Shown here in pieces: positions 1 to 64,000 of a stretch of 64,000 nt of DNA. Location of the stretch: the NCBI RefSeq assembly GCF_037975245.1, contig NC_092572.1, positions 8,437,001 to 8,501,000 on the forward strand. The letters are read 5' to 3'. The stretch comes from Apostichopus japonicus (lineage: Eukaryota > Echinodermata > Holothuroidea > Aspidochirotida > Stichopodidae). The position numbers were made by a program, and so were the translations under genes. Positions within the stretch are counted from its first letter, which is position 1. Every line of letters begins with the position of its first letter. Below the pieces are notes generated by a model. It saw only the letters and a program-made list of their open reading frames with translations. It searched no databases and had not been told where the DNA came from.

Positions 1-114
1 TAGAGTTAAGTCATATGCCTATCATTCCTGAACTTTGAATACACACAATACATTCTGTCACCACTGCAAAACGTTAATGCTTTCCCATTGCGAATTATAG
101 CGCCCTCAGCTTGT

Positions 115-338
115 GTCACGTAAGTCACGCAGAGAAATGAAGAATTTCAACTTTTTGAAGGAAATCAATAAATCCTGTGAAGTATTGAGAGAAATTTGCT
201 AAGTTGCCTATTATATCTAAAAAGGACACATTGAGGAATAACTTCAAGGTAAAATTTAATTGATATGCATTTTATACCGGTCTTTGTATGCAAATTAGCA
301 ACGTCACGTAAGTCACAAAAAATTGTCACGTAAGTCAC
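115..338 (+). repeat. Cluster of three GTCACGTAAGTCAC motifs
   Basis: Exact copies of the 14-mer GTCACGTAAGTCAC start at 115, 303 and 325. The third runs into TCACACGTGTGA (335-346), a perfect 12-bp palindrome with a CACGTG E-box at its centre. The motif resembles bZIP half-sites (TTACGTGAC). The same motif recurs at 2183-2401, so the clusters may be subterminal repeats of an old DNA transposon. That origin is inference. Confidence 0.6.
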
Positions 339-713
339 ACGTGTGAAACTGCTCAGTTTCCTCTCACAGTTTCCAAAGATACAAAGTAACACAGGCTAAG
401 GACATGTTTACAAGTTCATTATATTGAGATTGGGGGAAGGGGAGGGGTCTATTCCACATAAAAATAGAATCTAGAAGTTTACTTGTACATAAAAAGTCCT
501 ATAGACTAGTTCTGCAAAATATCTTAACTTAAGTGCTACAGTAGCTAAATAGTTTCTTAATTAGGAGTAAACAAGTTTTTCTAGACTAGTTAATACAGAA
601 TACTTCTAATGTATTTGTATTTCTACATTTTTGGTTATAATTTAAAGCTTTTTGGTAACATTTTAGTCACTTTTGGGAATTTGGATTAAAATAATTAATC
701 CATATAAATCCAT

Positions 714-941
714 GTGGTAAAGGCAGAAGGTGGCAAGATGTGTATGTGGAAAACCGCATTAGATACTGATGGAGATCCACTAATGTCAGTTACTTATGTT
801 GTACTTCGAGCTCTGACCTCTCATGTTAAGGTAGATGACTGGGTTGTTGTCAAATATGATGATGTACTGTACCCAGGAGAGGTTACAAATATGGTGCCTG
901 CCACCACCACAACGTGGAAATGGCCTCTTACAGTACAGTAG
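714..941 (+). pseudogene. Possible transposon-encoded protein fragment
   Basis: A 75-codon frame carries a run of the type VKVDDWVVVKYDDVLYPGEV followed by a WKWP motif. It resembles a small module I recall from uncharacterised, probably transposon-derived animal proteins. The frame stops shortly after WKWP with no convincing splice donor, and TE-like sequence also found at 5.7 kb follows at 1045. I read it as a decayed fragment lying between the two 14-mer clusters. No enzymatic motif is visible. Confidence 0.3.
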
Positions 942-1044
942 ATAAAATCTCCTACTAGCCCGAAAATATTAAAACAAATTTTACCCCCTGAAGCAGCTTG
1001 TGCAGTTCAGGGGTAGACTGCAATTCACATTTAAAGAACTTAAA

Positions 1045-1380
1045 GTCTCAATATGTGTTTGCTGATGAAAATTATAAAACTTAATGGTTTATATATTTAC
1101 GAGTGACCCACTTACCTGTCTCCCCACAACCTATGCACCGCATTCTACCGTGTCTAGAATGCCCTGGTAATCTTTTAACACTGTACACCCTCACTGGCCC
1201 TAATGGCCTTCCTTCATTTTTCTACCCACAAAGTGTCTCACTGTGTTTTTCGGAGTTAAAAAAATTTTCGCGAAAATTGTGGGGAACGAAGTAAACGAAG
1301 TAAATTTCGGAAAACAAAGTTCTGAAGCAGATTCAATGTTTCTTAACTTCTAAATGCACTCTGACCATGGGGGTTTAATG
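1045..1380 (-). mobile_element. Transposon relic, copy A
   Basis: Two blocks (about 1045-1070 and 1305-1380) match, in the same order and orientation, 5735-5850 in a PRDM10 intron. In copy A they are separated by about 240 bp of extra sequence. Read on the minus strand, the second block encodes LNPHGQSAFRS, a stop, then ETLNLL. Copy B reads the equivalent [20 protein letters not shown] without a stop. So both derive from one repeat with coding capacity, probably transposon-derived. Confidence 0.45.
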
Positions 1381-2182
1381 GAGAAAAACTGTCGCAATCA
1401 AACAAAAGAAATTTATTTTCTGTTGGCCGTATGGCGCGAACGATTTACTGTAAAATCACTGCATGCAACCACCCAGCACGTTCATTACACAAATGTAACC
1501 TACTTTACTTATACTCTTATCGTCCATTTTTTTACCCAATTAACGAAGGAAACTCTTGAAAATACTGTACCTGTTGATTCATTGCAATGGAAGGAAATGA
1601 TACAATTTTGCAAGCTACATCAGTAAGACCAACAGAAAGATACTATTCAAGAGAATGAAAGAAAGATACTATTCAAAAGAACGAACCTAGCAGGAGAGCC
1701 ACAAAAGTGAAAGTAGTCCTAGGCCTAACGGTCTTAAACAAAACAGAGAGATTTGATTGGCGCATGATCTGTCGGCCGGGTTTGCACATTTTGATTGAAT
1801 TTTGTAGAATCAATGGACTGGTTAAGAAATCTTTTATTGATATATAAACAAATAAAAATAATGAATATTGATATGGAAACTGCATAGGAGGGTGTCATTT
1901 TCACTGAGCTTTCAGTGCAGTAAGCTGGAAAAGTTGAAGTTTAAATTTGGCAAACACGTCATGAGACTTTAAGGTAACCAGTAATATTGTTCTAAGTTTG
2001 AGCTGTTTGAGCCATTTTTTGCAATTCACTTAAATGTAACCTTTCAATTTTACTTCACATTATAAATGTTGTTCCTGCATTTTAGAACTGAGTAGGTATC
2101 TTTGATAAATAGGAAGGTGTTATAAACCTGTTATATAGTATAGAAGACATCAAAACTGTGTGGAAGTGTTGAGAATGAACTT

Positions 2183-2401
2183 GTCACGTAAGTTACACTT
2201 CCCTTTGTGACTTACGTGACGTCACGTAAGTCACACACTTCCGGAGTCCCTAAATTTATTAAAGCTTGTTACATAGATCAAAAGTGGTGGTATTACAGAT
2301 CAACCTTTATAGCTACCTTTACAATTGTAGCTCACTTTGCTCTCACACACTATATATTATTGGAGGAAAACATTCCCTTCTATTTTTGTCACGTAAGTCA
2401 C
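2183..2401. repeat. Second 14-mer cluster with a perfect 28-bp palindrome
   Basis: The motif GTCACGTAAGTCAC occurs at 2183 (one mismatch), inverted at 2207-2220, direct at 2221-2234 and direct at 2388-2401. The inverted and direct copies abut exactly, so 2207-2234 is a perfect 28-bp palindrome with TGACGTCA, a canonical CRE/ATF octamer, at its centre. Confidence 0.7.
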
Positions 2402-2944
2402 AGCCAGAGTGTGGCATTTTTAACATAATCTGTGTTACCAGTAATAAAGGAAATTTGTTAAATTGTGTTATTAGATAAATTAGCAGACTGCATTTAACTG
2501 CCACATTAAAAGAAAGCTTGGACTTTCCTTTCATTTAAGGATTTTTTCTACTTTCAATTATTATTTGATAATGCACCATGAATGTGCCTACAGTTTGAGA
2601 TCGATACTCATTGCTATAAATCAAGATTGAGAAATCAGTAGAAGAAAACTTTAACCGTTTATGAAAGTTTAAGCTACTTACTTTACATTATACTCAAAGA
2701 GAGACAACTTATAACCCTTCTAATTTTACCATGTTGGGACCACTTGGTGTGGAATGGCCCTAAAGAGATCGTGACAGAATAGCTATACATGTGCAATACG
2801 AAAAATACTCTTTTTTCCACAAAAAGTAGAATAAGAATGTGATAAAATAGCTCAAAATGAAGCTAAGAAACTCCCATATTCAATAAAATATGCCTGTCAT
2901 GAAACAATATCGTGCCTACTGATGACCCTGCATTTTACGGACAA

Positions 2945-3064
2945 TTCATACTAGTTTTCGAGACGGAGGCGGTTTTTACCGGTATTTACCAGTTTTTCCC
3001 GGTTTTTACCTGGTTTTTACCGCTTAGTGGGAAAAACAGGTTTTTCCCGGGAAAATGCCAACCC
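2945..3064. repeat. TTTTTCCCGG/TTTTTACCGG repeat with transposon-like end
   Basis: The stretch is built from variants of GGTTTTTACC and GGTTTTTCCC and contains the 9-bp inverted repeat GGGAAAAAC/GTTTTTCCC. It ends in GCCAACCCTG, which looks like the right terminus of a CAGGGTTGGC-type transposon. The matching left end was not found, so this is probably a truncated miniature element. Confidence 0.4.
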
Positions 3065-3768
3065 TGTGTGTAAGTAAGTACTTACATATTAATCAATAAA
3101 ATGACGGAGATCTACGAAGTCTGTTATAGTTACTGAAAGAGCAACTGCGCCACCAATTTTATCACCAGCGCCACACTGTGGGTTGGGTGTCCGAACTTCG
3201 CAATACTCTAGCAAAGAGATACCAGTTCCACAATCACGAAGAATCTTCTTGAAATACAACGTGGAAACAGTTTGCAGGAAAGAAAGTTTGGCCGTGTATC
3301 GTAATATAACACAATTCTCCCACCATATCAAGTATATTTTCAGGTGATTTAGACCAGAAGATAGAGTTTTGGGGTGTTTTAAGGCTTAGGTGTCCGAACT
3401 TCGAAGTGTCCATGCTAGGCATTTTTGACGTTTCTAATGTTTTCCTTTATCGGCCTAGAAGCGAGAACATTATATTGCATCACAAAGTGGTAGGCCAATA
3501 ATTTCTGATGTTGTTCAGTGTACTGATAATTTAAATAACCAGCTCCAAATGTACTGTATGCTTTATATCTCAGGGGTTCTCCCTTAACCTATCTAAGAGG
3601 ACCAGAGAAACATTGGTTGAGGCAAAGGGCAAACAGAATAAAAAATTGTGCACTTACTATGCATAGAATGAGCAATATGCAGACTTGGCTGGTATAGTGC
3701 TCAATCCATGCGGTACAGGCCTTAAGTGTTAATATTAATTCAAGATAATCTAAGGCTTTGTCTTGCAG

Positions 3769-3813
3769 GACAGATCGCAAATTTCACGAGCCCAGATTCA
3801 GACCCAACTATCG
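3769..3813 (+). CDS. PRDM10: PRDM10 exon a (45-nt small exon)
   Basis: Acceptor TCTTGCAG precedes and donor GTATGT follows. The 45 nt are open only as phase 0 to phase 0 ([15 protein letters not shown]), which matches the phase of the next exon. The following intron is only 73 bp. The peptide has no motif, so support rests on splice signals and phase. Confidence 0.55.
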
Positions 3814-6800
3814 GTATGTTCAAGCTTTGTTCAATTTAATGAATACTCGGTTATTTTAACAAGCCTTCATATGTCACCTCTTTCAGAATCAAAGCCCACA
3901 ACGTGACATAGATGCTGGCAGTTCACATTTTGCCTACCCTCAAGGCCCCAGTGCCTCGTACCAAGGAGCCGAGGCCCAGGCCTGGGTTGCTGACAACGAG
4001 CCAGAATCGACTGTCAATGAGGCCAGGGCCGTGGAGATTCCATCACGTACACATAATCACTTGGTTCCTGGACTTGGTGGCAGACAGGGACATTCCTCAA
4101 GATATAGTAAGTGTTTAAAGTTTGCTGGTTTGCTTCTCATTTAATACACATGCACTCAATTCCACTTCATATTCATGCAAAGTAGACTAAATGTGTGATA
4201 GGTGTAGAGCATGAGTTCTCAAGTTGCTATGAGGGCCAGAGAAAACAGTTGTTATAGCAAAAATTGGACAGAAATAAAATCAACATCGCAATTAAGCTGT
4301 AAGCAAAAGAAAGTTTCTCACAGTAACTGTACTTTTTTATCGCAATGTTATTATTTCTGCCCCTTCTGTGTTATTTTAGAAATTTGACAAAACATCTGCG
4401 CATATTACTGTGGTCATCTGGGCAGACAAATTAAAAAAAACATAAGCCGTTGTTCATTTTATGATTTTTCTTTAGAAAGATAAAAACAATATTGTGTACA
4501 AGAGGTTGCCATGTGTACATTATTTCTCAAGTGACAATAAAACATTAAAAATTGATATTTTGAAGAATTTTTGAAGAAGTGAAAGTTCATCTATTTAGAT
4601 GCCATGTCAATTCTAGCTTTTGCTACATCTACAGGTAGTGGGATGTAGAATTGTATTGATAGCATGTAGCTCTGATCTCTGAACAGGTGACGAAGCCATA
4701 CCAGTGGCTAGTTCCACTATTCCGGACTCTAGCATCTCCACACCAATAAACCACCATTTAGAGGAAGAGAATGAGACAGGAAGTGGAGAAGCTCTTCCTC
4801 AGCCAGCCAATCAGAATCCACAAATGGTCCATGCTGAGATGGTTGCTGAACCACTGGCTGTTGAAGCTGCCCCTGTTGAACAAGAGGTGAGCAACCTGGT
4901 GACCTGAATCAATTATAAGGTTATAATGATAAAAATTGATGGCATCCATAATTGCTTATCAATTAATCTGGTATATTCAATATACTAAACTCCCATTATA
5001 ACCAAAGAAAAACTCCCATTATAACAAAAGAAAAATCCCATTATAACAAAAGAAAAACTCCCATTATAACAAAAGAAAAACTCCCATTATAATGGAAGAA
5101 AAACTCCCATTATAACAAAATAAAAATCCCATTATAACCAAAGAAAAACTCCCATTGTAACAAAATAGAAATCCCATTACCCTGTATAACAAAATAAAAA
5201 CTCCCATTATAACAAAAGAAAAACTCCCATTATAACAAACGAAAAATTCCCATCATAACAAAAATAAAACTCCCATTATAACGGAAGAAAAACTCCCATT
5301 ATAACAAAATAAAAACTCCCATTATAATAAAAGAAACACTCTCATTATAACAAAATAAAAATCCTATTATAACAAAAGAAAAACTCCTATTATAACAAAA
5401 GAAAACTCCCATTATAGCAAAAGAAAAACTCCCATTATAATAAAAGAAACACTCTCATTATAACAAATGAAAACTCCCATTATAACCAAAGAAAAATTCC
5501 CATTATTACTAAAGAAAAACTCCTGTTATAACAAAAGAAAAACTCTCATTATAACGGAAGAAAAATGAAGAAAAAGTATGTTTAAGATCATTCAAGTGGC
5601 ACTATATATAGACATCACAGATTTACAAAATGACAGCTCCCAGAACAAGAATTCATGAGAGCAGATCTCTCAAATAGAACAAGACTGTTTGTTAGTTATT
5701 TGGTGGAGTTGTTTTTCACAAAGATCTCTGTCTTATGTAAAGTCTCAATACGTGTTTGCTGATGGATTTCAGAAAACCAACTTCCGAAGTAGATTCAATG
5801 TTTCTTTTCTTCTAAATGCACTCTGACCATATGGGTTTAATTCATTTGCTAATCTTTGAAAGTCATGTAGAATTTCAGTTTCCTTGTGCCCGTCATTTGA
5901 ATCAAAGTAACGATTGTTGTCATACCTTATTATCTCCCCTATAAGAGTGGAAAAAGGTGTGAAATATCCAATGGAAATTCCAGGTTGAATATCTGAAAAG
6001 CTCACTATACTCACCTCTATGTACCATGCATGATGATAATAGGGGATAATATAACGTTTTGTTTCTCTCTTTAAAGATTCCACCTGTTATTCAGCAACAG
6101 CCAGCACCTCAGCAGCCTCAGCCACCTGTCCAAGAGTTGCAAGGTGTGGAACATCAGCAGCAGCCAGGACAAGGAGCCGTTATGCAAGTAAATCCACAAC
6201 ATTTGCAGCAACAGCAGCAAGAAGAGCATCTAGTTTTACAACAGCAGCAGTCTCAACAACAACAACAGCAGCAATTACAGCAGCAATTACAGCAGCAGTT
6301 ACAGCAACAACTGCAACAGCATCCTCAGACTCAACAGCAACAAGCACATATACAACAGCAACTACCTCTACCACAACAGCAGCAACACCCACAACAGCAA
6401 CAACACTCACAACAACAGCCTCTATCACAACAGCAACAACACTCACAACAGCAGCAACAGCCTCTACCACAACAGACACAACAACAAACACAACAGCAAC
6501 AACAACAGCAAACACAACAGCAAAAACAGCCAGCAGTAGAGGAAGAGTCTGAAGACCAGGCTGAGGTGCAACACCACCACCACCATACAGGACAAGGAGA
6601 GGAGTCATCCTCAGGTTCTGTTCAGATGGTTTTGGATGCACCCTCAGAGACGACGGGAGAACCTGCAGAATCTGGAGGAGAGGAACAAGCAGGCCCATCG
6701 AGGAGACCGGGGAGAAAGGCAGCCCAGAATGTCCAGAATCTGATCGACGCCGAAAAGAATGATTCATGTAAGCAGAAATGTCTTTTACGACCAAGTATTA

Positions 6801-9800
6801 GATCTGTATCTGAAACTGTAGCTAACTGTAGACTGACAGTGTTCATATCAGACCTTATCTTGTCAATGTGGCCTAATTTTCGTAAAACAATTTATATCTT
6901 ACCCAATCTTTTCAAAGCGAGCTGCAGTTAACTGTAGGTTTTCAGTGATTTGTTATCAGACCCTATCTTGTCAATGTGACTGGTAGCTGGCCTTATATTT
7001 TAAAAACGATTGTTATCTGACTTCATCTTTTTAAAGCGATGGACAGCTAACTGTAGTTTTTCAGTGATAGTTATCAGACCCAATTTTGTCAAATTGATTA
7101 GGTAACTGAAACTATTTTTGAAAAACGATCGTTATCTGACCCAATCTTTTAAACGTGATCAGCAGCTAACTGTAGGTTTGCAGTGATTGTTATTAGACCC
7201 TATTTTGTGAAAGTGATTGGGTATCTGAACCTATATTTTGAAAATTGATCGTTATCTGACCTCTTGTGTTCAAAGTGATCGGTAGCGAACTATAGGTTTG
7301 CAGTGATTGTTTACATCAGACCCTACTTTGTCAAAGAGATTGTGTATTGAACCAAGTTTTTTTGTAAGTAGCTGAATCTGCTTAAAATTACAGAGTTAGT
7401 TATCTGACCTTATTTTTACAGCAATTGGTATGTGATTGTATTATCCTACAAAGTAGTCGGTATACTTAACCATTACAATTATCTTTATGATATCATGCTA
7501 TAAATATTGATCAAACATTTTTCATTTTTTGATACCTCGATCTAGGGTCGGAAGAACAGGACATGGTAGATGAAGAAGCGTTCTTAAAGGAGGGGGCATT
7601 TATGAAGATTATTGATCGACCAATCACATCGCGGGCCAGAGCTACACTACCCAGCATGCTCCAGGTCTTCAAGGTCTTGGAAAATGATGTTGGTAAGTTA
7701 AACAGTTTTGGCAGCAAGTGCAGTTCGTAGGAGATTTTGGAGGGAAATTTTTTGAGGGGGATGAATGTACCTCTCTATTGATGCTTTATGCCTTTAAGAT
7801 GAAGGAGTGTAGGGTGATTCCAAAACCATCTTATTGATTCAGTTATAACATAAGATGTATATATTTTTTGGATTTGTGTATATCTTGGAATACATTTTTT
7901 TAGAAACTTCAAGGATATGATGGCACTATTGTGTTGATTCTGGACTTATAGTGAAAATGGAAGTGACTATTGCAAGCTTTAATGACAATCAAGTGTAAGT
8001 GCATCTTGTTTATGATATAAATATTTATATTTATTTTACCAAAAAAGGTCACAAGTTTCATTCCCACATTTGAAATATTTCGAACTTTTCTTTGCATTAG
8101 ATTTGAATGATTTTTATCTTTTTTAAGGTGTTTTTGCTAAGAGGGCACTCTCCAAGAGGACTCAGTTTGGACCCTTAGAGGGCGCCATTGTGAAGGATCC
8201 TCCCAATACCATCCTGAAGTGGCCGGTGAGCTTTAGATTTATTTTATGAGCTGATGTTTAAGAAAGTTGATTGGCTGGTTTTCCTTCAGACAACCTACAC
8301 CAGGCTAAGAGTCAAGTCTGTTGCTTAAGATGGTTGATGTTTAAATGGTGGATGTGAATGAATCGGCTATTGCTTGCAGTTTATGACTGTTTAGCTGAAA
8401 CAGATCCAGGTGAATGCAGGTCCATGGAACACACCATCAGCATGCAGATTGCGAGCCTTGCGAATCGACGGGCAGGACCCTGTGCAAGTCAAAGTCTATA
8501 TTTTAGACACGTTCTGTGGTTTTCCAATCTGATGACCTAGACTTTCTTGTACCTCTGTCTAAAAAGCAAAGTTGGTCCGGCGACATGTCTGATTGTATGA
8601 TAGCATCACTTTAGCAGTTGAAAGTTTATGTGCAGCTCAGTGCAAACAAAACACTGACTGCTGGCAAACTGTAAGCAATCAGCAAACCTAGTTCAGAATA
8701 CCATGTGTTGCTTGGGTTTAAAGGATGATTTAGGTACAATATTTATTTTGATATGTTGTAGACCAACAAAAACTACTGCTTTCAGTCAAAGATGTATTTA
8801 TATAACACTTTTAATGAACCTTTAAACAGCTGAGATTCATCAAATGACTGGACTGTATAGTCTAATACACAGACCATTAGGTCCATTCCTCAGATTGCAA
8901 CAACTAGGTAAATGGGAAAACATAAGACAATTTTTATGGTCTCAAATGACATGTTAACAGTGTATTAGAAATTGTAACCACTTTCTCTAATGAAACTTAA
9001 TCAAAGCCCTAAGTAAAGAGGCCATCATTTCCACTGTGAAAACAAGGAAAATATCAAGTTTGTATTTTGAGACAAGTCAACGTGTACGTCAAGTTAGGGA
9101 ATTCTATACTTGCCTCGAGCAGTTAGATTCCTGACCGTTACAAGTATAATTCTTACCATGTCTGGAGAAGTCTAATCAAACCATCGATGAAATTACATAA
9201 TTGAATAATGAAGCTAAACCACAGAGCAAAATCAGTGAGATCTTGTTTATGTTATCTTTTCATAGAACATTGATATCCTTAGTATCACTTGCTAAGTTAA
9301 ATTGTATACAATCCTGTATGCAATCCAATGACCTCCTCAAGCAATAATTTAGTGTTTCAGGTTTGCCTAACAAATTTAGACTTGACAACAGTTTTGCTTT
9401 TAATTTGTAAACCTACAGAAAACACTGAGTTTTCTGTCAACAATTACTTACTGTTCATCTTGGCATAGACTAAGTATGAAGGTTTGACCATTTCCTGCAG
9501 ATACCATTTTGATATTCAATACAAGCAATGTCACTCTCTGCTCTTTACCTTTAGGTGGAGAGGAACGGCGAAACAGTTTACATTGACTGTCAAGATGAGT
9601 TTCGCAGTAACTGGATGGGTTTTGTCAGACCGGCTAATAGCTACAGCGAGCAGAATCTCATGGCGTTTTGCTTAAACAACGAGATTTACTTCGCTACCAT
9701 CAAGACAGTCGAACCAAGACAGGAGCTCAAAGTTTGGTATGCAAAGTCTTTCGCTGAAGCTCTGGGAGAACAAGTATTAGAAATCACCCCAGAAGAAGCC

Positions 9801-12800
9801 GCAGGTGGGTTGAAAAATGAACCCTGTGTTTTGAGGCAATAAAATATCGGGAAGGCAATTTCTCTTGTCACATAGTTGGTGGAAGTTTGGATAACATTCT
9901 ATGCCATCAAGGAAGCCCATACATTTGGGTGTAAGATGTAGGTTAAAACTTTGTGTTTAAGCTGAAGTTATATGGTAAATCCACATGGTGCCATATGTAG
10001 TTAATATGGACAGGTTATGAAGTTGCCATACATTGCCATGAAGTTGCCATATGTGGTTCATATGGACAGGCTACGAAGTTGCCATATGTTGCCATATGTG
10101 GTTAATATGGACAGGCTATGAGGTTGATAAGTGGCTTCAGTATTTATGAACGACAAATATCACAGTCCCAATTAGTCTATGCTTGTAAAATTTTTCTAAT
10201 CAGAGCAAAGCTACCTAAATTATTCTTATGGGCAGTTTTCATTTTATCTTCAATTTTCTCTTCTTGTTTTCCCAAACAATACTTCATTTTAGTTCTCCCT
10301 GTCTCAACTCTGGAATTATTTGTTTATTCACAGCTATCCAAGAGAAAGAGAAAACCTGGCCGTGCTACGAATGCTCGCGAAAGTTCAAGACATCAGAGCT
10401 CTTACAGAAGCATCTGAGCTCCCATGATGCACCAGAAGTACGACCCACGAGGGGGAGAGGCCGTGGGAGAGGTCGAGGGCGTGGCCGTCCCCGCAAGAGG
10501 GGCAGGCCCAGAAAGTACCCCATATCGGATGCGATCAACTATAAGCATGGCGGTGGTAGGTCAGTACAGTTTCAAGAGAAACCCTCTCCTTTCGTCTGCC
10601 AAACCTGCCAGAAGATCTTTACCAGGAACTATGACCTACAGCGCCATGCGGTAGTTCACACGGATAACAAGACAATCACGTGTGAGGTCTGCCTGAAGAA
10701 GTTTGCACATGATTACAATGCGTTGAGGCATCTCTTGAAGCATAAAGAGAGAGGTGAATACACAGGGTTCGTCCAACCTCCCCGGCATCGCCAGGTGATC
10801 ACCACTTGGTCTTGCGAGTACTGTGATGAGACTTTCTCAAAGGAGGATCAACTGGTAAGCCATGAAGCAGAAGAGCATGAAGAGGAAGCACAGGAGGTCC
10901 CAGATCCGGTGGCTAAGTCCCCCGTAGATGGAGTCGTGCATCCTCAGACTGTGACTCAAACTGATGCTGTAGCCAACCAACAGAATGGCAATGGAGGAGT
11001 ACCGCTCATATCCATGGAGAACTTACACGAAACACAAGGCTTTACACCTCAGCCTGTCTCTACGTCTGTTAGCCAGGACATTATCAGTCAGTCGGTGATG
11101 GGTCGGCTCCCGTTGGCCCAGGGAGGAGGGGATGGGCTCCAACAATTCCAGCCAGGTCTAGACCCTGTCGGCAACATGGAGACATTCATAGGGGAGTTTT
11201 CAGGGTTCCAACAGAGCATGTCGATGAACGAACAGGGGCAGACTCTGATTCACTGCAAGCTCTGTGGGAAGACATTTGACAATCAACCCTTATATAGCAG
11301 CCACATGAAGGTGCACATGATACCAAAGTTCTACAAGTGTCCCTTCTGCGAGATCGGTTACGAACGGCCGGAGCTCCTCAGGAGGCACGTCACGATTCAC
11401 AAGCAGGACGGACAGTACTTTTGCCCTCACTGCTCGAAGAACTTTGAGATGTACTCTCACATTCGCAAGCACATACGAGAGTCCCACTCCTGTAAGGAGT
11501 TCCCCTGTCCGGTCTGTCGCAAGATCTTCCCACGTCCAGACAAACTGAAGATGCACATGCTCAGGCACACAGATCGGAAGGACTTCCTCTGCGCCAACTG
11601 CGGGAAGCAGTTCAAACGGAAGGACAAACTCAAAGAGCACATGCTGAGAATGCATAACCCAGAGAGAGAAGCCAAGATGGCCGCCCTGGCTAGTAAACCC
11701 AAGAAGCCGCCGTTTAAACCCGCAGTGGATCCCACCGAAGTGGACGCGTTCACCTTCAAGTGTCGTGCCTGCCAGCTGGGCTTCAAGAGGCGTGGCATGT
11801 TGGTGAACCATCTAGCCCGTCAGCATCCCGACATCCAGCCAGAATCGGTACCGGAGTTGAACCTGCCGATCATCAAGCCCAACAGGAACTATTTCTGCGC
11901 TTACTGTGAAAAGGTCTACAAGAGCAGCAGCAAGAGAAAGATTCACATCTTGAAGAACCACCCGGGCGCTCTCCTTCCTCCGAGTCTGAGGAAGAATAAG
12001 AATAACCCTGAAACCAATGTCCTGGATGACCCTCACACTGCACCAGCAGGTGCTACCACAACACATTACTTTGCCTGTGCCCATTGTCCACGCCAATATA
12101 GTACCAAGGCTAAAATGATGGACCATGTCAGGAAGAAGCACATGGACCCTGTGGTTTCTGGGGCTCCTCACCAACAGGTAAGACACTTCTTTTCTTTTCT
12201 TTTTATAAGTTTTCTACTGTTAATTCCTCTAACCTTAAAATTTGGTTTAACGTGGCATTAATTCAAGGGTTTCATGCAGTCTTAGTTCATCTGGCCTTAT
12301 CTAAGTTATTTATTAAAGTGAACAGTTCTGATTACTAAGTTCTGAGTACTATGTACTACATTTTTAGGCTCTGAGCACTCTTTTGTAATTTGGAGTTCCG
12401 GTGACTTGAGCTAGTACCAACTACTTTAAATAAAGTTAAAGTATATTAGCATTTTCATTTAAGTACTCAATGATGAGTTCACATTTTTTTTTCCCTGAGT
12501 ACTTTAAAGCAATGCGAGTACTTTCAAAAAAATGAACTTCTGGAGTAACCGAGTACTTCTCCTGTTTTACAACACTGTATATTAGTACCTGTTTTGACAT
12601 AAATGCAACTGATTAACATTATTGTGGTCCACTGTTGATGTTCCTTGTAGGGATGCCTGATTACAGTATTGTGGTCAACTGTTATGATGTTCCTTGTAGG
12701 GATGTCTGATTACAGTATTGTGGTCAGCTGTTATTGTTCCTTGTAAGGATGCCTGATTACAGTATTCTGAATACATTACTAGCACAACCAAGAAATCCAT

Positions 12801-13969
12801 CCATGGATATGTTATATGATGTTATATGTGTTATATGATATATGATTTTATGTTGTATATGTTGTATGATATATGTTATATATGTAAATATGATATATTT
12901 TATATGATGTTATATGATATAAAGGTTTTATGATATCTGTTATTTACTTCATTTGTCTTTCCCCATTACCTTACAGATATCTGTAGTGGAACCAGTCACA
13001 GTGGTGGCGCAGGTGGCGGACAGTTCAGACCGTGGTCTGCAGAATCCTGCGAATCAAGTCAGCCACATTACTATCCAGAACAGGGACCCTAATCCAGCTG
13101 CGGCCGCTGCGGCGGCCCAGGTGGTCACAGCGGCCATACAGGGAATCCCCCAGAGCCAGAACGCACAGGGCCTCTCGCTTCAACCGACAGTACAACTGGT
13201 GGTTGCACCTGGTGCCACACCCGAACAGATATCCCAGCAGATCCAGGAGGCACAAGCTGCCCTGAGTCAAGACAGGATGGGAGACGCATCCACCATCAGG
13301 TACATAGATATCTCACAATTAGCCCAGGCCGAGTCCTCTGTGCAGGCCACTGACTTGTTGAATCAGGCCATGTCAGAGCTGCAACACTCCATACAGGACA
13401 GTAACGTACAGCAGTCAGTATCGGACCTGGTCCAGAAGATCCTGCCCCAGATCCAGCAGAACAACCAACATTCGATTTCAGTCTCTCAGATTCCCGTCTC
13501 TCAGATTGCCCACCAGGTCCCTGCCAGCGTGGCACAGCAGATACAAGGCGCCCACATAATGCAACAGCCCGGCGGTCAGGTGGTTGCTATCTCAGCTGAC
13601 GGGACTACCACCCAGACGGTGGACGTGAGCCAGCTGATTCAGATCGGTCCCGCGGCCCAGACGTTGACGCAGGCCGCTGTCGCGGCTTTGCAACAGCAAC
13701 AACAGCAACAACAGCAGCAACAGCAGATTCAGGGTGGACAGCCAGTAGTACAGCAGCAACAAGTGCAGGTACAAACCCAGCAGATGCACCCACAAGTAGT
13801 CCAGGTGCAGACCATTCCTACAGTCACCAACCAGCAACAACAACAGCAGCAGCAGGCCGGTCAGCAACAGGCGGGGGTCAGCTCACAGCCTCAGCAGCAA
13901 GATCGCCAAGCACAACAGCAGACTGTCTTGCTACAACCTCAGTGGAATTATAACCCTCAATACAGATAA
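3769..13969 (+). CDS. PRDM10: PRDM10 (PR domain zinc finger protein 10), 3' nine exons
   Basis: Nuclear zinc-finger transcription regulator of the PRDM family. Proposed join: 3769-3813, 3887-4106, 4687-4886, 6077-6767, 7546-7692, 8128-8225, 9555-9804, 10334-12177, 12977-13969. Every junction is GT-AG, phases agree, and the sum is 4,488 nt, i.e. 1,495 residues plus TAA. Order in this fragment: acidic/polar N-terminal part (1-155), Gln-rich region (156-385), PR/SET domain (about 415-540, with NWMGFVRPA and [12 protein letters not shown]), twelve C2H2 fingers with GRPRK AT-hook-like motifs (about 561-1155), Gln-rich C-terminus (1166-1495). The finger 9-11 region ([39 protein letters not shown]) closely resembles human PRDM10 as I recall it, which separates it from PRDM4 and PRDM15. 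Human PRDM10 is about 1,150 residues. The extra length is mostly glutamine-rich sequence plus two fingers. The start codon lies outside the window. Confidence 0.95.
3887..4106 (+). CDS. PRDM10: PRDM10 exon b
   Basis: The acceptor CCTCTTTCAG is followed by 220 nt open in the required frame (starting [11 protein letters not shown], ending GRQGHSSRY), then donor A|GTAAGTG. It ends in phase 1. Joined to the next exon the split codon is AGT (Ser). A longer frame at 3912-4118 is an overlapping shadow in the wrong phase. The residues are polar with no recognised domain. Confidence 0.8.
4687..4886 (+). CDS. PRDM10: PRDM10 exon c (acidic/polar)
   Basis: The acceptor CTGAACAG opens a 200-nt exon in phase 1 that ends GAG|GTGAGC in phase 0. 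It encodes a serine-, proline- and glutamate-rich low-complexity segment ([22 protein letters not shown]). This is consistent with the disordered N-terminal part of PRDM10. Confidence 0.85.
4986..5566. repeat. Intronic minisatellite, about 22-bp unit
   Basis: About 25 imperfect copies of a unit close to AACTCCCATTATAACAAAAG fill most of the intron between exons c and d. Units vary by small substitutions and 1-5 bp length changes, including copies with AACGGAAG in place of AACAAAAG. No coding or splicing function is apparent. Confidence 0.9.
5735..6070 (-). mobile_element. Transposon relic, copy B, abutting PRDM10 exon d
   Basis: The minus strand is open for 104 codons (5769-6083). It contains a stretch ([14 protein letters not shown] ... 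[15 protein letters not shown]) that loosely resembles the C-terminal part of some reverse transcriptases. Its left part is shared with copy A at 1045-1380. The frame runs into the acceptor of PRDM10 exon d, so the insertion ends almost at the splice site. Assignment to a retroelement class is weak. Confidence 0.4.
6077..6767 (+). CDS. PRDM10: PRDM10 exon d (polyglutamine-rich)
   Basis: The acceptor TCTTTAAAG opens in phase 0. The 691-nt exon ends GATTCAT|GTAAGC in phase 1. About residues 20-155 of the exon are dominated by glutamine, coded by mixed CAA/CAG and interrupted by His, Leu, Pro and Thr. A His5 run (HHHHH) and an acidic Ser/Gly segment ending [11 protein letters not shown] follow. 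Mixed codons argue for an old, partly stabilised tract. Gln-rich segments often act in transcriptional activation, but here that is inference. Confidence 0.9.
6785..7440. repeat. Degenerate tandem repeat, about 118-bp unit
   Basis: About five diverged copies of a unit containing AGCTAACTGTAGGTTTTCAG, TTATCAGACCC and TATTTTGTCAAAGTGATT lie in the intron after exon d, at roughly 118-120 bp spacing (around 6818, 6919, 7042, 7160 and 7280). The first copy begins just inside the intron. Confidence 0.8.
7546..7692 (+). CDS. PRDM10: PRDM10 exon e (pre-PR segment and start of PR domain)
   Basis: Acceptor CGATCTAG, donor TTG|GTAAGT; phase 1 at both ends. It encodes (W)[16 protein letters not shown], then [12 protein letters not shown] and [14 protein letters not shown]. 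RPxxxRARAxLP is the conserved entry to the PRDM10/PRDM4 PR domain. In human PRDM10, as recalled, the matching segment is a zinc knuckle starting WCEEC. Here the spacing is kept but the Cys/His ligands are absent. Confidence 0.95.
8128..8225 (+). CDS. PRDM10: PRDM10 exon f (PR domain, middle)
   Basis: Acceptor TTTTTTAAG, donor CCG|GTGAGC; starts in phase 1, ends in phase 0. The peptide [18 protein letters not shown] is the characteristic PR/SET strand turn (human recalled: VFSKRRIPKRTQFGPVEG). The 98-nt exon is very short but well supported by flanking phases. Confidence 0.96.
8226..9554. other. PRDM10 intron, nothing else supported
   Basis: A 1.33-kb intron inside the PR domain. I see no exon, RNA gene or transposon terminus in it. 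The short frame at 8358-8540 has no family resemblance. Confidence 0.7.
9555..9804 (+). CDS. PRDM10: PRDM10 exon g (PR domain, C-terminal half)
   Basis: Acceptor TTTACCTTTAG opens in phase 0; donor GCAG|GTGGGT leaves phase 1. Hallmarks are [20 protein letters not shown], then [19 protein letters not shown], the core fold of PRDM PR domains. Methyltransferase activity cannot be judged from sequence alone, and PRDM10 is not established as an active enzyme. Confidence 0.97.
9955..10126. repeat. Short tandem repeat, unit about 60 bp
   Basis: Three imperfect copies of a segment containing GAAGTTGCCATATGTTGCC and GTGGTTAATATGGACAGGCT lie in the intron before the zinc-finger exon. Confidence 0.75.
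10334..12177 (+). CDS. PRDM10: PRDM10 exon h (twelve C2H2 zinc fingers, AT-hook block)
   Basis: A single 1,844-nt exon; acceptor TTATTCACAG, donor CAACAG|GTAAGA, phase 1 to phase 0. Finger 1 (CYECSRKF...H) lies right after the PR domain. Next come (GR)n and [11 protein letters not shown], an AT-hook-like basic block suited to minor-groove binding. Fingers 2-4 form a group, then an about 120-residue Gln/Ser-rich linker, fingers 5-9 as a compact array, then fingers 10, 11 and 12. Each has the C-x2-C...H-x3-5-H pattern. By recall, human PRDM10 has ten fingers, so this protein carries about two more between finger 1 and the main array. Transcript read-through beyond the donor meets a stop at 12,261. 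Confidence 0.98.
12618..12930. repeat. Tandem repeat followed by AT-rich simple sequence
   Basis: Three copies of an about 58-bp unit (GTTCCTTGTAGGGATGCCTG, ATTACAGTATTGTGGTC) occupy about 12,618-12,775. They are followed at about 12,800-12,930 by TATATGATGTTATATG-type simple sequence. Both lie in the last PRDM10 intron. Confidence 0.8.
12977..13969 (+). CDS. PRDM10: PRDM10 exon i (Gln-rich C-terminus and stop)
   Basis: Acceptor ACCTTACAG opens in phase 0. 330 codons run to TAA at 13,967-13,969. The segment begins [12 protein letters not shown] and has an alanine run ([10 protein letters not shown]), many Gln/Val/Ser repeats and two polyglutamine tracts. It has no folded-domain signature. 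Human PRDM10 also ends in a Gln-rich activation-like region, as recalled. The composition (CAG/CAA rich, GC-richer than the intron) supports coding. Confidence 0.93.
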   Translation: MSVVEPVTVVAQVADSSDRGLQNPANQVSHITIQNRDPNPAAAAAAAQVVTAAIQGIPQSQNAQGLSLQPTVQLVVAPGATPEQISQQIQEAQAALSQDRMGDASTIRYIDISQLAQAESSVQATDLLNQAMSELQHSIQDSNVQQSVSDLVQKILPQIQQNNQHSISVSQIPVSQIAHQVPASVAQQIQGAHIMQQPGGQVVAISADGTTTQTVDVSQLIQIGPAAQTLTQAAVAALQQQQQQQQQQQQIQGGQPVVQQQQVQVQTQQMHPQVVQVQTIPTVTNQQQQQQQQAGQQQAGVSSQPQQQDRQAQQQTVLLQPQWNYNPQYR

Positions 13970-13987
13970 TTATTGCATTCATTAGTT

Positions 13988-14557
13988 AAAGGCATGTGCG
14001 GTTGCATCCTCAAGGGTATGGTTGGAGGAGGGCAGTGGAATGAATGGGAAGGGGTAACGGCCTAATGCACTTTCATCAGAGTATGATTATGGTCACATCT
14101 TAAAGGCATGTGTGGTTTCATCCTCAAGGGTATGGTTGGAGGAGGGCAGTGGAATGAATGGGAAGGGGTAACGGCCTAATGCACTTTCATCAGAGTATGA
14201 TTATGGTCACATCTTAAAGGCATGTGTGGTTTCATCCTCAAGGGTATGGTTGGAGGAGGGCAGTGGAATGAATGGGAAGGGGTAACGGCCTAATGCACTT
14301 TCATCAGAGTATGATTATGGTCACATCTTAAAGGCATGTGCGGTTTCATCCTCAAGGGTATGGTTGGAGGAGGGCAGTGGAATGGATGGGAAGGGGTAAC
14401 GGCCTAATGCACTTTCATCAGAGTATGATTATGGTCACATCTTAAAGGCATGTGCGGTTGCATCCTCAAGGGTATGGTTGGAGGAGGGCAGTGGAATGGA
14501 TGGGAAGGGGTAACGGCATAATGCACTTTCATCAGAGTATGATTACGGTCACATCTT
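13988..14557. repeat. Five-copy 114-bp tandem repeat just after the PRDM10 stop
   Basis: Copies start at 13,988, 14,102, 14,216, 14,330 and 14,444, all exactly 114 bp apart. Copies differ only at a few sites, e.g. GTGCGGTTGCATCC in copies 1 and 5 versus GTGTGGTTTCATCC in copies 2 and 3. Such uniformity points to recent expansion. The array starts 18 bp after the stop codon and so lies in the 3'UTR. Confidence 0.97.
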
Positions 14558-15454
14558 TTCTGTCGATGCAGCATGAATTTGACGTTTGCTTTCATTCACT
14601 GCGTTCAAAATTTAAAAACCTGTTACGATTACAGCTGTATTGGCAATATTTCTAACTTCATCTTGAGCCACTGCCAAAATATTTTGAATTTATTTGGTCA
14701 AAGTTTCTTAGTAAATTCTTGGTGCAATGGGTAGAAACAAAAGTGAAAAGAAAAGTACAGTTTAAATCGTGTACCGGGGACTTCCCTGGAGTCTGATATT
14801 TTGTAATATCCTTAGTCTCATATTCCTTAACCTCCAGGCTGCCCTCCTAATGCCCAGCTGTGATCCATCACCTGAAAGATTCTTTTCAGTTTCACTTTGC
14901 CGATGAACAGATTCATGCTTTTCTGTAATTACGAGGATCTTGCTAGAATCATACTCTTTAACTATGCTATAATTATTTAACTACAATTTGTTCTTATAAA
15001 AGACCAGGAGCTTGTTGTTAATCTTTTCTCTCTTTAGAAGTTTAAAACTAGTTGAATAATTTATGTTCGTTATTTGCAAAACCCTTTCTGCTATGAGAGA
15101 AAAACAGATTGTAATAAAGGAAACCATGAAAAACTGAGTGTAAGCTACTGCATGTGTTAGGGAACATTCAAAACTGTGACATCTCCCATTTCTTTCTTAT
15201 CTTGTGGTTATGCTATCAATGGCAGTAAACTGCCTATGAAGACCTGACCATGAGTGGAATTTTGATAAATTAAATACATTAATATTCCGCAGTTGTTTTC
15301 AATCTTTTGCTCAAGTCCTTTGTCCGTCCCAGTACAATTTTGTTTCGAATTGCAATATCTTACTTCATTGTTCTATATCTATCGTTTGTCACTTGGATTG
15401 CTGCTTCCATGTATATATATATATCATTACTGAATTTTAAATACTCACTTTTAA

Positions 15455-15460
15455 AATAAA
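15455..15460 (+). terminator. Candidate PRDM10 polyadenylation signal
   Basis: AATAAA is followed about 15-20 nt later by GAGTGTCTTGTG, a GT-rich downstream element. Alternative AATAAA hexamers lie at about 15,113 and 15,623-15,628. Confidence 0.4.
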
Positions 15461-15480
15461 CCTTGTACTGACTGAGTGTC

Positions 15481-16672
15481 TTGTGAATTAAATCACTCTG
15501 ATAAAATCAATGTTTTGACTAGCTTTGTAGTCTTTATTTGTCCCACGCTATAATTTGGTTAAATAGTTCTCTGATGCTGTTGCAGCTATACGCCTCATTT
15601 GTTGACTTGTTTGACTGTTATGAATAAAGCCCACTGAACACTGCCCCCAACTTTATCACAAAACCACAGACTCGTCACGACCATCCATACATGGATAATT
15701 GTTGGGTAGTTTGCGTAAGATGACCATTTAATTTTTGGCTCGTTTTAAGTCTCGTAGGCTTTGGTCAGGAGAACTGGACATGTACTAATTTATTCCAACT
15801 GGCAGACAATCGGCAGTTTGCGTTGATTCAAGACTAAAACTGCTCTGGTTTAATAAATGCAACCAATAACAGGGTTATATATTTGCATGTGACCTAGATG
15901 AGATCTGGTCATTTACAGTTTATTAGTTTGTGTGGGGTCAGTTGTAAGTCAATGGGTGATGGATGATCAGAAACATTCTGGACGGTCCAGTTGCATCAGC
16001 AAGTGATCAGTTGGCCATGTGTATGTGGGGGTTTTACACTACTGATATTAGATGCCAATAGATTTACAAAAGGAAATACAACCACCATCTAAAGTGTGAC
16101 AGGCATGACTCAACCTCCTGTCCCCCTCCCCACCCCTCCTACCCATAGATACCATCATTATGCCAAGAACTGTTCTCTTCCCCTAGTTTAGTTAGGGATT
16201 GTCATTTTCTCTAGTACTTGTGTCATATTATCTGCCAGTCAGGCAGTTTAGTTCACTTTTGTTTGTTATTAACCAAAAAAACAGTCTTATCACTGAAAAA
16301 CAAATGTAGGTGTTGGAAACAAATGATACTGAAAAGATACTATCATCATTTACCAAGTAGCACCATTATCAGATCTAATAACATGGTAAGGAATAGAAGT
16401 ATACAAATTCCAGTATTTTAGACTTGATCAAGCCTCCAAGAGTATTTGAAGGATGAAGAAACTTCTCCAGTACTTTTGCTGAGTGGGTTGTAATGTTGGT
16501 CATTACAAATATCTCCATCCCAAAGTCTATTTATGATGCTTCATATTTTTAGGATGAGTGAAAAAAAAGCCCATCTCATTGAAAATAAATCGTTAGGTAA
16601 TGCTTGAGATACGTCAACAGACACAGAAAAGATAGACACATAGACTGCTTCAAGTCTTAAAAACAATACAAA
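15481..16672. other. Convergent intergenic spacer
   Basis: Between the inferred 3' ends of PRDM10 (+) and USF (-). I see AT-rich unique sequence and no gene, RNA or transposon end. Confidence 0.5.
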
Positions 16673-16678
16673 TTTATT
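16673..16678 (-). terminator. Candidate USF polyadenylation signal
   Basis: TTTATT on the plus strand is AATAAA on the minus strand, in the context GTAATAAATTTGTATTG with a T/GT-rich stretch downstream. It would give a 3'UTR of about 3.8 kb. Nearer hexamers are possible. Confidence 0.35.
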
Positions 16679-19600
16679 ACAAAGATCTTTGCAAATCTTG
16701 CAGAATGGTTATAAAAATTGATATTTTTTGTGTGAATTGTTCCCCAAGGTCCACTAAGACAGATTACAGTAGCCACAGATAATGATCAAAACTATAACTG
16801 TAGAAACCAAAGAAATGACCCAACATGTTTGAAGTCCTAGATATCTCTATAAGCTGACTGACAGATATAAACAACAATTGTATTATGAACCCAATGGTGT
16901 CAATACTAGGCAGTGGCAGTGCCCCAAACACATGTTACAAGGTAACAGATACCTCGTAACTGTGTGGATGGGATGGTGATAGGGAGGGGGAAGAGGGGGG
17001 GAGAGGGGGGGGGGGAGAGGTTGCGGTTAACTCCAAGCAAGTCTGTCATAAGTGCATCTCTACTATTTAGCTTGGTCAAGTAATACTTAAACATGCATGA
17101 ATGTCCAAGAAAATAATACAAGCTTGTTAAGAGGAAGGTCACAGGCCAACAAAAGATTTGAATCCAGAATAACAAAAGATAAGTTGGCTCAAAATCATGC
17201 ACTCGTGAAATGAACAAAGGCCTTAGGCTTCGGCATCCTACTGGACAACCTTGAATGTGTTTGTGAAATCATACATTTATTTCATCTCCTCACACCAAAG
17301 TTTCTCTCTCCTACAATTTCAATTTGTGCATAACTGGCCCCTATTGGAGTATTAATGATACGGCTTTTGTAAAATAAAATTGTTAACTGAAAACATGCTT
17401 GCTGGTCCCCTCTTTCACAGTGCAATGAAAAGCAGCTTACAGCACCTACAAGTTAGACTTTAGGAGATATTAACCCTTGACTGGTATAGATCAAAACTAC
17501 CATACTCAAGTATTGCTCCTTACTAATTTTCACTCAAAGGGAATTTCTCTTCCCAATCCCCCCACCCCCACCCCCCTCACACCATTTCCTCCAATTATTC
17601 TCATCTTCAGTCTCTCTTATTACTAGGAAATCAATAACAAACAAACAAACACAAGGCCAAATAATGAAAATACCCATAAAGTTTATCAGTTTACTGTCAT
17701 TCAGGTCTTAGAACAGACCACTTGAAATGAAAATTGATGAGGATAAAATCAAAAACCCAAAATATAAACATCGCAATAATACAGTACACACTTTTCAAAG
17801 GATGCAACCATCACTTTACACGTACAGCTGTGTGCTATAAAGTTACACAACCATAAAGCACTTTACCCCTTTACCGAGCACACAGAGCCTTGTTCTGTAT
17901 AACCAGGACAGGATATTCTGTCTCGCCAAAATGACAGTTAACAAGAACTGTAAGGCTTTCATCAATGATTCTTGTACAGTTATGACGTTTAAGGCCTAGC
18001 TACAAATCCGTATAAAAGCACCTTAAATGTAGACCAGGAAGTTGTAGTATGTACTTGGTAATTAATGTAAGAATGGTATATTTTGTTTGTTAGTATATTT
18101 CATTGCAAAACACAAAAAAAAGCCTGCATTACATTACATAACATTTATACAAACACCAACCCTGCCATTTGAAAGATTTGTTACTATGATCAAGTCAAAC
18201 TTAGAAATTTTTTTGAGCGAACACTGGGTTAATTTTGAATGATATTAAACAGAACATGTCAATATTTATGTATTTTCACTGATTTGTAACAAGAAAAGTT
18301 TAGAAAAATCAAACTGCTTATCCTGAAAAAAAAAAATTGGAATCAAGAAAATCACAAAAGGTTGCATCAAACATGTACATGTACAATGAGTCTCGCTGGT
18401 AGGGTCCGTTCTCTGTAAGTATGGATCCAGTATGCATTTTTCTCAATCTTACAACACATGTTATTAAAAGTACCAAAACGATAGTGAATTTCAGACCTTT
18501 ATAATTTGGTTACATTAATCATATCTTACAACAATAACACACCCAACCTTGTCATATTCACATTAGCAGTGAGTGTAAAAGCAGCACATATTTTCCAAGG
18601 AAACCTCACATATTAAAATAATCGTATTGAGGACAAGCCAAACCATACGGGCACAATGTAAGACGTGTTGGTCCAAGCAAGTACAAGGTCACACTCTCAA
18701 TGCTATAGAGCCCATTTACTGAATGTGGATCCAAGAGGTGCAGTTTCTCAAATGGTTTTAACGACTTTCCTAAAATTATGTATCGGTTGCAACAGAGGTA
18801 TTTCTTTAGCATTTTCTTCAGTGTTGAGAACAGTCCATTTTCCCTTTACTCAAACTTTGCCCCCCTCACCCCCAAGTAACAAGGGTTGGAGGAGCATGTA
18901 CCTTGCAACAAACACCGTAAACAAGTGTTATACCTCCGTATCCGAATATATCTACTGCCTCAACATCAAGTGTGTTGCTCCATATTACAGCCTGCCAACC
19001 CCTACAAACATTGACATTTGAGTCAGCCATGCTTTCAACTCAATCACCCTAATCAGCTTCTCTGTTGCTTGGATGGGAAAGTGTGTTGTGAGTTTGGGGT
19101 GGGGTGGGGGGGGGTGGTGAGGGTGTCACTTGTAGTTCTGAAAGACAATTATTTCATTTCTAATATTCTAATGCCTACCCTATCTGACCGAGGCTTAATC
19201 CAATAACGTACACTAACATTACATTATATACACCTTATTGTACTGTATATATACACTGTTACGCCTCCTCGCAACTCACAGCCTACACACTGCAGTGACA
19301 CCACTTCTTCTCATAAATTTACACTCTTTCCAAGGATTACAAAAAAACAAAAAAAAGTTCAAACAAGAACAAAACCATTTCTTTCTTCAAAAGGCCCATT
19401 TTTGAGAGAGAATTTTGTACAACCTGTGACTTCACCTTTCCCATTCGTTAGTGACAATTCCACAAAGTTAGGAAGTCAGCAGAGACCCTTCACAGAAGCT
19501 CTACAAGTCTTTACAATGTGATATTCCTGGGCAGTCAGGGTACATTTTATCGCTCAGATTTTAACAGCTCTAAACCCTCTCTTATAAAATACTGTGGTTC

Positions 19601-20483
19601 CTGTGTACAAAATGTGCTATACATATTTGCGTTTTTATCTGCAATTGCCGATTTTGCATAGCAGTTTACTATGCGATACCGGGTTGGTTATTCCCTGGCA
19701 TTTGCTGATGTGCTACTTAACTAGGCAATGAAGTTTAATTTACATGGAGAACCCTATTGCAGATTCTTTTTTTCTTTTCTTTTTTGAGGGGGAGGGAGGG
19801 GGGAGGCCAGCTGCAAATCTTTTCTGGAGAAAGTTTAGAGTTACTGTATATACAACACACCTTTAGTTGTACTGTATGTAATATACAACACATGTTAAGC
19901 GTTACTGCATAGACAACACATGTTTAGTGGTAGTGTATAGACAACACATGTTTAGTGGTACTGTATACACAACACATGTTTAGTGGTACTGTATACAAAA
20001 TAAACATTTAGTATCATCATTCTAGAAAGTATAGCAGCATGGCCTCCCAAGACCCTTATATATATCTACATTTCACAGATTTCCAACTTGCACATCACTG
20101 AATTTCATCCCAGGAATTAAATAGTTCGTCGACCAACGAATCATGATAGATCTGCTGGACTAATGAGTCTATCAAAGCAACCCTGTATGAAACAATCAAC
20201 ACATGTATATGGTAGATCACACTAATACTCAAAGTACCACCAAAAATGGACTGAAAGGTTGTCCGTCTTCAAAGTTAAATCCTCCAAATAATTCTCATAG
20301 ATTTTAACGAGCATACATTCAAGACTGCAAGAACTTGTCTTCCATTTGAATGGTTCCAGAGAAACATGCCCACCGAGTGGCTTTCAACTCATCCTGGAAG
20401 CCTATGGTATACACAAATGTCATCCAATAAATACCCCCCTCCCTCCCTCCCTCCCTACCCCAACCCCCCCAACCCCTCCATGA
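16679..20483 (-). other. USF: Probable USF 3'UTR and flank
   Basis: 3.8 kb downstream of the USF stop with no supported exon. It contains several pyrimidine/purine-rich runs (for example around 16,985 and 17,560) and one small tandem repeat. Open frames are short and unrelated to known families. Confidence 0.4.
19850..19998. repeat. Tandem repeat, unit about 30 bp
   Basis: Four to five copies of ACAACACATGTTTAGTGGTA followed by CTGTATA, downstream of the USF stop. Confidence 0.75.
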
Positions 20484-20699
20484 CTAACTGTTCACACTCT
20501 GCACAGGTTCCACACCGTGTTGCTGCAGCTGCGCTCTCAGGAGTGCATTCTCGTTTTTTAGTTCCTCCACCTGCTGCCGATGGATCTCCAACTCTACCGA
20601 TAGTCGCTCCGTTTCTTTCAAGCTCTCTGCCATCTTGCTGTTGGCATTCTTCAGATCGTCGATGTACTCGCAGGTCTTCATGAGAATCCCACCTTTGCT
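20484..20699 (-). CDS. USF: USF exon 8 (helix 2, leucine zipper, stop)
   Basis: The minus-strand acceptor TTTTTGCAG precedes SKGGILMKTCEYIDDLK. 71 codons, then TAG. The zipper heptads run through LKETERLSVELEIHRQQVEE and NENALLRAQL, very close to recalled vertebrate USF2. The gene ends with VQSVNS. Confidence 0.97.
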   Translation of the reverse strand, partial: SKGGILMKTCEYIDDLKNANSKMAESLKETERLSVELEIHRQQVEELKNENALLRAQLQQHGVEPVQSVNS

Positions 20700-23600
20700 C
20701 TGCAAAAAGTCCAAAGAATACTCACCCTGTAATGTCAAAGGTCATTTGATATCAATTAGCTCACCCAGTAGACACACAGCACAGTCTGATCGTGCAAAAA
20801 ATAAAGCTTTGAGATTCTTATCAAAATTGGCTCTCTGACAATTTAAGAGTTACAAACAAGAAGAAAATGTTTGTCTTCACCTACATAAGTGATTTCTACA
20901 TTATTTTCTCTTAATATTTTTATGATTTATCAGATGTTTAGTCCACATGCAGTGTTAACAACACTCAAGCTTGCCTAGTTATCTGTACAGCTGCTCTCAG
21001 CCTCTCATTGACAATTTCGATTCCTGCTTGACTCTGAAAAAGGCCTATCACTACCGGTAAGAAAAATTATAATTATAGGACAATTCAGGCCACTAGGATG
21101 TGTGTTAAAAGGCATCAAAGCCAGTTAAATTGTGTTTCATTTAGTTCTTCACTGGTATAAGAACCATGCTCATTCAGATAGAACCTAAAAATAAAGAAAC
21201 CTTCTTAGCATTTTGTGTTTCCAGAAATCTGAGTACATTATGACTTACACGCAGTTAATATTGCTGGAAATTATGTCATCCCTACTTCATCATATGGGAA
21301 CTATTTTAGGTTGCCCAACTTTACTTTACCTTTCAACGAGGGCATAAATATCCTCTCAAATTATGAAGAAAACAAACATTTTGATAAACTAAACTTGGAC
21401 AAAAGATTTATTTAGTTATCGTGTTCACAAAGTTTTCTGACTGTGACCTCTGTTGGCCCCAAATGACCATTGAACTTCACAGAAAACAATAGATTTCTTG
21501 TACTCAATATGAGGGATCCACATTCCAAGTATGAAGTTAATACACCATTAATTATTGAGTTACCATGTTAACAAGTAAGTGTCACAAACATACACAGGCC
21601 ATCACCATTGCTAAGAATCCTTTTGCCTCTGGCAAGGAATCACAAAAGAATATTGCAAACTAAAAACTTGGACAAAGATACTATTATTAATGACAGAGTC
21701 TGACAAATGACCTGGCCTTGTTTTGATTGGTCCAAAGAACAATCAGGAACCAGCTTGGACAATTTTACTATCCAATTATTTATTTTGTCTCTCCATCACA
21801 TAGATTTCTTTCCCCCACCCCCCCCCCCCGGCAAGGAATCCAAAAACATTTTGAAAACCTAAACTTGGACAAAAGAAACTATTGTTAATGACAAAGTCTG
21901 ACAAATTACCTGGCCTTGTTTTGATTGGTCCATAGAACAATCAGGAACCAGCTTGGACAATTTTACAATCCAATTATTTATTTTGTCTCTCCGCCTCCTC
22001 TCAACCTCATTGTGTGTCGCCCTCCTTCTATCATCCCTGGCTGTTCGTACTGTGTCGAGTTTCCTGAAGAAAAAAAATCAATAAGAAAATAAATCAGATG
22101 GCAATAATTGTGGTGGACCGATATGTCTCTTTAAGACAGAGGTGCTCACGAAATGTAAACCAATATGTCTCTACAGGACAGAGGTGCTCACGAAATGTGG
22201 ACCTATATCTCTTTAGGATAGGGGTGCTGGACCTATATATGTCTCTTTAACGCAGAGGTGCTCACAAAATGGAACTTACTAGCCACAGTGAGTTTAGTAT
22301 CCAATCCAAATGCTGCAACATCGAAGAATGTAATTACCCATGAAATCGGGATATTACAGTTTATCATCCTATAAAGTGACAGGTTTTCAAAGTAGGGGTC
22401 ACTACCCTTACTAGGGCCCCCCCCCCCCAAAGAAAAAAAAAATTTGATGGGCAAAAATTTGGATGAAAAAAAATAATTCCTGATATTTTGTGGCAAACCA
22501 GAATGCAAAAATGCATTGAGGTTTCGATGATGTAACATGAGCAGTTTTCTTCATGAATCTGACAAAATGTAAAGTGAGGGTGAAAAATAATTCCTGATAT
22601 TTTGTGGAAAAAGAGTGGAAATAACTTGCCAAAAGTTGCAATCTACACAACACTATTTTGCCTCTAAGCACCCTTAATCATATAAAAAAATTAACGTGTG
22701 AAAGACAAATCCACCTTGTAGACCCCATCCCCCGGCCACAACGTCCACCACTGGGGGGAGTCACTAGGATGTAGGAGATGAAAGTTGGGGTCGTCAAGCA
22801 AAAAGGTTTGAATGAGAAGGACGTAAGAAATCACAGCATGAGCAGTGTCCATCAGTAATGTTGCAACATCCTGTTGGAGGTACGCACTAGGCCTCTACAC
22901 ACAAACTCCTCAACGTATATGTGTATCACTACCACAAAGTTCTGCATGCTGCATTATCATAAAGGTTTTGAAAACCTTTCCAGAGGGCCGCACTCTGTCC
23001 ACATGTGTTCTAAACCAATGGTGATTTATGATGTAAGTAAACAAATAATACAAAATGTGCTAATAAATTTAAAAAAAAACAGAGAAAAAAGAGCAACTAA
23101 TTTACATAGATAATAATACTCTCATACACACACACACTAGTAATTACACTGTAAAGAATAATCATGTGAATAAATGAATAAATTATCATAGGGGCCAATA
23201 CTAACGGTACCCTGATAGAAGAAGAAGGTCAGTGTAACGCTTTCACAATTCATGATCAATAAATAGTTTAAGACTAACTTTTGGGTTTACTTTTTTTTTT
23301 TGTATTAAAAAAGAAAAGCAAAACAGTGGTTGAAGAATTCAGGGGACTGTTAAGGGGACAGGCCCCCGCCCCCACTCTCCCCGAAATACCACTGTGAACA
23401 ATGCTTTAGCTCTACAGGAAATATGGAATAGTTATTGGTACAATTGGCCTTTGTGATCTTTGGCCTTGAGCAATATCTTGGGGTGACAACATAAGAAAAG
23501 TAAATGGGGAAGGGCTTTAGGTAGGCCTTTAATACCACTATCAGGAACACCGCTACAAACTTACGGGGAAAACTGATGAGTTCTTGGTGCGATTGTCCTC

Positions 23601-26600
23601 TGCGAAACACCCTGTAGGACATCTTGAGGTGACATCATGACATAAAATTGTCCTGGAAAAAGAAAATACACAAATTGATAACCTTGTCCCCTCGTACAAG
23701 CTAGCCTCAGAGTCAATGCAATCTGGGCATCGATTCTGGTGGGTCAGGGTGGGGTTCTGGTTGGTCCTGGCTCGGTCCTCAGAAAGCTACTTTAATAGTG
23801 ATGGGCCATTAAGTTTGCAGACCCTTGATTTAGTGTACCTTTAACCTTCAAGCTGTGTCCTGTACCCTCCTATCTGAACTATTCAGACCACTTTTTTTCT
23901 TTATGAAACCAGGGCACACATCCCAGTTGCGTTTAAAATAACAGGATGAGCATTTCAAAAGAAATTGTTGTCCTTAAATAGCTCAAGTTGGTGCATTTGG
24001 TACCGATAACGCGATAACAAGTAAAATTTTTGTTCTTACCACCAGCATTTGTGGCTGACTGGAGTGTTTGATTCTCTGCTCCTGTTGAAGCGCCATTAGT
24101 CTCTGACATTGCAGATGCTGGAAAGTATGTGAAACGAGTTTCTCCGCTTTGCCCGTCACCCGAGGAATTCTCCTCCGAGTTGAACGGGGCCTGAATTACC
24201 TACAGTATGGTACAAAAAAGGAAAACCATATATAACAGGCCTGAATTACCTACAGTATGGTACAAGAAAGGAAACCATATATAACGGGGCCTGAATTACC
24301 TACAGTATGGTACAAAAAAGGAAAACCATATATAACGGGGCCTGAATTACCTACAGTATGGTACAAGAAAGGAAACCATATATAACGGGGCCTGAATTAC
24401 CTACAGTATGGTACAAAAAAGGAAAACCATATATAACAGGCCTGAATTACCTACAGTATGGTACAAGAAAGGAAACCATATATAACAGGCCTGAATTACC
24501 TACAGTATGGTACAAGAAAGGAAAACCATATATAACAGGCCTGAATTACCTACAGTATGGTACAAGAAAGGAAAACCATATATAACGGGGCCTGAATTAC
24601 CTACAGTATGGTACAAGAAAGGAAACCATATATAACGGGGCCTGAATTACCTACAGTATGGTACAAGAAAGGAAAACCATACATAACGGGGCCTGAATTA
24701 CCTACAGTATGGTACAAGAAAGGAAACCATATATAACGGGGCCTGAATTACCTACAGTATGGTACAAGAAAGGAAAACCATACATAACGGGGCCTGAATT
24801 ACCTACAGTATGGTACAAGAAAGGGAAACCATATATAACGGGGCCTGAATTACCTACAGTATGGTACAAGAAAGGAAACCATATATAACGGGGCCTGAAT
24901 TACCTACAGTATGGTACAAGAAAGGAAACCATATATAACGGGGCCTGAATTACCTACAGTATGGTACAAGAAAGGAAAACCATACATAACGGGGCCTGAA
25001 TTACCTACAGTATGGTACAAGAAAGGAAAACCATACATAACGGGGCCTGAATTACCTACAGTATGGTACAAGAAAGGAAAACCATACATAACAGGGCCTG
25101 AATTACCTACAGTATGGTACAAGAAAGGAAAACCATATATAACGGGGCCTGAATTACCTACAGTATGGTACAAGAAAGGAAAACCATACATAACAGGGCC
25201 TGAATTACCTACACTATGGTACAAGAAAGGAAAACCATATGTTAACAAGCGAACAAATTATGAGAGGGGCCTGAATTACCTACAGTATGGTACAAGAAAG
25301 GAAAACCATACATAACAGGGCCTGAATTACCTACACTATGGTACAAGAAAGGAAAACCATATGTTAACAAGCGAACAAATTATGAGAGGGGCCTGAATTA
25401 CCTACAGTATGGTACAAGAAAGGAAAAAACATATGTTAACCTGCAAACAAATTAGGAAATTGAATGCAAAATTGAAGTTAAGTTGACTGTACAGTAGTTC
25501 TTAGGTTCCATTTGCAGACTCCTAGACCATGAAAAGATGTTAACAAATCCCTACAAATAAGGAGTTATGCCAAATGGTCTCAGCCCCATGTTGGTCTCAG
25601 CGCCATGTTGGTCTCAGCCCTATGTTGGTTGGGGCTAAGGTCAGGAATTAGTTGCTTGTCTTTGCACAAGATTTGGCACCTACAGATTTGTTTTGATTTT
25701 CTCCAGAGTTTATTAAAATCAGCAGAATGTTGGCTTCCACAGACCATTTTTTTTTTACAGACCCTTTAAGGAAGTCTTTGACCTCAAGGACCCCAAATGT
25801 TTTCATACCTCCTAGGGTCGCTCCCAATACATACTCTAGTTTATACTGTTCATAAACCAAAGCATCTGTGGCACAATTTATATATTTAGGAAATCTTCGG
25901 TTCTATTGATGACACCTTAACACTGCCCCCACCCCCACCCTGCCCCTCCCTGCCTTAATGTAACTAGATCCTCCAGGTCCACAAAAAATTACTTTAAAGA
26001 TAATTACATATTATTTGGCAAAATGTAAATTAGAAATCTTGCTCGGCTATCCTGATAGAGGAAGGATCAATTTCTTGATATTCCGGGTTACAAGACACAA
26101 CCACGGATGAACTACAACCATCCATAACCATACATCCTAGAGGAAATTCCCTCTTAGTGTCTGGGTGCCTTGTGACACCCATCACATGACGTATCACCTG
26201 ACAACCCTCACTGTCTAGAGAGGAAGCTCGGGAAATAAATTACTAATTGAATCTTGGTTACAGTATACATAAATAACAACAGCTTTATATACATGTGGTA
26301 GGCCAGTCTTCTCCACAGACAAATTACATTATGAACCAGGAAACACACCTACTGATTAGAGTGCAGGGTATTGTCATGTGAAAAATATTGACAGTACAAA
26401 AGTTCTCTATAGATCTCCATATATATATTTTTTTCCTAAGTTTGTAGAAATTTTGGAACTTAGTTTACCTGAGCCAGGGCTGGTTGGCCTCCGGTCTGCA
26501 CCGTAGTTCTCTGACTGGTCGGAGTCTCCGCGTTGGTTTGTGGAAGAGACACCACGCGGTAAGTCACAGAGCCTACCGAGACGTTACTTGCATCTGATGG

Positions 26601-29600
26601 GAATTGATACTGCCAAAGGAAAAAACATGAAAATAACAGCAAAATATTACTGTATATATTCACTGTACAATGTTGAGTCTTACACATGTATGCTGGTAGT
26701 CTCTCAAATGTACTGTACTGTAAGGTGCAGTCAACCATATTTGGAGTCATGCAAGCTTCCGCATTAATTAATATCAACTCAAGGCACTGTACATACTGTA
26801 CATATGTATACAGACTTATGTAACTTGTATTAATTAAGATCCATTTAAGACTTCACTTCTACCGATGACATTGCCTTTACCAAGCTTTTTACTAGTACAT
26901 ACATGTATGTCAGACACACAAATGTGTACTGCACTACATGGTTAACTAGTAAGTACTGTGGTCAGTCAGTTATCATATCAGTATTGTACAATGGTATGTA
27001 CTTAAGACAATAACATGTCATCCATGGGTACCGGTGGGAGAGAGTAAGCGGGGTGAGGAAGCGGGTAAGGTGGGGGAGGGGGCAAAATACCCAGTGGCTA
27101 GGCAGCCACTGTAAATTTACATTCATGGGATGCTGTTGCTATGTGAACACACCTCAAAAGTTCTGTAGATCAGTATCGTGTTAACTACGGAATGTACAGT
27201 AGCTCTTACTATACTGTAGGTGCATTGTTTGATCATATCACTGTCTACACTTTTATCTTTTGTTTTTCATATTCATAATTTATCATGATTCACTGAAGCT
27301 TTTAAAGATCGAAGGTCATTCATGTTAATCATTGCAATACATTACCACATGTCATGTTCAAATTTCAGCACATCTTAACTTTTTTGATATTTTTTTTCAT
27401 CCTTCAAATACAATTAATTTCTCGAGTACATCGACAGAACTTTACAAATTTATTCTAGATCTACAGATCTGGGAATTCAGTATCAATTTACAGATCGCAA
27501 ACGAGACTAACAATCGACCTAGGAGACTGAAAAACTGTTAAACCTTACCAAGCTATCTGCATTAGCCAATGTATGTCCGTCTTCATCTGCTGTAACCACG
27601 GTAACTGGTTCTGAAATAATAGGGCATGTCCTTTAACAATTTCGATCAATCTCCATGGAAAAAAATTACTGTACCACTTTGTGAAAACTTCATATCCAAA
27701 TTTCAATGGCAGTATTTCAATCAGGTAACAGAATGCTAAGAAAGGTAGCCATTAGTTTTATCCAACTAGATCTTATTTGCAAGAATATTACCATACGTAC
27801 CAATTATGTTACATTACCCATCTATAACTTTAAGCTTGGGACTACTTCCTGGCACTGTATGTGTGATGTTTATTAAGCAGGAGATAAAAAGTGATGAATG
27901 TTAAAGCTGCCTCTCAAGACAATTATCAGCATAATATCCTAAATTACATTTTGAAAGGAGCAGAGGATGTTTTTGGATCATAATTCAAATCCATTGGCTT
28001 TAGTAGATGTGCCCAATTATCTGTGAAAATGAAGAAATGTGGAACAGCCATTCATTCCAAACTCAGGGCTTGATATAAAAACACAGGATTCACACTGACT
28101 GACTGACGGTACTAGGTCGGCTCCTGTACAATCACCAGAAATGCTTACTCGGATGTCAAACTTGCTTTAAAGGTTAAGCATACAGTACCACATACCTTCT
28201 TGGTCGTCTTTCATATCCTGCTCTCGATCTGTGTCACCTTTGACCCCTTCGTCACTGAAATATTAAACAAAGCATATATGCAATTAATTAAATTCAATAT
28301 AGAACAAAAAGTGCAACTACAGCAAATCTGAAACGATTAGTCCACTGGGTGAATCACTTTTTACTTCTGAGAGATGTATTCGCGATGGAATTAAGGGAAT
28401 TATGGCAGTTTTTGTGCTTTTCATCAATCTACATTTATCAGAAAAATCAATATATTGTATGTCACATTGCTTTTTTTTGTTTTTCACAGGACAAATCATG
28501 CTATTGTTTGAGTACTGTCAATACAGTATGGTTGAGGCCTCTATTAGTGTGATTTAAAAGAAAGAACCATCCCTTAACTCTCCTAAAGTAACATTTCTGA
28601 AAGTAAAATGTAAACATCTACAACTCAGACATCATGACTGTAACAGGGACAGTTTCAAGAACCCCGTCTTAAAACTGTTCCTGGAATTGTCCCCGGATTT
28701 CATCTACATTTAGTCACCGTACATTGAATATCCCTGAATTTGTAGAAAGGCCCTGAATAAATTAAAATTAGTGAACCTGACATTTGGCCTCACATTCATA
28801 GACACACCTTGAACCTAAAATGATTGTTCACACTAAAGTTCTGTAAAAATGTGGAGTTCCTTCATGGCCCACAGAATAAAGCATTCTGGATAATTCAACA
28901 TGAAGCGCATAAACCACATGAATAGGATCATGTTGCACTTAGTGATGAATAATACAGTTGGTCAGTATGAAGTTTTTTGCATTAGATTTTTACCTTGGAC
29001 AGAATACTGTTTTGGCCTGAAACATGTACAGCACTGAACCACCAAAACACTAAGAAACCCTCAAAATATCTTCCTATAAAGATACATACAGTGTAGGTAT
29101 AACCCCTTTATGTCAAGTTGGGGCTGTGGGAAAGGGGTGTCAACATCAATAACATGTCCCAGATTTCCCAGAACACTGCTCAGAGACCCTAAATATATCT
29201 TCCTATCTAAACATACATCGTAGGTAATAATTATGTCAACTTGGGGCTGAGGAAGAGAGGTGCCAACATAAATACCATGTCCCCTGATTTCCCAGTAAAA
29301 AAGTACAGTATGTTCGACAACTTCCAATATTTAGAACTCAGTAATTAAGGGTTAAACTTCAAAACATAGCCTATGTGTAGTTCTGTTTAGAACCATGCTG
29401 TTCACATGCTGTTAACTGTCTAACTGTAAGCAGGTATAATAGGTTTACTTTACAAAGTACTATATGGGTAACAATGTCAAAAGCACCACCAATAATATTT
29501 CAGAACACCTACAGTAGCAGACATTGTTTCACCACTGTAACATGTACATGTTTACACTGCTTTGCTAATTGTTATTTTAAGAAACATACATACTAATTTG

Positions 29601-31292
29601 TGCCAACATCAATAAGTTTGTTATAAAACCAAAAAGCCAACAGAGCTTACTTGTCAATACTCAACTATTATTCAAATTGCCCAATCTACATCAAATTTTG
29701 CATAGAATGCTGTAAGTAGCTTCCATCTCTTTATTCAAGACTTGAACAAAGTTGACCGTGGAGCTCAGTTAATGGTAACCTACACACAGGCATATTTGTA
29801 AAAAGAGTTACCATGTCACATATATATACAGTTTACAGATGGGTAAATTAGACCAGTCTACAGGTTATAATGAAACATGGGATCCTGGCCAAGTTGGATT
29901 TTCTCAAATTTCATTTCAATAGCTTCTGATATATATACTGTACCCTGACATGACCCAAATAGAATTTGAAGTTACCAAGCTATTTAGGCCTTAGGTATGA
30001 AGACAAAGTATTTCAAGCTATCTGCGGTGATCAATTGGTCATTAATTACTTTACATAAATAGGCCTCTAGAGGCCTAAGAGTAGTTTTGTGAAACTGCCT
30101 TTAAATTGCTAGTTAAGAATATAATTTTAGTAGTTAGCCTAGGCCAGGCTACTGTCAGAAATTTGGTCTAAATTATTTCTATACTAGACCTAAAAGCAAT
30201 ATGAAACTAGGCCTAAGCTTCATAGTACATATATGATGAAAACCAGATAATTAATAAGCGAATTCGCAAATTGCCCAAAGCATGATGGAACGGTACGGGT
30301 GATCTTGGGATACCCCTGTCTGTAAGGTAGTTCTTTAACTCCTTCATTTTCCACCTTGAAAAATCATCATAAGTCATTTATCACCATCATTGTCATCCAT
30401 GGTAACAAATGTATCAGTAAACTATCAAAATTCGAACGATATATTATAAAACTTGTGTATACCCTCGAATGAACAAACATCGATCGCCGCATATGTTGTT
30501 GTGTGTGTTGCTATGGGCCATGTCGATCGGTATATCCCTCGTGACCCCGCCCATAATGCATTGCGCACGGGAATTATCGGAATGACTTATTAAGTTTTGG
30601 CCGAAACTCATTTCTGAACAGCATTGAATCTCAACATCTCTTACTTACAAAGCCAAGTTAGGCCTAGCCTATGCATCGTACTCATAGTTCAACCATTGAC
30701 ACTTCTCATTGTCATACAAGTATTATTAGTATTAAGAATACAGTAATAGTACAAGGGCCTACACAAAATGGAACAGAAGATGAAATAGACTAGCCTAAGC
30801 CTACATATTTCAAAACTACAAAGTGGTGTAATTTTTCTTGAAAGTCACTAAAATACAGTCTAAATACTCTAAAGACACATTTTTGGCTCGAACTTCAACT
30901 CTTCCAGCTACAGTGTTACTAGCCAGTGTTACTGTCTTTAGCCTATACTACAGCTGTATGGCTGCCTCATTTCTAAAAATAGGTTAGCTATACGTTAGGC
31001 CTAACAATAACAGAACACCTATGCAACAGTGTGTACTAACTGCTATTACTAAAAGATTCTCATACCGAGGCAGTAAGTGTCATTTGGTCAACCGACAGTG
31101 TCCGTTACAATGTACAGCAACTCCCGCTAAATGCGCAGGTCTACAAATTCTTCGTGGTAAGTCAACATTTTGAAACAAAGCCACTCCCGGAAATATTGAG
31201 AGGTTATTTCCTTACTCACGTACCATCTACAACGAAATACAACCGTAAAAGTGGACTTACGCGTGTTCCAAAGCTTGGTCTAACACATCCAT
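20484..31292 (-). CDS. USF: Upstream stimulatory factor (USF), complete coding region
   Basis: bHLH-leucine zipper transcription factor that binds CACGTG-type E-boxes as a dimer. Minus-strand join: 31292-31261, 28254-28196, 27610-27549, 26609-26469, 24199-24040, 23652-23565, 22063-21910, 20699-20484. All junctions are GT-AG, phases are consistent, total 912 nt = 303 residues plus TAG (human USF1 is 310). Residues 1-151 are acidic/polar activation region, including SVTYRVVSLPQ and VIQAPF, which parallel vertebrate MYRVIQ and VIQGAF as recalled. Residues 152-181 are the USF-specific region (GQFYVMMSPQDVLQ, IAPRTHQFSPK). The basic region has H198, E202 and R206, the E-box contact triad. The helix-loop-helix spans exons 7-8, followed by a zipper ending NENALLRAQLQQH. 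Diagnostic: the USF-specific region occurs only in this family. It cannot be assigned to USF1 versus USF2, as expected for an invertebrate single-copy gene. Confidence 0.97.
21631..21796 (-). pseudogene. Partial tandem duplicate of the USF bHLH exon
   Basis: This intronic segment duplicates 21,830-21,992, i.e. the 3' half of exon 7, its donor and intron flank, about 198 bp upstream on the map. It can still encode RDKINNWIVKLSKLVPDCSL ahead of a GT donor (GTCATT in place of GTAATT). The basic region is replaced by unrelated sequence with an in-frame TGA just before the homologous codons, and no acceptor is evident. It is therefore a dead half-exon. Confidence 0.85.
21910..22063 (-). CDS. USF: USF exon 7 (basic region and helix 1)
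   Basis: 154 nt; minus-strand acceptor TTTCTTCAG and donor CAG|GTAATT. It encodes KLDTVRTARDDRRRATHNEV, then ERRRRDKINNWIVKLSK and LVPDCSMDQSKQGQ. H198-x3-E202-x3-R206 is the canonical class of residues reading CACGTG. Phase 2 in, phase 0 out. Confidence 0.98.
22114..22275. repeat. Tandem repeat, unit about 48 bp
   Basis: Four variable copies of a unit with ATATGTCTCTTTAAGACAG and AGGTGCTCACGAAATG lie in the USF intron just before exon 7. Confidence 0.8.
22400..22760. repeat. Intronic repeat remnant with direct repeats
   Basis: The segment starts with a C/G run and A-rich tract. It carries two direct copies of AATAATTCCTGATATTTTGTGG (shortened here as AATAATTCCTGATATTTTG) about 110 bp apart, and ends near CCCCCGGCCACAACGTCC. 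It resembles the internal composition of the miniature elements elsewhere in the window, but no termini or TSD were found. Confidence 0.35.
23565..23652 (-). CDS. USF: USF exon 6 (USF-specific region)
   Basis: 88 nt; minus-strand acceptor TTTTCCAG and donor TTCCCC|GTAAGT. It encodes GQFYVMMSPQDVLQGVSQRT and IAPRTHQFSP. This is the family-defining USR, needed for activation through initiator-linked E-boxes in vertebrates. Split codons at both ends join correctly (GGA and CCG). Confidence 0.97.
24040..24199 (-). CDS. USF: USF exon 5
   Basis: 160 nt. It starts with codons GTA ATT CAG right at the acceptor ACTGTAG and ends AATGCTGGTG|GTAAGA. The peptide VIQAPFNSEENSSGDG ... TRFTYFPASAM parallels vertebrate VIQGAF ... 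THYTYFPSTAV, which fixes the splice site. The exon start is therefore AG|GTAATT, an acceptor fused to a donor-like sequence. Its first bases and acceptor are the seed of the neighbouring minisatellite. Confidence 0.95.
24183..25436. repeat. 24-unit minisatellite made of the USF exon 5 splice acceptor
   Basis: About 24 copies of a 48-52 bp unit (plus strand: GGGGCCTGAATTACCTACAG, then TATGGTACAAGAAAGGAAAA and CCATATATAAC). The unit nearest the gene is the true intron/exon 5 boundary. On the transcribed minus strand each unit reads a pyrimidine-rich tract (TTTTCCTTTCTTGTACC), ACTGTAG, then GTAATTCAGGCC, i.e. the acceptor plus the first about 14 exon bases. Three of the last four units are interrupted or followed by an extra GTTAACAAGCGAACAAATTA-type insert. 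It occupies over half of the 2.3-kb intron. Confidence 0.97.
26469..26609 (-). CDS. USF: USF exon 4
   Basis: 141 nt, phase 0 both ends; acceptor TTTGGCAG, donor GCTCAG|GTAAAC. It encodes YQFPSDASNVSVGSVTYRVV, then SLPQTNAETPTSQRTTVQTG and GQPALAQ. It corresponds to the activation-domain part of vertebrate USF preceding VIQ. Confidence 0.93.
27549..27610 (-). CDS. USF: USF exon 3
   Basis: 62 nt; acceptor TATTTCAG, donor AGCTTG|GTAAGG. It encodes (E)PVTVVTADEDGHTLANADSL. Too short for a motif; kept because splice sites and phases on both sides fit. Confidence 0.85.
28196..28254 (-). CDS. USF: USF exon 2
   Basis: 59 nt; acceptor ATATTTCAG, donor GAAG|GTATGT. It encodes DEGVKGDTDREQDMKDDQE, an acidic stretch. 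It enters in phase 2 and leaves in phase 1, fitting exon 1 (ends GC) and exon 3 (starts AA). Confidence 0.85.
28255..31260. other. USF first intron
   Basis: A 3.0-kb intron. Around 30,480-30,600 it has a locally CpG-richer patch (CGATCGCCG, CCCCGCCC, TTGCGCAC) that could be an internal promoter, but no supporting exon was found. Otherwise AT-rich, with one small repeat. Confidence 0.5.
29056..29305. repeat. Two-copy tandem repeat, unit about 125 bp
   Basis: Two diverged copies share ATATCTTCCTATAAAGATAC, GTCAAGTTGGGGCTG and ATGTCCCAGATTTCCCAG within USF intron 1. Confidence 0.75.
31261..31292 (-). CDS. USF: USF exon 1 coding part (start codon)
   Basis: The minus-strand ATG at 31,292-31,290 begins MDVLDQALEH, then GC|GTAAGT (donor). 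The split codon joins exon 2 as GCT (Ala). Chosen because it is the only nearby ATG with a perfect donor in the required phase; the short acidic N-terminus suits USF. The transcription start, higher on the map, is not identified. Confidence 0.8.
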
Positions 31293-31365
31293 GTGCTTCG
31301 ATGAGTTAGAAAGTTTGAAAACGAATCAAAATTTAGGATGAAGTCACGGGGCCAAACAAGCTGGT

Positions 31366-31391
31366 CATGTGAGGAAACTTTAGGACATGTG
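31366..31391. promoter_or_regulatory. Pair of CATGTG E-boxes upstream of USF
   Basis: CATGTG at 31,366-31,371 (GGTCATGTGAGG) and at 31,386-31,391 (GGACATGTGACA) lie 75-100 bp upstream of the USF start codon, exactly 20 bp apart. The GTCATGTGA/ACATGTGAC contexts match non-canonical sites used by USF and MiT/TFE factors. Autoregulation is inference. Confidence 0.35.
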
Positions 31392-33349
31392 ACAAAAGAG
31401 AATAACGCATTGGAGACTGACCAAATATCAACCAAACTATTTTGCTATAAGAGTCTAACATTTTCGAGGAAACAGTGTGGGCAACGTTTCGCGTTTGAGA
31501 TTTCAAGGTGCAATGGCCGGAAAAACGGTTGCGGTATACTCATTCTGTGATAAAACTTGAAGGCACCAGAATTCAGAGGAGGGAGGGGAGTGTAATTTAG
31601 AACAATTAGGCTTACATATATGATTAGAACAATTAGGCTGATTGAAACTATATCAGGCCCTTTCACCCCTATCATTTTTTGTTCATCTTGACCCTTCATC
31701 GGTACACACAGTTGAACAGAGAAGCACTGAAAAGAACACATATGATAACATTATATAGCAATGCCAGATCAACTTCTAATTATATCTTAAAACCTTCACC
31801 ATTAATATTGAAAAAGCGTACGTGTAATTGTGTCCCAGCGGTCAGTTCGACAGGGCTATGATGACCAACAGAGTTCAAATTTGGCATGATTGTGTTTCTT
31901 CTTCGTCTATGTCGCTAAATAGTAAATATCGACCATTATTCGAGAGGTTCTCATTGTATGAATTTTTATTTCTGAGCAGAGATTCCTTTATTTCGTTTTA
32001 TAACTTGTAACAATTAACGATGAACGTGGACACTGAGTACGTGAACATCCGATTGTAACTGCTTGGAATCAACAAAGCTAGCAATTTTATCGGCTGAAAT
32101 GGTTACAGCCATTCGCAAGAAAAGTCTACGCCATCGCACAGGATTTCATAAAGTAGATGGTTCAAAGCACTACTTTGCATATACAGTTTATTTTTATTTA
32201 GTTATGATACTTTGCTTTAAGTAGTCTTGAGAAACTTCCAATTGTATAGAAAAATCCGGCCTTTAAACAAACATTTCACTAAGGTTGGTTAAATATCTGT
32301 GACCCTTTTAATACATGAAAGGACGACGTTCTTTTTATTCACCAGGTAAACGTTCTCAAGAGTAAACATTGGAGGAAACTCGACGTGGCTGCCTATGCAA
32401 ATTTGTAATGAAATCATTGCGCGGGAGAATATACAGGGTAATATTTCTTCCAGATAATATACAATTTACACCTAAACTGCAGGGAATAACATTTAGAACG
32501 AGGAATAAAATATTGAAAATCAGAAACCATTTCGCCAAAGAAAAGGACAAGAAATGGTCCGTCACCTGATAAATCAGGCGATCAATAGGTCACACGGATG
32601 TTAAATACGTCTGGGCGGAGCAATCTGGTTGATTGGCAGAATTGTATGTAGCAGGGAGTTGTTTTATAAAAACTCCCTGTATATAGTAAGAAACGTATTG
32701 ACAAATATAACTGTGTTTACACGATCAGGGAGCGGGTTGTTGTAAATGGGAAGGGGTGGGTGGGGGGGGGGGGGGAGGTTGCGGTCGAGAGGATTCTGGG
32801 CTACATCATATCACTAATCTTGTGTAGATTGGGGAAAGAGATCAGGGGCAGCGAAAACAGAGTACAAAAACGTATTCATTTGTTTTTGGTAGTTCTCAGA
32901 AGAATAAGACCACAGGCGGCGGCGCCAGGGGACACAAACACCATAGGGGAAGTCACCCAGGGCCCTGCAAACCCCTGTGCCCCTGCAACTTGAGAGTTTT
33001 CACAGATTACCCAAGCAGTTTTGTTTATGGGAAATAGCCTACCCTTTCTCCATATTTGTAAGTCCGCCAAGTTGGAGTTCGACTACATGTAATTCAAAAT
33101 ATCACACCCTTCGCTATTTATTTTGTTATTGTTGTTGAAATCCTTCACATACACGTGTGTGTATAGTGGACGGAACATACAAGTCGTCAGGCAGTTTCAT
33201 GGTAATATTTTGAACATACTAGCTTTGGTCTGTATGTGTGTATATGTGTGTGTAAATGTTACAGACAATAAAGGCAGTTCTTTGGCCTGCTTATAGCATG
33301 ACCAGCCTTCTTCTTTGCTTTGATTCCGTCAGCAAGACGACAGGCCCTC

Positions 33350-33512
33350 TCTCATATCTCAGTTTTGTACTCTAGTGTAGTTTCCTCCGCCAAGAAAGTC
33401 CTAAGGGAGACATATAGATATGAAGTTATGTATACTCCCATATCTCAGTTTTGTACTCTAGTGTAGTTTCCTCCACCAAGAAAGTCCTAAGGGAGACATG
33501 CATATGAAGTTT
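33350..33512. repeat. Two-copy tandem repeat, unit about 87 bp
   Basis: Nearly identical copies of TCTCAGTTTTGTACTCTAGT, GTAGTTTCCTCC and AAGAAAGTCCTAAGGGAGAC. Confidence 0.85.
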
Positions 33513-33544
33513 TATACTGTGACAAAGACAAAGTCATGCTCAAA

Positions 33545-33545
<1 letters not shown>

Positions 33546-33623
<78 letters not shown>

Positions 33624-33715
33624 TAATAGTAATAATAATGAAAATAATGATGATGATAATAATAATAATATAATGATGATGATTATAATAATTATAATAA
33701 TAATAATATTAAATA
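33546..33715. repeat. (AAT)n microsatellite
   Basis: About 25 uninterrupted AAT units, then a degenerate ATAATGATG tail. Confidence 0.97.
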
Positions 33716-35134
33716 GGTAGTTCCGTTCCCAGTATATTTATTTTCTATAGGCCTATTTCTAAAATATAAGAAAAAATAATAGCAAAGGTCGGGAATTGAA
33801 CAAAACTGCAATGTGCTGTCCTCATTAAGCACGCCACCGCCATAATATTGAATCAATTTAGGCAATCTTTAATATGTTGGACCATGGTCCGGTTTCCTTG
33901 ACATGCACTAGTATAGAATAACAAAGAAATACCCGTGGAGTCAGCCATGGTTTCATCAAAGCCAGTCTCGTTATACAGTATCAAGCATATCAGAGATGTC
34001 CTAGCCTTCGCACTATTATGTTGAGTATAGCCTAAGTGCATAAATTGTTTAAGCATATAGTAGAACACCTTTCGTTGTAGAGCATATATGCACAAGATCC
34101 ATGACATCAGAAAATGCAGTGAATGTACATTCAAGGTTTAAAGCTGAAGAAGAAGTCATGTAGTACCAAATATACTTTGTAACCACGGTATAACACAAAG
34201 AACAGTTGTATTAACTTCGTCCGATCCCTTTGTTATCATATAAAAATTGTACACTTAGACAGGGTATGTTATTGGAGGAAGCCTCTTTCCGTGCAACGTC
34301 ACAAGCAGCTAATATAATTAAATTAAAAGAAGTTAGCTTTTGGTATATGAATAGAGCACAATATCATTTATTTGATAATATTATTAGAATCATTTTCTCT
34401 TCAGTCAATACATTCACAAGTCTTTTCGTGTTATTCATCAGTCATTTTGATGACGTCAGAATCGAGATGGTCATAGAACTGACAGGGTGTTAAATACCTG
34501 TAATGTCAAGTGTCAATCCATGGTAGAACATATAGGTCGATAAAGCATAACTTCCATTTCTGATGTGAATTCCTTTCTCTGGCCTTCATAGTAGACTTGA
34601 CAAATAGAGGGCAGCAGCATAGTTTTGAACATACGAGTCACGTCACAAGCAGGTATTGACAAGTCGAGAAAGAGTACATTTTAAAGTACGCATGTTCCAC
34701 ATGATAAAATAATAATTTGTAATTTCTTTAACTATAATAAGTTAATATAACATTAATAATTTTCTTAGGTGTTATATTTCCACACATGCGCAAAACATGG
34801 AGAAAGGAGAAATTAAATTTTAAGATTAATACCTTGTAAGCTACAAATAACTGGATACGTGGACAAAGCAACACTTTCAACCCAGATGAAAATGTATTGC
34901 TATGAGGAAAATGACCATGAACATATTCTTTGTAATTATAGTCAGTTATATTCTTCGTAGTCTTGTTTGTTCACTATTTCTCGCTAAAAGTCTTTGATGT
35001 TTGTAATATGACTTTTCAGTTAACTGTAAAGCGATTGGTCAAACGAAAGCAAACAAACTAACTTCAAAAAATATTATATTTAATGTTATGACGCAATCCT
35101 AGTATCGTTGCTGATTACAATATGTTCTCCTTAC

Positions 35135-35208
35135 CTGTTTGCAGTTGAATCACTTCTCACAACCAGTTTTTCTTCACTGTCAATAAAAATTGTTTCATAA
35201 GCGACCAC
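35135..35208 (-). CDS. Candidate orphan exon upstream of USF
   Basis: On the minus strand, ATTTTACAG precedes 74 nt that are open in only one frame (VVAYETIFIDSEEKLVVRSD STAN) and are followed by AACAG|GTAAGG, a near-perfect donor. It leaves in phase 2, the phase that USF exon 2 accepts, so it could be an alternative 5' coding exon of USF or belong to an unrecognised gene. No in-frame ATG is inside it and no homology was recognised. Chance is a real alternative. Confidence 0.3.
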
Positions 35209-35869
35209 CTGTAAAATTGAATACAGGTGACTTGATTGCAAAACATATTTCCAGAAGCTTATATCACGCCTTATCAACAATGTCACATTCAAACGATAAA
35301 TACAACACTGGCCCTTAAATTCAAGAGAAAGTTTCTTCTCGCACCAAGGAGAATAGCTGCGGCCTTGAATTCCTTCAGATTTTGAAGTATTTTCATGGCA
35401 GCTATGATGGTATCCAAGAATCGAGCAACGTCACAAGCGGCTATGACGAGAAAATCGTGACGTTACCAAACATATTACGTCACAGAGAAAGCAATGACTT
35501 TTATATCTTGAAATAAGCCTGGACATCGACTTGAATATGATTTCTGATGGCGCTTTATTTTACGTTACAAATCTTTCTGAAAATTTGAACTAGTGGGAAA
35601 ATGTTGAACATAACTGATATTCTTAACATAGGCGACGATTGATGTTTTTTCAACCTTTAATGAAGTGGATGAAAATTTGTAGGAAGTACAGAGAGTGTGT
35701 GCAAAATATGACATAATTTTCAACAACAAATGGACAGATCCCTACCATGCTTCCGCCTTCACCCCTCCTTCCCCTTCAACTACCCCCCCCCTACCCCTTC
35801 TCGCAACCCTGCAACTTCATAAGTCCTTCCACGCACCCACTGGTGACTCCGTCCTTTACATCTCAAACA

Positions 35870-37195
35870 ATGTGAGGTATACCAATAGAAATTGCATAAG
35901 GAAGAACGCTGACACAGTGTATCGCCGTGTGTTAAAGCAATGAAGCTTTGGAAAAGTGAGGGCGCTTTGCGTTGTACGGCAAAAAGTCAGATCATTTGTA
36001 CGTCTTCATTGTGCATTCGACTTTGAAATTAAATCTGATTTTACCCTTTTTTTAAGAAAGAGTAGTTGCAATTTTCACGACAGAGAAAGGGTTATGACGA
36101 CCCGAGTGGTAAGTACTTTACTCTTGACTTAAGAACCAACTTTGAAAACTTTTTTTTTTCGTCACTGATGACTCGAGCAAGTGGAGTGTTTTATGCAACT
36201 TTGAATGTCTGTAAAGTGTCATTTCCGGTATCTGAGAGGCACATGGCAAACAATTTCTTGCTTGTATTATTTTAGTGCTCCATTCATGCAGATAGTGTCA
36301 TATTTGTCCCTGGAAAATGCCGTGAAAAATTACACCCCCCCCCCCCGCCCTTCCAACACACCTACTTTGTGTAGTACTTCCATGTTATTGTATGCATGCA
36401 GTTCTCGGTTCTGAATGTTAATGTTGCAAAGTGAGTAGTAGTTTATGCAGGATAACAGACCACAACTTATTAAGTGAGAGTGAACAAAGTTTGATGCATG
36501 TCTATACATTCAGTCACAGTCATCAAAGCATGAGATGTTAGCATTAGTAGTGGATTGAATGTGTCGTTTTGCCTACAAAGCTTTGTCCGAACATGGTTAG
36601 TGAATTAGGCCTTAAAATCATATTTGAGTAAATTTAGGCAAGTGGCCTATAAATTAAATTTACTGTCCAGAACTTACTGGCTAGGCTGAGTAAGCTTTGG
36701 CCTACCTCATAACTCAGATTACTGGCTATATACTGCTGGTGACCTTTCGCCATATAAACAGTGTTGGGAATATGTGTGAAAAGGAGGATTTGTTTGAAAA
36801 TTTGTATAATTCTAGGTATGTTAATAGACGGAAATATTCTAGGCTTAAGTTATGACCTACGCAACCTAAGTTAGACCAAGTGCAAGGCTACGTACATATG
36901 CCTAAGTTATATATGCTAAGCCTATTTTCCTTGTATTGAATTGTTAGTGATATAAGCCCAGGACATAACCGCCAAGCCATGTTATTCTGGGATGTGGATC
37001 TATCGTTAGGGATACAGTTTTAAGTAAAATGAGGTGGTGATAATTTTTTTCATAAGGCTTTAGTCATATCGCATCCGAAAGGACAGCTGTAGCCGGTCAA
37101 TAGGCCTAGGCTAACTATATCCAGGGTCCAGTGAAAGGAAAGCAGCTATAGCAGACGACACTATAGTAAAGTAATTAGATTACTATGTAATTTGG
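35870..37195 (+). repeat. Inverted duplication, arm 1
   Basis: Diverged inverted match to 57,055-58,705, collinear over the whole length. Good anchors are GAGGGCGC...GGCAAAAAGTCAGATCATTTG at about 35,960-36,000 and ACAAAGCTTTGTCCGAACAT at about 36,570. No coding content was recognised. GTTTTAAG at 37,017-37,024 is the unoccupied target of the miniature element inserted in arm 2. Confidence 0.85.
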
Positions 37196-38529
37196 TCTGG
37201 GAAAGAAGTTCAGGAAAACAAAATACAGACATTCATGTGCCTCTATGCCTAAATTAGAAATTAGAAAAGAAACAAAGGTTATTTGCCACGGAACTTAAAT
37301 TCCAAACAAGAGCGGAGGGGGCGGGGGTGGGGAGTTTGAGGGGAGCCCAAAGGAAGAAGAAAACGCAAAAGAGGAAAGTTATTTTGGCAAATGTTGTCAT
37401 GCGTCTATATCAAAATCTTTTAATGATAATTCCTTACAGCTTGACCTAGCCTAGGTCTGTTCCTTATCAAATATTTTATAAGAAGTATAACAAAGACAGT
37501 TTTAAATATGTCATTTTTATTTGATAACTGATTTTCAAAAGTTTAAGTTCGACGAGTTTTAGATTCGAAAATATTCCTTTATTACTTACGAAAGTACAAT
37601 AGACATTCATGTGGTGACAAAAGTTTCCTTTATTACTCACGAAAGTACAACAGACGATGCATGACAAAAGAATTAACTCTATGGGCCCCATGACATATCC
37701 CAGTCACTGGCGGATCCAAGGGGGGGCCAAGGGGGGCCATGCCCCCCCCCCAAAGGTGAGCCAAAAAGTGTTTCCGAACATCCGCTAAATCATATGATTG
37801 GAAATTAAAAAAATCGAGAGGAATAGCAGTGGTAGACTAGTCTAAACCTTTTCGTTTTCTGGTTTAAAATTAAATGCAGAGCTCCCAACTGACCCGCAAT
37901 TCGCGGGAATTAGACCCGCATTCTAACACCCAAACCCGCTGACCCTCACAAGCGTCCGAAAAAACCGCATTGTAATTGTCAAGTATACATAAAAAAAATT
38001 GCATCAAATCTTGACTTAGCAACCATCATTTCTTTAGCATTTAGCATAATAGAGTATAAAACCTCCTTTACAGCATTTCGTCCCCGTTTTCGCGTAGTGG
38101 CGAACGTGCACTTTTGGCGAAATTGAGTTAAATATTGTTCTTACCTACTTCGAGGGTGAAGAATCGGTTGAGCCGGGTTAGAAGTTTTAAAACTGTCTAT
38201 TTTTTTCGTTTTTTTCTGACTCATTTTTGACGAATGTCCACCTAAGACCCACTCTCGTTTTTACATACTGACGAATACTTTAGTCATCATTACAACCACT
38301 CAGTAACACTATTTGTCTAAGGTCCATGCATTTTTGCATATCGACGAATATTACCCTTTGGAACAAGCCGAACATAACAACCATGCCATACTGACTTGAG
38401 AACCAACTAACTGCCATTTGAAAACACCCAGGATTATGGGAAGGTAATATCTTTATTAGTTCACCTCGTCATTTAATTGATTAATACAGTATTCATATAC
38501 TACGGAAGCGTAGAAGGGACATGGTGATG

Positions 38530-39115
38530 AAAGAGAAACAAACTCGTCAAAATGACAAAATTCGGAAAAAGACGTTTTGCCGAGTTTAACAACTCGTCAA
38601 AACGACAAAATTATTAAATTTGCCGAGATGCAACAAGTCGTCAAAATGACAAAATTTTGAAAATTGACGTTTTGCCGAAATACAACAAGTCGTCAAAATG
38701 ACAAAAATTTGAATCTCAACGTTTTGCCGAGATACAACAAGTCGTCAAACTGACAAAAATCTGAAAATTGACGTTTTGCCGAGATACAGCATGTCGTCAA
38801 AATGACAAAATATTGAAAATTGACGTTTTGCTGAGATACAACAAGTCGTCAAAATGAATAAAATCTGAATTTTAACGTTTAGCCGAAATATAACAAGTCG
38901 CCAAAATGAAAAAAATCTGAAAATTGACGTTTTGTTGAGATACGACAACTCGTCAAAATGAGAACAATCTGAATTTTAACGTTTAGCCGAAATATAACAA
39001 GTCGCCAAAATGAAAAAAAAATCTGAAAATTGACGTTTTGTTGAAATACGACAACTCGTCAAAATGAGAACAATCTGAAAATTGACGTTTTGCCGAGATA
39101 CAAATCGTCAAATCG
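38530..39115. repeat. Tandem array, unit about 55 bp, near left end of the nested element
   Basis: About ten copies of a unit with ACAAGTCGTCAAAATGACAA and GAAAATTGACGTTTTGCCGA. The unit contains short opposed GTCAAAA/TTTTGCC-type words. Such arrays near a terminus may be transposase-binding repeats. That role is inference. Confidence 0.9.
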
Positions 39116-39403
39116 TTACAAATGTAACATCTCCCTAAAGAAGTACGGTTTCTCTTAGCTGTTGGCGGCTTTGCTCATCACGAGCATTACTCTAGCCTAA
39201 CTTAAAACTACCTTTTTCTAGCTAAGTAATACCTAGTTACATAATTGAAGGTCACATACTTTTACATGAAACTTTGGAAGGTACTAGCATAGTTTATACT
39301 TAAGTAGTTACTTTGCTACAAAGGACGAGGAGGGGGGGGGGGGGGGCGTTTAGACCGAATTACTAGAAAATCTGTAAAGCAACCTTTTATACTGTCTTGC
39401 CAA

Positions 39404-40449
39404 ATGCTTCAATTAATGAAGGATCTTTTACGATTTATCAAAGAAACATGGCTTATTCATTGGCTGACACAATTTCTTCAAGGATGGCCCAGACAAGTAA
39501 GGTTGGATAAAGGGTTATCGGAAATATTGGAAATAAAGGTTGGTGTGCCTTGGGGTGGGAGGGGGGGGTCCATTATATGCTATATTATTTACTATATATA
39601 CTGATGAAATTAGGTCAAACTCACACATTTCTATAACAAAATATGCCGATGATACTGCTGTATCATGTACAATTCATAAGAGCTCTGTTGAAACTGACCA
39701 ATGAAATTTTCAGTGTTCTGTAAATGACATAGTTCCAACATGTGACCGCAAGACTTTATTGCGTAACTCCCCCCCCCCCCCAAAAAAAAAATTAAAAAAA
39801 ATAAGGGAAATTTGTTTTTGAAAATAAACCATAAAACATGAAGGTCTCATTCTATCAAGGTCGCAACGTATTATTATTATTATTGAGGGATCTGATGTGG
39901 CTAGAACCTCCAAAACTGAGTACTGGGAGTATACAGTGACGACAGTTTGACCTTTTCTTGCAAAGCATTAAGGTATTAAAAAAGTATATTATATAGTATC
40001 TAGTGTGGCTTACGTTGTGTCTTTCTTTAACCAAAATGCTAAGGAAAATGTTTTCAATACTATTATTCTACCCTGGCACATGTGATCTATACAGTGCCTG
40101 CCTGGTACCATTTTATATTGCAAAAAAAAGCAAAGAAAAGAAGACTGAAGTTTCTTAAATACACATCATCTATATTAATTTAGAATACAATATACTTTTA
40201 GAAAAAGTAAATGCTGCTGCAAGACCTGAGTTTACAAGAATGGCTAATAAGATTTACAGTGATCAGAATAACCCTTTGTATACTGTACTGAAAACTCTCC
40301 TGCACAAATCGAGCAGAAATCTAAGAAATCCACACAAAATACCGAACGTAAGTTTACAGCAACTCATTTATTTACCGTGCTGCTTTATACATTCCATTCG
40401 AGCACTTAGAATGTTTGTTATAGTTTGTTTGTTATATCGTTTTATGTAA
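39404..40449 (+). pseudogene. Degraded LINE reverse transcriptase
   Basis: A frameshifted RT: ARQ/PRQVRLDKGLSEILEIKV then GVPWG (the VGVPQG motif), followed after a break by TKYADDTAVSC (39,642-39,653 encode YADD, the catalytic motif). A later frame from about 40,200 (MANKIYSDQNNPLY, then HKIPNVS) resembles the conserved LINE RT tail (SDPxHPL ... TNR). Reading frame breaks and missing upstream domains make it dead. Clade unassigned. Confidence 0.75.
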
Positions 40450-40604
40450 TAACTTTTGTATTAGTAGATGTATTTTATATGATATCCTATCATCTTGACA
40501 TTTTCTCCCTTTTTATATTAGTTATTCTTGGACTGTTTGGTATCCTATCATCTTAAAAAAAAAACTTTTATATGAGTTATTCTTCTTGTTGAGGTGTTAT
40601 ATGA

Positions 40605-40920
40605 CTCCTCTCTATAATTTTTATATGTATACTGGAAGGAAATAAAAAGAAGGAACAACATACTACAGTACATCTTGGAAACACTTGAACAATGGCACAG
40701 TTATTTCCTTCTTTAAATCTGAGGATTCACACGAGGTTGGGTTGGATATTATGAATGTGCCCGTGAGCGTAAGAAATTTTTTATATGTATACTGGAAGGA
40801 AATAAAAAGAAGGAACAACATACTATAGTACAACTTGGAAACACTTGAACAATTGCACAGTTGTTGGGTTGGTTATTATGAATGTGCCTGTGAGCGTAAT
40901 AAAATTTCACATTCCGTTTA
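40605..40920. repeat. Two-copy repeat, unit about 160 bp
   Basis: Copies share TATGTATACTGGAAGGAAAT, AAAAAGAAGGAACAACATAC and GGATATTATGAATGTGCC, with small indels. Located downstream of the LINE relic. Confidence 0.85.
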
Positions 40921-41119
40921 AGGGGATAGTATAGTGGAATAGCTTCCCAAAGCGTTTGAAGGATACTTAGAAACTATCGTCAGAGACATTTCACGTAATA
41001 CACTAACTTGAAAATGAAGAATTGCACACAATTTTCCGTAGTCTGTGTGCTTTATCAGAGTTCCGACTTAACAGATTACGCCACTGGAACTATTATTTTT
41101 GCAACTGCATGTGTTCACA

Positions 41120-41590
41120 TTTCATCATATACCTTGTCTATTTTATACTTTATAGAAAATGGTGGGGGTTCTTTAAAATAAATAGGACCAATATATAACC
41201 CTTTCAGCAGCCGGCTCTCCTTGCCCTCCCTACCTCAACATCTCTCTATCCGACACCCTACATTTCACCCAAGAAACACATACTAAAACACTTACATCCG
41301 CCCATAACCCATACAAATTCCTTGTCTATTTTATACATTGCAACAAAACGTGGGCGTTCTTTTTAAATTAATAAGACCAATATACCACCATTTCAACAGC
41401 CGGCTCTCCTTGCCCTATATACCACCTCCCCTCGTCATATCCGACTCCATCCATGTCACTCAAGAAAAACATACTAAACACGTATGTTGATACCTGCGTA
41501 TAACCCATTCCTTGTCTATTTTATACATTAAAGTAAACCGTGGACATTCTTTTTAAAATTAATAAGACCAATGTACCACCCCTTCGATTA
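41120..41590. repeat. Three-copy repeat, unit about 190 bp
   Basis: Copies begin near 41,133, 41,322 and 41,511 with CCTTGTCTATTTTATAC. The first two share CAGCCGGCTCTCCTTGCCCT. Confidence 0.85.
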
Positions 41591-42241
41591 TTTTCTTCTA
41601 TCGTAAGGTTATTCCACCTAACCCCCCCCCCCCCTTCCTCTCCCCATGTGACAGTGAACATTCACGGTGTACCCTATGGCTACTACACACAAAAGTGACG
41701 AATACAAGTCTGTGACAGGACGAAACCTCAAAATTTAGTTCTAGCACAGTGATCAATGTGTGGCGAATGTCTAAAATTAACTGAAAATGACATGACATAA
41801 CGACGAATATGTTTACACTAAAATTACTACTATGTAAGAAATTTCAGCAACAAACATGAGAACTCAAAGTTCTATTTGTTATATTTAAAATATTGACAAC
41901 TTTCGGTAAAAAAAGATCCTCTTTTAGTTACGCTATACTAAAGTCAAAATATGAAAATCTTTAGAGCGCGTTTTCTCAAAACTCACATTTTGAACATTCG
42001 TCACTACGCCAGAACGGGGACGATTTGATTGGTCAATTGCTCGTCGATTGCATGCAAAATCCGCTCTATTGCACGCTATGATGATAGAACCATGCGTTAT
42101 ACTTTTTTGGTAGCACTTTTTTCAATGGTAAGAGAGCAGAGAAACCTGTCTGTTCAAAACAATCTGTTGCATGAGTGCATTTTACATCCAATTATATCCA
42201 AATTTGAAGGTGTTGTATAAAACAAATAATGAATGGTAATT

Positions 42242-42280
42242 TGTTCCATTCAACTCGGCTGCGCCTCGTTGAATGGAACA
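42242..42280. repeat. Perfect 13-bp stem hairpin
   Basis: TGTTCCATTCAAC and GTTGAATGGAACA flank the 13-nt loop TCGGCTGCGCCTC. It lies in the right part of the 5.2-kb hAT. Confidence 0.85.
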
Positions 42281-42893
42281 TTCCATCTTTCAACTCATGA
42301 AATATTTGCACTATTGCACTGATCATAACCAATCATTATTTGTATACTATTCAATTTATTGATGTTACACACAAAAAAATGCATATATCTCAGAAAATTT
42401 TGGGTGACAAAAGCCTTTCTAAGTGCCACCATTTTACATGTAGGCATCACCAGGATTCCAAAAAAAAATTCAAAAGGGGAGGGGGACACCCCCTCCCCTT
42501 ATACCCCCCCCCCCAGGACGGCGATTCGTGGCATGGACAAGCATTTGCCTTCTCAAGAGTTGGGAGCTATGTAAATGTATGAGCATGAGGATTTACAGTT
42601 TAACACCATTTTGCAGTTACAGGCTGGTTGTAAGAAATTTATAACCTATGAGAAATCAAATTTCTTGAGAAAGATGATCTCAACTTTGTTTTATAAATAT
42701 TTTAGAAAATTACACCTGGGAAACATTTTTTTTAGAAGTAAATTAACATCACCATTGTACACTTTTGTCGCACCAAATTGCATATGAGGGCATTCAGAAA
42801 TAGAAAATTTTCCAAAGACCCCTCCCCCATATCACTCTAATGCCACTTTGGCCCCTCCCAAACAATGGCCCTGGATCCGCCAGTGATCCCAGT

Positions 42894-44853
42894 TTGATCG
42901 AATACAGTACATATTAAAGAAGTTCATAACTTTCCATGCGATTAACTATCACGTACCATTATCTGGTGTCATATAAAATATAATACACGATACCATTTAC
43001 AAACTAGGGCTTCTAAATAGGTGGCCCACGGGCACGGGTAACGTAATTATAGCTGCACTTTGATGAAAAGTGTATGTCCATACTTTATATCCTAGCAGTC
43101 GTTTCTAAAAATGTCTTTAGACAATAGTCAATCAGTCTTCCTTAAACTAGAGGAAAGTCTCTTAAATATGTTTTTCTTTATTATCATATTCATAATATAT
43201 ACAGGATGCTGAAATGGAGCATTATATTATCCTATCTATAGTGAATCCTATCTCACTTCCAATCAAGATTTAATCTATCAAACCGCTATAAGTTATATCT
43301 TCCTTCCGACCAAACTGAAATAACCTTTGTTTAAATCCTTCATGACCAAGAAAGAAATTACCTGCTGTTTCTCTCCAATTACGGTTTGTCAAACGACGGA
43401 ACTTAATAAAGAGATTGTATTGCAAATAATCTCGACGAATTTGACCAGCTGGGTGTTGTTATGGCCATAACGACTCCCTGGTTTGACCTTCCATCAATAC
43501 ACTGCTTATATGTGCTCAAACAATAAAGAGGAAGTTAAAAACATATAGATGATTTGTTTACATTATCAACAGATGATTATTTAAAAATGTGATTAAAATT
43601 GTCCATTTCAGAAATAAAATGCTATTGACATATCCTATCCATATCGAATGGTATAGCTCGGCCCTCCCCGACTTTTGCATTTTGCCAGGAAGGCTACGGC
43701 CATAAATAAGATATTTTTTTCACCGAAACTATATTCTATTATAAAATACCATAATGATGTATAGTTCATTAATTGTTAAGTTTATATCCTTAAATGAATT
43801 TAAAAGTAAAAAACAAAGAAATTAAAAGTAGTATATATAAGATACGTTATGAATGCGGTTAATAGGCCTATTTAGCCGAAAAGTATCTGTGATCGAAAAT
43901 TATTATTCAGAATTGAATACAATTCATTAAGGATTCGCTCATTAACCGTCACTTGGTGACAGAAGTAATGTGATGTACATTATTTTGATCAAGTGCTATC
44001 ATATTTTGAGCGGCACTCCGTATATATAACGTTGGTAAGAGCTTTGGCTTATCGCCAGAGACAGCTTGCCTAGCATATGTAATCTACATATATAGGACGT
44101 CCCATGGCTGTATGTAATTTCCAGGTCCAGGTCTTTAACTTATAATGGTCTACGAAACGGCTGTTAGTAGCCTACAGTCGGTCCTCGACTACAACCTTTT
44201 CCAGAGCGGATCCAGGATTTTATAATGGGACATTTAACCCCCCCCCCCCTTCCAAAAAAAAAACCATAAACCAGACACACACAAACGTTTTTTTTTTTTC
44301 TTTATTCCACGTACTCCGTATCATATTCTAACCTCTGCCGCGGGGCCTAACTTGGAGTGAGGTACGGAAGCGTATACAAGCCATTATGCCACAGCGAAAA
44401 CTAATTTATGAACTCATGTGTAAAGAATTGTTTACTTTGTAGACATGCCCTCGTCCAAGATGCAAGAGTTTGCTAAACGTATTACGTTTTCTTTTTCAAA
44501 CTCTGGAATGCAACAAAATATCATAACATATTATATCTTTGATAACTATATCAAAAAAATAACAATAAGAAGAATAGATTGTGATGACGTGTCAAATATA
44601 AGCCCATTAGTATACGATAGACAACTTGCCGCCTAGCATCTCCAACGCTGAATATTAAAACAGAGGAAACACCTTGTAACCAGACTTGCATAGTGAGTGC
44701 GTACGAGTACTCTTATTACCATAGCGTATTTACCTGTACTCGTACTTGTGTACTCCAACTCGTCGCGTACTCGGGCTTTCTCAATAGGCCTACTATTATC
44801 GTAACTAATGCACTATTTCGTAATCGTACCCATAAACTTATAGCCTTGTAAGC
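42894..44853. other. Intergenic stretch, no gene seen
   Basis: AT-rich sequence with one fragment (about 44,205-44,260) starting CAGAGCGGATCCAGGATTTT that looks like the left end of a hAT element without a visible partner. No exon supported. Confidence 0.5.
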
Positions 44854-46232
44854 CAGGGGCGTGTCCAGGATTTTCCAATAGGGGGGGGGGGGGCGCCAGG
44901 CATGAATGATCGCCGTCCTGGGGGATGGGTCTAAGGGGAGGGGTGTACAATTTTTGCTTTCGAAGAAGGGCTTAAATGCAAAATGGTGTCATATGCATGG
45001 GCGGCGATCAGTACTTCCGAGTGGGGGGGGGGGGGGGGATATGACCTTGTTGACTATCTAAGCGTAGCGCCACCATGAGTTGGCGCGAAGCGTACAAGAA
45101 AATGTTGGGATTAACAAACCCTCTAGATGGCCGGAAACGGCACTTCCCGAGGTTTCCAAGCGGCATATACCCAACTTTAAAATAGGGATGTCATGTCCGA
45201 AATATCTCATATTCAGGATCCAAAATACTTTTTTTTTAATTTCGGGTGTTATTTTGGGAAAATTGCCCCTGTCAATCTTGTTTCAGGCGCAACGTTAGAA
45301 TGTTCGAGAGCTCTTTTATATTATTCGATGAAGAAAATGGCCTCATGCAGGCTATTATAGGCCTATACACATGCAATACACAATTACACATAGTTACATT
45401 CCTAGGTACCGATTGCTAGGGCATCCAGGTGAAACGTGTATTAAGCATTACCCTGGTTACATGAGATTCTCAGCTGTTCGAGGGAACATGTACGTGTGTA
45501 GGCCTACTATAGGGCCTATATGAATACTATGAGGGTGCATATATGTACTATATCAATACCGTGGGCGCAATAATACATTTTGTTGTTATAGGGCCAATGA
45601 AGCCTACAGTCAACTATTTTTGCTTTATAAAGACGCTTTATTTGAAAAGATCGCACTGCGTTTATGGTAGGCGAGAAATGAAGCTAAAAAAGAGCCGTAC
45701 ATTAACGAAGATGCATAAATGTAGGCATGAAAATATTCTTATCCCTGGCATTTGGTGGGGGGGGGGGATATGGTGCATTACATCCCCTCCACCCATTTTC
45801 ATGGGGGGATATATCCCCCCTCCACCCATTTTCATGGGGGGATATATCCCCCCTCCACCCAGGATCGCCGCCCATGGCCATATGTGATCCATTTTTCGAC
45901 CTTAATAATAAGCAACATTTCCAGTAAATATGGACACAAAATGCACAATTTAGTATGGCTGGCATGTCACTTAGTGTTTATAGTGATAATACAAACACAA
46001 TTACCATCTATGTTTCTAAAACTATTATGCCGCCGAACTTCGCCAGAACCTTTTTTTGGCAAACAAAAAATAAAGTATACGGGAGGGGGGGGGGGGGGTT
46101 GAGCGATCACCGACATCTCACATAAAGGTCGTCATCAATTTTTTTTTTTTTTTTTTGCTAAACTTTTTTTTTTTTGGTGACGGCCAATAGGGGGGGGGCG
46201 CGCCTGTTGCGCCCCCCCTGGATACGCCCCTG
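44854..46232. mobile_element. hAT-like element with 5-bp TSD
   Basis: Left end CAGGGGCGTGTCCAGGA and right end CCTGGATACGCCCCTG form TIRs. TAAGC flanks both sides (44,849-44,853; 46,233-46,237). The same terminus type with a 5-bp TSD recurs at 58,755-61,147. Interior is G/C-run rich with no transposase frame and includes a nested insertion. Confidence 0.8.
44996..45876. mobile_element. Nested 0.9-kb miniature element
   Basis: Perfect 14-bp termini CATGGGCGGCGATC/GATCGCCGCCCATG, flanked by GTCATATG and GCCATATG (7 of 8 identical). Contains a short tandem repeat of CCTCCACCCATTTTCATGGG (about 45,785-45,865) and a TTGGCGCGAAGCGTACAAGA module shared with later elements. Confidence 0.8.
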
Positions 46233-46379
46233 TAAGCTATTCGGCTCACACCAAGTGAAATTCTACTTGTACTGGTTCACGTTCTCCAAGTTGTACTCAG
46301 TCCTTCCCCAGTGTGTTTGTAACCGATATAGTTTCTTACGTTGCTTTACTAACGTGTTTGTTTGCAGAGATGGCACGTT

Positions 46380-46521
46380 TTATCAGATGGACTGCCACAA
46401 CAATAGAAAATCGATCACCATGCCGAAGAAGCGAATCAGAGAGAGAGAGGAGGAGATAGTGCAGTCTTTTGTGTTCACATCTCCACAAAGCATCTCAGCA
46501 ATGGACAAAAATCGATATTAG
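46380..46521 (+). CDS. Possible orphan terminal exon
   Basis: After GTTTGTTTGCAG, about 160 nt stay open to TAG and are less AT-rich than their surroundings (DGTFYQMDCHNNRKSITMPK, then KRIREREEEIVQSFVF). No family recognised and no partner exon found. It may be a non-coding relic beside the transposon insertion. Confidence 0.2.
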
Positions 46522-49093
46522 TATGCATGGGAAGACGTCGGAGTATTGTAAAATAACTATTTAGAGAAAGAGGATGTTACGTTGCATTCGAGAAGGTTGT
46601 GAATTCAAAATGTATTTTTCTAGTTTCCTGGTACACAAATCAGGTGTTAGCTTAGAAGTAGGAAAAGCCTCGCCATGATCCGGTCAGTCGCTGTAACATA
46701 TATACCTACATACCTGGCATGTAGTAAGACATTATATTTGCATATACATTGCCTACATGCAGTTAAGAGGAAGTGTTAAAGGTAAAGTTGTAGCCTATAC
46801 TTCCGAAGCAGATTTCTTCTTGGAACCATGGAATTCGAAATAACATTTTCTTGATCATAGTTAATAATAAACAAATTATTTATTACCATTATTTATTGCT
46901 ATTGTTTGATATCACCGTTATCAAGGGGAAAAACTGCATCAACTAGGCCTAATAACATCGCTATAGCTTTCAAGATCGTACACCGTCGCTTCTTTGATGG
47001 GCGTATACCACTGAGGAACACGAATATAGCAGTGATATTGATGTAACGGTTACATTGATACTAATCTGCACTTTGAAACATATATACAAACACAGTGCAT
47101 AGGCCATAAGTGTATTTAGTCACATGAATTAATTATTACCACAACAGTTGAGAGAGACGTTCGTTCATCTATGTTTGCAGAAAGAGCATAGATTGATAAG
47201 ATAGAAATGTGATTGCAAAACTACATGTCTAACGAGTGTACATACAGGCTACTAGTGAATTGGAAGACTATACGGTTTATTTATGCGGACAACAACATCT
47301 CTCTAGCTTCTAAGGTAAGTCTTATCAAGTTATATATATCTTTGCGTTGCATTTGATAAATTCGCATACGAATTCAAAATTATGATCACTTACTCTCAAA
47401 TTTGAAGGGGCATTGTCCTACCTTCCTCAGTAAGTTTAAGCTCACTGACACAATGAAATTTCAAAAATATTTTTTGTATAGGCCTATATCTCTAGGAATA
47501 ATTTCTACAGTCCGAACCTTCGGGTGATTATTACTGTCAAATTTGGAGCCATTACTGATGGCCTCTCAGGTTTATGGAGATGTATATATAATACTGTGTG
47601 TATGTTCTTCTTTTTATAATGGGGACGAGTGAGGGGGAGGGGGGGTGGGGTATGATTTGTGGAAATCATAAACCAAGCACGAAATCATGCCCTATGTCTA
47701 TCTGGGTAAATTAAATAAGTGACAACCAGCATCTATAAGGCAAGAAGGTTAATTTCATATAAACGGGGATTTGGCTTGGATATACTGTTTATATAGTGAC
47801 CCAAAATCGTCAACAAATAAAATAATAAAAATAAAATAATTAATTAAGCCGCTCATTCGCCATCTCAAAGACCAGTTTGAGCGATACCGGTAATCATCAT
47901 CGTAGGATAATATATATGTTTACGTGTTCCCATTAACGATGGTGCAATGGTATGATGTATTATTCAGTACATAAAACGAGCTATCTAATACAAAGTAAAC
48001 ATGATATATAAATGCTTGCTAGACTGAAAGTATGTCTTACAAAATAGCTATAACTTTGAGCCTACAGTCATGGCATTTCAACGTAAGCCTATTTATACCG
48101 TGCGCCTACAATACTTTATTATGCTGTACTGTATACCGTACGTTTGTTGTAGTACGGTATAACGGCCTTGGAAACCCGCATGTACAGGTATAGTTACCGT
48201 TGCGCTAACGTTTATACATCGATTCTAATTAGAAACTGCAATTTGATACTAAAAGGAACTCAAAGCCAAAGTGGCAACGAGATGTTAAAGCTTATATTAA
48301 GTCCATCAATGAAAGTAATATACATTATAACTATTAACCAACATAACCGAATGTGTCTCCATCCCAACTATTGTATACACCCGAGCTGAGGCACCCCCCC
48401 CCTCTCCAGGCTTTCCTGACAATTAATCCCCTTTCAAACCCCTCTCCCTCCCTCTCCTCGCCTCCCCCCTCTCTGTCATTCTTTCCGCCTGTACTTAGTT
48501 TCTCTTCCTTGTGAAGTTGATCGTTTCCGACATTTTTACAAGTTAACTGTTAAATATACAGAGAACGCAATACGTGCCACTCCCCCCCCCCCCGAAGTTA
48601 CCCCTTCTAGGGATCGAACTGAGTCACACCTACTGTATATTCGTATTTTTATTTTTCGTATTACCAGTGGCATGATTTCGCGGCCCCGGTGAAGTGTGAG
48701 GGGTCGGGGGTGAGGAGGGGAGGTTCAACCTATTTGGGTACGGTATATGTACTGTATGTGTATAAGACGGGTACCGTATTGTAACACTACATATTGAAGC
48801 AAACAAGGAGAAGCAGTTTGTAATCGGTTAACCGTGGCTAAAGCCAACAACAGTAAGCTCCATTGTATCCAGTGTGGCAGCCATTAACAATGACACTAGT
48901 GTATAGCCGGTCGTCTCTGCTTTCCTATAGAGCTATCTGTTTATAGCTACATGGCTTTCCTTAGACTACTTTTAGAGCCTTTCAGAAAAAGCTTAGCAAA
49001 TTACTCAACCGTGGCAATAGCTCGCAGAGCAACTTAAAATCAGCCGTTCTCGAGATGTGCCACGCACAGGAGAGCACAAATGCGGGTTGAAAA
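46522..49093. other. Intergenic or 5' intron of Gal3ST
   Basis: No coding exon. CTAAG|GTAAGT at 47,310-47,320 is a perfect donor and could end a non-coding first exon of the sulfotransferase gene, whose coding exon begins exactly at an acceptor. Unproven. Other content is AT-rich with C/G homopolymers at about 48,392 and 48,582. Confidence 0.35.
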
Positions 49094-49097
49094 TTAA

Positions 49098-49652
49098 AGG
49101 ATTGGTTCAGGTGTCTGACATGAAAGAGCTTAAAAAGACAAACAGAATAGTGAAGAAACTACCATGATAGCATTCTCTGTTAATATCACACTTTGAAGAT
49201 TTCAAAATTTCTTTGCAAATGACTGGTGTAGAAAGACTAACTGTGAGAGTGTGATGTCACATCCTCACTTCCTTAACACGTGTCAATATATTTCATTCAA
49301 AAATAATTCCATTTTTTTTCTCACAAATCTAAAAAAATATAATCAAACATTCTTCAGATGTTAAATCTCAAATACTTCCCTTGACACATATGAGATCTCC
49401 TGACGTATCTTTTGATTGTAAGTCATAAAATCTTACAAAATATTTTAATAAAATAACAAAGACTGTTCAGGAATGTGAGGATATGACGTCACAGCTAGTC
49501 TGATTTCAGCAGTTTCTACACAATCAGATAGAACTTTAAACTTGAATGTCTCCTAAACGGAAACAGATATTTGAATAATTTCTTCACTATTGGGTTTCTT
49601 TTATTGTCCTCTTTCATATAAGTTAAACATTTGTGACACCTGAACTAATCCT
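49098..49652. mobile_element. TTAA-inserted miniature element
   Basis: Ends AGGATTGGTTCAGGTGTC and (reverse-complemented) AGGATTAGTTCAGGTGTC, 17 of 18 identical, flanked by TTAA at 49,094-49,097 and 49,653-49,656. Inner parts also share ATAGTGAAGAAA as inverted repeats. TTAA target sites point to the piggyBac or Kolobok superfamilies. 555 bp, non-coding. Confidence 0.85.
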
Positions 49653-50141
49653 TTAATACGGACAATCTCATCCATTGTCACTAGTGACCGCCACAAAGCA
49701 ATCTCCGTATCTATGCAGAGTGGTGTAAATAATAACAATCTGATCCAACGGATCTCTGATCGGGGCAAACCTACATATATCGCCAATACTGCTAATACTA
49801 CTAAATTCTGCACTTTCATACCACGCTTTCAAAGCACTCGAGCTGACAGTTTGAGCAGTATGTTTACCCTGTTTCAATCAGATAAAGGTTCGGAACTGTG
49901 AATACTGCCAGTACGAGTGCTTTGAAGCGTTGTATGACAGGACAATACAACAGGACAATACATGTTGTTGCATGGTTGTGCAAATCGGCGACTGTTGTAA
50001 CTTTTCTTTTTAATGTGACCGTGCTGGTCTTACTGTGGATGAACAATTTACAATAAGCGAAATCAAACAATAATATAGTGTTAGAGAAGTTATCGATGAT
50101 TGTTATGTTGTCCAATTTACTGCGTTCTATATATATAGGCC

Positions 50142-50501
50142 CAAGGGCGTAGGAACCGGGGACTGGGGGGGGGGGCGCCAGCCCCCCAGTGAAAAATGTG
50201 GAGGGCGGAAGTATCATTCCGCCCCCGGTTCGCAAGTCAGTAAAACCCTTTTTCATTTCCAAATGAGAAAAAAATCTCATTTGGAGCACCAAATTGCATC
50301 TAAGGCCAGGGGAAAATACAAAATTAAGTTTACAAAATGGAGTGGGTGTTGAAGTGTGCTATATTGCACCAAATTGCATCTGAGGCCACCTGGAAATGCA
50401 AAAAAATCCAAAAGGGAGGGGGACACCCCTCCCCTTACACCCCTCCCCCAGGCCGGCCATCAGTCTTCAGCCCCCACTCAAAAGTACCTTCTACGCCACT
50501 G
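50142..50501 (+). mobile_element. 360-bp non-autonomous hAT element
   Basis: Termini CAAGGGCGTAGGAACC and CTTCTACGCCACTG, flanked by perfect TATAGGCC TSDs (50,134-50,141; 50,502-50,509). Same family as 57,195-57,558, in opposite orientation. It contains two GCACCAAATTGCATCT modules and the GGGAGGGGG/CCCCTCCCC hairpin. Confidence 0.93.
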
Positions 50502-50982
50502 TATAGGCCTATCATGTATGCGAACTCTTAAAAGTAGTTTGGGATTATGGCATCTGTCCCCTTCGGTATATTTTTATTGGTTATTGTATCCCTTCTATAT
50601 GACATGCCTTTTATAGCTGATATCCCACCTTTCATTTCATTGCAGTTACTTGTTGATATCCCTATCATTTGATTAAACTTGAGTCAATTTGAAAATTGTA
50701 AGATTTAACTTTTTGCGTCTTTCTGCAGTTCTATATATGTTAGACAAACAAGCTGTATTGGGATATGAAAAAAAGAACACTTATAAATATTTTAATAAAA
50801 TTGTTCAGACGATCTAATTTAATTTTTTTTAAATTAATTCTTTTATCATTTACGGCATGTCTTACTTACACCTGTCTCCTCACAGGTACTGCCCTCTCAA
50901 TCTAAGCACTCTCATAATCTAAATCTCTTAATTAACTCTCTTAATTAAATGCAGTGCATGTCTGTGTTGTTACTCTCTCCAG

Positions 50983-51110
50983 ATGGCTGGAGACCTCCGC
51001 CAGTTGTTGACAACACTTATCATGGGTGCTATAGCCTCCATGCTGCTTGTGTGCGTCTTTCTGACTAAAACGAATCCCACTTATATGAGAAGGTCACTCA
51101 AATATTACAG
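50983..51110 (+). CDS. Gal3ST exon 1 (signal anchor)
   Basis: The ATG follows acceptor CTCTCTCCAG directly, so the 5'UTR must sit in an upstream exon. Encodes MAGDLRQLLTTLIMGAIASM, then LLVCVFLTKT and a short basic stretch; donor TACAG|GTATGA in phase 2. Homologous in layout to the exon at 63,408-63,538. Confidence 0.9.
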
Positions 51111-54100
51111 GTATGAAATCATTATATGTTTGAAAACATTTTCTTCAATGCCATCATACCCATCATATACATGATTAACAGTATATAGATAACCAATAAT
51201 ATTTTTTAAAAATTTTGTTTTTTGTTTTGCAGAATTCCAAAAACGTATGAAGAAAACGTTCGAATGGATGGAAACAAGATGTACGTTAGAAGTGGAGGAA
51301 ACCGTTCCTCTTCAAAAGATAAAAGTTTACCTAAGGAAGAGCAACGGTCAAACAATACAGCATCTTTATACACAAATACCACAAAACTCGTCCAATTCAA
51401 CGCAACTCTTTTAAATATTGATCAAAATCATACGTCACCGCTTCATCAATCAACGGAATCTTTTGCGATGTGTTCACCAAAGAAAAATATCGTTTTATTA
51501 AAAACCCACAAAACGGGAAGTTCAACTATCCAAAATATTTTATATCGTTTTGGTGACTTTCATGACCTGACATTTGCTCTTCCTGTTGGTAAAAGTAATT
51601 ATTTTTGTGGTAATAACGATTTCAACATCAAGTGCGTAGCTTCATTACCAAAGGGTTATCAATACAACGTATTAGCCAACCATGCTAGGTGGGTGAAGAC
51701 AGGTAAGTTAACCTTTTCTCTTTACCCGCTAATAATTATTAGGAATAGTTTGCATGTATAGGGAATAGTTTGTATGAATAAGGAATATTTTGTATGTGTA
51801 AGGAATATTTTGTATGTATAAGGAATATTTTGTATGTATAGGGAATAGTTTGTATGTATAAGGAATATTTTGTATGTATAAGGAATATTTGTATGTATAA
51901 GGAATATTTTGTATGTATTGCTATTTGCAATCAATCACAAATGGACGATCGTATATAATATACCGTGAGTTCGATTGTGTTTATATTATGTAGCATTTCG
52001 TAGCACAGGAAATGAGTGTCATAAAGAAATCAAAAACTAATACTTTTGCTGGTATAATATATTCCTTGTAAACACAGACCGCATGGATTCTTGGGTGTGG
52101 TCTCGAATAGATTCATTACCCAAATAACGTCACTTTAAATCATACGGCGGCTCTGAAGTGCCATTACGCCTTTTGTATTTTGTATGTGGACTACTTCGAT
52201 TCGATGGTTTGACGTTTCTTGAAGTTCGTTATCTTACGGTATAGAGTTCATGTTCAGCACTTGTTAAAATCGGTAGTAAGATAGTTGCAAATTTTATAGT
52301 GTATACATGAAAGGTGCGGTTAAGCAATATAAATATGGTGTCCAGTAACGGGTACACAGAAAGAACTCCTATATGCACAAAACTGGCTACAAATCGTACT
52401 TGTGATCCAATTGTGGGGTTTGTGGTAAATGCGGAATCGTTTTTTTTTCTAGAGAGAATTTAATGAAACTTCTTAATAATATACTTAATCTGAATCTACT
52501 ACAGCATAGAGATGAATCTTTACAGTTAGTTTATAATCGGACATGAGATTAAACATTGAACAGTAACAATGTGAAGGTCGTTGGTTCGAGAACGTGCTAA
52601 GCTGTTAAACATCAAGCCATATGTTCTATTATTATTTGTCGACCAAAGAGTATGGGTTTGTTTCCTATATTAGCGTCTTTAAAATTCAGAAAATTAGTGT
52701 CGCACAAAATTAATCTACATATATTTCATTGCTTCAATTGCAAAATAAATCAGTCAATTAAGTCATATATATATATATATGTAAAGGGGTCACAGACGCG
52801 ACCGTCTTTAATGACAGAGATACGTGTGCAGAAAATCCGCCCCTCCCCCACCCCCCGCCCCCCAAAAAAAGAGCTAAGAAATACCTTACTCCGATTGTGA
52901 GATATCCTAGATTAAACGTCATTTCTAGGGGCTATCATTTTGTTAACCAGTGATATCAAAGTGCCACCATAGAACCTGAAACCTGTTGTTCTCTCTTTCT
53001 TTTCATATTTGCATGTTTTACAATTTTAACAGTGCAAATTTAACAATGAAACCAACTGCCTTCGCTGTAGGTCATAAAACAAGTTTCAGTCAATTACATA
53101 TCCGCAGCAGTTGCATAACTCATTACAGCGAATAAACGTGCTAGTATCTAGATCAAGAAAAACATAAACTCGAGGCACAAGTCTCCAGCCCTTGTGTTTG
53201 AAGGAACATGAATTGTGTGATATCTCCAAAATGAAATCAAATGTTTTTTAGCGGCTTGTGGAAGGTGTTAATGACGTTTATCTCTATCACATAGATGTAT
53301 GTTTGATGATCAATGTTATTCATTTCTTCCTGGCTCGATGTAGGTACATCATTCTTTTGGTGTTGTTTTCTGTATAATATAGATATCATTGTGTCCGTGT
53401 CTTTTCTGTAATGTTCAAGTGGGTAAATATCACCAAAAGATTTTTCCCTTCTCATTTTGCAGAATTCTCCGCTGCCATGCCACCGGATACAACTTACATT
53501 ACCATATTACGTCATCCATCCACTCAATATGAAAGTCTATATAATTACTACAAATGGAAAAATGTATTCCACGTGACTTTCCAGGACTTTGTTAAAAATC
53601 CAAAGATGTATTACCTGAAGAAGAATAGACAAACCAGCTCTGCGCCACGTCACAGCTTCCGGAATCCTTCTCTTTATGATCTCGGTTTAACTACTCCAAT
53701 AGAAGGCTTGAAAGAAGACGAAATTTACGAAAAAGTTAAGTCTTTGGATGAAGAATTTCATCTAGTTTTAATTATGGAGTATATTGAAGAGTCCATAATC
53801 TTATTGAAAGATCTGATGTGTTGGAGTTGGGATGACGTTTTGTATTTTCAAACGAACTCGAGGGCAACAAATGAAGTTCAAGGAATGACGCAAGAGGTCA
53901 TACAAAGACTGATAGAATGGAACGAAGGTGATTGGATCCTATATCGACATTTTAATGAAACATTATGGACTAAAGTAGAACATTACGGAAAAGAGCGGAT
54001 GAAAGAAGATATTGCTACCTTAAGGCGAAAGATCAACGAAAAGACGACAAAATGTATAGCTGGAACAAAGCACGTCACAGAACTAAAACAGATCACAATT

Positions 54101-54235
54101 AAACGATTCCAGCTGACACCAGCAGGTTCCAAAAGTAGCGAATGCCAGCGTATGGTGAGGCCTGCGTTGAAGTACTTATCAACATTGAATGCCAAAATGT
54201 CAGGAAAGTCGAAAAGATCGATATCGTTAAACTAA
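50983..54235 (+). CDS. Galactose-3-O-sulfotransferase-like enzyme (Gal3ST family)
   Basis: Type II Golgi membrane enzyme predicted to move sulfate from PAPS to the 3-OH of galactose on glycolipids or glycans. Join 50983-51110, 51233-51702, 53463-54235; 456 residues plus TAA, in the range of the family (about 420-490). Short cytosolic N-terminus, signal anchor about 8-27, then a stem with five N-glycosylation sequons (residues 66, 83, 91, 99, 108). LLKTHKTGSSTIQNIL (131-146) is the 5'-phosphosulfate-binding loop. TYITILRHPSTQYES (210-224) is the 3'-phosphate-binding motif with R216 and S219. The C-terminal half (LVLIMEYIEESIILLKDLMC, LYRHFNETLW, KVEHYGKERM) closely resembles recalled GAL3ST1. 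Substrate cannot be deduced. Confidence 0.93.
51233..51702 (+). CDS. Gal3ST exon 2 (stem and PAPS-binding loop)
   Basis: Acceptor TTTTGTTTTGCAG, donor AAGACAG|GTAAGT; phase 2 to phase 1. Holds the glycosylation-rich stem and the LKTHKTGSST loop, then FHDLTFALPVGKSNYF and NVLANHARWVKTG. Confidence 0.93.
51739..51925. repeat. Intronic minisatellite, 20-bp unit
   Basis: About nine copies of GTATGTATAAGGAATATTTT with variants (GGGAATAGTTT), starting 36 bp after the exon 2 donor. Confidence 0.9.
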
Positions 54236-54724
54236 CCTTTCGAATTGATGGTAGGCAAAGAGCTGATAATTTCGCGCAACTGGTTTATCCGGTGCCAAAA
54301 GGCGCATTTTCATGATATGAGGGAGGCATCACTCTGCCCTACTACACCAACTTGCCATTATTCGTCGACTGGGACACTAGGACAGCAACGTTCCTTTGTC
54401 AGGTCTTTCCAGCGAATATGATCAAACCAGAGAACAGCCTTCATAGCTAGGCCTATATGAAAGAGATAACGTTATGTACATGCATATTGCACCACGGTGT
54501 ATGGATTTCATTCCGTTGAATAATGATAGCATTGAAACTTAACATTAATTTGTATATTTATATTTAATTCCATGTGTCGGGTTTTTTTTGGGGGGGGGTG
54601 GGGTGGTTGGCAACCACGTATACCACTGGGGGACATTAGCCTCTTTCTTTAAACATATTTACAACTACAGATCTTGCAATGAATGCTAACGAATACAGCA
54701 AAATTACAAAATGAGCATTAAATA
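52603..54724 (+). repeat. Parent segment of a tandem duplication (Gal3ST 3' end)
   Basis: Starts at a TGTTA in intron 2 and ends just before TGTTA at 54,725. It covers intron sequence, all of exon 3 and about 490 bp after the stop. The next 1.14 kb is a copy of it lacking 52,831-53,818. Exonic and flanking matches inspected by eye are identical apart from homopolymer length. Confidence 0.93.
53463..54235 (+). CDS. Gal3ST exon 3 (catalytic C-terminal part)
   Basis: Acceptor CATTTTGCAG, opening in phase 1 (split codon GAA). Contains the 3'-phosphate-binding motif and conserved C-terminal blocks; TAA at 54,233-54,235. The tail is basic (MSGKSKRSISLN). Confidence 0.95.
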
Positions 54725-55870
54725 TGTTAAACATCAAGCCATATGTTCTATTATTATTTGTCGACCAAAGAGTATGGGTTTGTTTCCTATATTAGCGTCT
54801 TTAAAATTCAGAAAATTAGTGTCGCACAAAATTAATCTACATATATTTCATTGCTTCAATTGCAAAATAAATCAGTCAATTAAGTCATATATATATATAT
54901 ATGTAAAGGGGTCACAGACGCGACCGTCTTTAATGACAGAGATACGTGTGCATATATATGTTGGAGTTGGGATGACGTTTTGTATTTTCAAACGAACTCG
55001 AGGGCAACAAATGAAGTTCAAGGAATGACGCAAGAGGTCATACAAAGACTGATAGAATGGAACGAAGGTGATTGGATCCTATATCGACATTTTAATGAAA
55101 CATTATGGACTAAAGTAGAACATTACGGAAAAGAGCGGATGAAAGAAGATATTGCTACCTTAAGGCGAAAGATCAACGAAAAGACGACAAAATGTATAGC
55201 TGGAACAAAGCACGTCACAGAACTAAAACAGATCACAATTAAACGATTCCAGCTGACACCAGCAGGTTCCAAAAGTAGCGAATGCCAGCGTATGGTGAGG
55301 CCTGCGTTGAAGTACTTATCAACATTGAATGCCAAAATGTCAGGAAAGTCGAAAAGATCGATATCGTTAAACTAACCTTTCGAATTGATGGTAGGCAAAG
55401 AGCTGATAATTTCGCGCAACTGGTTTATCCGGTGCCAAAAGGCGCATTTTCATGATATGAGGGAGGCATCACTCTGCCCTACTACACCAACTTGCCATTA
55501 TTCGTCGACTGGGACACTAGGACAGCAACGTTCCTTTGTCAGGTCTTTCCAGCGAATATGATCAAACCAGAGAACAGCCTTCATAGCTAGGCCTATATGA
55601 AAGAGATAACGTTATGTACATGCATATTGCACCACGGTGTATGGATTTCATTCCGTTGAATAATGATAGCATTGAAACTTAACATTAATTTGTATATTTA
55701 TATTTAATTCCATGTGTCGGGGTTTTTTTGGGGGGGGGGTGGGGTGGTTGGCAACCACGTATACCACTGGGGGACATTAGCCTCTTTCTTTAAACATATT
55801 TACAACTACAGATCTTGCAATGAATGCTAACGAATACAGCAAAATTACAAAATGAGCATTAAATATGTTA
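54725..55870 (+). repeat. Truncated tandem copy of the Gal3ST 3' end
   Basis: 54,725-54,952 matches 52,603-52,830 and 54,959-55,865 matches 53,819-54,724 (offset exactly 1,140). The six bases TATATA replace 988 bp. Both outer junctions share TGTTA microhomology. Confidence 0.95.
54959..55375 (+). pseudogene. Gal3ST C-terminal fragment
   Basis: Encodes the last about 137 residues of the enzyme (from CWSWDDVLYFQ to the TAA). It has no acceptor, PAPS-binding loop or signal anchor, because the deletion removed the exon 3 start. An in-frame read upstream is open only briefly. It cannot make an active sulfotransferase unless spliced in an unforeseen way. Confidence 0.9.
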
Positions 55871-57054
55871 CGTTGCACCTCCTACAATCTTCGACACGGC
55901 TCTCATTAAAGGCTCTATGCATTTTCCTCTTTGAGGTAAGTATTGCAACGCCTGCCACCAGAATATCCCTTTAACGTTTGGAAAATATCATTTACAATGC
56001 ATTTTCAATTTCTGCAAACGAAGGGTATATATTTCTTTATATAAATAGTAGGCCACCACTGCTTGGGCAATGAACTTATAATAAATTGTCAGAAACGATC
56101 TTTACCAGGTACTTGACAGCCACGGGAAATTTGCCCCTACCAACTATTTGTCTGTCCCCCAAAATGGTCAGAATTGTTTGACTTATTGGAAAGAGAAAAT
56201 GCTAGCTCTTGATAACAAAGCGTTAACGTTGCGTTTTAGGTCTGCATTGAAGCGGTGACATCATCGTAAATTCACTCTTCAAGAAGCATGTTTCACGGAT
56301 GCGATTCTTTTTTATTCTTGAAATATGACACACTGGTAGAAAGACCAAATGTTTGCCTTAAGTCAACCTTTGAAAGGAAAGTGCGAAACTTGTACTTTAC
56401 TCAGCTGTTTCTTTACTAACCAAAGTGGAGACATGAACGATAACAAATTAATTTGATTTTTAATTTTTTATATTTTTCTAGATTAAAATAGTCGAAAGTG
56501 GTTCTTGAATTATGGACAACCAAATATTCTGTAGGGCAATCGGATGTCAAAAGTGAGGCTGTCAAGTGAAGATGATCCGTATTATATGTATTTCTTTGAT
56601 GCACCTGGTTCGAATCAGACATGGTTTGCGCAGGCAACGTAAAATACACTGACTTGAAACAATTAGTTGATGCCATATTTATGTTTTCAGTCGAGCTTAT
56701 TTCAACATAACAACAACAACAACAAAAGCCAAACAGACTTTCTGTTTCACGTTAAGTTACGAGAACTAATCTGTGTAGGCAAAACTTCGTCGTGAACTAT
56801 AACTAAAGAAGAAGAAAACAGTATGTTCCATTTCAAATACCACTTTATCATTATCTATTTAGGAAGATGAAAAATAGTGCACATTTGGCGTTCCATACTG
56901 CTTTTCACCTCCGTGGCAACCTTCTGATTGAATTGAGGATGTTTCGCGGACATGTGATATAGTGTGCAGTATTTGGGTGCCAAAATCGTCAAAAATGTTG
57001 CAGTTAACTGCAGTTTCACAGATAATTCTTAGGAAGCGTTAGAAGAAGCAATTT
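55871..57054. other. Spacer downstream of the Gal3ST copy
   Basis: AT-rich unique sequence, one (ACAACA)n patch near 56,708. No exon or element terminus found. Confidence 0.5.
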
Positions 57055-58705
57055 ACATAGGAATATAATAACTTCACTAGTGTCGTCTGCTTAGCTGCTG
57101 TATTGTTATTCACTGGCCTCTGGATATAGTTAGCCTAGGCCCCTAAACCGGCTACTGAAAACAATTATCACCTGCACCTCATTTTACTTAAAACCGGTGG
57201 CGTAGGAAGGTACTTTTGAGTGGGGGCTGAAGACTGATGGCCGGCCTGAGGGAGGGGTCTAAGGGGAGGGGGTGTCCCCCTTTTTTTTTTTGCATTTCCA
57301 GGTGGCCTCAGATGCAATTTGGTGCAATATAGCACACCTCAACCCACCCACGCCATTTTGTATATAATTTTGCATTTTCACCTGGCCTTAAATGCAATTT
57401 GGTGCTCCAAATGATATTTTTTTCTCATTTGGACATGAAAAAGGGGTTTTCTGACTTGCAAAGCGGGGTGGGGGCAGGCGGAATGATACTTCCGCCCCTC
57501 CATATTTTTCACTGGGGGGGGGGGCTGGCGCCCCAGCCCCCCGGTTCCTACGCCCTTGCTTAAAACTGTATGCTAACGGTAGATCCACATGCCAGAATGA
57601 CATGGAATGACTGTTATGTTGTCCTGGGCTTATCACTAACAATTCAATACTATGTACATATCGATCCTTGCCCTTGGTCTAACTTAGGTTAGCCTAGGTA
57701 ATTAATTTAAATCTAGAATATTTCAGTCTGTTAACATATCTAGAATTGTAAAAATATTCAAACACATCCTCCATTTGCGATATATTTGTCAACACTGTAA
57801 CTTTAGCAAAAGGGCATTAGCAGTATAGGCCTAGCCAGTAATCTGAGTTTTGAGGTAGGCCAAATCCTACCGAGCCTAGCTAAGTGTGTTGTGGACGATA
57901 ACTTCAAAGGTTATTTGCCTAAATTGACTCATGTATGCTTAAGGCTAATGATATTCACTAACCATGTTCGGACAAAGCTTTGTAGGCAAAACGACACACT
58001 CAATCCACTACTCGTGCTAACATCCCATCCTTTGATGACTGTGACTGAATGTAGACATGAATCAAACTTTCTCTACTCTCACCTTTTACGGTGGGATCTG
58101 TTATCCCGCATAAACTACTACCCACTTTGCAACATCAACATTAAACTGAGAACTGCATGCACAGACTAATATCGAACTATTACAAAAAGTAGGTGTGTGT
58201 GGGAAGGGGGTGGGGTTGCTTTTTCACAGCATTTTGGGGGATAAATATGACACTATCTGAGAGGAGCACTGAAATAACACAAGTAAAAAAAATGTTTGCC
58301 ATGTTCTTCTCAGATATCGATACCGTAAATGACACTTCACAGATAATAAAAGTGGCATAAAACACTACACTCGCCTGAGTCATTATAGAGGCGAAAAAAT
58401 ACAGTTTTCAAAGATGATGATGAAGGCAGGAGTATAGTACTACTTATACCACTGTGGTCGCCATAACATGTTTCTGGTGTGAAAACTGCACATACTCTTT
58501 TGAAAAAATGGATAAAATAAAATTCACTTTAAAAGTTGAAAGCTCACTGCCATGTATGAAGACGTACAAATGATCTGACTTTTTGCCGTTCGACGCAGAG
58601 CGCCCTCACTTTTTTAAGGCTTCACTGCTTAAACACAAGGCGATAAACAGTAAGCGTTCTTTCTAGGTCAATTTCTATGGTTGTGTGTTATGAGGCCTGA
58701 GGAAG
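57055..58705 (-). repeat. Inverted duplication, arm 2
   Basis: Reverse-complement counterpart of 35,870-37,195, longer by one 364-bp miniature element and its TSD. Several anchors run collinearly through the arm (for example TGTTCGGACAAAGCTTTGTA at about 57,965 and GATCTGACTTTTTGCCG at about 58,573). Confidence 0.85.
57195..57558 (-). mobile_element. 364-bp non-autonomous hAT element
   Basis: Flanked by perfect CTTAAAAC TSDs (57,187-57,194; 57,559-57,566). Termini CGGTGGCGTAGGAAGG and GGTTCCTACGCCCTTG. Inverted relative of 50,142-50,501. The other duplication arm has a single CTTAAAAC at the matching spot, i.e. the empty site. Confidence 0.95.
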
Positions 58706-59563
58706 CTGTCACTAGAAGTACATGTTCCGTTTTACCTCCATGATGTTCCTACTGCAGGTGCGTATCCAGGGGGGCGTTGGGGGCGCGCGCCCCCCGGGTA
58801 AGAAAAAGAGGAGAGAAAAAAAAGAGAAGAAAAAAGGAAAAAAGAGGGGAAAAGAGGAGGAGGGGGAGAGGAAGGAAGGGAAAAGAAAAAGAAGAAAGAG
58901 AGAAGAAGGAGAAAAGGAGGGAGTAAAAGAAAAACGCGAAGACACCGGGAAGAGAAAGAGGAACAGTGACATCATTACAGCGCTGAAGGGTAGCCAGTGA
59001 CGGATCAATGATTTCGTAAAAGTGTGCCTCACCCTACCCCTTACACCGACAACTCCATTTTTTTGACGTTTCCATTTTCCTCTCTCACTAATGATCTATA
59101 TATATACTATATATGGTCTATCATAACGCGTGTGTAGAATTGTGCTATGAAACCAACTGTGGCTGGTCTCGAACTCGACCGTGTCGTCGGGGAACATGAC
59201 GCATTTTGGGATGGGGCGACCGCCCCCCCCCCCATTCAGCATTTTTTTAAATGATATCGCTAAGTAATTTCAAAATAGAAAGTGCTTAGATGCAACTTAC
59301 AAGGCCTGGGAAGTGTCATTTCCAGCGATCTGGGAGACATTTTCGGCCAAAATTTGCTTGTACGCTTCGCGCTAACAAATGGTCCTGGGTAGTGCCATTT
59401 CCAGCGATCTGGGAGGCATTTTCGGCCAAAATTTTCTTGTACGCTTCGCGCCAACCTATGGTGGCGCTACGCTTAGATAATTTGCCTACAGGCTTCGCCC
59501 CTCCCTTGGCAATCATATCAGCAAGCATCGGTTATTACATCGCATGCCATCATGTACCGTACG

Positions 59564-59920
59564 CAGGGGCGTAGCGAGCGGGGGGTGTGGGGGGTGTCGC
59601 ACCCCCCAATAATTTGGTCGCTGTCGGCGAATTTGGGGTCTGTCGGCAAAAGGAGAAAAGGTGAAGAGAGCGGAAGGGGAAGAAAGAAGGAAAGCTGAAT
59701 AGAGAAAAGGAGAACGGGAGCTTCTTCCGTGCCAAATTTGACTTAAAATATGCACCAGATTGCATCTAAGGACGTTTCAAAACTAAAAATTTTCCAAAGG
59801 GGAGGGGGACACCCCCTCCCCTTAAACCCCTCCCCCATTTCAGTCATCACTTCCAGATCCGTCGGCAAATCAAATCCTCCACACCCCCCCAACAACAACA
59901 AACCCTTCGCTACGCCCCTG
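59564..59920. mobile_element. 357-bp hAT miniature element, perfect TSD
   Basis: Perfect 14-bp TIR CAGGGGCGTAGCGA/TCGCTACGCCCCTG and perfect 8-bp TSD ACCGTACG (59,556-59,563; 59,921-59,928). Interior has a GCACCAGATTGCATCT module and the GGGGAGGGGG hairpin. Confidence 0.97.
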
Positions 59921-60076
59921 ACCGTACGGTCCGTTAAAATTGCGCAGTATACCGCGGGATGCTAATGTAAACAACGACATGTCTCATGTAGATGTATAAA
60001 AAGCATGGAGGTCCAATTATGTCAAAAGTTTCTTTTACATTAGTAATGGCGAATTAGGGACTGCACCCCCGCCGCG

Positions 60077-60452
60077 CAGTGGCGGAGTGTCCATACGGTC
60101 AGGGGCGGATGCGCCCCCTGACGGACTCAAATGGACTGCTGGCGCCTTTTTCAGCTCTTTACCACTTTTTACTTATTCTAGATTATTGACTTTTTTATTG
60201 CGCTCTCATCTACTTATTGACATTCGTCACATTTTGTTGGTGGAATTTGGCGATGACACCCTATTCTTCGTTTATCTGCAAATTAGCCAGGCCCTGAAAG
60301 GGTCATTTCCGGCGATCTAGGGAGTATCTTTTCTCAAAATTTGTCTGTGCGCTACGCGCCAACCAGTGGTGGCGCTCCGCAAAGATAGTGTCGAAAGCGC
60401 CCCTACAGACCATTCTCGCCCCTCCTGACCAATACCCCTAGCTCCGCCACTG
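60077..60452. mobile_element. 376-bp hAT miniature element, perfect TSD
   Basis: Perfect 11-bp TIR CAGTGGCGGAG/CTCCGCCACTG and perfect 8-bp TSD CCGCCGCG (60,069-60,076; 60,453-60,460). Carries a GTGCGCTACGCGCCAACC module also present in other elements of the window. Confidence 0.97.
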
Positions 60453-61152
60453 CCGCCGCGCCTCCTAAGCCTATGTGTGTAGTGTTCGGTTTCGGAAATA
60501 TCTGCTATTTTTTTCATTTCCTTCAACCAAGTTTAATAATAGCCATTATAAGAGGTTTAATATTTCTACACCAATAAATTAACTGTGTCTGAATTTTCCA
60601 AAATTTCTGACCAACATTCTGCATCACACTTCCCTCTACTCGTGCAATTTTGACCGGTCTGTTAGGGGTTGAAGGTAGATTTTCTATATTGGTTGTCCAT
60701 AGATGAAATTTTGTACAACATTATGGGTGTGTTTTGAAGTGAGTTTATTCACGAGAAATGTGAATTTTCAAATTCTGAACAAATTTAGGGCTTAAAACCT
60801 TGAAAAGTGGGGCTGACGGGTATTGTGGGCCGCGACGTAGAATCACCTACAAAAGCAAAGACCCACAGGACATGCGATCAGGTCGAACATGACGTGTGCC
60901 GGGTTGACAATCTTCAAAAAGGTTATGGATGGAAAAAAAAAACTATTAGGAAATACTTGGTTCTCAGGCCAAAAGTGTACATCTGGTTGGTCATTTCAAG
61001 CCCGAGAAGTGCCGTTTCCGGTGATCTGGGGGGGGGGGGGGTATCAAACCAGAAATTTTCTCGTACGCTGCGCGCCAACCGATGGTGGCGCTCCGCTTAG
61101 ATAGTAATTCACGCCCCCCGGGTTAGAAAATCCTGGATACGCGCCTGTACTG

Positions 61153-63407
61153 TGACCACTCCACACACCGAGAGTACCGAAATCGGTTATTTAGAATGCG
61201 GACTCAGTCGTAACAATATTCGCTATGTGTCTTGAGTGATGGAGGAAAGTCAGGAATTGGATTATCTCTCAATCCTCAATGAAGACCGGATCGGGTGTCA
61301 GTTGGAACAAAATTAAAAACATATAGGCCTATTCTATAGCGTTGGATAAGTGATAGCATATATAAGCTGGCTATATAATCCCATCAAGGTACGTTTGAAA
61401 ACAGTTTTTTTACGTTGATTTAATATCCTTGAATATTAAAAGCAAATAATCATAGGAAGCTATATATGCTATTATTATTATCCCAGTTAACATGATTTTT
61501 TTGTTGTTTCCATAGTAAATGACAAATTGTAATTATTGATGGGTCTAATTAATTACAGCGCTTTAGCCTATAGTCTTCGTAATTCGGAGGTAAATTATCC
61601 CATTCTAGTCAAAGCTGCCTATGTGTGTAGGCTCTGTCTAAATGTGTTTATAATTACAATGCTCCAGGCATGACTGTTGCAGTTCTGTCTTTAATTCTTT
61701 CCCCCTTCAAGTGATTAAAACTTCTATTAAAAAAAAAGAAAAAAAAAGTAGTTTCGAGGGATTGAACTGAATAATTAAATCTTTAGTAGGCATGCATTAC
61801 TTTCAGTTAGTGATGAAACCTACGAGGCATTCTTAAAGCCCTATTTTTTATTCACATTTATAAACACGAACTCACCAATCCCCTAACTCTACAGTTACAT
61901 ATCGCATGTGTAGTAATAATCACACAATCTGGAAGATATACCTTTCTCCCCAAAATCACGGCAAGAATGCATCATTGGTAAATATGTACCTCGACATGAG
62001 TGTGTAATTATTTACTACACACAAGTGCACAAAAAATAACATTTAGACAGTCAATCAAATGGATGATGGGACGTAAATAATTTGTAGGAATTGCAACCTA
62101 ACCTATCACAAAGTGAGTCAAAACATCACTCATGGTTAAACCTGGTTATACATTGGAACTACCATCTTTGTTCAGTGTCGTATATTCACAAGGAATGTGA
62201 CATTGTGACCCTAAGAGGTTCCATATTACTTGGGAGCAACGTCAAGGTGTCGGGTATCACAGAATTTTGTGTATGACGAAATCGTCTGCACTGATAACCC
62301 AGGTTAGATGAAGCAGCCTAATGCATTATGCTCGTGTATTTCTGTTGTGGTATTTTGAATTGTTCTTGTTGTTGTTATACAGCCTGGGGAGAAATAGATT
62401 CAACACAAAACGTTTTAAGAAACGCTACATTTGTATGTATGTATGTGTGTATGTGTGTATGTATGTATGTATATTAGATCCTCCTGCAAGAAGGCACTCG
62501 CGATTTGGGAGACATAGTAACTATATGCTTTCAACAATGGCTTATGGTGTAACTTGAGAGTAGTTCTGATAGTAGTTCTGATATTCATTGTGACATGGAA
62601 TTGCTAACTCGGTTTGCTTTATGGTCACGGCTGTAACAATTCTATCTCGTATTCAATAGCTTGATTCCAGTGGCGTAGCCTCGTAGGCCTACATATAGCA
62701 CGTTCCTAAAGTCCCGTATGGGTATGGACCTTGATGATGCTATATCCAGAACGATGAAACCTCCAGGAGAGCAAATGAGTGTTTTCTGCCTCAATTTAGC
62801 AATTTTTACCATAATTAGTCTCTGCTTCTTCCTGTGATACCCCAGTATATGGATAAATGAAAATTAACTCGATAGAAAATGTGCAGGGTTGTTCTTTTGA
62901 ACACAGCTGTGCTGAAGTATGTTGGAAGTGTGATTAAATTACTGAAATACATTGTTTTCGATGCTTGTGTGGGCCCTTTCGTTTAACATATATTTCAATT
63001 AAAGGCCATAGTTAATACCCCCCCCCCCACCCTCATCTTATATATTCGCGGGAGCGCTTTGGCAAGCGATGAGGCAAGAAACGTTTCACTGAGGGGGCTT
63101 CTCCTCGATCCATCTACCCTCCCCTTTCATCCTCGGGGTTACCCCAATCATTGTTTCTATAATTAACTAATGATATATTAACTGATGAATGAACTGACTG
63201 ATGAGTTAATTAACTAACTATTTAATTTAATATCTTCTAATCTTCACATTTAGCCTTTGAAGAAGATCCTGCTAGGATCGAAACGTCAGGCCAACTTACT
63301 TTTACATATATAATTTAATAACTGATTATTTTAATATCATGAACATTTTAATTAAATAACTGATAATAATTAACTGATACAATTAAATGATAATCTACTT
63401 TTTTCAG
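61153..63407. other. Spacer or 5' intron of second Gal3ST paralogue
   Basis: AT-rich. Contains a (GTAT)n microsatellite near 62,432-62,475, a hAT-like left end at about 62,668 (CCAGTGGCGTAGCC) without partner, and a hammerhead-like motif. CATCAAG|GTACGT at about 61,388 could be a donor of a 5'UTR exon; unproven. Confidence 0.4.
63253..63292 (+). other. Hammerhead-like ribozyme motif (candidate)
   Basis: Outer GCCT/AGGC pair, then TTGAAGA (compare CUGANGA), a perfect 6-bp stem GATCCT-GCT-AGGATC, and GAAAC followed by GTC. This arrangement resembles hammerhead cores that I recall from Penelope-like and related retroelements. The core C is a T here, and stem III is absent or minimal, so activity is doubtful. 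Confidence 0.3.
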
Positions 63408-63538
63408 ATGACAGACAAGCTAATTCATCAATTTTTGACATTACTTCTCCTGGGAACCATAAGCATTATGCTCCTCGCGGTTTTCTGTTGTGATAATGTC
63501 AGTCCCACCCACATGCGTAATTCATCCAAGTATAACAG
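63408..63538 (+). CDS. Second Gal3ST paralogue, exon 1 (partial gene)
   Basis: After acceptor ACTTTTTTCAG comes ATG at once: MTDKLIHQFLTLLLLGTISI, then MLLAVFCCDNVSPTHMRNSS and KYN, ending AACAG|GTATGT in phase 2. Same design as exon 1 of the upstream gene: signal anchor, a PTxMR motif, KYxR at the split codon, identical phase and ATG right after the acceptor. The rest of the gene lies beyond the window. Confidence 0.85.
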
Positions 63539-64000
63539 GTATGTTATAATTCGTCATTAGATACCCCACCAAAGGTGTGGAGGGTGGGGAGGGTGGGGGG
63601 GGGGGGCTTCTTGAAGTCTTCACTTTTTCAATAAGTATATATATTTGTTAATGAGAATAAAATAATAACTATCTCATATATCCCCTTGTCCCCTAATAGA
63701 TTCTATGCCCCAGGGCTGTCCCCAAGCCTCTCGTCAGGCCTTCGGTAGAATAGTCTATATATATGGTTTAATTAAAGAATTAGTCAATTAATTAACCACC
63801 TTCGTTAAATTACTTAACAACAGTTTTTTCAAATATCCTCCAAAAAGTTATATTCTAGGACTATCATAGACAAAACGGTCGAAAACGATTTCGTTCCTCG
63901 AATTAATCTGTAAGTTGCGATGGGTATGTGAATTCGACCAAACCCTGTTTAAATATTGATATATACTTGGCTACCCTTAAATTGACCTATGACATATATT
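63539..64000. other. Intron of the second Gal3ST paralogue
   Basis: AT-rich, one G-run near 63,585-63,607. No second exon before the window ends. Confidence 0.6.

What the first reader, a model, noticed from the sequence alone, without database searches (positions are those of the whole stretch)
24183..25436. A minisatellite that amplifies a gene's own 3' splice site
Seen: 24 near-identical 48-52 bp units, the gene-proximal one being the real intron/exon 5 boundary of USF. Each unit carries, on the transcribed strand, a pyrimidine-rich tract, ACTGTAG and the first about 14 exon bases GTAATTCAGGCCCC. So the intron offers two dozen tandem acceptor sites before the authentic one. Because the exon starts GTAATT, every unit is AG|GTAATT, the fused acceptor-donor layout of recursive splice sites. 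In units whose spacing is a multiple of 3, using an upstream acceptor puts the next unit's TAG in frame. Inference: array length could tune USF splicing, recursive splicing or nonsense-mediated decay, and should vary among individuals.
Basis: partly seen in the sequence, partly recalled or inferred. Interest (0 to 1): 0.82.

Follow-up and report, generated by a model that had tools for sequence, protein, structure and literature searches.

The report
Tandem decoy splice sites in USF
In an echinoderm gene for the transcription factor USF, the end of one intron together with the start of the next exon is repeated in tandem, giving 24 near-identical splice acceptors; such exon-edge repeats are already described from amphioxus, and here they most likely reflect tolerated repeat growth rather than a dedicated splicing device.

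Summary
The array is real. On the minus strand, 24 cores TACCATACTGTAG|GTAATTCAGG lie 49-51 bp apart (two units are 71 bp). The first is the predicted exon 5 acceptor of USF (first base 24199). Shuffled sequence gives none, and a whole-genome DNA search finds the unit only here. All 23 upstream acceptors would add a premature stop at codon 17-33.

It is not unique in kind. [quoted passage not shown] This genome is an echinoderm by its mitochondrial code and rich in intronic minisatellites. Among 161 exons sampled from three other gene families, I read 8 donor boundaries and 1 acceptor boundary repeated in the same way. Acceptors have far fewer local copies than intronic AG controls (1/161 against 9-20/160 over 20 random draws). 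USF also carries a two-copy duplicate of its bHLH exon donor.

Best reading: an unstable acceptor mirage of a rare, probably selected-against class, with splicing mostly at the exon-proximal site. Recursive splicing is poorly supported: the intron is 2.3 kb and the donor-like site lacks +5 G. A role in unproductive splicing stays open, because the real acceptor looks no better than its decoys. No RNA data were available.

The parts
24040..24199 (-). USF exon 5 (predicted), 160 nt (VIQAPFNSEENSSGDGQSGETRFTYFPASAMSETNG...); its first base 24199 follows the authentic acceptor
   Evidence: reading frame continuous with exon 4; donor GTAAGA after 24040
24186..25440 (-). minisatellite of 24 units holding polypyrimidine tract, ACTGTAG (AGTGTAG in two) and the first 12-17 nt of exon 5
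24200..24249 (-). unit U01: authentic acceptor; letter-identical to U05 (24401-24450)
25209..25279 (-). 71-bp unit U21, keeps a TTAAC branch-point-like motif at -34 and has an extra AG at -5
25331..25401 (-). 71-bp unit U23, identical to U21 (122-bp higher-order duplication)
25402..25470 (-). distal edge: U24 with TTAAC at -35, then TTTCCTAATTTGTTTGCAG|GTTAAC, the unduplicated intron flank and likely ancestral context
24200..26468 (-). USF intron 4, 2269 nt; donor CAG|GTAAAC
26469..26609 (-). USF exon 4 (predicted; ends ...GGQPALAQ, phase 0)
21910..22063 (-). USF bHLH exon (predicted), donor CAG|GTAATT
21631..21794 (-). tandem copy (91% over 165 columns) of 21830-21992, the 3' end of the bHLH exon plus donor (here CAG|GTCATT): a two-copy donor mirage in the same gene

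Best explanation
The array is an exon-boundary minisatellite ("mirage"). A tandem duplication with one breakpoint in intron 4 and the other 14-17 nt inside exon 5 copied the acceptor. Slippage or unequal exchange then multiplied it to 24 units, including 101-bp and 122-bp multi-unit blocks. The repeat structure and the identity of the real site with an array unit are shown; the mutational route is inferred. The authentic exon edge stayed intact at the gene-proximal end, so the coding sequence survived. Splicing most likely still joins exon 4 mainly to 24199, helped by exon definition from the exon 5 donor 160 nt downstream (inferred). Transcripts using any of the 23 upstream acceptors carry a stop at codon 17-33 (shown from sequence) and would be lost to nonsense-mediated decay (inferred). 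No dedicated function is needed.
For: A DNA search of this genome with two units finds 11 rows, all inside the array, so it most likely grew in place (that search skips very common words). U01, the real acceptor, is identical to U05, so the working site takes part in array turnover. In the same genome, tandem repeats cover 13-15% (donor side) and 8-15% (acceptor side) of sampled sequence 100-500 bp from exon edges. Other genes show the same structure: donor mirages in L009 (121 bp x7.1 and 46 bp x11.8), L014 (31 bp x38.5 and 69 bp x36.5), L023 (2 copies), L034, L035 and L036, and one acceptor mirage in L049 (3 x 124 bp, 98%). Amphioxus cases have the same anatomy and are said not to interfere with regular splicing (passages).
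Against: Nothing in the sequence makes the real acceptor better than its decoys. Pyrimidine content (-20..-5) is 0.75 in 22 of 24 units, including the authentic one, and 0.69 in U21 and U23. Full yUnAy motifs 18-45 nt upstream occur only in U24, U23 and U21; the authentic unit has 4 of 5 (the predicted exon 6 acceptor also has only 4 of 5, so this alone does not disqualify it). Acceptor copies are depleted elsewhere in this genome, which suggests they are usually harmful, so 'no consequence' is not assured. No RNA data exist here, and relatives could not be compared.
Confidence: 0.68

Rival explanations
1. Unproductive-splicing damper: the decoys capture part of the splicing, each capture makes an NMD substrate, and array length sets the productive fraction of USF mRNA.
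For: All 23 upstream acceptors give a stop at codon 17-33. Acceptor sequences equal the real one, and three distal units have better branch-point matches. Array lengths change in this genome.
Against: No RNA. Amphioxus mirages are said not to disturb regular splicing (passages). A stop is expected in most intron-derived extensions, so 23 of 23 is weak evidence for design.
Confidence: 0.18
2. Recursive splicing platform: each AG|GTAATT first accepts and then donates, so the intron is removed in steps.
For: AG|GT layout in 24 of 24 units; GTAATT is the predicted donor of the bHLH exon of this gene.
Against: The intron is 2269 nt, whereas intronic ratchet points are described as abundant within long introns (abstract passage of PMC8605326). 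The donor-like site lacks G at +5. AG|GT follows from Val-Ile codons at the exon start.
Confidence: 0.04
3. Intron or exon birth in progress: array units will be recruited as a new short exon or intron, as proposed for amphioxus globin mirages.
For: Each unit is bounded by an acceptor and a donor-like site. The model is published for mirages (passages of PMC3087553).
Against: Extensions through 50-, 51- or 71-bp units bring a stop codon. Nothing suggests recruitment now.
Confidence: 0.05
4. Assembly artefact: the copy number was inflated or collapsed by the assembler.
For: Reads were not available. A legend in PMC3087553 says one amphioxus mirage appears mis-assembled in the draft genome.
Against: 11 distinct unit variants with 101- and 122-bp higher-order blocks and indels are not what simple duplication by an assembler makes. 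The assembly has 35 contigs for 671.6 Mb.
Confidence: 0.05

Closest known systems
Amphioxus 'mirages' (globin BflGb6 and BflGb9, Adh3, troponin C, PGBD5)
   Same: Minisatellite-like tandem duplication of an intron/exon boundary, at 5' or 3' splice sites, AG|GT in many units; variable copy number; said not to interfere with regular splicing (passages of PMC3087553 and PMC3902484).
   Different: This is an echinoderm. 24 acceptor copies here, against 3 and 6 repeat units in the two haplotypes of BflGb6 (an acceptor-side case) and 2-7 in PGBD5. In BflGb6 cluster-boundary units were excluded from homogenisation; here the exon-side unit U01 equals U05, while the far-end unit U24 is distinct.
Human G1P3/IFI6 minisatellite with multiple splice donors (title seen in a reference list; content recalled)
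   Same: A minisatellite that multiplies one splice site of its host gene.
   Different: Donor rather than acceptor; short unit (recalled).
Human internal tandem repeats in segmental duplications (passages of PMC2812944)
   Same: Minisatellite expansion in genes linked to new introns through cryptic splice sites.
   Different: There repeats within exons change gene structure; here an existing boundary is repeated inside the intron.
Drosophila ratchet points / recursive splicing (passages of PMC8605326)
   Same: Juxtaposed acceptor and donor, AG|GT.
   Different: Sites inside long introns with experimental support; here a tandem array in a 2.3-kb intron beside a coding exon.
Intron gain by tandem duplication of AG/GT proto-splice sites (Rogers, cited in PMC3087553)
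   Same: Tandem duplication supplies splice signals.
   Different: Here an existing boundary is duplicated; no new intron is shown.

Membership tests
mirage (tandem duplication of an intron/exon boundary, as described from amphioxus) | tandem repeat unit spans an intron/exon boundary, authentic boundary at the array's edge | tested here: met
   24 units, U01 abuts exon 5 (predicted gene model)
mirage (tandem duplication of an intron/exon boundary, as described from amphioxus) | units keep AG/GT splice signals (many, not all, in the published cases) | tested here: met
   24 of 24
mirage (tandem duplication of an intron/exon boundary, as described from amphioxus) | copy-number instability among alleles | not testable with these tools
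   one assembly only; indirect support from two adaptin loci
mirage (tandem duplication of an intron/exon boundary, as described from amphioxus) | regular mRNA splicing not disturbed | not testable with these tools
   no RNA data
recursive splice site (ratchet point) | juxtaposed acceptor and donor AG|GT | tested here: met
recursive splice site (ratchet point) | lies within a long intron | tested here: not met
   intron 4 is 2269 nt
recursive splice site (ratchet point) | used in steps, intermediates seen | not testable with these tools
   no nascent or lariat RNA

The most novel reading that the evidence does not exclude
Array length is a heritable rheostat: tandem poison acceptors, equal or superior to the real site, divert a length-dependent share of USF pre-mRNA into NMD, so a fast-mutating minisatellite tunes the dose of a transcription factor in an echinoderm.
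Probability: 0.12. Interest if true: 0.82.

Novelty: new member of a known kind. Interest (0 to 1): 0.5.

Why it matters
It carries exon-boundary minisatellites, which in the passages I read are described from amphioxus, to an echinoderm, and suggests that they are not rare there: 8 donors and 1 acceptor read among 161 sampled exons. The contrast with intronic controls gives a natural measure of how harmful extra acceptors are. With 23 near-exact upstream copies of its own acceptor, USF is a ready natural experiment on how the spliceosome picks one 3' splice site among equals, and on whether repeat length alters gene dose.

Tried and rejected
Rejected: (1) An array unique in kind. The unit is locus-specific, but the anatomy recurs in CCT and myosin genes. 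(2) A preferred anchoring of arrays at exon edges. I first thought so, but intronic controls have as many or more local copies. Near copies of the 24-mer across the splice site: donors 5/161 automatically, 8/161 with three added by eye; acceptors 1/161. Controls: one search drew 22/160 GT and 14/160 AG; 20 draws gave 15-22 GT (median 20) and 9-20 AG (median 14) of 160. The acceptor deficit holds over that range (p 0.01 to 6e-6). The donor deficit is not robust: with 8/161, p is 0.007 against 22, 0.02 against 20 and 0.14 against 15. (3) A general donor-over-acceptor bias. Counting exons whose first 100 bp of intron are over 30% repeat, it held in CCT plus myosin (21 against 6 of 123, p=0.006) but not in the adaptin replicate (2 against 1 of 38); pooled 23 against 7 of 161, p=0.005. 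(4) Flagged cases dropped after reading the sequence: L015 (array starts downstream of the likely donor), L042 (one diverged copy of about 47 bp, 80%, about 390 bp away), the first duplication of L009 (stops 3 bp short of the match end), L076 and L094 (arrays near but not across the splice site). (5) A hairpin around the authentic acceptor: z -2.34 for one unit plus exon start, but -0.63 with two units, so not pursued. (6) A whole-genome census and other species: the genome gives no file and no relatives are held.

Limits: exon edges are protein-profile match ends, not RNA-proven; an exon with no site passing my score counts as a miss. Splice scores and the yUnAy motif use recalled consensus values. 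I read flagged cases by eye, not all 161 exons, so 8 and 1 are minimum counts. The L014 69-bp units share only about 2 nt of exon with the real edge, and the L014 31-bp units read GTAGTAG where the exon has GTAAGTAG.

Full report
What is there. The window is C12:8437001-8501000 of a 671.6-Mb genome of 35 contigs. The array lies on the minus strand inside intron 4 of a USF gene. 24 cores TACCATACTGTAG|GTAATTCAGG occur (22 exact, 2 with one mismatch) and 100 shuffles give none. Unit lengths are 49-51 bp plus two of 71 bp. The 11 distinct unit sequences include 101-bp and 122-bp higher-order blocks. The first unit is the predicted real boundary: exon 4 ends ...GGQPALAQ in phase 0 and exon 5 continues VIQAPFNSEEN. 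The joined protein matches USF2 over its bHLH-zipper at E 1.5e-43 and Pfam HLH at 5.6e-14; exons 4 and 5 lie outside both matches. A DNA search of the whole genome with two units gives 11 rows, all in the array, so it most likely grew in place.

Which organism. The best COX1 match, on contig C35, reads well with the echinoderm mitochondrial code, with AAA at sites where COX1 has Asn and AGA at Ser sites (the conserved residues are recalled). I think it is a sea cucumber, but that is recall and untested.

How it was built. At the far end of the array the intron reads CCTAATTTGTTTGCAG|GTTAACATATG. The two 71-bp units keep a decayed form of this, and the 49-51-bp units lack about 20 bp of it. Exon-like sequence in five units compared matches the exon for 12-17 nt. 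The simplest history is a tandem duplication with one end in the intron and the other 14-17 nt inside the exon, then repeated expansion (inferred). U01, which holds the authentic acceptor, is identical to U05, so the working splice site itself seems to be rewritten by array turnover. In the amphioxus globin case cluster-boundary units were excluded from homogenisation (passage of PMC3087553).

What the decoys would do. Inclusion from any of the 23 upstream acceptors gives a stop at codon 17-33. The acceptor stretch is alike across units: pyrimidine content 0.75 in 22 of 24, 0.69 in U21 and U23. A full yUnAy match 18-45 nt upstream exists only in U24, U23 and U21, while the authentic unit has 4 of 5, as has the predicted exon 6 acceptor. 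Sequence alone therefore does not tell why the real site would win. Exon definition by the donor at the end of the 160-nt exon 5 is my inference.

Is it special? To get a base rate I took the exon matches of two families in this genome: 53 of the 57 listed for CCT/Cpn60 (I left out one match on C8 and three on C3 that lie in long open frames), and all 70 listed for myosin head. I later added all 38 listed for adaptin as a replicate. Tandem repeats cover 13-15% of sequence 100-500 bp from the edges on the donor side and 8-15% on the acceptor side; coverage falls to 7.5% in the first 25 bp at donors and 1.6% at acceptors. Donor mirages were read by eye in L009 (two), L014 (two), L023, L034, L035 and L036, eight in all, and one acceptor mirage in L049, 3 x 124 bp at 98% with TTATACCTGATCTTAG|GTTGTC. 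None was found in the 38 adaptin exons. An automatic count of near copies (at most 4 mismatches) of the 24-mer across each splice site within 2 kb gave 5 of 161 donors and 1 of 161 acceptors. Three of the eight donors read by eye were missed by that count. Random intronic GT and AG 120-420 bp away gave 22 and 14 of 160, and 15-22 and 9-20 of 160 over 20 draws. Acceptors are thus clearly depleted (p 0.01 to 6e-6); donors only weakly or not (8/161 gives p 0.007 to 0.14 over the range of draws). Donor against acceptor, 8 against 1 of 161, p=0.04. By repeat cover of the first 100 bp of intron the contrast is clear in the first two families (21 against 6 of 123, p=0.006) but absent in the small adaptin replicate (2 against 1 of 38). 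The USF array is a large survivor of the rarer, acceptor class. The same gene has a second, two-copy mirage at the bHLH exon donor (21830-21992 and 21631-21794, 91%).

Instability. Two adaptin exon loci on C20, 92.8% identical over 1009 aligned columns, carry 4.2 and at least 10.8 copies of the same 37-bp unit; the second array runs to the end of the piece fetched. They are either gene duplicates or leftover haplotypes; either way array length changed while the neighbouring DNA stayed alike.

Known or new. [quoted passage not shown] I read passages of PMC3087553 and PMC3902484; the original Adh paper is not held. A human minisatellite with multiple splice donors in G1P3 is known to me by its title in a reference list and from recall. 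I also saw passages of PMC2812944 (human tandem repeats and new introns) and the abstract of PMC4039745 (a C. elegans minisatellite over-represented near alternative splicing). My searches for an echinoderm case and for boundary minisatellites in general showed me no echinoderm report, but I judged by titles and abstract beginnings except for the papers named, one search listed 15 of 83 papers and 15 of 18, and the library lacks most subscription journals. So this is a new member of a known kind, in a phylum for which I found no report.

Verdict. Structure confirmed. Function most likely none beyond tolerated load; recursive splicing unlikely; a length-dependent damper possible and easy to test.

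Noticed in passing
window 21631-21992: The 3' half of the USF bHLH exon and its donor are duplicated once (91% identity), with donor GTAATT in the exon copy and GTCATT in the intronic copy.
   Followed up: yes
L049:3587-3961: Three 124-bp copies (98%) of a myosin-head acceptor, each with about 56 bp of intron end and 68 bp of exon start.
   Followed up: partly
L014:1177-3750 and 4114-5335: Very large donor-side arrays in a CCT gene: 69 bp x 36.5 with TG|GTGAGT in the units read, and 31 bp x 38.5.
   Followed up: partly
L034, from about position 1130: Myosin-head exon end AAACTAG|GTATGCTATTAATATCATG is followed by an array of the same junction (copies about 740 bp downstream read).
   Followed up: partly
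L078 and L080: Two adaptin exon loci on C20 (92.8% identical) differ in an intronic 37-bp array: 4.2 against at least 10.8 copies.
   Followed up: partly
window 53816-54729 and 54956-55870: 99.7% identical 915-bp direct duplication, with 52603-52830 identical to 54725-54952: recent duplication or an assembly effect.
   Followed up: no
window 12609-12766: A 49-bp x 3.3 array with acceptor-like TTCCTTGTAG|GGATG in two of its units, between predicted exons of what looks like a zinc-finger gene (by eye).
   Followed up: no
G000 C29:14745-31219: COX1-like fragments on a second contig, probably nuclear or extra copies of mitochondrial DNA.
   Followed up: no
window 25434-25460: Distal flank CCTAATTTGTTTGCAG|GTTAAC looks like one more acceptor beyond the array.
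   Followed up: partly
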